DNA of 64,000 bases from Branchiostoma floridae (Eukaryota; Chordata; Leptocardii; Amphioxiformes; Branchiostomatidae), in the NCBI RefSeq assembly GCF_000003815.2, contig NC_049984.1, positions 24,838,841 through 24,902,840 on the forward strand, read 5' to 3'. Within the stretch, counting starts at the first letter, position 1. Every line of letters begins with the position of its first letter. Shown piece by piece: positions 1 through 64,000 of this stretch. Made by a program: the position numbers and the translations under genes. Under the pieces are notes generated by a model. That model had not been told where the DNA came from. It saw nothing but the letters and a program-made list of their open reading frames with translations, and did not search any database.

Positions 1-210
1 GTCCAGGATAAGGTCCCCGGATAAGGTCCCCGGATAAGGGACCAGGATAAGGGACCAGGATAAGGGACCAGGATAAGGGACCAGGATAAGGGACCAGGAT
101 AAGGGACCAGGATAAGGGACCAGGATAAGGGACCAGGATAAGGGACCAGGATAAGGGACCAGGATAAGGGACCAGGATAAGGGACCAGGATAAGGGACTA
201 GGATATTTAA
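1..210. repeat. 13-bp minisatellite at left window edge
   Basis: About 16 head-to-tail copies of the 13-mer GGATAAGGGACCA. The first two or three copies are the variant GGATAAGGTCCCC. The array runs off the left edge, so its full length is unknown. It ends in a short AT insertion near 205-215. Confidence 0.95.
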
Positions 211-1876
211 AGGGACCAGGATAAGATACCCAATTGAAGTAACGCGGAGGTAAAAACAGATGCTTTTTTGGGTAGAATCTGACCACGCGCTATAGTATAA
301 GCCTCGGAATTATTGTTGAGATAGCGGGGGCCAATGGGCGCGAACCGCCAACCCGCCGCGCTATCCGGCCAACCCGGAAGCGCTCCCGTCATCCTTTGCG
401 CCGAGTTTTCCCCAGATTTTTCAAAATGGAGGGGAAGACCGTTTTTTTCTGTAGGATCGGCATGAATAAGGCGTCGTATGTCGCTTTTCGCGAAACATCG
501 CCCCGCCATTGTCTACTTCTCGTCCTGGGAGAGGCTTGGGAGTCAAAGGAAATGTGATGCAAACCCAAAATGCGGGGAAATTGGTGGCTAGCGTGCAGCA
601 ACTGTTTCCTCGGACTTCGCCCCCCTCCCTCAATGTAGAAGGACTTTCGAACGGTGAGTACAAACACTTGCTACAGATTAACTAAATAATGCTGTTGTTA
701 TTCACCATAACAACTTTTATCTAATATACTTAGAGTTGTTATTATTGACGTGACATCGCCGGAAACACGATTTCACAAATGACTAGGTATACTACATTTT
801 GTACTAGTAACCCCCTCCCCACGAGATTCTCCAAACCAAAAAAAAACATGTTCATGCATGCTTGGCATAAACCAGAATCGAATCGGAATGCCTGTTGATA
901 GTTGTCAAGCAGGCATCTATATCTGATTCAGCAAATGCTGAAGAAATAAATTTCACTGTATTACTAAAGGAGGAGCAATTATTGACAAAATTAACAAGTA
1001 TAATTAATTTATTCGAACAAAAGTTTCAAAGTGACACTCATATACATGAAATTGATGAGCCAGAATCAGCAGTGTTAAGTAATTATTGATTAAAACATAA
1101 GTTTTATTAAAGGCCTGATGCCTTCTTTCTTTTCGTTTCAGTTACTTGTGTTTAGTAATCCAGCAATACAGATGTTTGGTCAATATCATATTTCAGGTAG
1201 AATATATAATTTTGAGAATGCCCAGATTTAGTTTTTAACTGTGACATTGTTTATCTTTTCATATGGCCACTCCAGTACATCAACAGTGGAGACTTCCTTC
1301 AAAGTGCAGCACATCTTATGAGGAGGATGGCAGGAAATTAAACAAAGCAGGCAACTGTCAGAAGCTCTTCTGCTGAAGTACTGCTAAAGGCTCTGTACTT
1401 TAGGTAAGACCAATAGTATATTTTATGATCAGCAGTAGCACAGTCAGTGTATACTGAGGCAGGTGACCATCCTGAGTCCTCATTTTTTCTCGCTTCTTGT
1501 TAGCTGTTGTTTGATAATCTATTGGGAAGAGGCACAACTGTTCCAGTTACCAGTGTGACATGATATTTCTTGAGCATATTATTTCGTTTCCTCTATTAGT
1601 TTGTTCAAACTTCATAGGGCAGATTCAAAGTAAATGTATGTTCAATGGAACTTTGGTGGTTTTCTTATACAGGAAACGGTTCATTACAAGGACTCCAAAC
1701 CCACACCAAGAAGTCCAACATGCTGGCACTGAGGGAGAAGCTTACACTGAGGCCATGACAGCAGTGGTCTCAGATGTATATTGGAATAGGGAGTTCTCTT
1801 TATTACACACACAAGCAGTTCCATAGCATACAATCTGGTGCAACATACATGTAGGTGTTCAAATAACATTGACTAT
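211..1876. other. no supported gene
   Basis: Mixed-composition DNA. A 64-codon open frame at 895-1089 has no ATG start, no recognisable domain and no convincing splice signals, so it is not called. I see no RNA gene or clear repeat here. Confidence 0.5.
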
Positions 1877-2085
1877 CATAATTCCACCAGATGCCATAAT
1901 ACCGCCACCTCAAAAAAACGTTAGTATACAGGTATTCCCAAAATTGTCTTGAACACCGAATGTTATATATCCTAAATGTAATAAAATTTACAATTCAGAT
2001 ATTTAGGTGTTGAAGACAATCTTCAGAAGGCCTCTATGACAATGTTTTATGAGGTGGTGGTATAATGGCACCTGGTGGAATTATG
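1877..2085. mobile_element. MITE-like element with ~36-bp TIRs
   Basis: The left end starts CATAATTCCACCAGATGCCA and the right end closes with its near-perfect reverse complement, TGGCACCTGGTGGAATTATG. The TIRs are about 36 bp with few mismatches, and the total length is 209 bp. The interior is AT-rich with no coding capacity, as expected for a non-autonomous DNA transposon. No convincing target duplication is visible, so the superfamily is not assigned. Confidence 0.8.
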
Positions 2086-3025
2086 CAAATGTATGTTACT
2101 AGTAAGTTTATGCAGCTTTGATTTTTGCATTTGACATATGTGTTTAGAATGTATAGATTGACATTAATGTACATGTAACATACAGATATCATCTGTTTTT
2201 AAATCAAATAATGATAAAGCATTACTTGAATAAACACGTAGCAGATAGTAACTGTAAATCCAGAAATGTTCGCGGTTTAACTAAAAATTGCTGCGAACAA
2301 CCGCATGCGTGCATACTAGTACCTTCTTGTCTAAGACCCGGATACATATGTGACTGTTATGCAACCACAAACTCATAGCGATTACCTTCCTACTGTGAAC
2401 TTAGATACATTTACAGTACATGGCACTGATCATGTTGACAAAGTGTAAAACAGCATGGGCCCCACTAAATGTTGACCTACATATTTCTAAGTTTTAAATG
2501 ATAAATCACTGATTGGATGATATGTAGTAGTTACATGATGCTGCCTATTGAAGGGTGAAACATTGCAGGCCACACTGAATGTTGCACTACAAGTCTTATA
2601 TGTCATTGCAGGTCAGTTTTCCTTGTGATGCTACTGTTTCTTTGCACTTCTCAAGCTTTCATTATACAATCATACTTTCATAGGTGACATGACATTATCA
2701 TTGACAACAAAGTCAGGATTTTACACAGAACATGCTACTACTTGTATTTACTGTATATAAAGACTATTCTTGTATGTATAATTTACCAAGACAAATATGT
2801 TTATATTGTGTGGTTTATGTGTGTGTTAATACATGTACAGAGTAAGTGGTAGCTGATAAAACTATACATTTTATTTGCAGTGTATACTAGTACCCTCCAG
2901 AAAATATAACTTAACTGTTGCTATATTTATCTATTAAATTTTGCTGTATTTTATCAAAAACATGTCCTTCTGATTCATAGTTGTGAATAAATGTGGGTAA
3001 TTTAGGATGTCATACAACGTGGTTT
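2086..3025. other. AT-rich spacer without a gene
   Basis: No supportable coding sequence. Around 2250-2310 there is a fragment resembling the CGCGGTTT-type inverted-repeat element found intact at 13997-14170 and 50428-50612. The rest shows nothing I can name. Confidence 0.5.
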
Positions 3026-3029
3026 GTGA

Positions 3030-3440
3030 ACTTCCAGGTAAATGTTACAGATGGGTAAATGCCAATAAGTATGAGATATAATGCGAGTGGTAAATCCAGG
3101 TAAATGCATCTATATATACCCACGGTAAAGGCCGGTAAATGATATTTAACGTGAGTGGTAAATCCCGGTAAATGCATCTATATACCCACGCTAAGAAAGG
3201 GTAAATGACAGTAACTGTGACTTATACCGCAAATGGTAAATCTCGGTAAACACGCCTTTACATGAACCGGGTAAATGTGGTAAATTTAGGCAACCATTAC
3301 CGGACTTACCATGTAGGGTAAATGCCGGGTAAATCTGCACATTTACCGACGGGTAAATGATCGGTAAATTACCGGTAAATGTAACCTTTACCAGGCTTTA
3401 CATCACATTTACCGTTTCGGTAAATACGACTTTTCATGCA
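3030..3440. repeat. degenerate GGTAAATG / CATTTACC cluster
   Basis: Roughly 25-30 occurrences of GGTAAA or its complement TTTACC in about 400 bp, in both orientations and often paired as CCGGTAAATG. Spacing is irregular (about 8-30 bp), so this is a motif-dense region and not a regular tandem array. Confidence 0.75.
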
Positions 3441-4218
3441 GTGTGAGTAAATCGTGTGTTATTTTTTCTCCGCCTTTTTTATTTTGTCAAAGAAAAAAAT
3501 GGACAGGCGAATCTGAGCAGCAACAAATAAAATCGGTGTGGCCGTATCAAAGATATCACAAAAGATACGGAGAAATTCGAATATATTACATAGACAATGT
3601 ACATGTGACAAAATGAAGCGGATAAGTTGGAAATAAGTTACAATTACCAATCTGACTGGAGATTTTAAAGTTCAGAAAATGTGAAATTTTGGCGCCAAAC
3701 CTATATACAATATGTCCCTTTAATATTTCCTAGGCTTGTGAAACCTTTGAAATATTCACTGAACATGCCGCCACTGCGCTACGCGGTCTCACTTGTTTCG
3801 TGTTAATAGTGAATAAAACATCACCCATACTCAGATCTTAAAGTGTTGGATGTTCTAATCAACGAATCCCTTGGAGCTATAAAGGAAACCTTTAAAAGCG
3901 ATAAGACTTCAGAAAGAGTCGTGAATGAGGGCTTCTTGATCTGCAAGTGATTTTTTCAGAAATAATAATATCAAAGAACTGAACAGAAATTGCTTCAAAG
4001 ACACAATCTGTATTTGAAGATTCTCATGTGAATTTATTCATTAGTACGACAACCAAATCGCCCGGAGTTAGAATATGATTTCTTCCATCAATGTAAACAT
4101 CATGGTGTTGATATGATATCAAATCTAATCTTTTTAGCACCCATGAAACATATCTACAGAGAAAAGCATGAAGACAGTCCATCCAGATATTCTCGAATAA
4201 TCGTTTTCACAGCAGATA

Positions 4219-4219
<1 letters not shown>

Positions 4220-4273
<54 letters not shown>
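4220..4273. repeat. (CA)n microsatellite
   Basis: Uninterrupted CA dinucleotide run of about 54 bp. The open frames across it on both strands (poly-TH and poly-VC) are low-complexity artefacts. Confidence 0.98.
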
Positions 4274-4275
<2 letters not shown>

Positions 4276-4384
4276 ACACACCCAAAAGCATAACCTTCTT
4301 GGTGAATCGTCTTCATCATCTGTGACTACTAGTATCTCCTGTTAAATGTTCATCTTACTTCAGTACCCAATTGTGTTTCCTAGT

Positions 4385-4735
4385 CAATCTAAAGATCTCT
4401 GACCGCCGGTAACCGGACAAAATTTCCAGACCGTGTCACATCCTGTCGTGACATCCTTTCAAATAGTTTCAAAGATTCTTCAAAACAATATTTTTCGTTT
4501 GAAACATTTCGTTATAGTCTTTTATATACTACTCCAATCAGATTTTTGGTAAGGATGACAACTACTTTGATTCAGAATCCTTTTATGAAATAAAAAGAAA
4601 ACAATTTTACAGAATCTTCGAAATCTGTTTTTTTTATAGCTGTGCACCCCCAAAACCATAGGGTTGGAAGTCTTTTGCAAAGGATCGGTCGGTTAACTCT
4701 TTCCAGGCCTTATGCAGAATAAGGGAATCCTGGTG
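4385..4735 (-). repeat. dispersed repeat, family B copy
   Basis: This shares long blocks with the cluster at 17.4-18.8 kb. Shared blocks include CATCCTTTCAAATAGTTTCA, TACTACTCCAATCAG and the stretch around ATAGGGTTGGAAGTCTTTTG. The 17-18 kb copies carry a tRNA-like head read on the minus strand; that head is not clearly preserved here. The family is therefore probably tRNA-derived, but its identity is not known to me. Confidence 0.7.
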
Positions 4736-4895
4736 TAGGGGTGCACCCCATACACATAGCGTTAACAGAAATAACTATATAACTAAGGTCGGCGTTGGGC
4801 AGTCGTTGCTGCGGTAGGACCTTATCCTTTCATCCTAGGATGAAAGAAGTTAACAGCAGTACTGGTGCCAGGACAACGCTGAACTCCGAATAACC
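4736..4895 (-). repeat. repeat with inverted partner at 17210-17362
   Basis: About 150 bp here matches the reverse complement of 17210-17362 almost throughout. It includes the 20-bp perfect palindrome CTTTCATCCTAGGATGAAAG (4827-4846 here, 17260-17279 in the partner). Both copies adjoin family B sequence, so this may be one end of a larger composite repeat. Confidence 0.8.
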
Positions 4896-5617
4896 AGGAG
4901 TACACTGAGGTCATGCTCCTAGGTCATCTAGACTACAGGTCACCTAATGGACTGTCATGGCCACCATTCGGAAATCGAGCTGTGCCGTCGACGCGTCGTG
5001 GACATGCCTAGAAGTTTGCCAACTATGCAGGACCGAAAAACACATGGAAATGTTTGCTGCTACAGTGTGAAGTTCTTCATAGTGTTTGCTTATCATATGG
5101 TGGGATCGTCAAATAGTAACGGTTTAACGGTTAAATTTTGCTGCTCGAGCGAGCTCGGACAAATTCGCAACATATTGTTTCTCATCATGATCAATAAATA
5201 GGTAGGTATTGTTAAATATTTTCCTTTTTTCAAGGTATTTGGCCATCTTTAAAACGATATTACTTTTCCAGCTGCTTTGTATTGGTTTCAATAATGTGGT
5301 GCACGGCCCGGTGGTAACGTTATATGATTATGAGAGGCATTAAAGGCAACATCAGTATAATCTATAACCTCATAGACTGGTTATAAAGGAAGCCTAGTTT
5401 ATACCTCGGGTTTAGCTAGGCAGTGACTTATGTATGCAATGTAATGTATTTATGGTTTGAAAAGGATAATTTCATTCCCCAAAAAACGTCTAGATCAAAA
5501 TAAATGGCAGCGAAATGATATTGAATTCAGGTAATGACAGTGCTCAATGAACTGAATTCACATTTTCCTCAATTTTCATGCCATAAAGCCAGGTAAGATA
5601 CCAAACAGCTTATTACG
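4896..5617. other. spacer without a gene
   Basis: The open frame at 4947-5201 has no recognisable domain or splice context. No RNA gene or repeat is recognised here. Confidence 0.45.
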
Positions 5618-5625
5618 GTAACAGT

Positions 5626-6182
5626 TAGGGGTGGGTACCGGTACAGAAAATTTAATCACGTGGCCAATTTACTGCTCTGTCGGCTAAACCCTCCCCCAGC
5701 TTATAATACTGTCTAATATGCCACGCAAGATCTGCTTGGAGCAAGGAGCTCCTTGCTTGGAGATTACAGAAAATTCAGGTCCAGGTTCAGTCCACTGGTC
5801 CGGATCTGAACCTGGACCTAATTATGAATGGTGAATACTCAAAGCAATAGTTAATTTTGCTGAAAAGGAATCTGTTTGGTGGAGTATCCTATCTGCACAT
5901 AAACAATGCTAACTGCCTTAGACCGTCATCACATTTGACTGTAGACACGTGATGAAAATGACTACCAACTCTACTCAGCTCTACGTATACTTTGCTCTTG
6001 CTATTTTCTTGGACCAATAAGCCTCAAAATGTGTGCGTCTGCCGCCATGGTGCCAGTATAATATGTTCATTTTCCAATCAGTCCAACATCTGGTCTGGTC
6101 CACTGAATTATTTCAGGTCCGTTTTTTTCTGGACTGGTCCAAAAAGAAAAAAAAAACGGTTTTGTACCAGTACCCACCCCTA
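5626..6182. mobile_element. hAT-like MITE with 8-bp TSD GTAACAGT
   Basis: The left end is TAGGGGTGGGTACCGGTAC and the right end is GTACCAGTACCCACCCCTA. The element is flanked by the exact 8-bp direct repeat GTAACAGT (5618-5625 and 6183-6190), the signature of hAT-superfamily insertion. No transposase is present. Inside is a stem whose 14-bp arms are AGGTCCAGGTTCAG and CTGAACCTGGACCT, plus the palindrome GCAAGGAGCTCCTTGC. A second full copy is at 48415-48783 and a truncated one at 15353-15411. Confidence 0.92.
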
Positions 6183-6209
6183 GTAACAGTTGAAAATAGG
6201 TAATTGTCT

Positions 6210-7060
6210 GCATGCCAGGGGGTACTGCACAGGTAGCAGTTGGATGGCTTGCTTGTATGGAGACCAGGTAAGGTACCGTACAGGTAGCAGTTGGATGGCT
6301 TACTTGTTTGGAGACCAGGTAAGGTACCGTACAGGTAGCAGTTGGATGGCTTACTTGTTTGGAGACCAGGTAAGGTACAGCACAGGTAGCACTTGGATGG
6401 CTTGCTTGTATGGAGACCAGGTAAGGTACCATACAGGTAGCAGTTGGATGGCTTGCTTGTATGGAGACCAGGTAAGGTACTGTACAGGTAGCAGTTGGAT
6501 GGCTTACTTGTTTGGAGACCAGGTAAGGTACCGTGCAGGTAGCACTTGGATGGCTTGCTTGTATGGAGACCAGGTAAGGTACCGTACAGGTAGCAGTTGG
6601 ATGGCTTACTTGTTTGGAGACCAGGTAAGGTACAGCACAGGTAGCACTTGGATGGCTTGCTTGTATGGAGACCAGGTAAAGCACCGTGCAGGTAGCACTT
6701 GGATGGCTTGCTTGTCTGGAGACCAGGTAAGGTGCCGTACAGGTAGTAGTTGTATGGCTTGTTAGTCTGGAGACCAGGTAAGGTGCCGTACAGGTAGCAG
6801 TTGGATGGCTTACTTGTTTGGAGACCAGGTAAGGTACCGTGCAGGTAGCAATTGTATGGCTTGTTAGTCTGGAGACCAGGTAAGGTACCGTACAGGTAGC
6901 AGTTGCATGGCTTGTTAGTCTTGAGACCAGGTAAGGTACCGTACAGGTAGCAGTTGCATGGCTTGTTAGTCTGGAGACAAGGTAAGGTATCGTACAGGGA
7001 GCAGTTGTATGGCTTGTTAGTCTAGAGATTAGGTAATGTATTATACAGGTACATTTTAGG
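6210..7060. repeat. 51-bp minisatellite
   Basis: About 16 tandem units of 51 bp, each containing GGATGGCTTACTTGTTTGG and GAGACCAGGTAAGGTACCG variants. Because 51 is divisible by three, both strands stay open for long stretches, giving 17-residue repeats (for example 6067-7074 on the minus strand). I regard these as artefacts of the repeat length. Every unit carries CAG/GTAAGG, a consensus-like 5' splice site. The array starts directly after the hAT-like MITE. Confidence 0.95.
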
Positions 7061-7074
7061 CCACAAAAGCTCAA

Positions 7075-9115
7075 TTTGACAGCTCTTGGATTAAAAAAAT
7101 AGCAACATGGTTAGCAAGAAATTGCAAAAACTTGGTGTTAAATAAGTACTAGTACAAAACATAAAGAATAATACATTGTCAGCTTGAAAAAAAGCAAGCA
7201 AAAGCTACCTCTTCACAGTAGCTGCACCTGTTTGTTGAAAATTATTACAAGTATACAGTTTTAATGTATTTAACATGTCTTCATGATTGAAATATTTCAC
7301 TACAAAGACGGCTGTGCCAAGTAATGAGCTTATAATTCCCTGTAAGCCAATTTACTATACTGGAAAGTTATTTGTAATGGTGAAAATATGCTGAATGGCA
7401 GGTGTGGTGAATTTTTTAATTTTTGGAAAAATAGGAATGGGCAATAATTCTGATAATCAATTGATTGAATTGGTGTGACCTTATAAACCTGAGAAAAGGA
7501 TAAATGCTCCATAGGTGACTGGGTGTTAGTGTTTGATCAGAAGTCACAAATCACCAGCTTAAGTTGTTAACAACATTGTTGATTGGACAGAAGACTACAT
7601 ATGTATATAGAAAAAGTTGAAGTTGACATGTGGATTTGTTTCAAAATAGGGTGTCCTGATGATTTGTAAAATCTGTGTGGGGTTGTATAATAATTGGTTC
7701 CTTAGATGCCAATTCCATTTGACACCAAGTCATCTGACTCTGAGTGGCACACGCATACAGTTGTGCAATAAGCCTCTAAACCTGTATAAAGCTATAATAG
7801 TAGTGACATAATGTGTGTTGTATTTAGCACAATATTTTATATTCTTTGATACCAAGTGTAATACTGTATGTTAAGTAACATTTGCATATGACCCTGATCG
7901 CCTGATGGGTAATTAGTGGCTTTGACATGTTCAACTGTTTGTCTAGTTAGCTGTACCTGCATTGAATTGTTCTGCCAGTTCATTCCAGTGACGCTAAAGA
8001 AAAGTGTTGGATGTCAAAGGAAACATATATGGAGACTAATCTGTTTTTTACCCAGTTGTATAAACTGATTTGTATTTGAAGACTGTAAGTTTCCTTTTCC
8101 AATAGGAGTACGATATTTACTGGGATACTGTATATTCATGATAGTTTGATACACCATATTTAGAACACTTATTAAAACTGAACAGTACCTATTTACTCTT
8201 TTGTTTCAAATGTGTTTGATGTGCAGTTTACATAGGGTCATAGGTTCTTTTTTCAATGACCTTGCCCAACAAAGGTAATATACAGGCTAGAAAATTGATT
8301 TTTTAGATTTCAAAGACGTTGACCGGGTTGACCTATCATTGAGTCTTTCCCACCATACCATTCACTGAAATGCACATTTTGATCGCAGAAACATACATTT
8401 TAAAGAAATGACCCCACCACCACCAGAAATTCGTTTTTTTTTCAAGATTTCAAAGACGTTGACGGATTGTACATGGCTTGTGGTAAATCCTTTTGAATTA
8501 ATTTTGAAGTCTGTTCATAACAGGAAGAGGACATATGTAAAACAGCAATTCTACTGAAAACCTTGGAAACTCTTATCAGTAGTCAAAATAAGTCACTTCA
8601 CTTTGTTATACCAGGAACGTACACAGATCAAGCTGGACCTGATTTTCAGGCAGTCATTGATTTACATATTATCTAGTCTGACTTAGAATACTTACTCCAC
8701 ATTTTCTAGATTACTGTTTGTAATATGTTCTGCTATGTTCTGTTTTGCTATGAATATCCATCAGTAGTTTATACATTATACACTGAAAAACATTCATTCA
8801 ACAATCGTTTCTATACTTAGCTTTAGAAAACTTATTTCATAATACCATTATTTACAGTATCATGCCCATATATAGCTACCATGTTAGACAGTGTATGTTG
8901 TCCAGGCTTGGAGTGCTTGATAACTTATCTCCAAGCAGATCCTACAGTGGCATTAAGCTAGCCAAGGCCTGTGGTCAGCCAAGGAGAAAATTGACACCTC
9001 AGTGCCGGCTACACCCCTTGGCTACATGTAGCTAATGATACATGTACTACTATTATATTATGACACCATAGGATTTGCTTGAGATAACGTGATAACCATG
9101 AATGAGAAACTTAGG
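7075..9115. other. 2-kb spacer without a gene
   Basis: AT-rich sequence. A short duplicated phrase, ATTTCAAAGACGTTGAC, occurs near 8309 and 8448. A CTCCAAGCAGATCC motif near 8930 resembles the end of the element at 30463-30669. No coding region is supported. Confidence 0.5.
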
Positions 9116-9119
9116 TAAC

Positions 9120-10380
9120 TTCCTTTTCATCACATCCCTCACATTGATTCTTAAGGCCTCTGTGCAAAGCCTTATATCTCCTAACAGAATGAAGCGAGAG
9201 CAAAGTTAATACCAACACAGATAGATAAGCGTACCAGCCGGCTTTCCTAAAAATTTCACTGAGATATTTCACTCCTCTCTCATCTTACAGAGAGAAACGC
9301 GATTATGTTTGATGCGGTAAAATTTCGCCCGAAATTGTCAAAGGGTACAAGTGCAGTTGACAAGCGGCCTCGCTTTCCGCGAGACCAAAACGTTAAACGT
9401 CTTCTACTTTCGCATCTCATCCAAACTACATCAGATTTACTTCAAATTTGGCTGAAATATGCATGAAAGTGTGCTTAGACGTGATCTGAAATACCATACT
9501 ATGGTTGTACTTTGGTATGGAGATATATGAAGCTGAACTTCGAATAAGAAATCACGCATTTTTGACCTTGCGTCCAAATAAAAGTTCAAATATCTCCAAA
9601 AGTTTTGATTGAAAGCACTCAGAAAGAAAGTGGTGGCATCATGAAAGTGTCTTTGACAGACTTGTATGAAAAACTGCGTCTATTTTACCTTAGATATTTA
9701 ACCCTACAGGGAGTTTGGTGTAAAACCTACTTTCCGAAGGTGAGCTTTTGAGCGAGGTGAAAATGACAATAGTTCAAAGCAATATATCTCCCTACAAAAT
9801 AAAGCAAGAGCTAAGCTATTAACACCACAGGTAGATAATCGTATCAACCTACTTTCCTGAAAATTTCATTGAAATATTTCACTCCTATCTTGTCTTAGAG
9901 AGAAAAACGCATTTACGTATGATGCGGTAAAATTTCGCCCGAAATTGCCCTTGCAAACGTATGCAGTTGACAAGCGGCCTCGATTTCCGCGAGGCCAAAA
10001 CGTCTCTTACTTTTGTATCTCATCCAAACTACGTCAGATTTACTTCAAATTTGGCTGAAATATGCATGAAAGTGTGCTTAGATGTGATCTGAAACGTCAT
10101 ACGATGTTTGTACTTTGCTATTGAGATACGTGCAGTTGAACTTCTGATAGCAAATCACGCATTATTTACCTTACGTTCAAATAAAAGTTCAAATATCTCC
10201 AAAACGTTTCAGTGCAAGCAATTAAAAAAGAAAGTGGTGGCATCATGACAGACAGACAGACTTGTATGGAAATCTGCGTCTATTTTACGATACATATACC
10301 TCTAACCGGACATCATTTGGTGTTTGGTGTCTTTTGAGCGGGGTGAAAATAGCATTAGTTCAAACCCTAGTACGCTATTC
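9120..10380. repeat. ~0.6-kb direct tandem duplication
   Basis: Two diverged copies in direct orientation, offset by about 610 bp. Shared blocks include GATGCGGTAAAATTTCGCCC, CAGTTGACAAGCGGCCTCG and GGCTGAAATATGCATGAAAG, which occur near 9312-9460 and again near 9919-10070. No open frame crosses either copy. It may be part of a longer dispersed repeat. Confidence 0.85.
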
Positions 10381-10789
10381 TTTCTAAAACTACAACATAT
10401 TGGCATCTGTAGACGAAAGGGTATCAAAACTAGCCTTATATATTGACCTACCCGTGCTGTTAACAGGTCCGATATTTCTCCATCCCTACGTACGTAACAA
10501 TCGATTCATCTAGTACCTGTCTTCAAAGGCGCAAAAGTACATGGTATTGTTCGTTTTCAGTACCCTTTAAAGTCACATAGACCACGTTTCAATCAACACA
10601 GGAACATCATAATTTGAACTAGGATAGCCTATGATATTGTGTAACATAGAATAAAGTCATTTATTAGGTGACCTATATATCTTCATTATTTTTTTGTAAA
10701 AACATATTAAGAACTTGTCAGCTGCCCTCTGGCGACATATACCAAAAGTGCAGAATTTCGTCACACACCAGATAGAATTAACTTTTTTT

Positions 10790-12025
10790 GGTTCAAATGA
10801 CCAAATTTAGCTTTTTTTGACAAAAAGATGGTTTACAAGATTTCAGGAAATTATTCTGCACCCAACAAAGTTGGTTTGAAGGAAATCGGACACCGTTTGT
10901 CGACATCTCATTTTTGGGTTGAAATCTGCAATTTTTGGTTCATAGGGCCAAATTTACATTTTTTGACAAAAAGAGGGCCTACGTGATGTCAGGAAATTAT
11001 TCCGCACCCAATAAAGTTGGTTTGAAGGAAATCGGACACTGTTTGTCGACATTTCATTTTTGGGTTGAAATCTGCTATTTTTGGTTCATAGGGCCAAATT
11101 TACATTTTTCGACAAAAAGAGGGCATATTTGATGTCAGGAAATTATTCCGCACCCAACAAAGTTGGTTTGAAGGAAATCGGACACCGTTTGTCGACATCT
11201 CATTTTTGGGTTGAAATCTGCAATTTTTGGTTCAAAGGGCCAACTTTACATTTTTCGACAAAAAGAGGGCCTACGTGATGTCAGGAAATTATTCCGCACC
11301 CAATAAAGTTGGTTTGAAGGAAATCGGACACCGTTTGTCGACATCTCATTTTTGGGTTGAAATCTCCAATTTTTGGTTCAAAGGGCCAAATTTACATTTT
11401 TCGACAAAAAGAGGGCATACGTGATGTCAGGAAATTATTCCGCACCCAACAAAGTTGGTTTGAAGGAAATCGGACACCGTTTGTCGACATCTCATTTTTG
11501 GGTTGAAATCTGCTATTTTTGGTTCATAGGGCCAAATTTACATTTTTCGACAAAAAAAGGGCCTACGTGATGTCAGGAAATTATTCCGCACCCAATAAAG
11601 TTGGTTTGAAGGAAATCGGACACCGTTTGTCGACATCTCATTTTTGGGTTGAAATCTGCAATTTTGGTTCAAAGGGCCAAATTTACATTTTTCGACAACA
11701 AGAGGGCATACGTGATGTCAGGAAATTATTCCGCACCCAACAAAGTTGGTTTGAAGGAAATCGGACACCGTTTGTCGACATCTCATTTTTGGGTTGAAAT
11801 CTGCAATTTTTGGTTCAAAGGGCCAAATTTACATTTTTCGACAACAAGAGGGCATACGTGATGTCAGGAAATTATTCCGCACCCAACAAAGTTGGTTTGA
11901 AGGAAATCGGACACCGTTTGTCGACATCTCATTTTTGGGTTGAAATCTGCTATTTTTGGTTCATAGGGCCAAATTTACATTTTTCGACAAAAAGAGGGCA
12001 TACGTGATGTCAGGAAATTATTGAT
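10790..12025. repeat. 146-bp satellite array, ~8.5 units
   Basis: Head-to-tail units of 146 bp containing GTTTGTCGACATCTCATTTT and ATGTCAGGAAATTATTCCGC. Successive units start at about 10895, 11041, 11187, 11333, 11479, 11625, 11771 and 11917. The unit beginning near 11625 has a 1-bp deletion. Each unit opens a ~65-codon frame, but 146 is not a multiple of three, so the frame shifts every unit and the frames are not genes. Variants alternate between neighbours, suggesting higher-order structure. Confidence 0.97.
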
Positions 12026-12029
12026 TTAC

Positions 12030-13130
12030 CCTTAACTCAAAAATATTGATGATGGCTATTTACCTGCCTTAAAAAGTATGGACTTCAGAAGAAAATTTTT
12101 CCCAGGGACCATTGTTTATTTCTGATGACTTGACTGCAGCAAAATAAAGCTTGACAAAAAGGATCTAAGTAAATAACTGTCTACCTGGAAAATAGAGGTC
12201 AACTTGTTCATACCTTTATATACAATGCACAACTGCATGTGGTCATGTGTTTGCACTTATTTTTGTATATGCATGCAAATAAGGAAAACTCATGAATTAC
12301 CATTATGTATCGTACATAGGGTGAAAAGCTCTACACTTAAAGCATGAAATGTACTGTGTTTTTAAAATCATTTCATCAGGAATAGCTCAACGTTATATAC
12401 CTTAACATTTCCTGGAGAGCATCTTAAACAGACAATTAATCCACCCCTCTCCATATAGCTACCTGTTCAATGAAATTTTGATAAAACACAGAATTTGAAC
12501 ATTTAAGAAAATGCTCTGCTTCCTTGGTCAATCAGTCATGCCTCAGGGACTTACAGTTACTGACAGCATACATAGTCCTGAGGTATATAATTGCAAGCTA
12601 TTTGTAAATATGGATATGCAAAATGGTTCCTCACAACATTGCATCTAGGATACTGCGTGCTACATATTAGCTTTAACATGACATCTACAGTCCAGAGAGC
12701 TATGATTTCAAAGCATCTAAATCTGAGTCATTGTAATTGTCATAGTAACACAGTGCATTGCAAAAAGCATGCTTCTACTAGCTGTTTATCTTTTTACAAA
12801 GAAATTGGGACTTCGTTAATGTTCATTATAACTCTCCCATTTGCATGTTGTAGAAGCAGGTAATCCATTGCATAATCAGCTTCTCATCTGCTGTCATCTC
12901 ATGTGCACTGATGGCCTGCCTGGGTTGAGTGTCATCAGCACCTATAGCAACAACATTACAAATTAAAATATTTCAGTGTTGTAATGGACATGATTCTGGT
13001 GAAGGTTGCATTAGCAATGTCACTGTATAGCCTTGTTGTCAGTGCCTATTGAAATACATCTGATAGCAAGTATCGTGTCCTGTGATCTTATGACAACAAA
13101 TAAAGACCTAATGAAATACAGGGAGTATTG
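12030..13130. other. spacer without a gene
   Basis: The open frame at 12591-12863 has no recognisable domain. No repeat or RNA gene is recognised here. Confidence 0.45.
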
Positions 13131-13135
13131 TCAAA

Positions 13136-13245
13136 ACACAAACACACTCTCTAAACACACACAAACACACTGTACACACAAACACACTGTACACACAAAT
13201 ACACACACACTGTACACACAAAAACACACTCACAATCACATATAT
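13136..13245. repeat. CA-rich minisatellite
   Basis: Imperfect repeats of ACACACTGTACACACAAA, degenerating to (CA)n. It lies directly left of the TIR element starting at 13253. A second CA-rich patch is at about 13684-13760. Confidence 0.9.
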
Positions 13246-13252
13246 ACATATA

Positions 13253-13370
13253 GAATACAACATGGTGTATTCCTTATCGCCTGAGGCACCTGTTCAACTG
13301 TTAGGTTGGAGGGTGATCCCACCCACATGAGGGCTGGGACCAAGGGTGATACAGAATACAGCATGTTGTA
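13253..13370. mobile_element. short TIR element, ATACAACATGGTGTATTC family
   Basis: Begins GAATACAACATGGTGTATTC and ends with the diverged inverse GAATACAGCATGTTGTA, about 118 bp in all. A related copy is at 15412-15540. No coding sequence; probably a small non-autonomous DNA element. Confidence 0.7.
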
Positions 13371-13557
13371 AACAGTATTTCACTTTATCTATGTCATACC
13401 CACCCAAGAAAAACATTTGTTTCAATGCAAAATGCAGAATTTGAGAAAATTTGGCGTCCTCAACGGAAAAATTGTAACAACAGCAATTCTAATGTTTGAA
13501 TCTCAGTACACATGAACTTCATGATGAAGCATGTTTGAATGATCCTATAGTACTACT

Positions 13558-13590
13558 ACATGGGGTTCTACTATTAGTAGAACCCCATGT
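13558..13590. other. perfect 33-bp palindrome
   Basis: Arms ACATGGGGTTCTACTA and TAGTAGAACCCCATGT are perfectly complementary over 16 bp around a single T. It is isolated from other repeats and could form a very tight hairpin or cruciform. Its origin is unknown: it could be a remnant of a small inverted element. Confidence 0.95.
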
Positions 13591-13996
13591 AATAAGCCAA
13601 GTTATCAACCGGTTCCTGAACACTTGTATTGAACACTACCTTGTATCTTGGCCTAAGTATGACATACAAATGTAAATGTTGAGACACACACACACACATA
13701 CTCATATTCACAAAAAGGCATACACACACATCCACACTCACATACACATTCACACTCATAATGCAACATGTAAACAAAAACATGCATTGATTTCTTTTCT
13801 AACAAAAGGGCTTAAAATATCCATAATATGAGGATAATATAGCAATGTGTATTTTGATCTGCTCTGCTTGGTTAAGTATATTGGTACCTATAGTAGTGAG
13901 TTTATCGCTGTCAAAATAACCGAGATTGGTGCTACCACCCCCTTCGTATTAGAAAAAAAAGACTTATCTAAGACACATATTGTTTCACTATTAAGT

Positions 13997-14170
13997 TGTA
14001 AATGCTTTTAAGTTTGCGGGAATTTAATTTTGCGGTAGCGGGAAACAGGACTGTTCGCGGTGGTTTTAAGTTCGTAGTAGCACTATGCACTGTAGTCTCT
14101 AACTGCCATGGAAAAATGTTTGCGATGGTTTTAAGTTCCCGGTGAATGAAAAAAATTCCTCATTTACAGT
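13997..14170. mobile_element. TIR element, TTCGCGGTGGTTTTAAG family
   Basis: Starts TGTAAATGCTTTTAAG and ends CATTTACAGT. The interior has repeated GCGGTGGTTTTAAGTTC and the phrase AACTGCCATGGAAAAATG. The copy at 50428-50612 has the same phrases in inverse orientation. No coding capacity. Confidence 0.75.
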
Positions 14171-14779
14171 TAGCATGTTAACTCAATATTGATAATCAAA
14201 ATCATTGTTTTATTTGCAAAGTCATGCCCAAAGCTAATGGCATACACAGTGAAAAAGTATGAGTAATTTAAGAATGGAGTACATAACACCAATGTCTTAA
14301 TATAAAATCAATTATAAAATATAAGGCACTACATTTGATGTTGTGGGGGTTGAATTCTCGTTGAAGGCAATGGTTATGAACTGTCTTCCGTACTGAATAA
14401 TGAGTGAGTAGATAAAAATCAATGACAAATATAAATAAATAAAGAAAATATGGTGAATGTTTGAAAATTTGCTCTTTTCTGGAAAAAGGTTTTAGCCTGT
14501 TAGTGTTACTGCTACTGCTAGAGTCCTTCTAATAATGAATATACTGCCTATAGTACACCAGCTGCAATGCATTATTACACTGAAGGACTAGTCTAGTATT
14601 ATACTCTGGATGAGAAACAGGCATACGCTAGGTACTCATTTCCACCTAAGTGAGTTTTGGGTTATAAGCCAAAGGGGTGACTCCACTTTTTAAACAAAAG
14701 TTACCATGATGTATCATGCTCAATTTTCTGAATATCAGGGATTCAATTTAAAAAATAATTGTTATTGTTATTGGGTGGG
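14171..14779. other. spacer without a gene
   Basis: AT-rich, low-information sequence. No supported coding region, repeat or RNA gene. Confidence 0.45.
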
Positions 14780-15211
14780 CCGACTACTCAGTCTTTGCAG
14801 CCAGGGGCTGAATTGCGAGGAGCTTACAATAGGCAGGGCTAGATTGCAAGGCTCTGGAGCGAGCTGCCATTCGGCGCCACTCAGGTGATCTCAATACCAC
14901 AGTAATTGTCCCAGGTGCGGCCAAGGTACTGTAGGTTTTGGACCACTCACACCGCACCATCGCACATGTGGCGGGTTCTTTAACGTGCCTGGGGTATGGC
15001 TCTCCCCAGACACGGGACCTCCATTTAACATCCTATCCGAGGGAGGGCCCTAGCTGAAGCTAGCTACTTATTTTCACCTGAGTAAAGTGGGGAAAGTCGT
15101 GTAAAGTGCCTTTCCCAAGGGCACAAGATCGGTGGCACGACATGCCGGAATCGAACCCGCAACCTCTCGGTGCAGATCCGGACATGCTCCACTGCGCCAC
15201 GCGGTCCCACA
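14780..15211 (-). repeat. tRNA-derived SINE, family A
   Basis: Read on the minus strand, it begins with a tRNA-like head (about 15211-15125): an A-box-like GTGGCGCAGTGG and a B-box GGTTCGATTCC. A non-tRNA body follows with CTTGTGCCCTTGGGA, CTCGGATAGGA and GAGGTCCCGTGTCTGGGGAG. The body matches the + strand copy at 20993-21290. A head followed by a shared unrelated body is the classic SINE arrangement, so this is not a functional tRNA gene. Confidence 0.9.
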
Positions 15212-15352
15212 CAGTCTATTCTCACCTCACCTCACCTCACCGGTCCCATAGCCTCACCGGCCGTAGGGGCAGCACATCCTATTACTAATTACTAATTTAC
15301 ACTACAGTCTATTACTGGATCGGCAAGAATTTCTTACGAGTACGGCATGAAC

Positions 15353-15411
15353 TAAGGGTGGGTACCGGTACAGAAAATTCAGGACTGTCCAGGTCCAGTT
15401 CAGGTCCAGAT
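15353..15411. mobile_element. truncated hAT-like MITE
   Basis: Starts TAAGGGTGGGTACCGGTAC and continues into the same AAAATTCAGG / GGTCCAG interior as the copies at 5626-6182 and 48415-48783. It stops where the ATACAAC-type element begins, apparently cut by that insertion or by a deletion. Confidence 0.8.
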
Positions 15412-15540
15412 GAAATACAACACGGTGTATTCACCCTCGGTCCAAGCCCTCCCACAGATCGGATCGCCCAACGGTCGAAGGCGTCGGGCGATCCAACCCG
15501 CGGGTACCTTGGTTGATACGGAATACACCATGTTGTATTC
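15412..15540. mobile_element. short TIR element, ATACAACATGGTGTATTC family
   Basis: Left end GAAATACAACACGGTGTATTC-like and right end GAATACACCATGTTGTATTC, about 129 bp. The same family as 13253-13370. It abuts the truncated hAT-like MITE. Confidence 0.75.
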
Positions 15541-15611
15541 TAATATTCTATTATATATATCCCACAATCAAACACCAAACAGCCCAAACATCACAGCAGA
15601 GCATCCAGTTG

Positions 15612-16350
15612 CAGGGCTCGAAATACCACATGCATATGCAAGTTTGTGCATGTAAAATTGGTGTGGTGCAAGTAAGTTTGGACCAAACTTGCACCAGTGC
15701 AAGTTACTTTTATCCACTAATACCTGACTTTAGAAAAAGCTTACACACACCAAGAATATTGTCTGCCATTGAAAGGTAAAAGAAAACAACACTGAATAAA
15801 AAAATAGCCTAAATTTGTTATTTCTAAACTTGGTTAGACATCCAGGTAAACAAAATTTGAAGACAATTCCATCTCTATAATGCTAATAATTCCTATGGTG
15901 TTGTCTTACCTTGATTTGCATATGAGTAAATATATTTTGCATACAATTTAGTGACTTTGATATGATCAACAGTACTGGATTTTCCAGTTATATGTGTTTG
16001 TATTGAGTTGTTCTAGCGATGGTTAAGAATAGTGATGGAAGTCACTCGAAGAGTCCAGAAGAAATCTATTGATCTTATCAAGTTGTAGACATTGAATTGT
16101 CTTAAATTAAGCCTAAATTCACCTTTGTTGTACAATTTGAAATCCAAAATAAAATACGCTTTGGAAAACAAATATCCAAACATGTGGTCTTTATGTATCC
16201 CCATATATTTGCAAATTTTCAGACTGAAGAAGAATAAAGGGTTAACAGTTCACTATTTTGGGTTGTGCAAGTAAGTTTCTTTTGGTGCAAGTTACCTTTG
16301 GCTTAACTTGCACTGGTGCAAGTTGACTGAAAAGTGTATTTCGAGCCCTG
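15612..16350. mobile_element. CAGGGCTCGAAATAC TIR element with 5-bp TSD
   Basis: Left end CAGGGCTCGAAATAC and right end GTATTTCGAGCCCTG are perfect 15-bp inverses. The insert is flanked by AGTTG on both sides (15607-15611 and 16351-16355). Near the ends, variants of GTGCAAGTAAGTTTGG and GGTGCAAGTT repeat in both orientations. The 739-bp length and absence of a transposase mark it as non-autonomous. The ends resemble hAT elements, but the direct repeat is 5 bp and not 8. Confidence 0.85.
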
Positions 16351-16359
16351 AGTTGTGTC

Positions 16360-17205
16360 ACTGTTTGTGCCTTTTTTTACCTCCTTGATTTTACCAATTG
16401 AGATACTAAAGTGAGTCTCCAAGCAGACATATTGCTGGATGAAAAAGAGAAAGACTTACTAGCCAGATAGGGATAAATACTAATAAGTTGCCATGGCATT
16501 TCAGTCAGTAATGTGCAATCTACCCAGCTATCACAGTCACAAGCTCAGTACACCTTTAGCCACCTGACTCCTATTTGTTCAATATCTACAGTTTTTCCAG
16601 CGACCTCTGGAGTCTGTTAGAGACTAATACTTAGTACTACTCATACTATTATGTATCACGGTACAAGCAACGTTACACTGTATAATTTTAAAATTATTAT
16701 AGTGACCGCTGTCAGTATATCCAAGGAGGTAATAGTATATCCTGTACCCTGAAGGCTTACAAATTGTCCTAAGGCTTGTAACCTCGGATTTTCAAAACAA
16801 ATGCAAGTACCATTGTCATGAGAAAACTGGGCCCTAGAACCTATCATGTAACGTTATAATGTACCTGCAACAGTAGAAAATTATTAATTACGTGGAAACA
16901 AGGTGGAAATTTTCAAGGAGGTCGGAGAGACCTCCGGGGTGAAAAATTATTCTACCTGTTTGGAATGGATTATGATTTTTCTATGGGTCATTCATAATCA
17001 TGAGATACAAAAACGATACCTTGATGTATTAGACCTACCTGTAGATTGGGTTACGTGGAATAAATACGTCCAGTAAGGCACATTTCCAGGCGCAGGCGTG
17101 TACGTGTATAATCTCGGCCCATTCGATAATCTGTGGAGGGCGCCATCTTGGATTAGCCTTCAGTCATTCCCATGACGCACCGCGCCTGTCCGCTCCGCGT
17201 TCATC
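16360..17205. other. spacer; possible promoter-like GC-rich part at 17085-17205
   Basis: No coding region is supported. The right part is richer in GC and contains GCGCCATCTTGG, similar to the YY1 core seen near animal start sites. No downstream exon can be tied to it. Confidence 0.35.
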
Positions 17206-17209
17206 ACTG

Positions 17210-17362
17210 CAGGCCGTACGTGCTTGGCGTTGTCCTCGACACAGCACTGCTGTTAACTTCTTTCATCCTAGGATGAAAGGATAAGGTCCTACCGCAGCAA
17301 CGACTGCCCAACGCCGACCTTAGTTATACAGTTATTTCTGTTAACGCTATGTGTATGGGGTG
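17210..17362 (+). repeat. inverted partner of the 4736-4895 repeat
   Basis: Near-identical reverse complement of 4736-4895, with the same palindrome CTTTCATCCTAGGATGAAAG at 17260-17279. It runs into the family B tandem cluster. Confidence 0.8.
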
Positions 17363-17365
17363 GTG

Positions 17366-18830
17366 TAGGAGTAGTCCCTGTTTCGTTGCTCACGGGCTAA
17401 CATGTCTTAGTTTAGAGGTAAGCCGTTTGTTCTCCTTCTTCGCAGAAATTCAATCCTTTTGATGATGATCAAAACCACATAAAACATTTTAAGAATGATG
17501 ACATTTTAGTCGTTTTCCCTTATGATGTGCAACGTGTATGTAACAACGTTCCCGGAAGCGATATTCTTAGAAGTTTTGAGGCCGCTACCTATTGAGCTAC
17601 AGGGACTTTTAACTACTTTTGTCATCCTTTCAAATAGTTTCAAAGAGTCTTCAAAATCTGTTTTTCGTTTCAAACGATTTGTTTTTAGTTCTTTTATGTA
17701 CTACTCCAATCAGATTTTTGCTAAGCATCACAACTACTTTGATTCATAATCCTTTTATGAAATAAAAAGAAAACAATTTTACAGAGTCTTCAAAATCTGT
17801 TTTTTTATAGCTGTGCACCCCCCAGAACCATAGGGTTGGAAGTCTTTTGCCAATGATCGGTCGGCTAACAATATTTCCTTTCCTCCTTTTCAGGCCTTCT
17901 GTAAAAAAGGGAATCCTGGTGTAGGAGTAGTCCCTGTTTCGCCAACGGCTGCTCACGGGCTAACATGTCTTCGTTTAGAGGTAAACCGTTTGTACTCATT
18001 CCTCGCAGAAATTCAATCCTTTTGATGATAATCAAAGACCACGAGGACACCTTTTGTTGATGAATGAAGACACTGTGGTCGTTTTCCCTTCTAGTTCTTG
18101 TGATGTGTAACGTGTATGTAACAACGTCCACGGAAGCGATATTCTTAGAAGTTTTGAACCAGGGCCTCCGGTTACCAACTAAATTTTAATTAGAACCAGG
18201 AGCTCAACTTTGAAGCCGCTACTAGTTAAGCTACAGGGACTTTTAACTACTTTCGTCATCCTTTCAAATAGTTTCAAAGAGTCTTCAAAACCTGTTTTTC
18301 GTTTGAAACGATTTGTTTTTAGTTCTTTTATATACTACTCCAATCAGCTTTTAGGTAAAGATCCCAACTACTTCTATAATCCTTTCATGTAATAAAAGAA
18401 TTTTGAAGACACAATTTAATCTTCCAAATCTGTTTTCTTTGCAAGCGCGGGACCACAAAATGATAGGGTTGGCAGTCTTTTTTTTTAATGACTGAAGACA
18501 CTGAAGTCGTTTTGCTTAGTTCTTGTAATGCCAAACGTGTAATGACTATGTAACAACGTTGCTGAAGTCGATACTATTAGAAGCTTTGCATCTAACAGAA
18601 ACTCTCTCTTTCGGGTGGTCTTCAAAATCAATCTGTACTGCCTTCTACGTCATTTACTTATTTATTTTATTTATTTCATCAACAACACGTCCCAACATGA
18701 CGAAAGTAGTCAGATGTCCCTGTAGCTTAACTGGTAGCGGCTTCAAAGTTGAGCTCAAAGTAGTTGGTAACTGGGAGACCCCGGTTGGAAATCGGTTGGG
18801 ACTGCGCTCGTCTTTAAAGGCATACTACGG
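17366..18830 (-). repeat. family B tandem cluster with tRNA-like heads
   Basis: Two and a half copies, offset by about 0.55-0.63 kb. Shared phrases are GTGTAGGAGTAGTCCCTG, GCGATATTCTTAGAAGTTTTG, CATCCTTTCAAATAGTTTCA and TACTACTCCAATCAG. Minus-strand heads reading GTCCCTGTAGCT occur at about 17580-17608 and 18150-18232, and a plus-strand head is at 18716-18801. Open frames of 60-130 codons inside are probably incidental. Confidence 0.8.
18716..18801 (+). repeat. tRNA-like head of a family B element
   Basis: An 86-bp block whose ends GTCCC and GGGAC pair like an acceptor stem. It has an A-box-like TAGCTTAACTGGTAGCGG and a degenerate B-box (GGTTGGAAATCGG). The degraded B-box and its occurrence in repeated copies argue for a SINE head, not a working tRNA. 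Confidence 0.6.
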
Positions 18831-20396
18831 AGTTTTTTGCGTCCCAAATTTGAAATATTCTAGAACTAAGAAATCTCAGATTTACTACCACTTTTTGACA
18901 ATTTTTGACACTTTTGTGTCATTATTTCACGTTTGCAACGTAAAGGATTAGCCTACAAAACATTCCGCTCTAGGCATGCTGTAACCTGTTGACCTCCCTA
19001 GTTAGACCCTTCTGTTTGTAAGCAACAGAATGCTTGCCACCAGTAGGTCCCCCGGGGTGGGGTAATCAGTTAGCACATGGCAGACTGGAGATAAAGAACA
19101 CAATGGAGAATTTTTTCTTTGGAAACACCCATATCCAATCATTCTAAAATAGCATATAATCATGAACTTATTAGTCTAATTTGTTGGGTATCAACAAGCT
19201 GGGGTCATATTCCCTTCAAAACTGCAAGAAACCTTGTACAGAAAACTAATCTACTGTGCTCAGAGGAAATTGTCAACTGGCCCCCCACTGGGAAGCCAGG
19301 CTGATAAGAAACACCAGCCAGGCAGTGACCAGGCCTGTGCCCATCTGTTTGTTGGAAGATCACAATTTGTATACATGCTTATTTGGTGCAATGATGTCGT
19401 AGCATCTCTCCGTGAATATTTTATGCAATGCTATAGGGTTTATTGAACTAACAATGTAAAGAAAAAGTAGGAAAAGCTACTTTTTGTTTTGTTCAAATAC
19501 TCCTTAGTATGCAAGGGGAGTTGAAGGGACGTACAATTAGAGCCCTGTATTCGAGGAGGTACCTTGAGCACGCACGTTTCAACAGCCTCATTACTCAGAT
19601 AGGGGCCAACTTACACACAAGCTGTGCATCGGAATAAAAGCTTCAACTGACATCCTCACCCAAACACTGTAACGTTTCATTGATAGCTAAGAACTGAAGA
19701 CAAATGTTTCAGACGAAAAACTGATTTCAAAGATTCTGTGATAGATTGTTCTTTTTGAAAGGATAAAAAACGTTGCCAAAAACAAAGACTACAAGAGTTA
19801 GATATCCGATCTTTAAGCATGCCTTAAAGGCGTGTGTTTAAGGTTTCCTCACTATACTTTTCACACTCACTGTAAAAAAGCTTTTAAAGCTCCTTGCTTT
19901 AAGGAATGCTTATATGTCAAATTTCGCACAATGAAACATTCAAAGCCTTCATCAACAAAGACAAAATACATAATTCGTCGCTGAAAAAAAAGTAAAAACT
20001 GGTTGCCGCAATCGTGGTTGAATTTCAAAAGATTTATTCTGTGAAAAGGAATTGCTTAGTCTGAATCATTGCGAGCTGGTGTAGATGAAACAAGGGAATT
20101 GATGAATTCGTTAGTTTGATGATCTGACTACACGACATTGTTTAGATCCCTTGGTTATTCCGTTGTAATCCATACATGGATGTTTCCCTGATTCGTGTCA
20201 AACACAATTTTTGTCGCTTTGTTTCGTGCGATGTGTGTTTACAAAGAAAGTGGCAGGAAGAGCAAGAAGAACGAAACAAGGCTTAGCGCAAGGGAACTGT
20301 TGATAATACCCTGCCAACAAATTTGTTCCTTTGTTAGGCAAAGGAAATAAAATCATGTGTTATGTATAAATATAAGGTCGGTAGGTAGAGATGGTA
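18831..20396. other. spacer without a gene
   Basis: No supported coding region, RNA gene or named repeat. Short open frames at 19119-19446 have no recognisable domain. Confidence 0.45.
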
Positions 20397-20570
20397 TCTC
20401 ACTGCACTTGAGGCGCCGGTGCGGCACTGCGGAGTTAGTTCACTGCGGTACTGTTGTGTTATTTTCGCCTATTTGTTATAATCTAGATATTGCGTGATAC
20501 GTAAAAGTATGACTTAGAAGACAACAAAATGCACAAAACGTAAGAAAATTTTACTAGAATTTAAAAGAAG
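20397..20570. mobile_element. partial TCTCACTGCAC element
   Basis: Shares GGTATCTCACTGCAC, GGTGCGGC and the AGTATGACTTAGAAGACAAC interior (inverse orientation) with the more complete TIR element at 38385-38613. The right TIR is not visible, so the copy is treated as partial. Confidence 0.6.
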
Positions 20571-20992
20571 AACGAAAACAAGTCGAATTGTGGGGGATTC
20601 GTTTATGATTTCCTACGGATATGATTTTGTTCATTTGATATTTATAAATTTTCTGGGGCTTTGACCGGGGGTAACCTGTGTGGCTGGTGAAATTTACACC
20701 ATACCCCAGATGGTCTTCAGTTTTTCATCAAATTTCCTGACGCAAATAAACGATTTAATATGCACGGAGCATTTGCATATACGTCATAAATAGCGAAATG
20801 CAGTTATCAATGCGATATTTGGCGGTGTTGTATATCAAAGAAAAGAAAATTCTCTTCAGTTACAAAGCACACATTGTTTTTCTATTTCATTCGATGGAAA
20901 AGATTTTGGAAGTCTGATCACTTTTATTCTTAAAAGCTATGGCATATAACACGTTATCATATGAAATAAATCACACTACATGAAGAAGTTGT

Positions 20993-21290
20993 GGGTTCGT
21001 GTGGCACAATCGGTAGGGTGTTCGATTCACAGCCCAAAGGTTCTGGGTTCGATTCCGTTGATGTGCCACTGATCTTGTGCCCTTGGGAGAGGCAGCTAAC
21101 ATGGCTTTCTTCACTTCACTCAGGTGAAAATGAGTACCTAGCTTTGCTTAGGACCGTCCTCGGATAGGACGTTACATGGAGGTCCCGTGTTTGGGGAGAG
21201 CCACACCTCGTGCACGTTGAAGAATCCACAACACTTATCGAAAAGAGTAGGGGACCTTCCCGGTGTAAGTGGTTCAAATAAATCTTTCTA
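20993..21290 (+). repeat. tRNA-derived SINE, family A
   Basis: The tRNA-like head at about 20993-21068 contains the A-box TGGCACAATCGG and B-box GGTTCTGGGTTCGATTCC. The shared body follows with CTTGTGCCCTTGGGA, CCTCGGATAGGACG and GAGGTCCCGTGTTTGGGGAG, ending near AATAAATC. It matches the minus-strand copy at 14780-15211. A retroposed SINE, not a tRNA gene. Confidence 0.9.
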
Positions 21291-22324
21291 AGAGAGTCAG
21301 ATGCCTTTCATCAGTGACTGTGAAGCCACATATTTTTGACTAGTTTTGCTTCTAAATCACAAACACACAGCTACAGACGGAACCCCAAATCAACAAATCT
21401 TATTGGCATTTGAACAATGAATATCGTTAAGTTTATTGCAAATTCTTGCCCGTGGGCTAATTGCAGGTAACATGAGAGATTAAAACAGTGTCACAAGTGT
21501 CTACTCTAGTCTGGAACTTGTAAAAGCTAACTCTAGATCCTGGGTTATTGGTTCGACTCCTTTTTGAAGACAGTGAAAGACGAAAGATGTCACCGTTTCT
21601 TTTATGAGTGGGTTTTGTGATGTTAGAGGGAGAACTGTTTTCTTTTTGTCAGTGAACAATAGACTTGTCAAACAGACCTAACTTGGCTGGCTTTTTTCTT
21701 CGCTAAACCAAGTCTTTTTTTATTTCACCTCTTCTGCGGTTCGCCCTCTAAAAGTCAGGTGGTGGCCACCTGCTCGGAGTCTGGCCTTTGGAGGAGAGGA
21801 GACAGTGTGCAGATGCAGCAGCGCCTCCTACCAGGTGTTATGTGAACTGCACATTTTAGACCGTGTTCTGAACAAATGAATCTTGCTATCTGCAGGGCAA
21901 TGACCCCTAATTGACGGCTGCGCAGAAGGTCCCCGGTGAGTCCCCACAGGATTGATTTTTAAAAGTATCAGAAGATGTGTTTTTCTTTGGAAATGTTGGC
22001 ATCTTGGAGCTAAATTCTACAGGTAAGGGTTGTAGGTTTTTTATTATGTCGAAAAAAACAGACTTTTAAGCCTGTTTTGGGTGCCTGGAGCACTAGAAAG
22101 AAGTTTGTTATGTAGCTGTCATTGTAGTGCCAGATGGGGTCAAAGGTCACCGAGTTGCATTTGGATGCAAATCACCGGTCAGAAAGTTCCGAAAAGTTGA
22201 GAATGGACATTTTAGAAGCCGGGCTACCCTCTCAATGTTAGTTTTTCGAGAACGAAACGTCAGGTAGGTGACTTTTGACAGCTTCTATTTGCCATTAAAT
22301 GCATTATAAGGATAGGGAAGACAT

Positions 22325-23057
22325 NNNNNNNNNNNNNNNNNNNNNNNNNNNNNNNNNNNNNNNNNNNNNNNNNNNNNNNNNNNNNNNNNNNNNNNNNNNN
22401 NNNNNNNNNNNNNNNNNNNNNNNNNNNNNNNNNNNNNNNNNNNNNNNNNNNNNNNNNNNNNNNNNNNNNNNNNNNNNNNNNNNNNNNNNNNNNNNNNNNN
22501 NNNNNNNNNNNNNNNNNNNNNNNNNNNNNNNNNNNNNNNNNNNNNNNNNNNNNNNNNNNNNNNNNNNNNNNNNNNNNNNNNNNNNNNNNNNNNNNNNNNN
22601 NNNNNNNNNNNNNNNNNNNNNNNNNNNNNNNNNNNNNNNNNNNNNNNNNNNNNNNNNNNNNNNNNNNNNNNNNNNNNNNNNNNNNNNNNNNNNNNNNNNN
22701 NNNNNNNNNNNNNNNNNNNNNNNNNNNNNNNNNNNNNNNNNNNNNNNNNNNNNNNNNNNNNNNNNNNNNNNNNNNNNNNNNNNNNNNNNNNNNNNNNNNN
22801 NNNNNNNNNNNNNNNNNNNNNNNNNNNNNNNNNNNNNNNNNNNNNNNNNNNNNNNNNNNNNNNNNNNNNNNNNNNNNNNNNNNNNNNNNNNNNNNNNNNN
22901 NNNNNNNNNNNNNNNNNNNNNNNNNNNNNNNNNNNNNNNNNNNNNNNNNNNNNNNNNNNNNNNNNNNNNNNNNNNNNNNNNNNNNNNNNNNNNNNNNNNN
23001 NNNNNNNNNNNNNNNNNNNNNNNNNNNNNNNNNNNNNNNNNNNNNNNNNNNNNNNNN
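22325..23057. other. assembly gap (733 N)
   Basis: Run of N in copy 1 of the 1.33-kb duplication. The missing sequence should correspond to about 23653-24383 in copy 2. Open frames spanning the N run are meaningless. Confidence 1.
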
Positions 23058-24308
23058 CTGCCAAACCTTGAGGAAAGTCCTCTGACACCTGCCATGAGAT
23101 CCATTCCCCTGGGAGCATTCTTGGTCAGAAAGCTTTGAAACTTGGGATAATGTTTGAAAACTCTTACTCGCATCATGCGAAATGATTGAAACTTGTCAAT
23201 TCTCAAGTTCGGGCCCCTACAAGGGCAATGACCCCTAATTGACGGCTGCGCAGAAGGTCCCCGGTGAGTCCCCTCAGGATTGATTTTTAAAAGTATCAGA
23301 AGATGTGTTTTTCTTTGGAAATGTTGGCATCTTGGAGCTGTATTCTACAGGTAAGGGTTGTAGGTTTTTTATTATGTCGAAAAAAACAGACTTTTAAGCC
23401 TGTTTTGGGTGCCTGGAACACTAGAAAGAAGTTTGTTATGTAGCTGTCATTGTAGTGCCAGATGGGGTCAAAGGTCACCGAGTTGCGTTTGGATGCAAAT
23501 CACCGGTCAGAAAGTTCCGAAAAGTTGAGAATGGACATTTTAGAAGCCGGGCTACCCTCTCAATGTTAGTTTTTCGAGAACGAAACGTCAGGTAGGTGAC
23601 TTTTGACAGCTTCCATTTGCCATTAAATGCATTATAAGGATAGGGAAGACATGATTGGTGGTCACTGCTCTGCCATGTTCGGCAGGGTAGTCAAGTTCAA
23701 AATTAGCAGGTGTCAAGACACTTCAAGTGATGCGGGAAGGGTTGTCAAGCATTGTCACAAGTTTTAAAGACTTCACGGAGACCCTACTCCAAGGATTGGT
23801 CCCCAGGGAGCACAGGTGTCAGGAGGGATGTGGTAAGGTTTGTGGCTTTGGTTAGACTTCATATTGTTTAGCAAAAAGTGGCACAAACAGGGGAAAATGG
23901 TAAAATCTGCTCACCCTGTCATAATGGGACTACTCTCCATCAGTTTAGACACCAAAATTTGTATCTAAATGCTGTTAGACCACACTTTGGAGCAGATGAT
24001 GAGAGTGCATAGAATGAGGGGGGGGGGGTAGGTGTGTCCTTTGGGGCTTATATATCATTGGGGGCCAATATGTTCCCAAAAATTGGTTATATGGGCAAAA
24101 GAAAGGCTTTACCTGACTCAACTGACTGAAATTTCTTGAGAAATTCTGCCATATTAGTGGTTTTGGGCCTGATTTCTTACTTTCTGTACCTTTTATTGAT
24201 AATGTAATATGCACTCTCATAAAATGCTTCAAAGTCTAACCTGGCAGCTTTTCAATACAACTTTAGGTGTGTAAATGGTGGGAGAATACTTTCCTTATGC
24301 TAGAAAGA

Positions 24309-24602
24309 TCAGCTTTTAACTTTTTCTTCAGTTTGTGTCACTTTTTGGTTAATGCTATGGAGCCTATCAAATGCCTCAAACCACTGCCAAAGCCTTGAGG
24401 AAAGTCCTCTGACACCTGCCATGAGATCCATTCCCCTGGGAGCATTCTTGGTCAGAAAGCTTTGAAACTTGGGATAATGTTTGAAAACTCTTACTCGCAT
24501 CATGCGAAATGATTGAAACTTGTCAATTCTCAAGTTCGGGCCCCTACAAGGGCAATGACCCCTAATTGACGGCTGCGCAGAAGGTCCCCGGTGAGTCCCC
24601 AC
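24309..24602 (-). CDS. unidentified open frame, possible exon
   Basis: A 97-codon minus-strand frame ending in a stop at its low-coordinate end. The part after residue ~23 (RIDKFQSFRMMRVRVF onwards) is rich in hydrophobic and basic residues and looks protein-like. I do not recognise a family. A weak 3' splice site (TTGTAG) lies on the minus strand near 24547, so the segment could be a terminal exon. The copy at 23058-23206 lost one base and is out of frame, so at least one copy is broken. It could equally be chance in a duplicated block. Confidence 0.25.
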   Translation of the reverse strand: MGTHRGPSAQPSIRGHCPCRGPNLRIDKFQSFRMMRVRVFKHYPKFQSFLTKNAPRGMDLMAGVRGLSSRLWQWFEAFDRLHSINQKVTQTEEKVKS

Positions 24603-25072
24603 AGGATTGATTTTTAAAAGTATCAGAAGATGTGTTTTTCTTTGGAAATGTTGGCATCTTGGAGCTAAATTCTACAGGTAAGGGTTGTAGGTTTTTTATT
24701 ATGTCGAAAAAAACAGACTTTTAAGCCTGTTTTGGGTGCCTGGAGCACTAGAAAGAAGTTTGTTATGTAGCTGTCATTGTAGTGCCAGATGGGGTCAAAG
24801 GTCACCGAGTTGCATTTGGATGCAAATCACCGGTCAGAAAGTTCCGAAAAGTTGAGAATGGACATTTTAGAAGCCGGGCTACCCTCTCAATGTTAGTTTT
24901 TCGAGAACGAAACGTCAGGTAGGTGACTTTTGACAGCTTCTATTTGCCATTAAATGCATTATAAGGATAGGGAAGACATGATTGGTGGTCACTGCTCTGC
25001 AAGCGCGATGCCATTGTGGGATCAAATAGCGCCTCTGGCGGCCCTCCCACTGATTTCTCCGAATATTCACTT

Positions 25073-25562
25073 AGCAAGTAAATTTTATGGATGACATCCT
25101 ATACAGAGTGCAATAATAGTGAGATAGCGTGAAAAAAAAACAAGATGGGTAAATAAACACGATGGCTAAATTTTCAATAATAAACCATAAACGTCGTAAC
25201 AAGATTTGAAGTGACAAAAAGTGGCATCACAACTAACAAGGCATTCATTCTGCATTAAAGAAGTGAACTACTGTAGTAAAAATGACACTATTGTATCACT
25301 TGCCAATTTGGCAACTATACTTATGGCTTCCATATTGGTGGCACTTCTACAACTAACCAACAAGTTTCACTACTGCAACTATAGCCATGGCTACCTCCCT
25401 AGTGTCACTTCTACAAGTATGATTATTAGGCTACAACACAACATGTTTGCGTATTTTGGTCTGTCTAGCCATCCCCGAAGACGCAAAAAGTCTTGTTTTT
25501 TTTTTCTGAAATCAGGCGAAAATTAATGAGCGCGCTGATGTCATCCATAAAAGTTACTTGCT
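25073..25562. mobile_element. TIR element, AGCAAGTAAATTTTATGG family
   Basis: Left end AGCAAGTAAATTTTATGGAT and right end ATCCATAAAAGTTACTTGCT are near-perfect inverses over ~27 bp, 490 bp in all. The interior repeats the theme TTCCATATTGGTGGCACTTC / ACAAGTATGATTATTAGGC. Pieces of the same family lie at 42780-42910 (end) and 44650-44890 (interior). No transposase; the 101-codon frame inside is incidental. Confidence 0.85.
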
Positions 25563-25808
25563 GTGGCCTCAGGTTGTCCTCATGTAAACTTTCAAGAAAC
25601 GTACGGAAAACCCTAAAGTAGACAAAATCCCAAAGCAATGTAGATAGCCGCCTTGGCGCCAGAGGTTTGTTTTAAACTAGATTGTCCATACTCTCCATGC
25701 AGAGGTTAGAATGAGAGATTGGTGCGGTAATACCTACTACTGATTGGCATCCGTCTTCTGACAGCTCCCTTTCTAATGAAGGAAAGGGATCAAAATAAGA
25801 TACCGATA

Positions 25809-26284
25809 CAGTCGAACCTGCCCGAGCGACCACCTCTTCTCAGCGACCACCTGGCCTTTACGACCGCTTTTTCTCGGTCCCGAATTTTTTTCCCATTGAC
25901 GTAAGAATTAAGCGACCTCTTCACAACGACCACCTGGCCAACGCGACCGCGACCGCCAAAAACTTGGAACAAATCTCTGCCCATAACGACCGTGTCACTT
26001 TCAAATCTTGAGGTGTCATCGATTTTCAATGATAACTAGCGCGGTTTTGTGCCGAATTCGGCCAGTTTGCGTCGGATTTTGACTACCATTGCGATGTTAT
26101 GTTCAAAATAAAGATGGCGGCGGATGTACGTGCGTGTGTTTGCTATTTGTCATTAAACACAACGGAAACTATTCGTACTATGCATCGGGCTTATTGTGGG
26201 TCGATACTCTTCTAACCGACCACCTGACCAAATCGACCGCTTTTGCCCGGTCCCCCGGTTGGTCGTCTTGGGCAGGTTTGACTG
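25809..26284. mobile_element. CAGTCGAACCTGCCC TIR element with TA target site
   Basis: Left end CAGTCGAACCTGCCC and right end GGGCAGGTTTGACTG are inverses with one mismatch. A TA dinucleotide flanks each side (25807-25808 and 26285-26286). The subterminal part holds repeated GCGACCACCTGGCC / CGACCGCTTTTTC. The CAGT end and TA duplication fit a Tc1/mariner-type non-autonomous element, though short TSDs are weak evidence. Confidence 0.8.
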
Positions 26285-26289
26285 TATGT

Positions 26290-27340
26290 TGTTTTTCTGT
26301 CTACCTGGAGAATAACAGGAGGTGCCCTAGCATAATTGTGAAAACTCTGTTCTTCAAAAAAGCTTGAGGTCATTATGTGTAAGCATATTTCAATGCAAAA
26401 ACAGCAGTGTGCATGGACTTGGTTTTTTTACCTTTCTAATCAGAATAGTCAGTGGCAACAAACACGGTTTACTTATGCATGATAAGATATGCAGAAAACC
26501 TATGAAAAAAATGATACCATCTTAGGACGGGTGCCATCTTAGGGCACCTACCGTTAGTTTCCAGAAATTACAAGTAGTTGTATTTCACCAGATCTAGATA
26601 AGACTTGCCATGGGTTCTTCATTCACAACCAGGATCTACATTTTTTATACAATCAACAGCCGGAAGTTTCGGTGACTGTACGTCTACGGTACTGACGGAC
26701 TTGTACTTTTCCACACTTCAGCTAGATGTCGCTGCTACCTATGTGATCCCTAACGTGCGGTATTGCCATACGTTTACGTTTAGGAACGAACTTTGGACCG
26801 ATTGGGACTAACTATGCGGTTCAAAATTGTCAAACATGCGATTCCAAATGTTAAGTATTGCCATATGTACAAGAAAGTAATAGTTGTTGTCATATATACA
26901 AAATAGATAATGTCCAACAGACAGAAATTTAAAAAAAAACAGTTAGCATACATGCGGTCCCAAACATACCGATAACTTTACTGCTTCCCATACACATTTG
27001 TTGACTCAAGTTCTATCAGGACCATTCAAATAACGCGGTCTGTGTCTATGTGTGCGCTCAGCTACTGAATCATCTAGCGTCCTTTCAGTACATGTACTTC
27101 AAGTTTGCTTAACTTTTATCAACCTGTCATTGTCTGACTTGCTGTACTAGTTGTAAGTTGGCGTTTCTCCTATTTTTCCCGCCCCCACATCGACATTGTC
27201 GCCAGTTGACATTACATGTTTTGAGTGTCAGTAGGAGAAGTGTTTGTGTTTGAATAGGTGCATGTGCCAAATGAGCTGTGACTAAGCTCACCATTACAGA
27301 CGCATTAGTGTGTGTACTAAAACACAATACAGTACATCAT
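26290..27340. other. spacer without a gene
   Basis: No supported coding region or repeat. The 26605-26811 open frame has no recognisable domain. Confidence 0.45.
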
Positions 27341-27359
27341 TTGTAACAAGGGGAGTTAC

Positions 27360-27584
27360 ATTCAAAACAAGACCACAGCATGTCCAATACAGCAGGTGCA
27401 AGAGTCGGAAGTTCTGCTGCAGTGTCAAGAAAAGCCAACAGGGGGCCCAAACTTGACTTTTTCCAAGATCAAACCACATACCAAATATCACCAGAATCGA
27501 TCAAAATCTTTTTGATGTATGCTAACCACAAATATATCTGAAGCACGGACACACACACGCGAGCGCGTGCAAGCACGCACGCGC

Positions 27585-27616
<32 letters not shown>

Positions 27617-27730
27617 ACTCGGATACAAACACACTCAAACACAGAAAGAGAGAGAGAGACACACACACACGCACACAACCACACATTTCCTCAAGAACAC
27701 ATACACGCACACAAACACATACACAGTAAA
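27360..27730 (+). repeat. family G repeat with CA-rich tail
   Basis: Contains the family landmarks ACCACAGCATGTCCA, AAGTTCTGCTGCAG, AACAGGGGGCCCAAA and CCACATACCAAATATCA, then a long (CA)n tract (about 27551-27730). The same modules in the same order and orientation occur at 37600-38090, 43180-44010 and 46270-46915. The CA tract appears to be the element's tail, which explains why the microsatellite sits here. Confidence 0.8.
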
Positions 27731-28560
27731 CCGAAAACAATACATTGTAGCTGCATTTTTCGTGGAGGTAAAAAAGAATACAAGTTACGTGTAGAGGCTG
27801 GAGTCAAAATGCCATCTTCATCCACCAATTTTTTTCATGTCGAATAGATTCTATAGACTCTGTAGCTGGGCATAAAACGTCATTATAGAGAATTTGTGAT
27901 CATTCGATTAAATGGATGACGTCTACGAGCGTATCAATTTTAGTGCCATCTTTCTTCACAATACAGTATTGTAACCCAACACGCTTGAGTGGCTCCATGA
28001 GCCTTGTTTTGCGGTGAATCCTTAGTAAATAAAAAAAAGTTCTTGAATTGCCCATACTCTGAATCGTACAAAGCTACGGTAAAATCAGTAAGTATATACT
28101 GCACATGTAGCATTAGTTGCAAAAAAAATATCGTAAAAATGATACTGTCCTAGAAAGCCAACTTTCATTCCAAAGATAAAGAAGAAGGCGTGAAAGAAAA
28201 AGAAGAATGCAATGGTCTGTATGTACCATAGTGTTTGGTGAACATATCTGATCAGTTTGATTTTATAATGACCTTTACTTCGACGATTTTGATGATTGGT
28301 TTTTATTGGAACATTTAAAATAACAGTCTCGCGGCTAACTAGGTGTATACATGTATATAATGTAGTAAGTTGAATTGCTGTTGTTGGCATCCGTCTGTCT
28401 CGGACGACAAGGGTACGCAAACAGGGTGGGTTTAAGGCGACCCGTCTGCCTGGCCTGCACTTGGGTTTTTAAGGTAAGGGAGGGGTGTGCACTTCTTTCT
28501 CCACCCTCTCGTCCACTGGTGCACTAAGTCCTACAGGTGCAACTTATGTAAGACGGCCCC
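27731..28560. other. spacer without a gene
   Basis: AT-rich, then GC-richer from 28420. The 28085-28420 minus-strand frame has no recognisable domain. Confidence 0.4.
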
Positions 28561-28691
28561 AGTAGATGCAGGTCTGTTGTTTGTTGTTTCCGTCTCCTAG
28601 GAGGACTTCCGACCAAGGATGTATTAAAGGGGTTCCTCCTACACCTGACTCGTGTGTCATGGCGGATGCGTCATGCCCGAACATGCCCCTA

Positions 28692-28752
28692 TGGCCTGTT
28701 ACCGCCACAAAGGCCTGTCACCGCCACAAAGGCCTGTCACCGCCACATAGGC
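28692..28752. repeat. 19-bp tandem repeat, 3 units
   Basis: Three copies of GGCCTGTCACCGCCACAAA with small changes, directly next to the SINE fragment. Confidence 0.85.
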
Positions 28753-28757
28753 GGTGC

Positions 28758-28805
28758 TCTTGGGCCTGAGACCAACGCGCTGCCGATTGCACCATGCGGC
28801 CCCAC
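28758..28805 (-). repeat. SINE tRNA-head fragment
   Basis: On the minus strand it reads GGGGCCGCATGGTGCAATCG then GCAGCGCGTTGG, a tRNA-like 5' half with an A-box. The B-box and SINE body are missing, so this is a truncated copy. Confidence 0.6.
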
Positions 28806-28974
28806 AAGCTGAATTGCACTGTTCACAAAAGCAATACAATTCGTGCTTAGTCGATAACCTTTATTTTCGTTCGCACGCTCGCATCAGTTCAGCCGCCACG
28901 CAATGTCGAGAGTTCTTTGCAGTTTTCTTGTCCTTCCGCGAGAGAAAGTAGTCCGTTCAATGACGTTTTCACCT

Positions 28975-29014
28975 GGGGCGTGGTTTGCACCAGGGGAACT
29001 TTAGACACGCCCTT
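28975..29014 (+). promoter_or_regulatory. conserved block upstream of first PLAC8 gene
   Basis: Contains GGGGCGTGGTTTGCACCAGG and, inverted, ACACGCCC. An equivalent block lies at 31374-31415 upstream of the second paralogue. GGGCGTGG and CACGCCC are the type bound by KLF/SP zinc fingers. It lies about 140-180 bp before the start codon, so it is probably core promoter or 5' UTR. Confidence 0.6.
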
Positions 29015-29154
29015 AGAGACCGTTGGAAGAGTATTGTCCAAAGTAGCGCACACCCTTCTCACATTCACCAGAAGGTTTTACAGGACATCGGCGAAGTCTG
29101 GATTTGTTCTCTTCGTTTCCTACGGCCACACGAAATCCTACAACTTAGTACAAG

Positions 29155-29523
29155 ATGGGAGATGCAAGCCAAGCCGTCGCCCTATCCGGCAAGAGCAGCT
29201 GGAAGGTGGACATGTTCAGCTGCTTCGACAACTTCGGTCTGTGCTGTATGACATTCTGCTGCCCGTGTGTGACGGCGGGCAAGAACGCCGAGGCCGCCGG
29301 GGAAGACTGCTTCAGGTTCGGCCTGCTTTCCATGATGGGTCCGATCGGGATGTACAGCATGGCCTACACACGTACGAAGATCGCCGAGAAGGAAGGCATC
29401 CCCGCCGACTTCACAACCAACATGATGATCTACGGCGCTGTTCCGTTGTGCGCTCTCATTCAAGAGGCACAACAAGTTGAGGGCGCCAAGCCACCTGCTC
29501 AAGGGCAGATGAGTCGGGATTAG
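29155..29523 (+). CDS. PLAC8-family cysteine-rich protein 1
   Basis: An intronless 122-residue protein of the PLAC8 (placenta-specific 8 / cornifelin) family. The family is small, cysteine-rich and often membrane-associated; reported roles range from cell-size and metal homeostasis in plants to differentiation and immunity in vertebrates. The PLAC8 domain covers residues ~16-106. Visible are the WKVDMFSCFDN entry, the hallmark FCCPCVTAGKNAE (~34-46), a hydrophobic middle (LLSMMGPIGMYSMAY), the basic YTRTKIAEKEGI and the closing CALIQEAQQ. The length is normal. The ATG has a good context (CAAGATGG) and the paralogue starts identically. It pairs with 34430-34807; downstream sequence to ~30200 is also shared with that gene's 3' flank, indicating a whole-gene duplication. 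The exact role cannot be read from the sequence. Confidence 0.93.
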   Translation: MGDASQAVALSGKSSWKVDMFSCFDNFGLCCMTFCCPCVTAGKNAEAAGEDCFRFGLLSMMGPIGMYSMAYTRTKIAEKEGIPADFTTNMMIYGAVPLCALIQEAQQVEGAKPPAQGQMSRD

Positions 29524-29559
29524 GTGTGCCAACGGTCGGCAGAGAAGTTTGATAGTTTG

Positions 29560-29596
29560 TTCGTTTGTTTGTTTGTTTGCTTGCTTGTTTGTTTGG
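29560..29596. repeat. (GTTT)n microsatellite in PLAC8-1 3' UTR
   Basis: Tetranucleotide run GTTTGTTTGTTTGCTTGCTT about 40 bp after the stop codon; absent from the second paralogue. Confidence 0.85.
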
Positions 29597-30462
29597 AAGC
29601 TCAACTTTACTGGTATTACGGGACAACAACCACGGGACTACGATGGAGGAAGGGGGACCAAACGACGTTTTCGTGAGACCTACAACTAGCCAAAAATGTA
29701 CCAAATTTGAACTTCACTGAGAGAGGGAGAGAGACACAAAATGACACAGACTGGACAAAAATTCTTGAGGATATGATACGGACTTTCTACGAAAGGAGAA
29801 CTATGCCAGTATGCGAGGTAGGAGTGATTATTCAACGTTAACTACACAAAAAAAACGGGACCAAAATTGAACCTCATTAAGGGATACAGAGAGAGACAAA
29901 ACAACACAGACGAGACAACAATTCAAAACGAAAATATTGACTTTCTCGGAAAGTAGAATTGGACCAACTTCGGTGCTGTATTCACTTGCAGCGACCAAAT
30001 CCTCGGGACTTAGCAACCACGCCAAACTCACCACAAACATTCCGAGCTCCAAAGGAACCCGGACACCTGATACCGTAATGTTGGAACGCTTTGTGTACAG
30101 ACAATAAGCGAATAGACTTTTCATTAGCTTGTAGTGAAACAAAACACCTTCTTTTGTGGTAGAATAGAAAAGCCCGTTTGACCACGCCTTGACACTGTAT
30201 ACAGCCACCCATTTAGAGTTCATAATGAAGTCAGCTCTGTTTTTGCAAAACGTTTTTATTTTATTTGCACGCATTTGTTTTGAGCTTCACAGATGAACAA
30301 TATAATCAAATTAACATGGCCTAATAATGTTAAGGATTGACATTAGTGTTGGGCTGCACAGTAGAGGGCTCAAACGATTATAGGTTCCATTAAACACTTG
30401 AAAATTCTTCTTCTTAAAAATTTTGGTTTAATATATGGAGACCTGTTATAGTTAGAGGGAAC

Positions 30463-30669
30463 TACTCTCCAAGCAGAGGTTAGCCCCTGCTGTTTTTTTA
30501 ACGTTTTTTTAGTCGTTTTTATCGGGCTTTCTATTTTTTTTTTAATATCTTGCTGTGTCAAAACCTTTGGCTTGCGTACTTCAAGAAAAATGACAAAATA
30601 GAAAGCCCGATAAAAAAGACTAAAAAAACGTTTAATAACAGCCGGAGCCTAACCTCTGCTTGGAGAGTA
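30463..30669. mobile_element. MITE with ACTCTCCAAGCAGAGG ends
   Basis: Left end TACTCTCCAAGCAGAGGTTA and right end TAACCTCTGCTTGGAGAGTA are perfect 20-bp inverses. The inner arms also pair (ATCGGGCTTTCTATTTT with AAAATAGAAAGCCCGAT), so nearly all 207 bp can fold back. TA may be the target site. Fragments of the same end occur near 8930, 16411 and 25690. Confidence 0.9.
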
Positions 30670-31373
30670 AGAAGGAACAGGTAGGGTCTAAGTTTTTTGG
30701 TCAAAATTTGTCCCGTTCAGCAGATTAGTTGGCGTAAGGACAGATGTGAGTTATTGGGTCCTGCGGATGGATACAGACGAAAAACTCAGGTCAAAGGTGA
30801 GGTTTCTTTCATAGAGCGAGTTTCCTCAGAGTTTGAGCAGATTTACCCCCTGTTTACTTTGAATGCTTCAAAAGTAGACCCATGTAACTTTCCGAAATGG
30901 TGGAGAAGAATTTTTGATATTCAAATGTGCGTTGATACTTTTAATGAAGCCTTGTTTGGGTTTATTTTAGCATATTTTCCTATGGGTATCGCTATTAACT
31001 TTGTTTTGATGCCTGGCCCACGTGGTTTGTTACACGTACCTCAGGCATGTAACGGGACGCCATGACGTCATGTAACGCGTTCTTGGAGGTTAACGACCGA
31101 TCATTTACCCAGGATGCAATGGGGCGTACCAAAGACCCCAAAGGTTGAGCCCTACTACTAACTTCATCGTTCATATTGTAGAGAACTGTGGGGACTTATT
31201 CTTACAACTGTAACTCGCATTGACAAGCTACTTCTTGGTCAAGATGACGACTTTAGGTAATTCTTGGTTCACGTCAGTGCGATTTAGATAAAGATTTCAA
31301 AGACATGCCGCCTTAGCATACCTTGCAGCAGGTGTGCTTACCATTCTGACTGTGTTTACTCTGTAGCTCATCA

Positions 31374-31415
31374 CGTGGGCGTGGCTTGCACCAGGGGGGC
31401 CTTGGAAACGCCCTT
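31374..31415 (+). promoter_or_regulatory. conserved block upstream of second PLAC8 gene
   Basis: GGGCGTGGCTTGCACCAGGG followed by CTTGGAAACGCCCTT parallels the block at 28975-29014. Here it lies about 3 kb before the PLAC8-2 start codon, with a gap and a zinc-finger gene between, so either PLAC8-2 has a 5' intron or the block now serves another transcript. Confidence 0.55.
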
Positions 31416-31496
31416 GTAATCATCAGACCAGTGCACACATTTCAGGGGACGCTATTACAAACGACGCCAGTTCACGTTTTTTCCTTCATCTGAGCA

Positions 31497-31596
31497 NNNN
31501 NNNNNNNNNNNNNNNNNNNNNNNNNNNNNNNNNNNNNNNNNNNNNNNNNNNNNNNNNNNNNNNNNNNNNNNNNNNNNNNNNNNNNNNNNNNNNNNN
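31497..31596. other. assembly gap (100 N)
   Basis: Exactly 100 N, the usual code for a gap of unknown length. It separates the promoter-like block from the zinc-finger gene, so their true distance is unknown. Confidence 1.
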
Positions 31597-31925
31597 CGAC
31601 GCCCCCCCAAAAATCAAGCTGAAACCTTTTGTGTATTTTTCACTTAAATCCACCACAAATGCCAATAAAGAATCACTGCGTACGGCCAGGGCGTGCGGCA
31701 CTGCGGTGGGAGAAGCAAGTTATTTCGCGATGCTTCCTCGTGATAAGAAGAGGAGTCATGTGACACGACAACGCACCAAATATGGAAGAATCGGTGACTC
31801 TATCGCCCGTAATATTCGGCGTACCTCGGAGCCTCTCGGAAATTCTCGGGAAAAAGTCGAAAATTCCCAGCGGCCAGTGCGGTCAGGGAAAGTTTAGCCC
31901 CGCGACTCTCGGACGTGTCCTCATC

Positions 31926-32075
31926 ATGGCACCGAAAAGGAAAGCGGTCCCAGAGCGTAAGACGTCCAGGAAGAAACCAACAATCCCTTCAATCGAATCA
32001 TTTTTCGCCCGTGTTCCTCAGCAAGAGAACAACAACAACGCCGACGATTCCCGAAGGGGTGAGCTGCAAAACAAG
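31926..32075 (+). CDS. TTF zinc-finger gene, exon 1
   Basis: Fifty codons starting MAPKRKAVPE and ending at CAAAACAAG/GTAAAT, phase 0. An in-frame ATG further upstream (31782) exists, but the Lys/Arg-rich start at 31926 is more typical of the family. Confidence 0.6.
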
Positions 32076-34042
32076 GTAAATGTTCATAATCTTGTCTTGG
32101 AATTTTTGCGCTAGCTGTTTTGACTCTATATCATACAATGGCACCGATACAAATTATGATAGTGCTCTGTTTTCTTGTTGATTTCACTTTCGGATGACGA
32201 TTCGGTGCGCCATTTACGGTTAGAATGAAGTATTTTTGAACTGATCAGTGACCACACACGGACTTAATTAGTTCCATGCAAGCAAGCGCGGCTCTCATAC
32301 TCCCCACTTCGTAATTTGCCAGATTAGATCGAATACAGTATCTGTTGATACAAGTGATCGGCGTTTCCGCTAGTGGAGCGCCCCGTCATCAAAGGAACGC
32401 TTCGACTAAGAAGGCTGCTTTAAACATTGCGACGCAAATTTTGCTGAGGAATCGGGAAAAAAAAACGTTTGAAGATGCATGCCCGCCGCCATAATTTTTT
32501 TTTCATTTTACACGGCGTGGGGACGCGAGCTATGGTCAGCGATTCACACCCCTTTGTTTTAAGCTATTGTTATGCTTGCTTCCAAACAAGCAAACGGCGT
32601 CTTGCGCATATTTGATCTCATTAAAATAAGCGATTTTTGAAAGTCGGGTTCTTTGTTGTTTCTTTAACCAATAAAAACTCGATTTGTTTTCCTTGTTCCC
32701 GTTGAGACTGAAATAGCTCTATTTGTTGGTCACAGATGTTTTAAAAAAATGCTGGTGCTATGATGTATGTATACTTTTTTTCACCGGGTCTCGTACGTTT
32801 ATACTATAATTGATAAGCCTCGATCTATAGTTGAGTAAGGTTTTATCAACTGTTCTGCGTCATGGTTTTGTCGTCCTTGCTTATGAATACATTTATAGTC
32901 CAATAAACTTGTTGGCTTGTGCTAGCGTCATTACTATGAAGCCATGAAGCATGTGGCACTTGAATGTGGACTACGCGCCGAGGATCGACTGAAGAGGAAG
33001 GATAGCGCACAGATAAAAGACTTGAACATTTCAAATTTCAAATCTGATGAAAGCTCCTTGTTCAAATTTCAAATCTGATGAAAGCTCCTTGTTCAAATTT
33101 CAAATCTGATGAAAGCTCCTTGTTCAAATGTGACATGACTACTAATAAAAATAACTTTAGGATAATTGCCGCTTTGGGACGACTGAAGCAGTCTCTTGTA
33201 GTGGCTCTATGTCGCTAAAATCGTTGCCAAGCCTTTTCTAAAATGTGAATGTATATTTTGGACTTTAGTCGTCAGATACAGAGACCACTGTCACTACACA
33301 GATGACGTCAGCAGAGACGGACCGGGAGAAGGCGCCGACCACAGCCACTACACAGATGACGTCAGCAGAGACGGAGAAGGCGCCGACCACAGCCACTACA
33401 CAGATGACGTCAGCAGAGACGGAGAAGGCGCCGACCACAGCCACTACACAGATGACGTCAGCAGAGAAGGAGAAGGCGCCGACCACAGCCACTACACAGA
33501 TGACGTCAGCAGAGAAGGAGAAGGCGCCGACCACAGCCACTACTCAGATGACGTCAGCAGAGACGGAGAAGGCGCCGACCACAGCCACTACTCAGATGAC
33601 GTCAGCAGAGACGGAGAAGGCGCCGACCACAGCCACTACTCAGATGACGTCAGCAGAGACGGAGAAGGCGCCGACCACAGCCACTACTCAGATGACGTCA
33701 GAAGATACAGAGACGGAGACCCCGACGTCTGCTAATTGTGACTGCAAAGGATGTACCATGAAAGGTCCTACTGCGTTTCAGCCAAAAGATCCTGCAGTCC
33801 TCGGTACATTTCAGAACAAGGGCAGAAAGTTCCTCTCCAGCTGGTACACGGACCGCGGGTGGGTCACACTGTGCACACAACGGCGCAAGGTGTTCTGTGC
33901 CACTTGTCGCTACGCTACACAACGTAAGCTCTTCGCCCTTTCTACTAAAGTCGAACCTGCCTTCGTATTTTACAACTCGAGTCTGAAACAGAGAAAAAGA
34001 AAGCAGTTATATCAATTAAAGCATTTCAATCTTTGTTGGTGA
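31926..34042 (+). CDS. TTF-type zinc-finger protein, hAT-related, partial
   Basis: Two phase-0 exons (31926-32075 and 33269 to at least 33964) join cleanly. Residues 1-50 are a basic tail with PTIPSIESFF, resembling the hydrophobic SFF motif near the N-terminus of many hAT proteins (and loosely a PCNA-binding PIP box). Next come eight Thr/Ala/Glu-rich 16-residue repeats (MTSAETEKAPTTATTQ). The last part has GRKFLSSWYTDRGW and VFCATCR, the conserved F, WY, W and FCxxCR pattern of the TTF zinc finger found before hAT dimerisation domains and in ZMYM-like host proteins. The open frame stops at 34042 without a catalytic domain. A donor-like TTC/GTATTT at 33964 suggests further exons, but none is seen before the next gene. 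It could be a domesticated gene, a transposon fragment or a pseudogene. Confidence 0.65.
33029..33121. repeat. 31-bp tandem repeat, 3 units, in TTF gene intron
   Basis: Three near-identical copies of a 31-bp unit containing AAATCTGATGAAAGCTCCTT. It lies in the intron, about 150 bp before exon 2. Confidence 0.95.
33269..33964 (+). CDS. TTF zinc-finger gene, exon 2
   Basis: Starts after TTGGACTTTAG, phase 0, first residues SSDTETTVTTQ. It runs through the 48-bp repeats into the zinc finger. The end at 33964 is a donor-like guess; the frame stays open to a TGA at 34040-34042. Another donor-like AAC/GTAAGC lies at ~33922, but using it would remove LFALSTKVEPAF, which resembles the family's conserved continuation. 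Confidence 0.55.
33302..33705 (+). repeat. 48-bp coding minisatellite carrying CRE palindromes
   Basis: Eight tandem units (the first 54 bp, the rest 48 bp), each starting ATGACGTCAGCAGAGA, plus a ninth partial start at ~33690. Every start contains TGACGTCA, the perfect cAMP response element bound by CREB/ATF proteins. The unit length keeps the reading frame. A minus-strand shadow frame is also open. Confidence 0.95.
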
Positions 34043-34282
34043 AACACAGGACGGCCCATAATTGTGGCCTAGTTTTACAAGACGTAATACTTTATTGGGA
34101 ATGAATTGCGTCAGATGCCCCGCCCTCAAGTCGCGTGGGCCAGTAAGTTTTCCCTGAAGATGTCACTAAACTCAGCTATCTATGTCAGCAAAATTTGCCG
34201 ACCAAAATGCAGGAAATAGCGTTTCAGAGGGTCTAGATTTCAAATTTTTCCGGGGGAGCATGCCCCCGGACCCCCCTAGTAG

Positions 34283-34324
34283 GGTCGCGCCTTCGGCGCG
34301 ACCGCGCGCGCCTACGGCGCGCGC
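34283..34324. other. twin perfect GC-rich hairpins
   Basis: GGTCGCGCC-TTC-GGCGCGACC (34283-34303) is directly followed by GCGCGCGCC-TAC-GGCGCGCGC (34304-34324). Both have perfect 9-bp stems and 3-base loops. The flanking GCATGCCCCCGGACCCCC looks like a dispersed repeat. It lies ~105 bp before the PLAC8-2 start codon. Confidence 0.92.
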
Positions 34325-34429
34325 CCAGGCGAATTCGGTCATATTGAGGTGGATCAAATCTCGCCCCCCCAGTCAAAATTTCGTGCCGCCGCCTCTGCTG
34401 AGTCCTGTTGTCGTACGTAATTCTTCAAG

Positions 34430-34807
34430 ATGGGAGACGCAAACCAAGCCCTCGCCTTGTCCGGCAAGAGCAATTGGAAGGTGGATATGTTCAGCTGTTT
34501 CGACAACATCGGTCTGTGCGCGCTCACCTTCTGCTGCCCGTGTGTGACGGCGGGCAAGAACGCCGAGGCCGCCGGGGAAGACTGCCTCAAGTTCGGCTTC
34601 TATTCCGTCCTCGGCCCGGTCGGGATGTACAGCATGGCGTACACGCGTACGAAGATCGCCGCGAAGGAGGGCCTGCCCGCCGACTTCGTGACCAACCTAC
34701 TGATCTACGGCACCGTTCCGTGCTGTGCGCTCATGCAGGAGGCACAACAGATGGAGAGCGTCAAGGTGCCACAACCTACGGCCCAAGAGGAGATGACCAG
34801 GGAATAG
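34430..34807 (+). CDS. PLAC8-family cysteine-rich protein 2
   Basis: A 125-residue intronless paralogue of the protein at 29155-29523, identical at most positions of the PLAC8 domain. WKVDMFSCFDN, FCCPCVTAGKNAEAAGEDC, GMYSMAYTRTKIA and CALMQEAQQ are all kept. Differences cluster in the hydrophobic middle (FGFYSVLGPVGMY against FGLLSMMGPIGMY) and the tail, which is three residues longer (SVKVPQPTAQEEM). Conservation of the cysteines and frame suggests both copies work. The start ATG follows TTCTTCAAG, matching copy 1 in position. Upstream lie the twin hairpins and the partial zinc-finger gene, a different setting from copy 1, so expression may differ. The 3' flank to ~35270 still resembles that of copy 1. 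Confidence 0.93.
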   Translation: MGDANQALALSGKSNWKVDMFSCFDNIGLCALTFCCPCVTAGKNAEAAGEDCLKFGFYSVLGPVGMYSMAYTRTKIAAKEGLPADFVTNLLIYGTVPCCALMQEAQQMESVKVPQPTAQEEMTRE

Positions 34808-35289
34808 GTGTGACAACAAGATGGTGAGGACAGCTCAACTTTACTTTAGAACAATGTAACAAGCACTACGCGACTGCGAGGGAGGGGGGTAATTAATCGA
34901 AAGCTGTGAGATCTACAACAACCCCAAACAAAGTTTAAAGTTCACTCAGGGAAAGGAACAAAGCAACGCAGACTGGACTACAACTCAAGAAGCTACATTG
35001 TATGATAAAGACTTGCTAAGAAGGGGAAAACGTGGCCAAACTTTGGTACTGTATACGTATGCAGGTGTGGTGTGAGCAAATACTTGTGCAACCACACCAG
35101 AACGCATTCCGAGCTCAAACCTGGGACACCTGACACCGTTACTTCGGAATGTGTGTCAGGTACAAACAACAAGCGAGTGGACGATTCACCAAGTGGGACC
35201 AGCTTTTGTGATAGAATAGAACGTCCAGTTGACCGCGCCGTCACTGTGTCCACCTACTGACCGCTGGCCGTGACGAGATCATTATAAAG

Positions 35290-35885
35290 CGGTCACCTCA
35301 TAGATAGAGTCCACACTGTTTGTCTTACAACCGTGCTTATGTGTTTAAACGAATTAATGGTTAGCTAGAGTACAATGTTCATGTATACCTATCCGAGTCG
35401 TGGGACTTGTGCAGAGGTGACCCTCTTAAACTAGACTCACAGGGGCTGTTTATATGGCTGTTTACTTTGCTGCAATTTAGCTGTGTCCAAAACATGTGCG
35501 TTTGTATGCAGAAGTAAGTTTAAGAAGCATTCTTCGGCCTAGGAAAATACTAAGTATGTTTTGTGTTCTGGCGACCCTAGCAAAAATCTGACCACTAGCT
35601 TTCTTTTGAGGGGGGAGGGGGTAAGGTGTGTCGCTAGCAAGAGACTACAGATTTTCCACTGGTACAGGTGAATGATAAAAACCTTGTAAAATCACTTTCC
35701 AACAAGTTTTCCTCATCATAATAGTCGAATTGAAATATGATGCTGAAAATACTAATGTTCAGCTGCATTTCAGTTTTGCATTGTCAAAATGTACATGTTG
35801 TGTTACATCTATTGAAATCTTTTTAAGAAATTGCACTTTACCAAAACCTTTCTCTTTGAAAGTAACATGAAACACAACATTTCTT
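35290..35885. other. spacer without a gene
   Basis: AT-rich sequence after the PLAC8-2 3' flank; no supported coding region or named repeat. Confidence 0.45.
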
Positions 35886-35889
35886 TTCT

Positions 35890-36180
35890 TAGGCCTTATT
35901 ACCACTGTTTGCTTTTGCGATCGGCTTACGGACTTCTGTTATTACCACTACTGAGAAATTTGCATATCTGTAATTTGCGTATTTGGGAAGTAGGAGTAGG
36001 TGTTGTTTTCCTAAGATCACTTTGTTTGCTATGGCGATTAGCTTATGGTACAGGCGACTTCTGTTATTACCAATGATAAATTTGCATATATGTATCTGTA
36101 TAATTTGCGTATTTGGGAAGTAGATTACTGTGTTTGTTATGGTAATTAGCTTGCGCTACAGGTGACTTCTGTAATTACAG
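35890..36180. repeat. ~115-bp imperfect tandem repeat, 3 units
   Basis: Repeated phrases are GGCGACTTCTGTTATTACCA, AATTTGCATAT and TAATTTGCGTATTTGGGAAG. The copies diverge by small insertions. Confidence 0.8.
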
Positions 36181-37080
36181 TTTGTTTTCCTACCTGGAAT
36201 GGTTGTTAATGTTTCATTAATAGGGTGGAAAGGTGCTTGGAATTCCACTACATACGAGGGGTGATCGATAAAAAGGTGCAGAAGTGAAATTTGGGGGCGT
36301 TATTACATACTATAACCCCTTCATAAATGTCTACCAAAATTCAAATTATTGTGATCATTAACTTTGCATGCAGGCGACACTCAGTAACGTTAGGTGAGTG
36401 AGAAGGTAATAAACGTGGACAATTGAGCTGTGACCTGAGGTGCGCGGGTCAACTTGCTCTGCTGAAAGTCAGATACCCGCTTCTTTCTAGTTGTAATAAG
36501 AGGGGATTCTTCGTCAAAACATTTTTAAAATGTCTTCGTAGATTTCATGGCATAGGGAACCCGACCCACACAACTCACCCTTGTTTTTCTCGTCTCTTAC
36601 CCACTGATTTTAAAGAGAATGCCCACTGGAAAGCAATGACGACAATGATTTGAAAGTTTGTGCATATTTAAAAAGACTATGCACTACATAATCATTACCC
36701 GAAATCTGAGATTAACACCTTATTTCTGGGTGAGACCAATCCTTGGTGAGACCGAAAACTTCTTGATCACACTTCGTTGTCTCATTTCTAATGAATATGC
36801 CCCATGTTTAATCCACTATGTATAAATGCAGCCATGTTAATTATATATCTTTGCTAACCGCTAAATACACAATCAATATACAACACGCTATTGTAAGAAT
36901 AATGAATACATTCTCTTACAGCACAGTAAATATATGTTTACGAGAGAAGAAGAATATACCATTAGCTTTGTTTGAAGTCGCGTATCCATTGTGTCACACA
37001 ACATTGTACCATTGTGAATAAATTACTTGGTACAGCTCATTAAAAACGTTTGTGACCCTTTATGAACACCTTTTAACACT
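36181..37080. other. spacer without a gene
   Basis: Open frames at 36423-36653 and 36818-37021 have no recognisable domain or splice context. Confidence 0.4.
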
Positions 37081-37090
37081 CTCCTTAACT

Positions 37091-37173
<83 letters not shown>
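37091..37173. repeat. (GATA)n microsatellite
   Basis: About 21 uninterrupted copies of GATA. Confidence 0.98.
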
Positions 37174-37599
37174 GCAGAAACATGGTTGACCTGATTGCAC
37201 AAACATGAAGCCTACAAATGTATATTTACGGTCGAATCTATAATGTTAAAACAACAGGTACTAATCGGAAATTCATCCCTGTCCGTTTCTTCGGTTTCAA
37301 GAAAACCGTACTCAAAACAGACCGTTGCAATTCGGATACGGTTGTTTGACGAATTCAAATCCTTTCAATCGTTCACTTGTCAGACCTTTATTTGCAGGAA
37401 ATACATAGTGCTGGCAGTCAAACTGTTTACTTAAAAGCGCTTTGTGACGTGTATTGATTGTGTTTCCATCGCCCCCCTCCCCATCCACCCCCACACACGT
37501 ACATTTCCCAGTCGCATGGGCTTGATAAACTAGTCTCCTGACCTAGATTATGTGTGGAAGTGTTTTGCGGGACTAAAATGTTTTTAAAAGACTCAAAAC

Positions 37600-38090
37600 T
37601 GGAAGTTGAACTGCAGTACTCTTAACCAAGCCGCCAGGGGGCCCAAAATCTTATCATATCTTTGATAAAGTAAGACGTAACTAACATGCCAAATTTAATG
37701 ACAATCCATTCACAACTTCTGGAGTTTTCGGAAACACCACAAACAAAGTTTACAGACACACAGATATAATTTGATATACAGTGATACTAAAACACAAACG
37801 TCTTAGAGCCGGCAATGAATTCGGAATATTTGAACAAGACCATAGCATGCCCAGGACAAGAGAGACATAAAAAACGGAAGTTTTGCTACAGTATGGAGAT
37901 CACACGCCGGGGGTGGGAGGAGGGCTGGCAAAGTCGACCTTGGCCTTCGTCATCCCCGCGGCTTCGTCATCCCCGCGGCTTCGTCATCCCCGCGGCTTCG
38001 TCATCCACATACCAAATATCATAACAATCCATTCAGAATCGTTTTGAACACAAATGTCAGGAAACACAAACACACAGAGACAGACACTCT
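37600..38090 (+). repeat. family G repeat, two adjacent copies
   Basis: The first part (37600-37770) has CGCCAGGGGGCCCAAAA and CATGCCAAATTTAATGACAA. The second (37790-38090) has ACCATAGCATGCCCAGG, GGAAGTTTTGCTACAG, ACATACCAAATATCATAACA and an ACAAACACACAG tail. Same module order and orientation as the other family G copies. Inside the second copy is a 17-bp tandem repeat (37945-38008). Confidence 0.75.
37945..38008. repeat. 17-bp tandem repeat, ~4 units
   Basis: CTTCGTCATCCCCGCGG repeated almost perfectly, apparently expanded inside the family G copy. Confidence 0.95.
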
Positions 38091-38384
38091 AACAAACAGG
38101 TTTCAAACAATACCTAGTACCTCCAGTTTGCATGTAGGTAATGTATTAACTGCATATAACGTTAAATATAAATTCAAACATGTAAGACGAATAGCAATTA
38201 GTCAACAAATGCTCAACTCGGTGACCTTGGACTTTCGCATGTATACACATGTATTTCGATATTTAGGACGTAAACTCTGTGACCTTTGACCTTTGCTTAT
38301 AAACATATCTGTAGACATTCATGTCAAGGACGTTGATAAGAAGATTTGCTCATTGCAATCTGAAACAATCATAACGCACCATAA

Positions 38385-38613
38385 AGGTGGTATCTCACTG
38401 CACCGAGGGCAACGGTGCGGCGAAATATTACTCAACGCATTTCAGAGATAAGAACAAATTTTCTTGCGTTGTGTGTATTTTGTTGTCTTCTAAGTCATAC
38501 TTTTACGTTTTATGCAATATCTAAATTAAAAAAAAAACTGCGAAAATACAGTTCCGGACTGAACGAACCCCACAGTGCCGCACCGGTGACCCAAGTGCAG
38601 TGAGATGCCGCCT
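38385..38613. mobile_element. TIR element, GGTGGTATCTCACTGCAC family
   Basis: Left end AGGTGGTATCTCACTGCACC with following CGGTGCGGC; right end GCCGCACCGGTGA then GTGCAGTGAGATGCCGCCT. Total 229 bp with imperfect inverse ends. A partial relative is at 20397-20570. Confidence 0.8.
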
Positions 38614-39329
38614 ATATGGCTGGGTACGTTGAGACACACCCTGAGTAGAGCCTGAGTGGTTCTCATCGTTACATGCATGCTTGGCATTTCTGCAACCGGC
38701 GAGAGAAAACAACTGGAGGGATTAGTTACGCAAGCTTTGGGGTAGCCAGGATGGATGAATGGGAGCGGTGTGTGGATATGGTAGCAAATATGTGTTGCAC
38801 ATTCCGATCAGGGATGGTACAACAGCGCCCTCTATCTCCTTAAACTTGAACTGCTGTATATTGGTCTTGAACAAAAGGAGGAAAAGTTCCACGATGACCA
38901 CCTGCTCTAGGAAACCTAGCACCTGGCGACCAGAAATGTGGTTTATAGTTCAGGACTTTAGGCAGTTCGGGCATAGGCAATAGGCCTTGGAATGTTTGGG
39001 TTTTTTTTTTGTTTTTTTTGTTAAACAAAGAGGAAATACAGTACACGTTCTTGTCGCACTCATCCCTGTCATAAAACTCCCCCGTCAGCATTGGACTGTA
39101 CTTCCGGTCATCCTTTGAGCTAAGCTAGCCTTCGGTGACCGTCGGGTACATTCGCTCGGAACTCGCCGATGTTCGGCACCCGCTCGGGTGATCCCGAGTA
39201 CATGTACCTCATTTATGGTCACACTCGGAACATCCATCAAGGGAGTTCAGCACGGGCGCCACCTGACAACTATTTGCAATACTGCAGCACTAAGCATGGT
39301 TTGCTACTTGGGCGTTGCTTTGGTGAAGA

Positions 39330-40690
39330 CGCCAAATGAAAATCTATTGTAGAAAATCTACAAAGATATGCTTTAACGCAAAAAAACTTACGTTTGTTAA
39401 CTGTCTACATGTTGTGTGACGAACACGAAAAATTTTAGACGAAAAAAAAGCCAACTGCTTTTCATTTATGGGTGCATATAGATGTACTTAATATATGTGA
39501 TGGCTTTTCAAACATAATTAGAAAGATAGAGTGCCTTTAAAAATTGTTTTCGATATCTCTCTTTCAATATGCAACAAATCAACAAAGAAAACGATTGCGT
39601 GTTCACCAGATTTGTTTGGAAACGTGCGTTGTTTGTCACCCATGATTTTCTTTCATAAAAATGTATTTGGTTTTTAATCACAGACGCAAATGAAAATTTG
39701 CTGTAGAAAATCTATAAAAGTAGAAAATCTATAAAAGTATGCTTTAACGCAAAACCCTGCCTGTGATAACTGTCTACATGTTGTGTGACGATCACGAAAA
39801 ATTTCTGACGAAGAAAAAAAGACAATTATTTTTCCCGCATGGGTGCATATAGGTGATCGTAATATATGCTATGGCTTTCCAAACATGATCATAAAGGTAG
39901 AATGCCTTTTTTAAAATTGTTTACGATATCTTTCTTTCAATACGCAACAAACAAAGAAAACGATTTCGTGTTCACCTGATTTGTCTGGAAACGTGCGTTG
40001 TTTGTCAACCATGATTTTCTTTCATCTTTGGTTTCTGATCTCAGACGTAAATGAAAATTTGTATGCTTTAACGCAAAAAGCCTGCGTGTGATAGCTGTCT
40101 ACATGTTGTATGACGATCACGAAAAATTTCAGACGAAGAAAAAAAGACAATTGTTTTTCCCTCATGGGTGCATATAGGTGATCGTAATATATGTGATGGC
40201 TTTCCAAACATGAAGTCATGATCATAAAGGTAGAATGCCTTTTTAAAAATTGTTTACGATATCTTTCTTTCAATACGCAACAAACAAAGAAAACGATTGC
40301 GTGTTCACCTGATTTGTCTGGAAACGTGAGTTGTTTGTCAACCATGATTTTCTTTCATCTTTGGTTTCTAATCTCAGACGCAAATGAAAATTTGTTGTAG
40401 AAAATCTATAAAAGTATGCTTTAACGCAAAAAAACTTGCGTGTGATAACTGTCTACATGTTGTGTGACGATCACGGAAAATTTCAGACGAAAAAAAAGAA
40501 GACAATTGCTTTTCCCCTATGGGTGCATATAGATGATCGTGATATATAGTGGCTTTCCAAACATGATCAAAAAGGTAGAATTGTTTTTCAATATGCAACA
40601 AGCAAAGAAAGCTACTGCGTGTTCACCTGATTTGTCTGGAAACGTGAGTTGTTTGTCACCCATGATTTTCTTTCATATTTGGTTTCTAAT
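39330..40690. repeat. ~345-bp tandem repeat upstream of lectin exon 1
   Basis: Four diverged direct copies. Landmarks AAATGAAAATTTG, AGTATGCTTTAACGCAAAA, CTGTCTACATGTTGTGTGAC, TATGGGTGCATATAG and GTTGTTTGTCACCCATGATT recur near 39336, 39685, 40045 and 40381. The array ends about 100 bp before the first coding exon of the lectin gene, so it may overlap its promoter or 5' UTR intron. Confidence 0.9.
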
Positions 40691-40785
40691 CACTTCAGGG
40701 GAAGGTTCTATTTCACATTGTGTATCGGACCCCGCCTGACGCAGGGCGTGTATTTTTTCTGTGCAGAAACCTGACAAGTCACACC

Positions 40786-40825
40786 ATGTCGGGAGGGCAA
40801 CAGCAGTCCCAAACTGGTGACACAG
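40786..40825 (+). CDS. lectin exon 1
   Basis: ATG TCG GGA GGG... encodes MSGGQQQSQTGDT and ends CACAG/GTAAAT, phase 1. A 3' splice site (TTTTTTCTGTGCAG) 20 bp before the ATG suggests a further 5' untranslated exon upstream. Confidence 0.65.
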
Positions 40826-43800
40826 GTAAATATTTTTGAATATCTTCTCTCTGTACATTTTAACGGCCAACGGGATTTCTTTAAAAGTCCATGTAGCGAC
40901 AACTCTAGGGTTGAAAAATGCCCCGTGCTGTGCTACTAGTAGTTCATACTTTTATTCTTCTAAATAGCATTCGGCTGAGGCGCGAAGCCTGGAAGATGCA
41001 CTCTTTTGACAACATTTTCTCTAACCCCGATTGGGGGGGGGGTACTACCTCGCCATAAGGATCCCCTCTTGTGGAATGGTGTAATGAAGGATGAACATAT
41101 AACTTTATTGCACAACAATTCTTTGATATATTTTCCTATGTCTGCCATGCAGGGATTGTCACATGTCAATATGTATTGAAAATTGCACTTCAGGTCCATT
41201 GAGATAAATCCTTCTGTATAAAATGACAGCCTTGTGTATAAAGAATAACGTATATCTGAGTACATGTATTTGGGACATACAGCTATGTAATGATATTCGT
41301 ATTCATTTACCATTTCCGAGGGTGAAGGAAATCACCGCACATGACATGGGAATTATGATGCGTTCAAGCTAAGGGCACAACCCGCCGTACGTGCAAATAC
41401 GTGCTGTCTACGTGCAAAAGCGTGGGCAATCTTTTGAGATCCGTAAGTGGTAAATACCGCCTCCGTACGAACGCGTAGGGAATCCGACGGATTTTGGAGC
41501 ACGCAGACACGCCGTAGAACTTAACGTGCAGGCAAAACTTTGTGCGCCATCGGGCTGCGGATTCGCCCACCCCGACACCCCCCACCCCCCGTACGTGCCT
41601 GTACGGTCAACGCGCCTCCCCTATACAGCCTGAACGTTTTCAGAAGTACGTGGCGGACGTGACCTCTCAAAAAACGTACGGACAAATTCAGTTGAAGTCA
41701 GTCAGTCTTAGGTCGTCAAATTTCTGCAGGTAAAAAAACAACACACTTATCGAGAAGAGTAGTTGCGTTTGACTGACAACATAACCAGTTTGGAACCCAG
41801 CATCGCTGCTCAAGATTAAATGTAGAATTAAAAGCTATAGAATGTATGTAATATTGTTATATCACACAATTTAATGTAACCACGATGATTAGGCTATGCT
41901 TCTCTCTGAAAAGTATATTTTTCGAACCCAGATTCTAATTTCCAAACTCGTCACTACGTACGTACGTTTACTGTGTGTGATCTCGCCACAAGTCATACTT
42001 GGATTGCCATGCGACAAAAACAACTTAAGTTTGAGGAATGACTCTCTGATGGTGCGATGTACAATCACAAGAGAAGGATATCAATTTGTTAGAGTTGTGA
42101 TTGTGTTCTTAATAAAATGATACTACCATAGCTAATGGATATATATTTGTTCAAATCATGTTTCAAAATCTTCAAGTGACTGTTCCTCTAAATTCATACC
42201 GTTGGAGCCTTTTTAATTTTGTAAAATTTGAGAAAAATGTCAGAGTTGCGTTTGTGTTCGTAAGAAAATGACACTACCATAGTTAATGGAAATATATTTG
42301 TTCAAATCATATTGTATTTTGATTCCATAAAATATTCAAGTGACTGTTGGCGCCATTTTAATTCTGTAAAACTTTCCTCTAGGTGCCACACCCATGCAGC
42401 AGCCGCAGACTGATTGGCGGTCCATTGCGGACGCCGCTGCGAATATACCCAACGCTTTGTACGTCTCCAGAGCAGGTAAAACTTTTATTTGTCATACTGC
42501 GGTTCATGTCCTACTGTTGTCTTTTCCTCTTCCTGTTGGGTCTGATCACGTCCGTCGTACGATTGTCGCACGATTAAGGAATAATTGATTGCATTCGTCC
42601 TGCGGTTGTCGTACAGTGACAAACTGACTGCATTCCTGAGGTAGTCGTGCCGGTGGCGTACAGAATTCAGTCGTCCTGTTACCATGAGTACGGAAAAGGG
42701 TGAAAATTCTACACCAGAGTCGTACGACATCCCACGACGTGTGTGACTTCGTCATTACCACTCGCAACGATACTTAAGCCACAGCAAGTAAATTTTATGG
42801 ATGACATCCTCTGCAGACTGCAAAAATAGTGCGATAGGGCAAAAAAAACAAGATGGGTAAAAAACACAAGGTGGTTACATTTTCAAAAAGTGTGGCAATT
42901 AAAATTATTGCCATGGCGACGGTTTTAATGTTTATAAGTTTTACAGATTGTTGTTGTTAATGGGTTTTAATAGTCGTATTCCATTCGTTTGGCGATCGAT
43001 GTTCATAGAGCATTGCTGTCAAAGGGGGTCCCTTGTGAGCGAAGGGTGAACTAATGTAAATGCTCCTCATCGATTTTACAAATCAGGGCCTCATTTTACA
43101 TGAATGATATCAGTTGATCATCCTCTCTAGCTAAATAACAATGTGCTAAAAAAAGGGGTTTTGCCAGTATCGATATATATATATAGATATATAGATAGAT
43201 AAAAATAATTTTCTACTGAATTAATTGTGTTTGTCATGAATTATGCAAATAAGGCTCTCATTTGGATAAACTATATAACTTGATCATCTCCAACAAATTG
43301 ACATGCGCAATATATGTTAAGAAAGGAGACTTTTGTCGCCTTTTCTGCTAATTTATGCAAATTAGGACGTAATTTGCATAGTTAATGTTAAACGATGTTC
43401 ACTTGTACATAACTTCCAAATGCTACAAGTAAGAAGTTCCCGTCATTTATCAAAATGACATTATAGCATTTTCTCATTAATTATGCAAATTATGCATTTA
43501 TTTATCAATATTCTCCTCTTTCTCAGTTACAAAGGTCACATGTTCCTTTAATTGAGCTGAGCATTTTTCCCAATTTATTATGCAAATTAGCTTCCATTCT
43601 GCATAATTCTTCATAATTGATATGTAATTATATTAAGCATCACGTAACCTATCCACATACCAAAAACCATAACAATCCGTCAACCCCTTCTTTAGTTATT
43701 CCCTTTAGAAGTCTGACACCTAAGTCTAAACCTGTCCTGCAGTTCCAAAATACGCCGCTAGGGGGCCCAAACCTATACCACTTACTTACAGCATCAAGAG

Positions 43801-46800
43801 CTGTCTACCACTTAAGACATTGCCGCAGCATGTCCAGAACTCGAGATATCAAACCAAGAAGTTCCGCTGCAGTACCGTAACAGGCCACTAGAAGGCCAAA
43901 AATCTTTTCGCTTCCAGGTCTCAACAAGACCTACCCACGTACCGAATATCAATACAATTCATCCAGGCGTTCTTGAGCTATGGTGGTCTTCTACAACCGG
44001 CACACACATAGAAACGCTACCCAAAATATAATTTTCTTGGCGAAGGTAACCATCACATCGCTATCTCACAACCCCCAAATGTTTTAAGCTCAAACAATGC
44101 TTGTTTCACACATCAGTTTGTACTTTTGAAAACAGAAAGATATTAAGGGTGAAGAAGGCCACCAAACTTTCCAAACTTCTGGACACATAAACCACGAACG
44201 AACCCGGAAGTGATTTCCACGACTCACAGGTCATTTTCCGAGAAACATATCTCCACAATCTTTTACCCCCTGTTTCAAATGTTTACATTTCCATGACCAC
44301 CATACTACATGCTACAATTCGGGTACGTCTGACGTCCTAGGCTTTTCTCAATTTTGCATGACTATCAATCAAAAATTGCCTTGCGCGAATACGGAAAACA
44401 CTGCTGAGCACGTACGTGCCCTGGGCGACTGGAAAGCTTACCCGTGGAGGTAATGGTACAGTCCGGCATGATGCAACTACGAACGCGCGGACTTTTGACA
44501 TTCCTGACATTCCTATACAGTTTTTAGAATACTTTGGAAACGGTTCCACACTATACTATTAAGCTCGCCCATCAGGCGTCGCTAAAAATAGGCACAATAA
44601 AGTTGTGATGAATGTTGTAACAAGAATTACAGGGACAAACATTTTATCAGAGCCAATAAAGCATTCATTCCTGTATTCAAGACATGTACTGGTGTGGTAA
44701 AAGTGACACTAGTGTGGTAGACTGGCATCACCGACAAAGTTGGTAACTACACTCATGGCTTCCATATTGGTGTCACTTTTACAACTATCCAATAAGTTTC
44801 ATTTCTACAACTACAGTCCCGGGTACCTCGCAAGTGTCACTTCCACAAGTACAATTATTAGGCTACAACACACTATATTTGCTTATATTTGATTTCTAAA
44901 GCAATCTGTCGACGCCATTTCAAATCATGCAACGTCAACAAACGGACCGCAATGTTAAGGGAGCACACAATAGAATGATTAAGATATTTCTCTTCTAACA
45001 GATCGATTCGTTTCAAGAAAAAATTAATGTGTGTAATATCATGTGTTCCCGCCGACCGTAGCCTCATTTTGCTCAGCTGCGGGCCAGAGACAAATAAAAT
45101 CTTTGCTCCATTAAACTCTTGAGAAATGACTTTTCCTGCATGTTCTTCTCATTCTTGATGCAAAAGAAAAATTGATATGAAAGATTCACCAAATTTAGGT
45201 CCCGAATATGTTGACTGCAACTGGTCGAAGTCTCACTACGCCATGCAATTTTGGCTTTTGAGTTTTTTGCTTGTTTGTTTTTGTTTGAACCCATGTTTAT
45301 TCATGAAAGTCCTAATGCGTCTTATAAGTCTATATATATAATTTTACACACATGGTACAAAATACATAATAGCGAGAGACACGATTCGAGTCCATTTATT
45401 TCGGTCATTTCCGTTACTTTAAGAGTCTCTTAAAGGAAGCCAGAGTTGAGGCTGTGCGTATGTCTGGTGGTAGACTGTTCCTGAGGGTGGGTCCACAAGA
45501 GGCGATGGCTCTTCTGAGGGTTTCTAGGTGTAGTTTTGGCACAGCAATTTGATTGCTTGTGCTTTGCCTGGTTGTTTTTGTGCTTTGGTCACGACAAACA
45601 TCTGGCGCATGTAGGGTGGGAGTTTGTGTTAGTCGGCTTAGTAGCGACATGCTCGCGGTAAAAGTCACAAAACAGCATAGGTTTGAGTGAATCAGTACAT
45701 ATCTGTATCATTTAACTATGGTGTTGGAAATACCTGTGTCCTGATGTCTTTCAATTCTTCATTGTTGACTTTCTTTAGTTCCTTTATAGTGTCACTCTGT
45801 CCAACATCAAAACAAAAAGAATATTACCTAAAGACCCTGATGTTTTCCAGAACTGAAACAGGAAACACAACATTTTTCCTTAGGCCTGATCGGTAGAAAA
45901 ATTGTCATTATGTAATTACATCATATCATTTTATCATGTTATTATTGTAACATATTAAGAACATATCCTTATCATATCATTTTTACATTACTTTATTATT
46001 ATTTCTACATTTCCACATTAATTTAAACACAAGGGTCCCCACTTACTCCGAAGCTATTAGTTTTTTAAAGGACTGAAAATCTATCATTTTTTAAACATCT
46101 ACACCGGAAAATGACAACTTTACCTAACAAGAGTTCGGAGACCTCATACCTCCATGAAATATTCTGATTATGAAAATGACTTTCACATCTGCATGATTTA
46201 TGCTTTGTTATGTAAACCGGTACCTTTAACTAACGTACACAGGTCACAATGTTGACAACCCAATCATTTACTACATGTACTTAGATGAATAAGGAAACTT
46301 TCACATTAATTTTATGCAATATTATGCAAATAGGGGGCTCATTTGCATAATTGGTATCTGCTAATCCTCCACCTACCACAAACTACAGATGTTACAGGTA
46401 TTTGAGTCCTACAATGGAAAACACTGTAAACATAGATTTTTCTCATCAATTATGCAGATTAAGTCCACATTTGCATAATTTGCACCTCATTATGTACATC
46501 TCTGCCAAAGATACCTGCAAGCTAAATATCATGGAAATCCATTATTCCTATACTCCGTTATGCTCATTGGAAGATTTTGACAAAATTGCCCTGCAGTTCC
46601 AGAACAAGCCGCAAAGGGGGCACAAACACACATCAATCCTTCCTTACATTACAAGCTATCTGCCAACAAAAACAAGACTATAGCATGTCCAGGTCAAAAG
46701 ATACAAAAATCAAAGTTCTGCTGAAGTACCAAGGTCACACACCAGGGGGCCCAAAATCGGGGACCCTGACGTTCATCTTTCTAACACCTACCCACATATC

Positions 46801-49154
46801 ATTACAATCATTACAATTTATCCAGAGGTTCTAGAGTTATGGTGACCACAAATATCCGGAAACACAAACACACTCACACAGACACAAAGACACACAAACA
46901 CAGACAGACACGCCAAAAACTATACCTCCATTTGTCATGGAAGCAAAAAAGTAAATCAATCGGCAAATTTTTCAGGGGGGCGCACATCTGTAAACATTTG
47001 GGTATAAAAAAACATTTAAATTCCTTACTTTAAACCCTCTTGTTTTCTAACAGACCGCACGTATGCAGTTGAAGCAAGTGGCCGCGGTGCCCTCTGTAGC
47101 TTCATCCGCTCCCATAGGAGCTGTATGACCGCCGGCATTGCCGTGCTGCTAAGTCTGATCGCTGTTGGACTCACCCCTCTGACTTTCATCAATAAAGAGG
47201 TAAACACTCTTCTTGTAAATCGAATTGCCGACTGTTTGCCGAAACTATCTCTATTTGGGGCTTTCTTAAAAGTCCATCAATACACTTTTGCTCATTTTAT
47301 TTCATAAATTTAGTGTTCTGTATTTCTGACATACATTTAAAGGAAATATCTGAACTGTCCACCACTGTTGACGAGTTGAAGCGTGACCAAGACGACATGC
47401 GCCAACTGTTCACCACTTTTGACGCATTGAAGCGCGTCCAAGACGACATACGCCAACTGTCTACCACTGTTGACGCATTGAAGCGCGTCCAAGACGACAT
47501 ACGCCAACTGTCCGCCACTGTTGACGCCTTGAAGCGCGACCAAGACAACAAGCCCACCACTGTTGATGCATTGAAGCGCAACCAAGACGACATACGCCAA
47601 CTGTCCACCAATGCTGACGCCTTGAAACGCGACCAAGACAACTTGCGCGAACTGTCCACCACTGTTGACGCTATGAAACGCGACCAAGACGACATGTTCA
47701 CCACTATTGACGCATTGAAGCGCGCTTCAATGTACAAGGAGGGAAGCCGAATTCACGCCTTGGAGCAGAGTCTTCATGAGATGAGTAAGACGCCAGGAAG
47801 TTTTTTTTAGTTTCTCGTTTTGAATACAAGCACACATTCTAATGGTAGACATTGTATTTTGATGAAGTAAATGTAATAATGTCTAAGACTTAGTGATAGA
47901 GTTTTGAAACATTTCTGATATCACCAATATCTTTCCCTACGCGTGTTGATGACTACCTGTTTTACAGCATCTTGTGCTAAAGGTTACGCAGTGTTCCGTG
48001 GAATCTGCTACAAGGCCTTCAACACACGTCAGACCTTCAGCGAGGCAGTTGCAACCTGCGGTGAAGACGGCGGCACCCTCGCCATGCCCCGAGACGCTGA
48101 AATCAACGCTTTCCTGATCTCCTTGTACAAGTCCGTGAGCGATAGTACGTGTGGTTACTTCTGGTTCGGCCTGCACGATCAGCGCGAAGAAGGAAACTTT
48201 GAGTGGATGGATGGTTCTGCACTTGGGACCTACAACTCCTGGTATCCGGGAGAGCCAAACAACAATGCGGGCCGCGAAGACTGCGTTCTTTACCAACAAG
48301 TCCATAAAGACATGTGGAACGACGGTAGATGCTGCTGGCAGCATTGCTTCATATGTCAGACTGTTCCAGGTATTTCTTGTAACCGTCTAATTTTCTGTAA
48401 TTGTCCCTCAGCATTAGGGGTGGGTATCAGTACAGAAAATTCAGGTCCATGGCCTGTTCAGGTCCAGAGGATCAGGTCCAGGTCAGTATGTGAAAACTTG
48501 AGAATGGACGATACTCAAAACAACGGTCCATTTTGCTACAAAAAACTGTTTTGTTGAGTATTTGACTACCACTACTTAGAATTCGCTCTTGTTATTTTCT
48601 TCAACCGGTAAGCCCCCAAGCGTGTTTCAAATGCCTGATCATATAATCTGTTCATTTTCCAATAGGTCCAACATATCCGGTTCACCGATTTTTTTTCAGG
48701 TCCGGTTTTTCCGGAAAGATCCGATATAAAATTTAAAAACTATTTTGTACCGCACCGGTACACCGTACCGGTACCCACCCCTACTCAGCATACTAAACCA
48801 TCATTACTATCGTAATAAACCATGTCAAAACACATCATACCCCATCTCCTCTTTGCTACGTTTATGGATGTTTTATAGACATCCAGGTAAACAGTATTCA
48901 AATACATTTCAATCTCTACAACTTGATATAAGAAAACTAGATTTTTGGGGGACGTTTTGAGTGACATAGACGATCCTGTTTTTATTTCTTGTTATTTGTA
49001 CTTATATTGAAGTGTTTCTGCCAGTTCATTCTTGTAACGCTGAGGAAGAGCGATGGATGTCGCACGAAACGTCCTAAACTAAATCTCCGTTTTAATCTGG
49101 TTGTATTTGAACTCATCCTTACTAACTCTGCTCATTTTTCCAGGACGTCCGTAG
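40786..49154 (+). CDS. type II transmembrane C-type lectin receptor
   Basis: Six coding exons (40786-40825, 42383-42475, 47054-47199, 47343-47784, 47968-48369, 49144-49154) give 377 residues, with every junction in phase (1,1,0,1,1). Residues 1-67 are a Gln/Ser-rich cytoplasmic part, and ~68-90 a hydrophobic helix (AGIAVLLSLIAVGL). Residues 94-240 form a stalk of about eight 17-residue repeats (LSTTVDALKRVQDDIRQ), likely a helical oligomerising rod. Residues 241-374 are a long-form C-type lectin domain with FWFGL, EPN (in WYPGEPNNN), WND and the end CFICQ. EPN plus WND predict calcium-dependent binding of mannose-type sugars. The layout resembles CD209/CD23-like receptors, by convergence or family likeness. 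It probably serves in recognition at the cell surface. Exons 1 and 6 are the least certain. Confidence 0.85.
41370..41720. repeat. CGTACGTGC-rich segment
   Basis: Many copies of CGTACG and ACGTGC in about 350 bp inside lectin intron 1. A comparable CGTACGA-rich patch lies at 42540-42770, with TCGTACGA-type words in both orientations. Probably degenerate inverted-repeat elements. Confidence 0.5.
42383..42475 (+). CDS. lectin exon 2
   Basis: Between TTTCCTCTAG and GTAAAAC, phase 1 to 1. Encodes ATPMQQPQTDWRSIADAA then NIPNALYVSRA, a cytoplasmic segment. Confidence 0.75.
42780..42910. repeat. fragment of AGCAAGTAAATTTTATGG element
   Basis: Matches the left 120 bp of the element at 25073-25562 (CAAGTAAATTTTATGGATGA, ACAAGATGGGTAAA). 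Truncated; inside lectin intron 2. Confidence 0.8.
43180..44010 (+). repeat. family G repeat with ATGCAAAT modules
   Basis: The left part has TTATGCAAATTAGG-type phrases at about 43238, 43350, 43479 and 43577, spaced ~100-130 bp. The right part has GCCGCTAGGGGGCCCAAAC, CCGCAGCATGTCCAGAAC, AAGTTCCGCTGCAGTACC and TACCGAATATCAATACAATT. Inside lectin intron 2. Confidence 0.75.
44650..44890 (+). repeat. fragment related to the 25073-25562 element interior
   Basis: Shares AAGCATTCATTC, ATGGCTTCCATATTGGTG, CAAGTGTCACTTCCACAAGT and ATTATTAGGCTACAACACA with 25240-25445. No TIRs; truncated. Confidence 0.8.
45414..45668 (-). pseudogene. non-LTR reverse transcriptase C-terminal remnant
   Basis: Minus-strand frame ending in RNSLPPDIRTASTLASFKRLLK. 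The NSLP...IRTA.SL..FKR.LK pattern is the usual C-terminus of reverse transcriptases of non-LTR retrotransposons (CR1/Jockey-like and relatives). No catalytic domain is nearby, so this is a 5'-truncated insertion, as these elements usually are. It lies in lectin intron 2 on the opposite strand. Confidence 0.7.
46270..46915 (+). repeat. family G repeat
   Basis: ATTATGCAAATAGGGGGCTC at ~46312 and CATTTGCATAATTTGC near 46470 are followed by GCCCTGCAGTTCCAGAAC, GACTATAGCATGTCCAGG, CACCAGGGGGCCCAAAA and an ACACAAACACAGACAGAC tail. The most complete copy of the family here. Confidence 0.8.
47054..47199 (+). CDS. lectin exon 3 (membrane helix)
   Basis: Between TTTTCTAACAG and GTAAAC, phase 1 to 0. 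Encodes the basic juxtamembrane part SFIRSHRSC and the helix GIAVLLSLIAVGLTPLTF. Positive charge before the helix fits type II topology. Confidence 0.85.
47343..47784 (+). CDS. lectin exon 4 (17-residue stalk repeats)
   Basis: Phase 0 to 1, ending ATGA/GTAAGA. About eight 51-bp repeats encode variants of TTVDALKRDQDD. Two units lack a few residues (near QDNKPTTVDAL and QDDMFTTIDAL), so the register shifts mildly. Length polymorphism is plausible. Confidence 0.9.
47968..48369 (+). CDS. lectin exon 5 (C-type lectin domain)
   Basis: Begins after CTGTTTTACAG and ends TTCCAG/GTATTT, phase 1 to 1. The whole carbohydrate-recognition domain is in one exon: CAKGYAVFRGICYK start, TFSEAVATC, FWFGLHD, WYPGEPN, EDCVLY, WNDGRCC and CFICQ. 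The frame stays open past 48369 into the MITE, but that sequence is repeat-derived. Confidence 0.92.
48415..48783. mobile_element. hAT-like MITE with 8-bp TSD CTCAGCAT
   Basis: Starts TAGGGGTGGGTATCAGTAC and ends GTACCGGTACCCACCCCTA. Exact 8-bp direct repeats CTCAGCAT flank it (48407-48414 and 48784-48791). 369 bp, no transposase. It lies 45 bp downstream of the lectin exon 5 donor, in the last intron, and accounts for the false open extension of that exon. Confidence 0.95.
49144..49154 (+). CDS. lectin exon 6 (11-nt coding end)
   Basis: After a good 3' splice site (CTCATTTTTCCAG), the phase-1 continuation reads G-GA CGT CCG TAG, adding Gly-Arg-Pro and a stop. A polyadenylation signal follows at 49748. 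An alternative is a terminal exon elsewhere or intron retention. Confidence 0.5.
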
Positions 49155-49747
49155 GTGACAGGCAAAACTCTCGCCACCACTGTACAGCGGTTTTCTAGCC
49201 ATCCGCAGGAAAAATGGAAAAAAAAACCAGTAAAACGTTATGTATAGACTTGTAGCAATTGGTTCAAATAGGTTCTTGTTTTTCATTATTCTTGAAAGCT
49301 ATTCGAGCATTTGAATCGCATATAATAAATAGCAAATGGATGCTAAAGAACAATGTTAGACACGCCTTGGTTTTCATACAAAGAAAATTTATTTTTGCAC
49401 GTAGCCATAAGATGGTTTTTACAGGGAAAGCGCCTGGTTTGGCCGTACCAAATCCATTGCCTTTTTTAGCATTTCCTGCAAAATGCTGAACAAACAGAAT
49501 AGAGAAAATGTGAAGCACAAATTCACTAATCAATAACAAGTAATCTCACTGTTTTCACACAAGACAGACTTCCTTTTGTTGTAGTCAGAACACCATGGTA
49601 TTTATTGCTGGAATTTCTTTTGTAACAAGCCTCAGAACCAAGTAATAGACATTTTCATGCTGTTCTCCAGAGTTTGTAGACTGTGCTCATTTGAGCCTGG
49701 ACCACTGAAGAACCCACATTGGTGAAACCGGTCTGTGTGACAGACTG

Positions 49748-49753
49748 AATAAA
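49748..49753 (+). terminator. polyadenylation signal AATAAA
   Basis: AATAAA in CTGAATAAAAGTTG, about 600 bp after the proposed lectin stop; the first good signal after exon 6. Confidence 0.45.
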
Positions 49754-49799
49754 AGTTGTAAACAGGAACTCTGCGGCTCCGGCTGTCTTACTGAGGGGT

Positions 49800-50427
49800 G
49801 ACTGTGGTGAGAAAGATTCAGTTAGCGTGAGGACCAGTCCGCTCCGTACACGGCGCTAGTCCACCTTTATTCGCGAGATAACCTATTTCCGTCGTTGTTG
49901 TTTTTTTAAACAGGGTATTTAGAAATATCAAGTCAACGGACCGTAATTTTAATTGCAATATTTTCAAATTATTGCAGTTATATTACTGTCAAAACATTCG
50001 TCGACTTGATATTCATGAATACCCTATTCTACATACATACAACGGATATAGATTACCCCACGAATAAAGGTTAACTAGCGTTTCTAGTTATCCAACTTTT
50101 GCGCAACGCTCATTGAAATCACTCGAGGTATGAATATGCTGCGCTTATTATGTGTTTGCGGTTCGGAGCTGAATGCGGGTTGTGCTAGTAGATTTGCATG
50201 ACAGTTTTAATGTAAGTTGTGATAGAAGATTTACATGAAGTGAAGAGGTACAAAATTTACAGCAGGGTGCAGAAGCAATTATCGAAAACTTGATACGTTG
50301 ACGTTCATGTTATAGCGCCCACAAGATGTTTGAAAATGAGCTTTGAATTGCCGACCCGTTCTCTCGTAAACGCCAGTTTAATTTGACACCCTGCGGAGGT
50401 CATGGAACTGCAGCCGATGTACACACA
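49800..50427. other. spacer without a gene
   Basis: Contains AT-rich inverse phrases around AGGGTATTTAGAAATATCAA and TTGATATTCATGAATACCCT (about 49911-50025), possibly a small TIR element. No coding region is supported. Confidence 0.45.
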
Positions 50428-50612
50428 GTAAATGCAGAAACTTTCGCGGTGGTTTAAAGTTCGCGGTTTTCGCGTCGGCTGTTTCACCGCGAACTTAAAA
50501 CCACCACGAACATTTTTCCATGGCAGTAAGAGAGTACAGTGCCTGGAGCTACCGCGAACTTAAAACCACCACGAAAGTAAATCCACGCGAATTTAAATGC
50601 ATTTGCAGTAGA
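50428..50612. mobile_element. TIR element, TTCGCGGTGGTTTAAAG family
   Basis: Begins ACAGTAAATGCAGAAACTTT and ends GAATTTAAATGCATTTGCAGT. The interior has paired GTTCGCGGT and ACCGCGAACTTAAAACCACC. Same family as 13997-14170 in inverse orientation. Confidence 0.8.
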
Positions 50613-52280
50613 AGCGGCAAAAGTATCAAGGCGCAAATTCACGCCGACCGAACAAACATCGTAATTCAACTTATACAGTCTCAAAAAGGATGATGTAATC
50701 TTCTACAAGTCAACACAGTTTCCATCTCGCTGTTGTGCACAGAAAAATAACTACGGCCTTTTTACCGTTGCGCACTACTTAATATCCGAACTACTACTGT
50801 GTTATGCTACGTTATTTGTATAAAATCATCACCTCCCACGTTGCATTATTTCGTTAGGTTTCGTTACGTGGGCGCAAATGTCCTGGGCACTTGTCCACTG
50901 GGAATGTCTCTAACATTTTCAAATGAAAAAGCCACTAAAGTAATACATTCCTGTGGAAGTCACGTGTACTCACATTTACAAGCAGTTTATTAGTTTTAGA
51001 GCTTAGGACGTTTTAAACCATTAAGATATATTCAGAGGTTTGAAATTCCTTGATCATGCCACAAACATATTTCTTAATCCACATCAAAATATAAAAGAGA
51101 CTCTTGTGCTATTGGTACTTTCAAGAACGCCTGTAAACAAACTGTTAACTTTAGTAGTTTTACCAGGGGAACATGTTTGACTTTCTGTGATGACAAAATG
51201 CTGTCGTCATTTTTGGCGACGCCTCAGGGGAGGGTTCAAAGTCTGTGCAGTCTGCAAGAATTCAGATAATTGTACGGAATTTCTACGGAATTGTACGGAA
51301 TATCCCACAGTAAAACATCAATACGAATCAATTCACTCAAGGGACCAATTGTGGTTTTTTTAAGACACTGATTACATGAAGAGCTTGATAGAGGAATGTT
51401 TTATTGAGACCTGGCCGTTGGCGACTAGTCTGACTTGTTGTTTATACCATGGAAAACGAAGTTCATAGATGAATGATTGATTCGCATATAGATTTTTACA
51501 AGCATGAACTGGGCAAAAATCTAAAATGAAACGATCTCTAGCGTAAACTGGCATTGGCAGTAAAAAAATAATAATAGAATGACATACAAGCAACTTCTGA
51601 ATATTAGATAGCATTTAGCATGAAGAACACCCTAAGGTAACTACGTATATACTTGCATATGCTACTGATAGTCAAAGGCCCAGTTTTTCAGCTCTCATTG
51701 TGACCACTTTCAGCTCCATTCAAAAAACACAGAATAAAGTTCTTTACTATGAAAACCTGACGAATCAAAATGTGCCAGGACTGCAGCAAACATGAACAGG
51801 TACATGTACTAGATCATCGGCTTTGTTAGAATCACTTGCTTTTTCCTCTTTCCACATCTATATACCTTATACTAGGGGTGACTACAGAGTTACAATTTTC
51901 CCCAGTCGTACACGTAATCCTATGGGGAAAGTAGAGGAAGCAAATGTGTCATTAGCTCAATAATGAAAACTTCAAGCCATACAAACTTACCCTCAAATGC
52001 TAGCCTACACTGTCCACTTTTCGATCAAAAACGTCCAAGAATTTCTATACGGCTTATCTTCAGATAAACCCCCTCCTAATCAGAACTATTGGATTGATCC
52101 TTTGGGCTCAAAACAGCTGGCGATGATACCACTATCTCATGGGGGTGAAAAAACCTCCGAGATAAAGGTCATTTTCTACAACTGATTCAACAAGTGTAGG
52201 GTTTTTCCTACTGTAACCACCGCCCAGATTTAACATAAAATCCCACCACGAAAGTATCTTCAATGGTTTAAAGGTATGCA
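50613..52280. other. spacer, perhaps 3' UTR of the YHYH gene near its right end
   Basis: No supported coding region. A fragment of the ACCACCG / CCACCACGAAAGT element is at 52210-52262. TTTATT at about 51402 is the nearest minus-strand AATAAA signal below the YHYH stop codon. Confidence 0.4.
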
Positions 52281-52293
52281 GGTGCTTACTCCA

Positions 52294-52504
52294 CTAAGGA
52301 AGGAATGAAGGAGAAAACAGGCGCAAGACAAGTCCCAGCCCTGTGGCCGCTGCCAGAGTCACTGCTGATGACGTCACTGTGGATGACTCGCCCGCCAGGT
52401 ACTGCTGCACGTCACACTCGCATCTAGTATTCGCCCCGCTATTGGTCAGGAGTTCTCCATGGTAACAGCCAATGAAGTAGGGGAAGTCCGAGGTCATGTG
52501 GTAC
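52294..52504 (-). CDS. YHYH gene exon 4 (terminal)
   Basis: After TTGTTTTAACAG, reads YHMTSDFPYFIGCYHGELL, the family's conserved end, then NSGANTRCECDVQQYLAG, the hydrophobic tail and a stop. Confidence 0.9.
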
Positions 52505-55500
52505 CTGTTAAAACAAGAAGGGCAGGTGTACGTGTTCATTTGATACAAGTTCCCGATAGCAAAACCTATTTCAAATCCATTGACATCGACAATCGCCGCC
52601 ATATTGGGATTCTGACACTTTCCTGTCTGGACACTTGGACACTTGTTTCCAGCTACAGTACCGTCATGGATTATTAGTCGGCGCTTCAGTACCGCCGAGT
52701 TGCTAAATTGTAAAGGCACAATTTTGGAGGCAAAAATGTGCAATAAAGGTCTTCATTACAAACAGATCGGAATGGGTAGAGACTACTCTTCAAGTAGACA
52801 GCGCAAAGGGTAGAAGACGTAATAGTAACTCAACTGAAATTTGACGAAACTAAATTCACACGCGTCTTTGACCCACCAACACGGCGGTGGCCAAAATTAC
52901 GTTATATCACGTGACTACAAACACTTGGCAATCTTTCTGGGATTGCTGGACACACCGATACCGTTGATTTGAACATCCTTTCTGACAATTGCAACGCTAA
53001 ACAACTTCTAATTCTGCGTGCTAGTTTGCTCTGTTCTGGTGTTAGCTGTAAAATCATGTTAGCCAAACAAAGCTACATCTGATATAACGTCCTTGATCAC
53101 AGCAACAAAACCTGTCATTCATTTTTACTTTTTTTTTACTTTTTCTCCTGCAAGGGACGTTCGGACACGCATTCAAACTGTGTACTTGCTATGTATTTAT
53201 CCTTTGCTATTCATAAGTTTGAGTGTCTTGTGTAATATTTTATTTTTCAAAATGTAAAAGTGGCAGCGAGAACTTACGCTGTAACTTTGTCTTTGTTCAT
53301 TCATTTGTATTGTTGTTTCTTTCAATAAATAAAACAAACTCTATACCTGTAAGTTCCGTTGACGGTGATGCCGTGACAGGCGTCCAGGTCGTCGTGCACG
53401 TACAGGGTTCCGTCCTCCTTCCGCGGGCCGTAGATGGCGATGCCGTCAAACGCCACCCCCACGATGCCGGAAGCGCCCGAGTCACCCATGGCATTGTCCG
53501 GGAGACAGTTCGCCTCGTGGTGATAGTGGTAGCTGTGGAGGAAAAAAAAGTCACTCCAAAAGTCGGGTCTTTTGTCACTTATTTCAATACCCACATTCAA
53601 CGCTATCTTGTGAAAATACCCCTGCTATTCATGAATACAACGAGTTTGCATTTAACACCTTTTATAAGTTGATAACTTTGGTATTTATCATGGAAGCTCA
53701 TCTGTGATGGTAGCAAGCAGAGTACAATGCTAAACTTTTTTCCAACACAAAAAGTACACACGGATCAAATTTTCAAAGACCACTGAAGAAGGCAACAGTG
53801 GTCGTTGAAATTTGGACCCGTATATTTTTGGATTGGAAGAAAGTTTAGCATTGCACTAAAAATCTGGTACATTGTATTTGTATTTTCTACTTGGATGGAT
53901 CAGAAGTAGCCTAGGTGCCATCCTCCGATTTTTTAGTAAAGAATGTAAAAGGTTCCGTTTTTTTTCCCACTCAACTTTACCTTTATGAATGCTTTAAAGT
54001 ATGCTTAAAGATCGGATTTCGTACAGTGTCAGGAGCAAATTCGTGGGAAGGTCCTCTATGTTTGACAGCAACTTGTTTCTGTATCTGTATCTATATAGCC
54101 GGTATAACCGCCCTTCGGCGTAACACACCAGCTTCGCAGGCACGCGGTGCGGCAGCAGCTGGTTATATTACACTGAACGATCCGTCACAACCAACTTCTG
54201 CACATATCTGCAAGCGTTCTTTAAAACTATCCAGAGAAGATGCCCCTACTGTGCTTGGTGATAAAAAGTTCCACTCTACGATAGTTCTGGGAAAATGCGA
54301 ATTTTTGAACACATCAATCCTAGCTTGGTTACTCTGGTACTTGAAGTCATGGCTGTTTCTTGTTCTTTTTTGAGCTGGTATTAGATACTTATCAGTCGGT
54401 ACGTCCACTGTTGGACGCCCGTTTGAGGCACTTGACATGGTCACGTAAAAAAAAGATTAAAAAATTGCGGTGGGCTAAATCAGGCTGTGAAAGGTGTCCT
54501 CGTAATCCCCACGAGTTGTTCTATCTGCCTTGTGAATCTCAAGCGATGGACTTTTACGAGAAAGTATTTATTTGATGTCAAAGTTGACCGATTTTCGACA
54601 GCTTTTTCCTATGGTTTCGCCATTGTTTTCAAGCCGAAATACGCACCGCATGGGGGTTTCGGGGTGTCCGCTTAGTGGGCGAGGTTCAACTGTTTCCGGG
54701 TCACGCTATACCGTTGCGGCAGTCACTCGGGACCTCACTCGGTAGTGTACACAAGTACTTTTGATGGTGCTGTCAGCGTTTTAGCATGTCACGAAGTAAT
54801 ATTGAAATGTCTTTGAAGTATAAGACAGCACTATGATCTGTAAGGTGTTATTCCAATAGGTTGCGTCGTGGGTAAAGTGAACTGTAGGTTAACGTTAGCC
54901 GACGAAGGCTTTTTGCATCTGACTGTTAACTGTTGAAGATATTAGATACATTGCTCGCGCCTGACTGAGGGATTAACTAAGATTAGAACAGTATATAGCT
55001 AATTAATGGCGAAAAACGTGTTCAGAAGAGAAACTGTGCCAATTTGAATGACACTAAAAATAGCACCGTAAGAATTGTAACGTTATATAGCTAACTTGTA
55101 GCGGAAAACGTGTTCAGAAGACAAACTGTGTCAATTTGAATGACACATCTAAAGGACCGTTGTGCGCTGCATTAAGTGTATATAGCAAACTAATAGCGAA
55201 AAACGTGTTCAGAAGAGAAACTGTGTCAATTTGAATGACAGACTTACAGAACAGTAAGAACTATAACGTTATGTAGCTACATGTAAAAGCGCAAAACGTG
55301 TTCAGAAGTCAATTTGAATGACACACTTGCAGATAGCGCAATAAGAACTGTACATAGCTAACTCATAGCGAAGTGTTACGTGTTCAGAAGACAGACTGTG
55401 TCAATTTGAATGACACACTTGCAGATAGCGCAATAAGAACTGTATATAGCAAACTAATAGCGGAAAAAGTGTTCAGAAGACAAACTGTGTCAATTTGAAT

Positions 55501-58500
55501 GACACACTTGCAGATAGCGCAATAAGAACTGTATATAGCAAACTAATAGCGGAAAAAGTGTTCAGGAGACAAACTGTGTCAATTTGAATGACACACTTAC
55601 AGGTAGCGCAATAAGAAATGTACATAGCTTACTCATAGCGAAGTGTAACGTGTTCAGAAGACAAACTGTGTCAATTTGAATGACACACTTGCAGATAGCG
55701 CAATAAGAACTGTATATAGCAAACTAATAGCGGAAAAAGTGTTCAGGAGACAAACTGTGTCAATTTGAATGACACACTTGCAGATAGCGCAATAAGAACT
55801 GTATATAGCAAACTAATAGCGGGAAATGTGTTCAGAAGACAAACTGTGTCAATTTGAATGACATACTTGCAGATAGCGCAATAAGAAATGTACATAGCTA
55901 ACTAATAGCGGAAAAAGTGTTCAGGAGACAAACTGTGTCAATTTGAATGACACACTTGCAGATAGCGCAATAAGAACTGTATATAGCAAACTAATAGCGG
56001 AAAAAGTGTTCAGGAGACAAACTGTGTCAATTTGAATGACATACTTGCAGATAGCGCAATAAGAACTGTATATAGCAAACTAATAGCGGAAAAAGTGTTC
56101 AGAAGACAAACTGTGTCAATTTGAATGACATACTTGCAGATAGCGCAATAAGAAATGTACATAGCTAACTAATAGCGGAAAAAGTGTTCAGGAGACAAAC
56201 TGTGTCAATTTGAATGACACACTTGCAGATAGCGCAATAAGAACTGTATATAGCAAACTAATAGCGGAAAAAGTGTTCAGGAGACAAACTGTGTCAATTA
56301 AAATGACACACTTACAGGTAGCGCAATAAGAAATGTATATAGCTAACTCATAGCGAAGTGTAGTGTTCAGAAGAGAAACTGTGTCAATTTGAATGACACA
56401 CTCACAGAACAGTTAGAACTATAACGTTATGTAGCTACATGTAATAGCGCAAAACGTGTTCAGAAGACAAACTGTGTCAATTTGAATGACACACTTGCAG
56501 ATAGCGCAATAAGAACTGTACATAGCTAACTCATAGCGGAAAAAGCGTTCAGGAGACAAACTGTGTCAATTTGAATGACATACTTGCAGATAGCGCAATA
56601 AGAAATGTATATAGCAAACTAATAGCAGAAAAAGTGTTTAGAAGACAAACTGTGTCAATTTAAATGACACCCTTACAGGTAGCGCAATAAGAAATGTACA
56701 TAGCTAACTCATAGCGAAGTGTAACGCGTTCAGTTGACAAACTGTGTCAATTTGAATGACACACTTGCAGATAGCCCAATAAGAACTGTATATAGCACAC
56801 TAATAGCGGAAAAAGTGTTCAGGAGACAAACTGTGTCAATTGAATGACACATTTATAGAACAGCGATGTATGTAAGAACTGTATATATAAAACTTAAAGA
56901 AAAAAAACGTGATCAGAAGACTACCTGTGTCAATATGACACATTATAGAACAAAGCTGTAAGAACTGTATATAGCAAACTAATAGCGAAAAACCTGTTCA
57001 GGGGACAAACTGTGTCAATTTGAATGGTACACTTGCAGAATAGCGCCGTAAGAACTGTATATACATGTAGCTAGCTTAAAGCAGAAAGCGTGTTCAAGAG
57101 ACAAACTGTGTCAATTTTAATGACACATTTACAGAATAGCGCCAAAAAACTGTGTATAGCTAACTTAAAGCACAAAGTGAGTTCAGAAGACTACCTGTGT
57201 CGATTTAAATGACACACCTATAGAATAAGCACTGTTACAACATGTATATATATTTAAGTAACAGCGCAACGTGTTCAAGAGACAAACTGTGTCAATTTGA
57301 ATGACACATTATAGAACAGTGCTGTAAGAACTTTATATAGCAAACTAATAGCGAAAAACGTGTTCAGGAGACAAGCTGTGTCAATTTGAATGACACACTT
57401 ACAGAATAGCGCCGTTAAAACAGTATATAACTAACTTAAAGCGAAAAGTGTATTCAGTAGACTACCTAGCTGTGTCAATTTGAATGACAGATTTATAGAA
57501 AAGTGCTGTAAGAACTGTATATAGCGGAAAACGTGTTCAGGGGACAAACTGTGTCAATTTGCATGACATACTCACATTATAGCGCCCTAAAAACAGTACA
57601 TAGCTAACCAATTTAAAAAAAAAAACGTGTTTAGGATACAAAATGTGTCTATGTGAATGACACATTCATAGAACAGCGAGGTAAATTTATTTTGACGAAA
57701 GCTTGCTCTAACAAAAACTTTTTCAATCGGACGATCATACTATTTAATTATCGCTTTACTTTACTTGTGTGTCATATGAATTGACACAGTTGCCCACCTA
57801 ACGAAGTTTTCTGTTGTAAAATGGTTATATGCAGTTCTTACAGCGCTTTTCTTTAGGTGTGTCATACAAATTGACACAGTTTTGTGTCCTGAACACATTA
57901 GCCGTTAAGATTTAGTCATACATTTGTATACTATACGTTTGGCGCTATTCTACAAATGTGTCGAAACAAATCGACACAGCTGTGCTTTTGACTACGTTTT
58001 CAGCAATAAAGTTGTTAGGTACAGCCCAAAGTACACTTTTTACCAGTGTGTCATATAAATTGACACAAATTCTTTACTGTCCAATTTTTTCCGTGATCAA
58101 TTTTACACACGTTAAACAGCGCTTTTCTAATTGTGGGTGATATAGATTGACACAGTTGTCCCCCGGAAAAACGTTTTCCATTTTTAAGACACGGTTCAAA
58201 CATCGCTTACAAAGGTGTCAGACAAATTCACACAATTTCCCTCCTGAAAAAGTCGTCCGCCATCAAGACAATTTTACACTGATTTCACATCGTGTTTCTA
58301 CAAGTGTGTCATATGAAATAACAGTTGTCCTCCTGACAAGGTTTTCTGTCATTTGATACAGTTGTCGACCTGACCGTGAGGGTTTTCCGTTTTGTGAAAT
58401 TTTAATAAGTTTTAAAAAACTTGTTAATTGACACAGTTGTCGTCCAAGTCTTCCATCAGTTTAATACTGTTTAATCATCGCACTAGTGTGCCATACTATC

Positions 58501-61500
58501 AGTGACATTTGTCCACCAAAGTTTCCGTCATGAGGCAGTTTTATACTGTTTAACACTCGGTTATTAATTGCAAAGCCGTCCTCCTGACAAAGTTTTCTGT
58601 TATAAACTATTGTGTTAAGTAATGTGACAAACTAGCAAACTGAATAGATATGCCTAAATCGTATAATCATTCGATTGAAAAAGTTTTCGGCAGAGCGAGT
58701 TTTCCGTCATAAGATAGTTATTATGCGTTTCAAAAGTGTGTCATATGATTGACACAGTTTTCAGCTCAGACAGCGCAGTACTAGATTTGACAGTTTACTT
58801 GAACAAGTTAGTATTTCAGTTACTTTAAACCCTACCATGGTCCAAACTCCAGTAATCAGTTGTTAATTGATATGAAATAACCGCATCTAAAGTCATATAT
58901 ATACGAAGGAACGCCATTTAGTTCGTAAGAAGGGACCTTAGAACTTGTCTGACACACTTGCAGAAAAGCGCTGCCTGAACCGCGCTATTATGTAAGTGTG
59001 TCATTCATATTGACACAGTTTGACTTCTGAACACGCATTAATATTCCGCTTTAAGTTAGCTATATACAGATCTTACGGTGCCATTATATAAGTGTGTCAT
59101 TCAAATTGACACAGTTTGTCTCCTGAACACGTATTTTGCTATTAGTTAGCTCTATACAGTTCTTACGGCGCTAATATGTAAGTGTGTCATTCAAATTGAC
59201 ACAGTTTGTCTCCTGAATACGTTACACTTCGCTATGAGTTAGCTATATACATTTCTTATTGCGCTACCTGTAAGTGTGTCATTCAAATTGACACAGTTTG
59301 TCTCCTGAATACGTTTTCGCTATTAGTTTGTTATATACAGTTCTTTGGGCGCTGTCTACAAGTGTGTCATTCAAATTGACACAGTTTGACATTTGAACAC
59401 GCATTCCGCTTTAAGTTAACTATATACAGTTCTTACAGCGCTATTCTATAATGCATTGTGTCATTCAAATTGACACAGTTTGTCTCCTGAACATGTTTTT
59501 CGCTCCTAGTTAGCTATATAAAGTTCTTACGGCACTATCCTGTAAGTGTGTCATTCAAAGTGACACAGTTTGACTCCTGAACACGTTTTTCGCTATTAGT
59601 TATCTATATACAGTTCTTACGGCACTATTATGTGAGTGTGTCATTCCAATTGACACAGTTTGACTCCTGAACACGTCTTCCGCTATTAGTTACCTATATA
59701 CAGTTCTTTTAGCTTTCTTCTATAAGTGTGTCATTCAAATTGACACAGCTTGACATTTGAACACGCATTCCGCTTCAAGTTACCTATATACAGTTCTTAC
59801 AGCGCTATTCTATAATGCATTGTGTCATTCAAATTGACACAGTTTGTCTCCTGAACACGTTTTTCGCTATTAGTTAGCTATATACAGTTCATTCAGCTTT
59901 GTTCTGCAAGTGTGTCATTCAAATTGGCACAGTTTGACACCTGAATACGTTTTCCGCGATTTCTTCGCTATATACAGGTCTTGCATTGCTGTTCTATAAA
60001 TGTGTCATTCAAAGTGACACATTTTGTCTCCTGAACACGTTTCTCGCTATTAGTTAGCTATATACAGTTCTTACGGCGCTATTATGTAAGTGTGTCATTC
60101 AAATTGACACAGTTTGACTCCTGAACACGTCTTCCGCTATTAGTTACCTATATACAGTTCTTTTAGCTTTCTTCTATAAGTGTGTCATTCAAATTGACAC
60201 AGCTTGACATTTGAACACGCATTCCGCTTCAAGTTACCTATATACAGTTCTTACAGCGCTATTCTATAATGCATGCATTGTGTCATTCAAATTGACACAG
60301 TTTGTCTCCTGAACACGTTTTTCGCCATTAGTTAGCTACATACAATCCTTACGGCACCATTATGTAAGTGTGTCATTCAAATTGACACAGTTGGACTCCT
60401 GAACACGTTTTTCGCTATTAGTTAGCTATATACATTTCTTTCAGCTTTGTTCTATAAGTGTGTCATTTAAAGTGACACAGTTGGACTCCTGAACACGCAT
60501 TGCACTTTAAGTTACCTAATAAGTATGTACAGTTTTTTTACAGCGCTGTTCTATGAATGCATCATTCAAATTGACACAGTTTGTCTCCTGAACACGTTTT
60601 TCGCTATTAGTTAGCTGTATACAGTTCATTCAGCTTTGTTCTATAAGTGTGTCATTCAAATTGACACAGTTTGTCTCCTGAATACGTTTTCGCTATTAGT
60701 TTGCTATATACAGTTCTTTGGGCGCTGTCTACAAGTGTGTCATTCAAATTGACACAGATTGACATTTGAACACGCATTCCGCTTCAAGTTAGCTATATAC
60801 AGTTCTTACAGCGCTATTCTATAATGCATTGTGTCATTCAAATTGGCACAGTTTGTCTCCTGAAGATGTTTTTCGCTCCTAGTTAGCTATATACAGTTCT
60901 TACGGCACTATCATGTAAGTGTGTCATTCAAATTGACACAGTTTGACTCCTGAACACGTTTTCCGCTATTAGTTAGCTATATACAGTTCTTTTAGCTTTG
61001 TTCTATAAGTGTGTCATTCAAATTGGCACAGTTTGACACCTGAATACGTTTTCCGCGATTACTTAATAGCTATATACAGGTCTAACATCGCTGTTCTATA
61101 AATGTGTCATTCAAAGTGACACATTTTCTCTCCTGAACACGTTTCTCGCTATTGTTAGCTACATACAGTTCTTACGGCGCTATTATGTAAGTGCGCCATT
61201 CAAATTGACATAGTTTGTCTCCTAAACACGTTTATCGCTATTAGTTAAGCTACATACAGTTCTTACGGCGCCAATATGTTAGTGTGTCATTCAAATTGAC
61301 ACAGTTTTTCTCCCCAAGGAGGTCTCCCGAACACGTTTTCCGCTATTAGTTCCCTGTATACACTTCTTACAGCACTGTTCTATAAATGTGTTATTCAAAT
61401 TAACACAGTTTGTCTCCTGATGTCTACGAGAATTCCAGTTAGTTCGTTCGGAGGGGACCTTACAACCGTTGCAGATTCGCAACGTGGGCCGAGACGATAC

Positions 61501-62962
61501 GAACAAACACAAACTTAAAAAACGTTCTGCAAGTTCAAACATACTGTCGCCAAGAGTCCCTTAACAAACCCAATTTAACAATATGCGTAAGCCTGACTTG
61601 AATCCTCCTCTACCGAACCTAGCGCAGACTGAGACCGTCAAGATACCTGGTGACCCGCGTTCAATGACCTCACTCGTACGACCCGGAAGTATATGATCGT
61701 AATCGGTTGCACGGAAACCCCCATGCAGTGCGTAATCGAGGCCGAAAACAGGCATAAAGAGCCAGTTTGAAGGCTAACTTTGACTCTTCAAATCTCATCC
61801 CGAAATAATATTTGAATCAACACGAGTACTGTAGGCGATAGAACAACTCGTGGGGATTACGTGGGCACCTTTGACAGCCTGATTTGAGCCACCGCGATTT
61901 TTTAATCTTTTTTTTACGCGACCATGTCAAGTGCCTCAAACGGGCGTCCAACACCACTACTAAGCCTATTGGTCATTTTGTACTTACTCTCCCCGTTCGG
62001 CGGGGTGTCCGTCGCAGGCGTCCAACACCTCGTTCTCCACAGCGTCCTGGCACTCGCGGTTGAAGGGGTTGTAGATAGGGACGCCGTTCACGGCCATGCC
62101 GATAGGACCCATACCCAGGCAACCGGGGGTGGACGCCGTGGTGGGCGTCACTGGGATACGGAATGTGTGACTCTGGGGTGGGGGTTAGAAAAAAACCATA
62201 AAACAAGCGTTCGGTATACTAAAATAGTATTGTATAAGTTCACCTATGTTCGCGAGATTTTTCTGTTTGCGATATTTGCTACTGACCCTCTCTTCGCGAA
62301 CTTGTTTTATTGTGTAATCTACACTCTATATATCGCCCCCCTCCCCAAACGGTTCCCCAAATTGCTGTAGAACAATTTGAACCAGTCACAGTTGACATGG
62401 GTAATGGCATATGTTAGAATCAACAAAATATCTGTAAAGCGGTGGCAGTTACTTGAGTCCAAAGAGGGTCTATTTTGGACAAGGCCACGGGCTTTCACTA
62501 GGTGAAAATCCGCCATTTTGAAAAGTAGTAGTTGCCATGGCAACCAGAGACCACAGAACTTAAAACTCTCCCATTTCTGTAAGTTTGGTCCAAAGCCCAA
62601 CCACAACAAAAAATTAAGGAAAATCGATTTTTGTTGTGTCTGGACAACTTTTCCCGATTTTGCTTGTTTTGTTGGGTTTTTTTTTGTTTTTCTTTACAGA
62701 CATCAGCTCTAAATTCTCTCACCTGTTCTGTGAGATCGTTCGGGTTGCCTGTACCGGGGTACGTCCCCGTGGCGTGGTCTGGGATCCCGTTCGACGTCAG
62801 CACCAGAGCGTCGCCGTCCTGGGTGATGGACACCGTCCCCTGCTTCCCCGAGTTGGTCTCGGTGTGGGTACGGGCCTGGAAGGCGGCGATCTCGTCCGCC
62901 GAGAGACCGAGCACCGTGGCAGGGAGGACGGCTAACACAAGGGCTGCACAGAACCGGAACAT
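52294..62962 (-). CDS. secreted YHYH-domain protein, possibly GPI-anchored
   Basis: Four exons on the minus strand (62723-62962, 61988-62172, 53347-53532, 52294-52504) join in phase (0,2,2) to 273 residues. Residues 1-20 are a signal peptide (MFRFCAALVLAVLPATVLG). The YHYH domain (named for its motif; a family of unknown function in bacteria and eukaryotes) covers ~80-225. A first module, GMGPIGMAVNGVPIYNPF...LDACDGHP, leads to DYHYHHEANCLP at 142-153. A second, GIVGVAFDGIAIYGP...LDACHG, leads to RYHMTSDFPYFIGCYHG. The paired DAC-G and Y-YH motifs look like an internal duplication. The tail ends in a hydrophobic stretch (AVTLAAATGLGLVL, ~251-264) after small residues, like a GPI signal. Intron 2 (53533-61987) holds the foldback element. 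Molecular function is unknown. Confidence 0.88.
53347..53532 (-). CDS. YHYH gene exon 3
   Basis: After TTTCCTCCACAG, reads YHYHHEANCLPDNAMGDSG and GVAFDGIAIYGPRKEDG, then DDLDACHGITVNGTY, ending TTACAG/GTATAG, phase 2. Contains the name-giving YHYH motif. Confidence 0.92.
53724..53855. repeat. 132-bp near-perfect foldback
   Basis: Left arm TACAATGCTAAACTTTTTTC... is inverted at the right end as ...GAAAGTTTAGCATTGCA. The arms (~60 bp) pair with few mismatches around GACCACTG-AAGAAGGCAA-CAGTGGTC. Lies in YHYH intron 2. Probably a tiny MITE; a precursor-like RNA hairpin is possible but unproven. Confidence 0.85.
54163..54404 (-). pseudogene. non-LTR reverse transcriptase C-terminal remnant
   Basis: Minus-strand frame containing VDVPTDKYLIPAQKRTRNSH, then DFKYQSNQARIDVFKNSHFP, RTIVEWNFLSPSTVGASSLD and SFKERL. 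This is the typical C-terminus of CR1/L2-like reverse transcriptases (RNSHDFKYQ...R.DVFKNS.FPRT...WN.L...TV...SLD.FK..L). It directly abuts the foldback element, whose 4-bp target repeat lies at the junction, so the foldback element probably inserted into or beside this older fragment. Confidence 0.85.
54409..54680 (+). repeat. left terminal inverted repeat of foldback element
   Basis: Pairs with 61690-61953. The best-conserved part includes CACTTGACATGGTC, AAAAAAAAGATTAAAAAAT, AAATCAGGCTGT and TAATCCCCACGAGTTGTTCT. Further in, only patches such as CGCATGGGGGTTTC remain. Confidence 0.9.
54990..57690 (+). repeat. left satellite arm, ~30 units of ~89 bp
   Basis: Consensus phrases per unit: GTGTTCAGAAGACAAACTG, TGTGTCAATTTGAATGACAC, ACTTGCAGATAGCGCAATAA, GAACTGTATATAGC and AAACTAATAGCGGAAAAA. 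The middle units (55390-56300) are most alike, which suggests recent local homogenisation; the flanks diverge. Confidence 0.95.
57760..61430 (-). repeat. right satellite arm, ~40 units, inverted
   Basis: Same unit in reverse complement: GTGTCATTCAAATTGACACA, GTTTGTCTCCTGAACACG, TTTTCGCTATTAGTTAGCTA, TATACAGTTCTTACGGCGCT. Units nearest the centre (57760-58960) are strongly degenerate; 59090-61400 is regular at ~90 bp. Confidence 0.95.
61690..61953 (-). repeat. right terminal inverted repeat of foldback element
   Basis: Inverted partner of 54409-54680. It ends 35 bp from the 5' splice site of YHYH exon 2, so the insertion nearly touches the exon. Confidence 0.9.
61988..62172 (-). CDS. YHYH gene exon 2
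   Basis: After CCCCACCCCAG, reads SHTFRIPVTPTTASTPGCLG, MGPIGMAVNGVPIYNPF and VLDACDGHPAERG, ending GGAGA/GTAAGT, phase 2. The first YHYH-family module; its donor completes Asp with the first base of exon 3. Confidence 0.9.
62723..62962 (-). CDS. YHYH gene exon 1 (signal peptide)
   Basis: Eighty codons from ATG at 62962 to GAACAG/GTGAGA, phase 0. MFRFCAALVLAVLPATVLG is followed by LSADEIAAFQARTHTETNSG and ITQDGDALVLTSNGIPDHAT. Confidence 0.88.
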
Positions 62963-63039
62963 CACGCTGTAGCTAGGGAGTTCCTAACGGAAAATCACAA
63001 AGACGCACAGTGTTAGATAATTATCCATACACTGCATTG

Positions 63040-63300
63040 TTAGCAGCGACACCTAGCTGCAGTTCAAAGTGCCCCTTGGTCGGAAAGATAGCTAACACAA
63101 TGGCTGCACAGAACCGCAACATCACGCTGTAGTAGAGAGTACCTATAAACGGGAAATCATAAAGAGATACCGTGAAACTGTGAGATAAAATTAAATATTC
63201 ATACACCACGTTGTTAGCAGCGACACCTAGCTGCAGTACAAAGTGAACCATAGCCGAGAGGACGGCTACCACAAGAACTGTAACATGCATTGGCATAATA
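63040..63300 (-). pseudogene. two degenerate tandem copies of YHYH exon 1 start
   Basis: At 63122 the minus strand reads ATG-LRFCAAIVLAIFPT, closely matching MFRFCAALVLAVLPAT at 62962. At 63286 a weaker copy (MHVTVLVVAVLSA) follows. Spacing is ~160 bp each time. Repeated flanks (GTTAGCAGCGACACCTAGCTG at ~63038 and ~63209) show a tandem duplication of the 5' UTR and signal peptide. The copies run into unrelated sequence after the signal peptide. Confidence 0.8.
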
Positions 63301-64000
63301 CCGGTCATAAGCCTTATACCGGTCGATTAAAAATAGTGGAACTTAAAGAGATCTACACATGCAACAATAGTTATTTCTGAGGTATGCACACTTCAGACAT
63401 CTAGGTGTCCAATACATAATTTACAAAGCATCGATAACAATGCATTCGAAGACAACAAGGCCAAAAGTTTTCAGTTCATTTTCGGGGAAGGCGAGCTCGT
63501 CGTGCACGCGTGGGACAAACACACTGTCACGTTCATCGCCAGATTTGTAGATAATAATCACATGTGCTCACGGCACAAGACGAGCATGATTCAACAGCAA
63601 TCTTGAATTTCTTTTGGTGACCTACAACTCGTGTAAAAGTGTGAGGAACCGTTGCATAATAGCCCGGATCTACGGCTGAATGGGTCAAATTGAACGTACG
63701 CCGCCATTTTCCCGCCATTTTTAATGCTACGGCCAGCAGTAAAGTTTTACGTCATAGCGGTTGTGACGGACCAAAATTAAATGAAAATTCTTGTCAGTAT
63801 ACGCCCATTTTCTCATGACTTTTTGTATGCTCATGCAGATTTTTGTTTTGTGCAACTACTAACAGGAAAGAAAGGAACAACAGAGGATGAATAAAGGTAC
63901 ATAGCGGCAGTTAATTGTGCCGTGTTTCGTTCGACCGGTATAGTGCACCCCCTTCCAACCACGCGCCCGTTCTCCGTGCAATTCCGCGGTGTGTTCCAAT
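63301..64000. other. upstream region of the YHYH gene
   Basis: No coding region is supported. At 63700-63721, GCCGCCATTTTCCCGCCATTT pairs two YY1-like cores with an E2F-like TTCCCGCC, which are often found at animal promoters. This may be the true promoter zone of the minus-strand gene, or of a plus-strand gene beyond the window. Confidence 0.35.

Follow-up and report, generated by a model that had tools for sequence, protein, structure and literature searches.

The element at positions 54409–61953 of the window (the whole stretch of DNA analysed, 64 000 nucleotides from Branchiostoma floridae) probably belongs to a family of cut-and-paste DNA transposons of the foldback type, with compound terminal inverted repeats (TIRs); the family is young and apparently non-autonomous. 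Two findings are new: a target motif with a constant spacing to the insertion and a conserved core within the satellite unit. Both had been missed in the sequence-only reading of the window, because other copies were needed.

Architecture of the element and its family

Opposed arrays of an ~89-bp unit are enclosed by TIRs with the ends TGT...ACA and are flanked by CCAC on both sides. The 117-nt TIRs (left: 54409–54525, plus strand, beginning with TGTTGGACGCC; right: 61837–61953, minus strand) are 93% complementary, with the exact termini TGTTGG...CCAACA, and the two copies of the CCAC target site duplication (TSD) lie directly outside them (54405–54408 and 61954–61957). Inward of the TIRs, the two sides are again similar in inverted orientation over a block of 39 columns (score 38 versus the best score of 27 among 200 shuffles). 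The left subterminal domain (460 bp, 54526–54985, plus strand) is non-repetitive and shows 96–98% identity to most of the copies compared; the right one (61421–61836, minus strand) measures 416 bp.

The arrays were delimited with TRF, which gave an 89-bp unit in 28.2 copies on the left (54985–57525) and a 90-bp unit in 25.4 copies on the right (58982–61307). Altogether, the left satellite arm (54985–57690, plus strand) holds ~30 units of ~89 bp and the right arm (58961–61420, minus strand) ~27 well-preserved units. Scanning for the unit core (five mismatches at most) gave 28 plus and 32 minus cores within the element and a single weak match in the window outside it; core orientation flips once, between 57644 and 57768. 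When units were located by their non-core part alone, 30 plus and 28 minus units were obtained, and a recognisable core, in some cases altered or shortened, follows every one of them. The arm junction together with the inner right arm (57691–58960, minus strand, 1270 bp) is matched over its full length by 11 other copies at 96–98%. The inner right arm (~57.7–58.96 kb) is no separate spacer but a degenerate part of the same ~89-bp array. The window element possesses the long inverted arms of tandem repeats that characterise foldback elements. The two oppositely oriented arrays (TRF and core scan) and the CCAC repeats described in the sequence-only reading were borne out, and its TIR length of 115–270 bp was a fair estimate in view of the 117-nt TIRs and the inverted block inward of them.

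A search of the window's own 513-Mb genome gave 65 element ends, with none for the reversed-pattern control; a looser search (24-mer, three mismatches at most) returned the same 65 places, with one match in the control. The ends, which read TGTTGGACGCCCG in the family, formed 27 pairs spanning 3.9–17.2 kb. An exact 4-bp TSD was present in 19 of the 27 pairs, and three more pairs matched at three of the four letters. Among 40 scored genome matches of a 122-bp TIR query, 29 were 97–100% identical (window copy included); four unpaired ends absent from these 40 rows are ordinary right ends. No mutual similarity was seen between the flanks of the copies. The earlier view of one mobile foldback unit thus survived the search for its TIR elsewhere: the element occurs in numerous copies with TSDs, in places unrelated to one another, as is usual for a mobile foldback family.

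The copies have a common plan, with a TIR and then a subterminal domain at each end and, between these, a plus array followed by a minus array. Cores were present in both orientations in 19 of 20 copy stretches, the remaining stretch (L027) having been read in part only, and the arms of well-read young copies comprise 9–40 plus and 17–29 minus units. Mean pairwise differences, calculated from rows covering at least 90% of the respective part, amounted to 1.4% over 577 bp for the left end (23 rows from 20 distinct loci), 1.95% for the right end (16 rows), and 1.9% for the centre (12 rows). The copies being ~1–2% apart, the family is taken to be young.

Nine longer interior frames of the window copy gave no Pfam match at E 0.1. 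Possible transposase genes were also sought in eight non-matching segments of seven copies and in the C341 contig, by translation only except for a 7.5-kb insert in L027. This insert encodes DDE_Tnp_4 and YqaJ matches and was judged by eye to be a nested transposon bounded by its own ends. In an older relative, on C8, ~3.2 kb of the middle are unmatched by the window copy, and no frame over 135 aa was found there. Neither a transposase nor an autonomous copy was found in the sequence examined, and the family appears to be non-autonomous.

The core of the satellite unit and the evolution of the arms

Each unit carries a 21-bp near-palindrome, TGTGTCAATTTGAATGACACA, of which a perfect copy is located at 55127–55147 (plus strand). 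This core is ~3.6 times less variable than the remainder of the unit: pairwise differences were 0.054 for the core and 0.193 for the rest over 988 flank-selected units, where 20 000 draws of columns gave no value as low as that of the core, and 0.062 versus 0.226 in the window copy alone. Such low variability suggests that the core is a bound site, a role predicted here from sequence comparison. Maintenance as a hairpin through compensatory change was not supported: within a set of 79 sites (including some weak matches outside units), two paired changes were counted, a number reached by 1740 of 5000 shuffles. With paired changes no commoner than expected by chance, the core is conserved as sequence.

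The nearest neighbour was found only in the same arm for 253 of 300 sampled units and only across arms for 11. For right-arm units the mean distance hardly differed within the arm (0.175) and across arms (0.177). Within the right arm, 145 bp (59174–59318) are 94% like the left arm, and one unit in this tract differs by 3.3% from a left unit versus 9% from its nearest right unit; the tract is likely to reflect an exchange between arms, judging by these similarities, of a kind that is rare genome-wide. Four comparisons of the unit with the TIR regions, made with regard to its origin, gave one weak match of 23 columns to the left subterminal domain in the opposite orientation (score 29 versus the best score of 25 among 200 shuffles); the other three were not above chance.

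Target motif and a possible mechanism

A GCCAT-like motif, CCGCCATNTTG, which is the published motif of the host transcription factor YY1, was found on one side of the insertion in 22 of the 27 copies, with exactly ten bases separating the TSD from GCCAT and with the motif on either side of the element. Outward CCAT stands at offset 11 in 22 of the 54 flanks, and CCAT occurs no more than once at each of the remaining offsets between 0 and 39; against the CCAT base rate of 0.0027 in the same flanks, the binomial p is 2e-42 for an offset that was discovered by inspecting the very flanks later counted. The eight unpaired ends are the only near-independent check, and the motif was present at the fixed distance on three of their eight sides and absent from five (the other side not being seen). 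Compared with YY1 CGCCATNTT, the 25 sites agree at a mean of 6.76 of 8 letters, versus 5.09 for 413 CCAT sites of the window (p 7e-10). The letters of the motif, and its binding by lancelet YY1, are given in the excerpted text of PMC7481187.

The window copy has no motif on either side, despite its exact TSD, and copies L010 and L041/042 are likewise without it; in L023 it is displaced by one base (+1), and L035/036 has CCAC in place of CCAT. The target rule (AANATGGC, 14 bases, TGTTGG), used as a genome-wide pattern, returned 80 matches (control 13), comprising 13 family ends, 31 instances of one repeat, and 36 others; none of the 20 of these 36 that were read had a TIR of this family's kind. 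The constant spacing between CCGCCATNTTG and most of the insertions suggests an element that aims at gene-control sites.

It is tentatively proposed that YY1 bound at promoters steers integration, with docking on CCGCCATNTTG, insertion one helical turn away, and pairing of the ends through dozens of palindromic protein-binding sites that evolve as an element-private satellite. A transposase supplied in trans would cut at TGT/ACA. The target complex could dock on the motif via YY1 already bound there, or via a transposase domain reading the same letters, and would then cut about one helical turn from the motif. The palindromic cores may serve as repeated putative binding sites, for the transposase or for a host protein, that help to pair the two ends, a role shown in part for Galileo in the excerpts of PMC3688188 and PMC3573991. 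Arm length would change through unequal exchange, units mostly remaining in their own arm.

Alternative readings and related systems

A transposase that itself reads CGCCATNTT in the target, for example via a zinc finger, with cleavage 10 bp from it, is a serious possibility: the spacing is nearly invariant (one offset for 22 pairs, +1 for L023), as in a rigid complex. However, the target letters closely fit YY1, and the window copy contains no AANATGGC, so that it shows no simple self-similarity such as that of Dada. The YY1 motif is a promoter element, and a mere preference for open promoters, rich in YY1 motifs and in start codons of the form ATGGC, would agree with the higher GC content of the flanks (0.46 versus 0.40 for the window), but it would scatter the motifs over many offsets; the clustering of 22 motifs at a single one, with no more than one at any other offset between 0 and 39, makes this preference alone very improbable, and it was rejected. 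Also rejected, with practically no probability left to it, was an immobile structure formed when a genomic satellite was duplicated locally in inverted orientation: the interior is satellite-like, but 65 ends occur genome-wide, with TSDs and unrelated flanks, and every match of the ~89-bp unit, among the matches listed, sits inside an element copy.

A non-autonomous Ginger1 or Ginger2 element, a Ginger-like origin having been suggested in the sequence-only reading, is unlikely. The 4-bp TSD, the TGTNR ends, and the TIR length do fit (TGTTG and 117 bp here, TGTNR and 40–270 bp for Ginger1), and Ginger families have already been reported in B. floridae, according to the excerpt of PMC2836005, which does not describe tandem-array arms. 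The same excerpt gives other targets, namely CCGG (75%) or CCGT/ACGG (24%) for Ginger1, measured on Hydra elements, and RTATAY for Ginger2, measured on Nematostella elements. None of the 19 exact TSDs reads CCGG, CCGT/ACGG, or TATA (the last expected for Ginger2/Tdd), so a Ginger target is not supported; the transposase of Ginger1 resembles the Gypsy integrase, and no integrase was found in the nine interior frames with Pfam.

The TSD of 4 bp in 19 of 27 pairs also differs from those of the Mutator foldback group (Tetris, Tm1; 8–10 bp), in which FB is placed, of the P superfamily with Galileo (7–8 bp), and of Dada (6–7 bp, in snRNA or tRNA genes), the shared target feature here being a YY1-like motif. 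ProtoRAG has a TSD of 5 bp. Sola is compatible in TSD and TIR length (defined by a 4-bp TSD, TIRs that vary greatly, and a DDD transposase; excerpt of PMC10741241). The closer comparisons below likewise draw on excerpts of the papers cited. Tetris of Drosophila virilis (PMC4079207) is similarly non-autonomous, with a flanking TIR domain followed by tandem repeats (TIR-220) in both arms, without conserved ORFs, and with its autonomous partner not found. In contrast, its TSDs are 8–10 bp, it was assigned to Mutator by its authors, its repeats also occur in satellite-like arrays outside the element, and no target motif is mentioned in the excerpt. Galileo (PMC3688188, PMC3573991) likewise has tandem repeats inside long TIRs, and some of these repeats provide additional binding sites for the THAP domain of the transposase. 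It has 7-bp bounding repeats, however, and its TIRs, of at most ~1.26 kb, contain two to four repeats, far from the unit numbers found here. Tm1, a Meloidogyne Mutator/foldback family (PMC3169594), resembles the family in its composite TIRs with internal repeats and differs in its ~14-bp repeat motif, its mostly 9-bp TSD, and the lack of a clear target consensus. Dada (PMC3706591) is a DNA transposon with strict target choice, the spacing between motif and TSD being constant in Dada-U6, whereas its targets are snRNA/tRNA genes and Dada-U6 and Dada-U1 have no TIRs. ProtoRAG of lancelet (PMC7481187) is tied to the same YY1 motif, but YY1 binds its own TIR, whereas the motif lies in the target for the present family.

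Targeting by the retrotransposons Tf1 and TRE5-A is guided by host DNA-binding proteins, and small RNA genes are the target of Dada (excerpt of PMC3706591). In a limited literature search on YY1 and transposon target choice, based on excerpts, no DNA transposon was encountered whose insertions are aimed at a constant spacing from the motif of a Pol II transcription factor. Should YY1 prove to be the tether, this family would constitute a natural system for aimed insertion beside promoters. With a short core held constant in otherwise drifting arrays, over hundreds of units in many young copies, the old question of why foldback elements have long repeated arms is now testable.

Structure and setting of the element in the window

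The foldback element occupies positions 54409-61953 and is bounded by TIRs of 117 bp (93% alike, starting TGTTGG) and by CCAC, the target site duplication (TSD), on either flank. The tandem repeats comprise approximately 28 copies of an 89-bp unit on the plus strand and approximately 25 of a 90-bp unit on the minus strand, and a scan for the core, a 21-bp near-palindrome within the unit, returned 28 plus and 32 minus matches with a single orientation switch between 57644 and 57768. The repeat, core and TIR comparisons thus bear out the sequence-only reading of two opposed arrays of an approximately 89-bp unit inside matched TIRs with CCAC on both flanks. The inner right arm (approximately 57.7-58.96 kb) is a decayed portion of the right-arm array. 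When the element was compared with the window by Blast (E 1e-3), nothing matched beyond the element itself; one weak core match lies outside it, at 12724. Other tandem arrays of the window have units of 51 bp (6221-7051), 146 bp (10785-12022) and 48 bp (33283-33713).

A YHYH-type gene exon was recorded on the minus strand at 61984-62184 (Pfam PF14240, E 3.5e-5, 24.3 bits vs. a gathering score of 25). Its end lies approximately 27 bp from the right edge of the element, beside a probable splice donor (read by eye), so that the element seems to sit within an intron. The 13-mer GGCGTCCAACACC at 61943-61955, made up of the TIR end and the first TSD letters, is repeated in this exon at 62017-62029, approximately 60 bp from the former copy.

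Copies, target sites and age of the family

The genome search covered one assembly. With the left TIR as the query, 134 candidates were obtained, the best 40 of which were scored as matches. The terminal 32 bases (up to 3 mismatches) were located at 65 places, with 0 for the reversed control, and the terminal 24 bases at the identical 65 places (control 1); the TIR is accordingly present elsewhere in the genome, as a mobile unit had been expected to be. Grouped by position, the 65 ends gave 27 pairs spanning 3.9-17.2 kb, three ends on a small contig (C341) and eight unpaired ends. The 4-bp target repeats proposed earlier also surround other copies: the TSDs were exact in 19 of the 27 pairs, agreed in 3/4 letters in three and in fewer in five. 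Exact TSDs were diverse (CCAC, GTAA twice, CGCG, ATAG, TGAC, CTCA, TTCT, GAGC twice, TTGC, TTGG, TCAC, TTTA, ATTG, ATTT, AACA, GCCC and TTCA), and no similarity was detected among the 54 flanks at E 1e-3, which indicates that the insertions were separate events.

Twenty stretches, each of up to 10 kb, were fetched from the genome; all contained at least one element-type TIR plus array units, and 19 contained cores in both orientations, the partly read L027 having one. A closer survey comprised 16 pairs, the window copy included. The ends of copy L015 were equally similar to the left and right TIR, and its left units were few (counted by flank, 1 plus vs. 13 minus; counted by core, 10 vs. 13); long N tracts are present in copies L010 and L028. 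L027 carries a nested 7.5-kb segment (L027:411-7908) with matches to DDE_Tnp_4, HTH_Tnp_4 and YqaJ, and to PHD below its gathering score; we take this segment to resemble an ISL2EU element. No transposase of the element family was found in the sequences examined. A retrotransposon-like stretch (L034:1-2036), whose reading frame was judged by eye to be gag- and protease-like, adjoins the right end of another copy.

Divergence among copies is low: after exclusion of rows with coverage below 90%, mean pairwise values were 1.4% for the left 577 bp (23 rows representing 20 loci, three being repeat fetches), 1.95% for the right 533 bp (16 rows) and 1.9% for the 1270-bp centre (12 rows). These values are below the lancelet heterozygosity of 3.2-4.2% stated in the excerpt of PMC12500494, and in a lancelet genome many copies would therefore be closer to one another than average alleles. 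In two older relatives (L030 with L038; L035-L037), both of which also have arrays, the left subterminal domain, the non-repetitive stretch between TIR and array, is 81-84% like that of the window copy.

Conserved core and composition of the arms

Units were chosen by their non-core part alone, so that conserved cores were not favoured. Across 58 units of the window copy, the pairwise difference was 0.062 in the core vs. 0.226 in the rest (0.213 without CpG columns), and 20 000 random samples of 21 columns from outside the core all gave higher values. Across 988 units from 21 loci (kept from 1001 profile matches after short, partial or N-containing ones had been dropped) the values were 0.054 and 0.193, the rest being approximately 3.6 times more variable. 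The most conserved 21-column stretch coincided exactly with the near-palindrome in 14 of 18 singly tested copies and overlapped it in the other four; the core was present within 5 mismatches in 955 of the 988 units and absent in 33. Because paired changes between the half-sites showed no excess over chance, the core is better explained by constraint on its sequence, for example as a putative site bound by a dimer, than by a hairpin.

Between copies, the mean unit distance was 0.144 for left-arm units and 0.175 for right-arm units, against 0.177 between the arms; judged by these averages, the left units alone are set apart. For 253 of 300 sampled units the nearest neighbours lay exclusively in the same arm, for 36 in both arms and for 11 exclusively in the opposite arm, which we read as arms already distinct when the family spread. 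Ten young copies (L009, L011, L013, L014, L016, L019, L023, L024, L026 and the window copy; both ends within the stretch, at most 163 N) contain 9-40 plus and 17-29 minus units, and the incompletely read left arm of L018 has at least 62; this wide range indicates that length changes fast relative to point change. No short array-free derivatives were seen among the 27 pairs, the shortest being 3.9 kb. The unit search gave 550 matches (best 40 of 91 candidates scored); those listed all lay in pairs or within approximately 7 kb of unpaired ends when positions were compared by eye, and the satellite thus seems private to the element.

A YY1-like motif at a fixed distance

Recurrence of GCCAT was first spotted by reading the flanks side by side, with offsets counted outward from the TSD. 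CCAT starts at offset 11, leaving exactly ten bases between TSD and GCCAT, in 22 of 54 flanks, each from a different copy (22/27); elsewhere between offsets 0 and 39 it occurs once each at 12, 28 and 29 and at no further position, and its base rate in the remainder of the same flanks is 0.0027. This spacing rule, which was derived from the same paired flanks on which it is counted, is obeyed by 17 of 19 exact-TSD copies and 5 of 8 others. The exceptions among the former are L023 (one base off) and the window copy, the sole exact-TSD copy without such a motif at or adjoining the expected distance; a TIR-like target may have attracted the latter to its site. The unpaired ends, outside the counted pairs, give a near-independent check: the motif was on the visible side in three of eight (L031 and L034 by script, L058 by reading its flank) and absent in five, the expected share per visible side being approximately 0.41. 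In 20 orientable copies it lies at the right end in 13 and the left in seven.

The common reading of 25 sites is C C G C C A T N T T G, in which CCAT is fixed by how the sites were chosen and the remaining letters were free to vary. Agreement with CGCCATNTT averaged 6.76/8 letters in these sites vs. 5.09/8 in 413 CCAT sites of the window. The excerpt of PMC7481187 gives GCCATCTTG as the YY1 consensus and CGCCATNTT as its JASPAR form, and reports binding of lancelet YY1 to sites of this kind within the ends of ProtoRAG. AAAATGGCACATAATGGGTGAATGTTGG, with 31 identical genomic occurrences, represents a separate repeat family with an internal YY1-like string.

The TIR and core letters gave no match in a literature search, and no report of a lancelet foldback transposon was found among titles and abstract openings. 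The nearest precedent for the repeat arms is Galileo, whose transposase binds sites in the TIR repeats through a THAP domain (PMC3688188, in excerpt), and the nearest fixed-distance precedent among the DNA transposons encountered is Dada-U6 (PMC3706591, in excerpt). The family is mobile, inserts with a 4-bp stagger, keeps a fixed motif spacing in most copies and has a constrained core. Its transposase would be supplied in trans, docking would proceed via YY1 or via direct recognition of the same letters by the transposase, and the cores would serve as binding sites.
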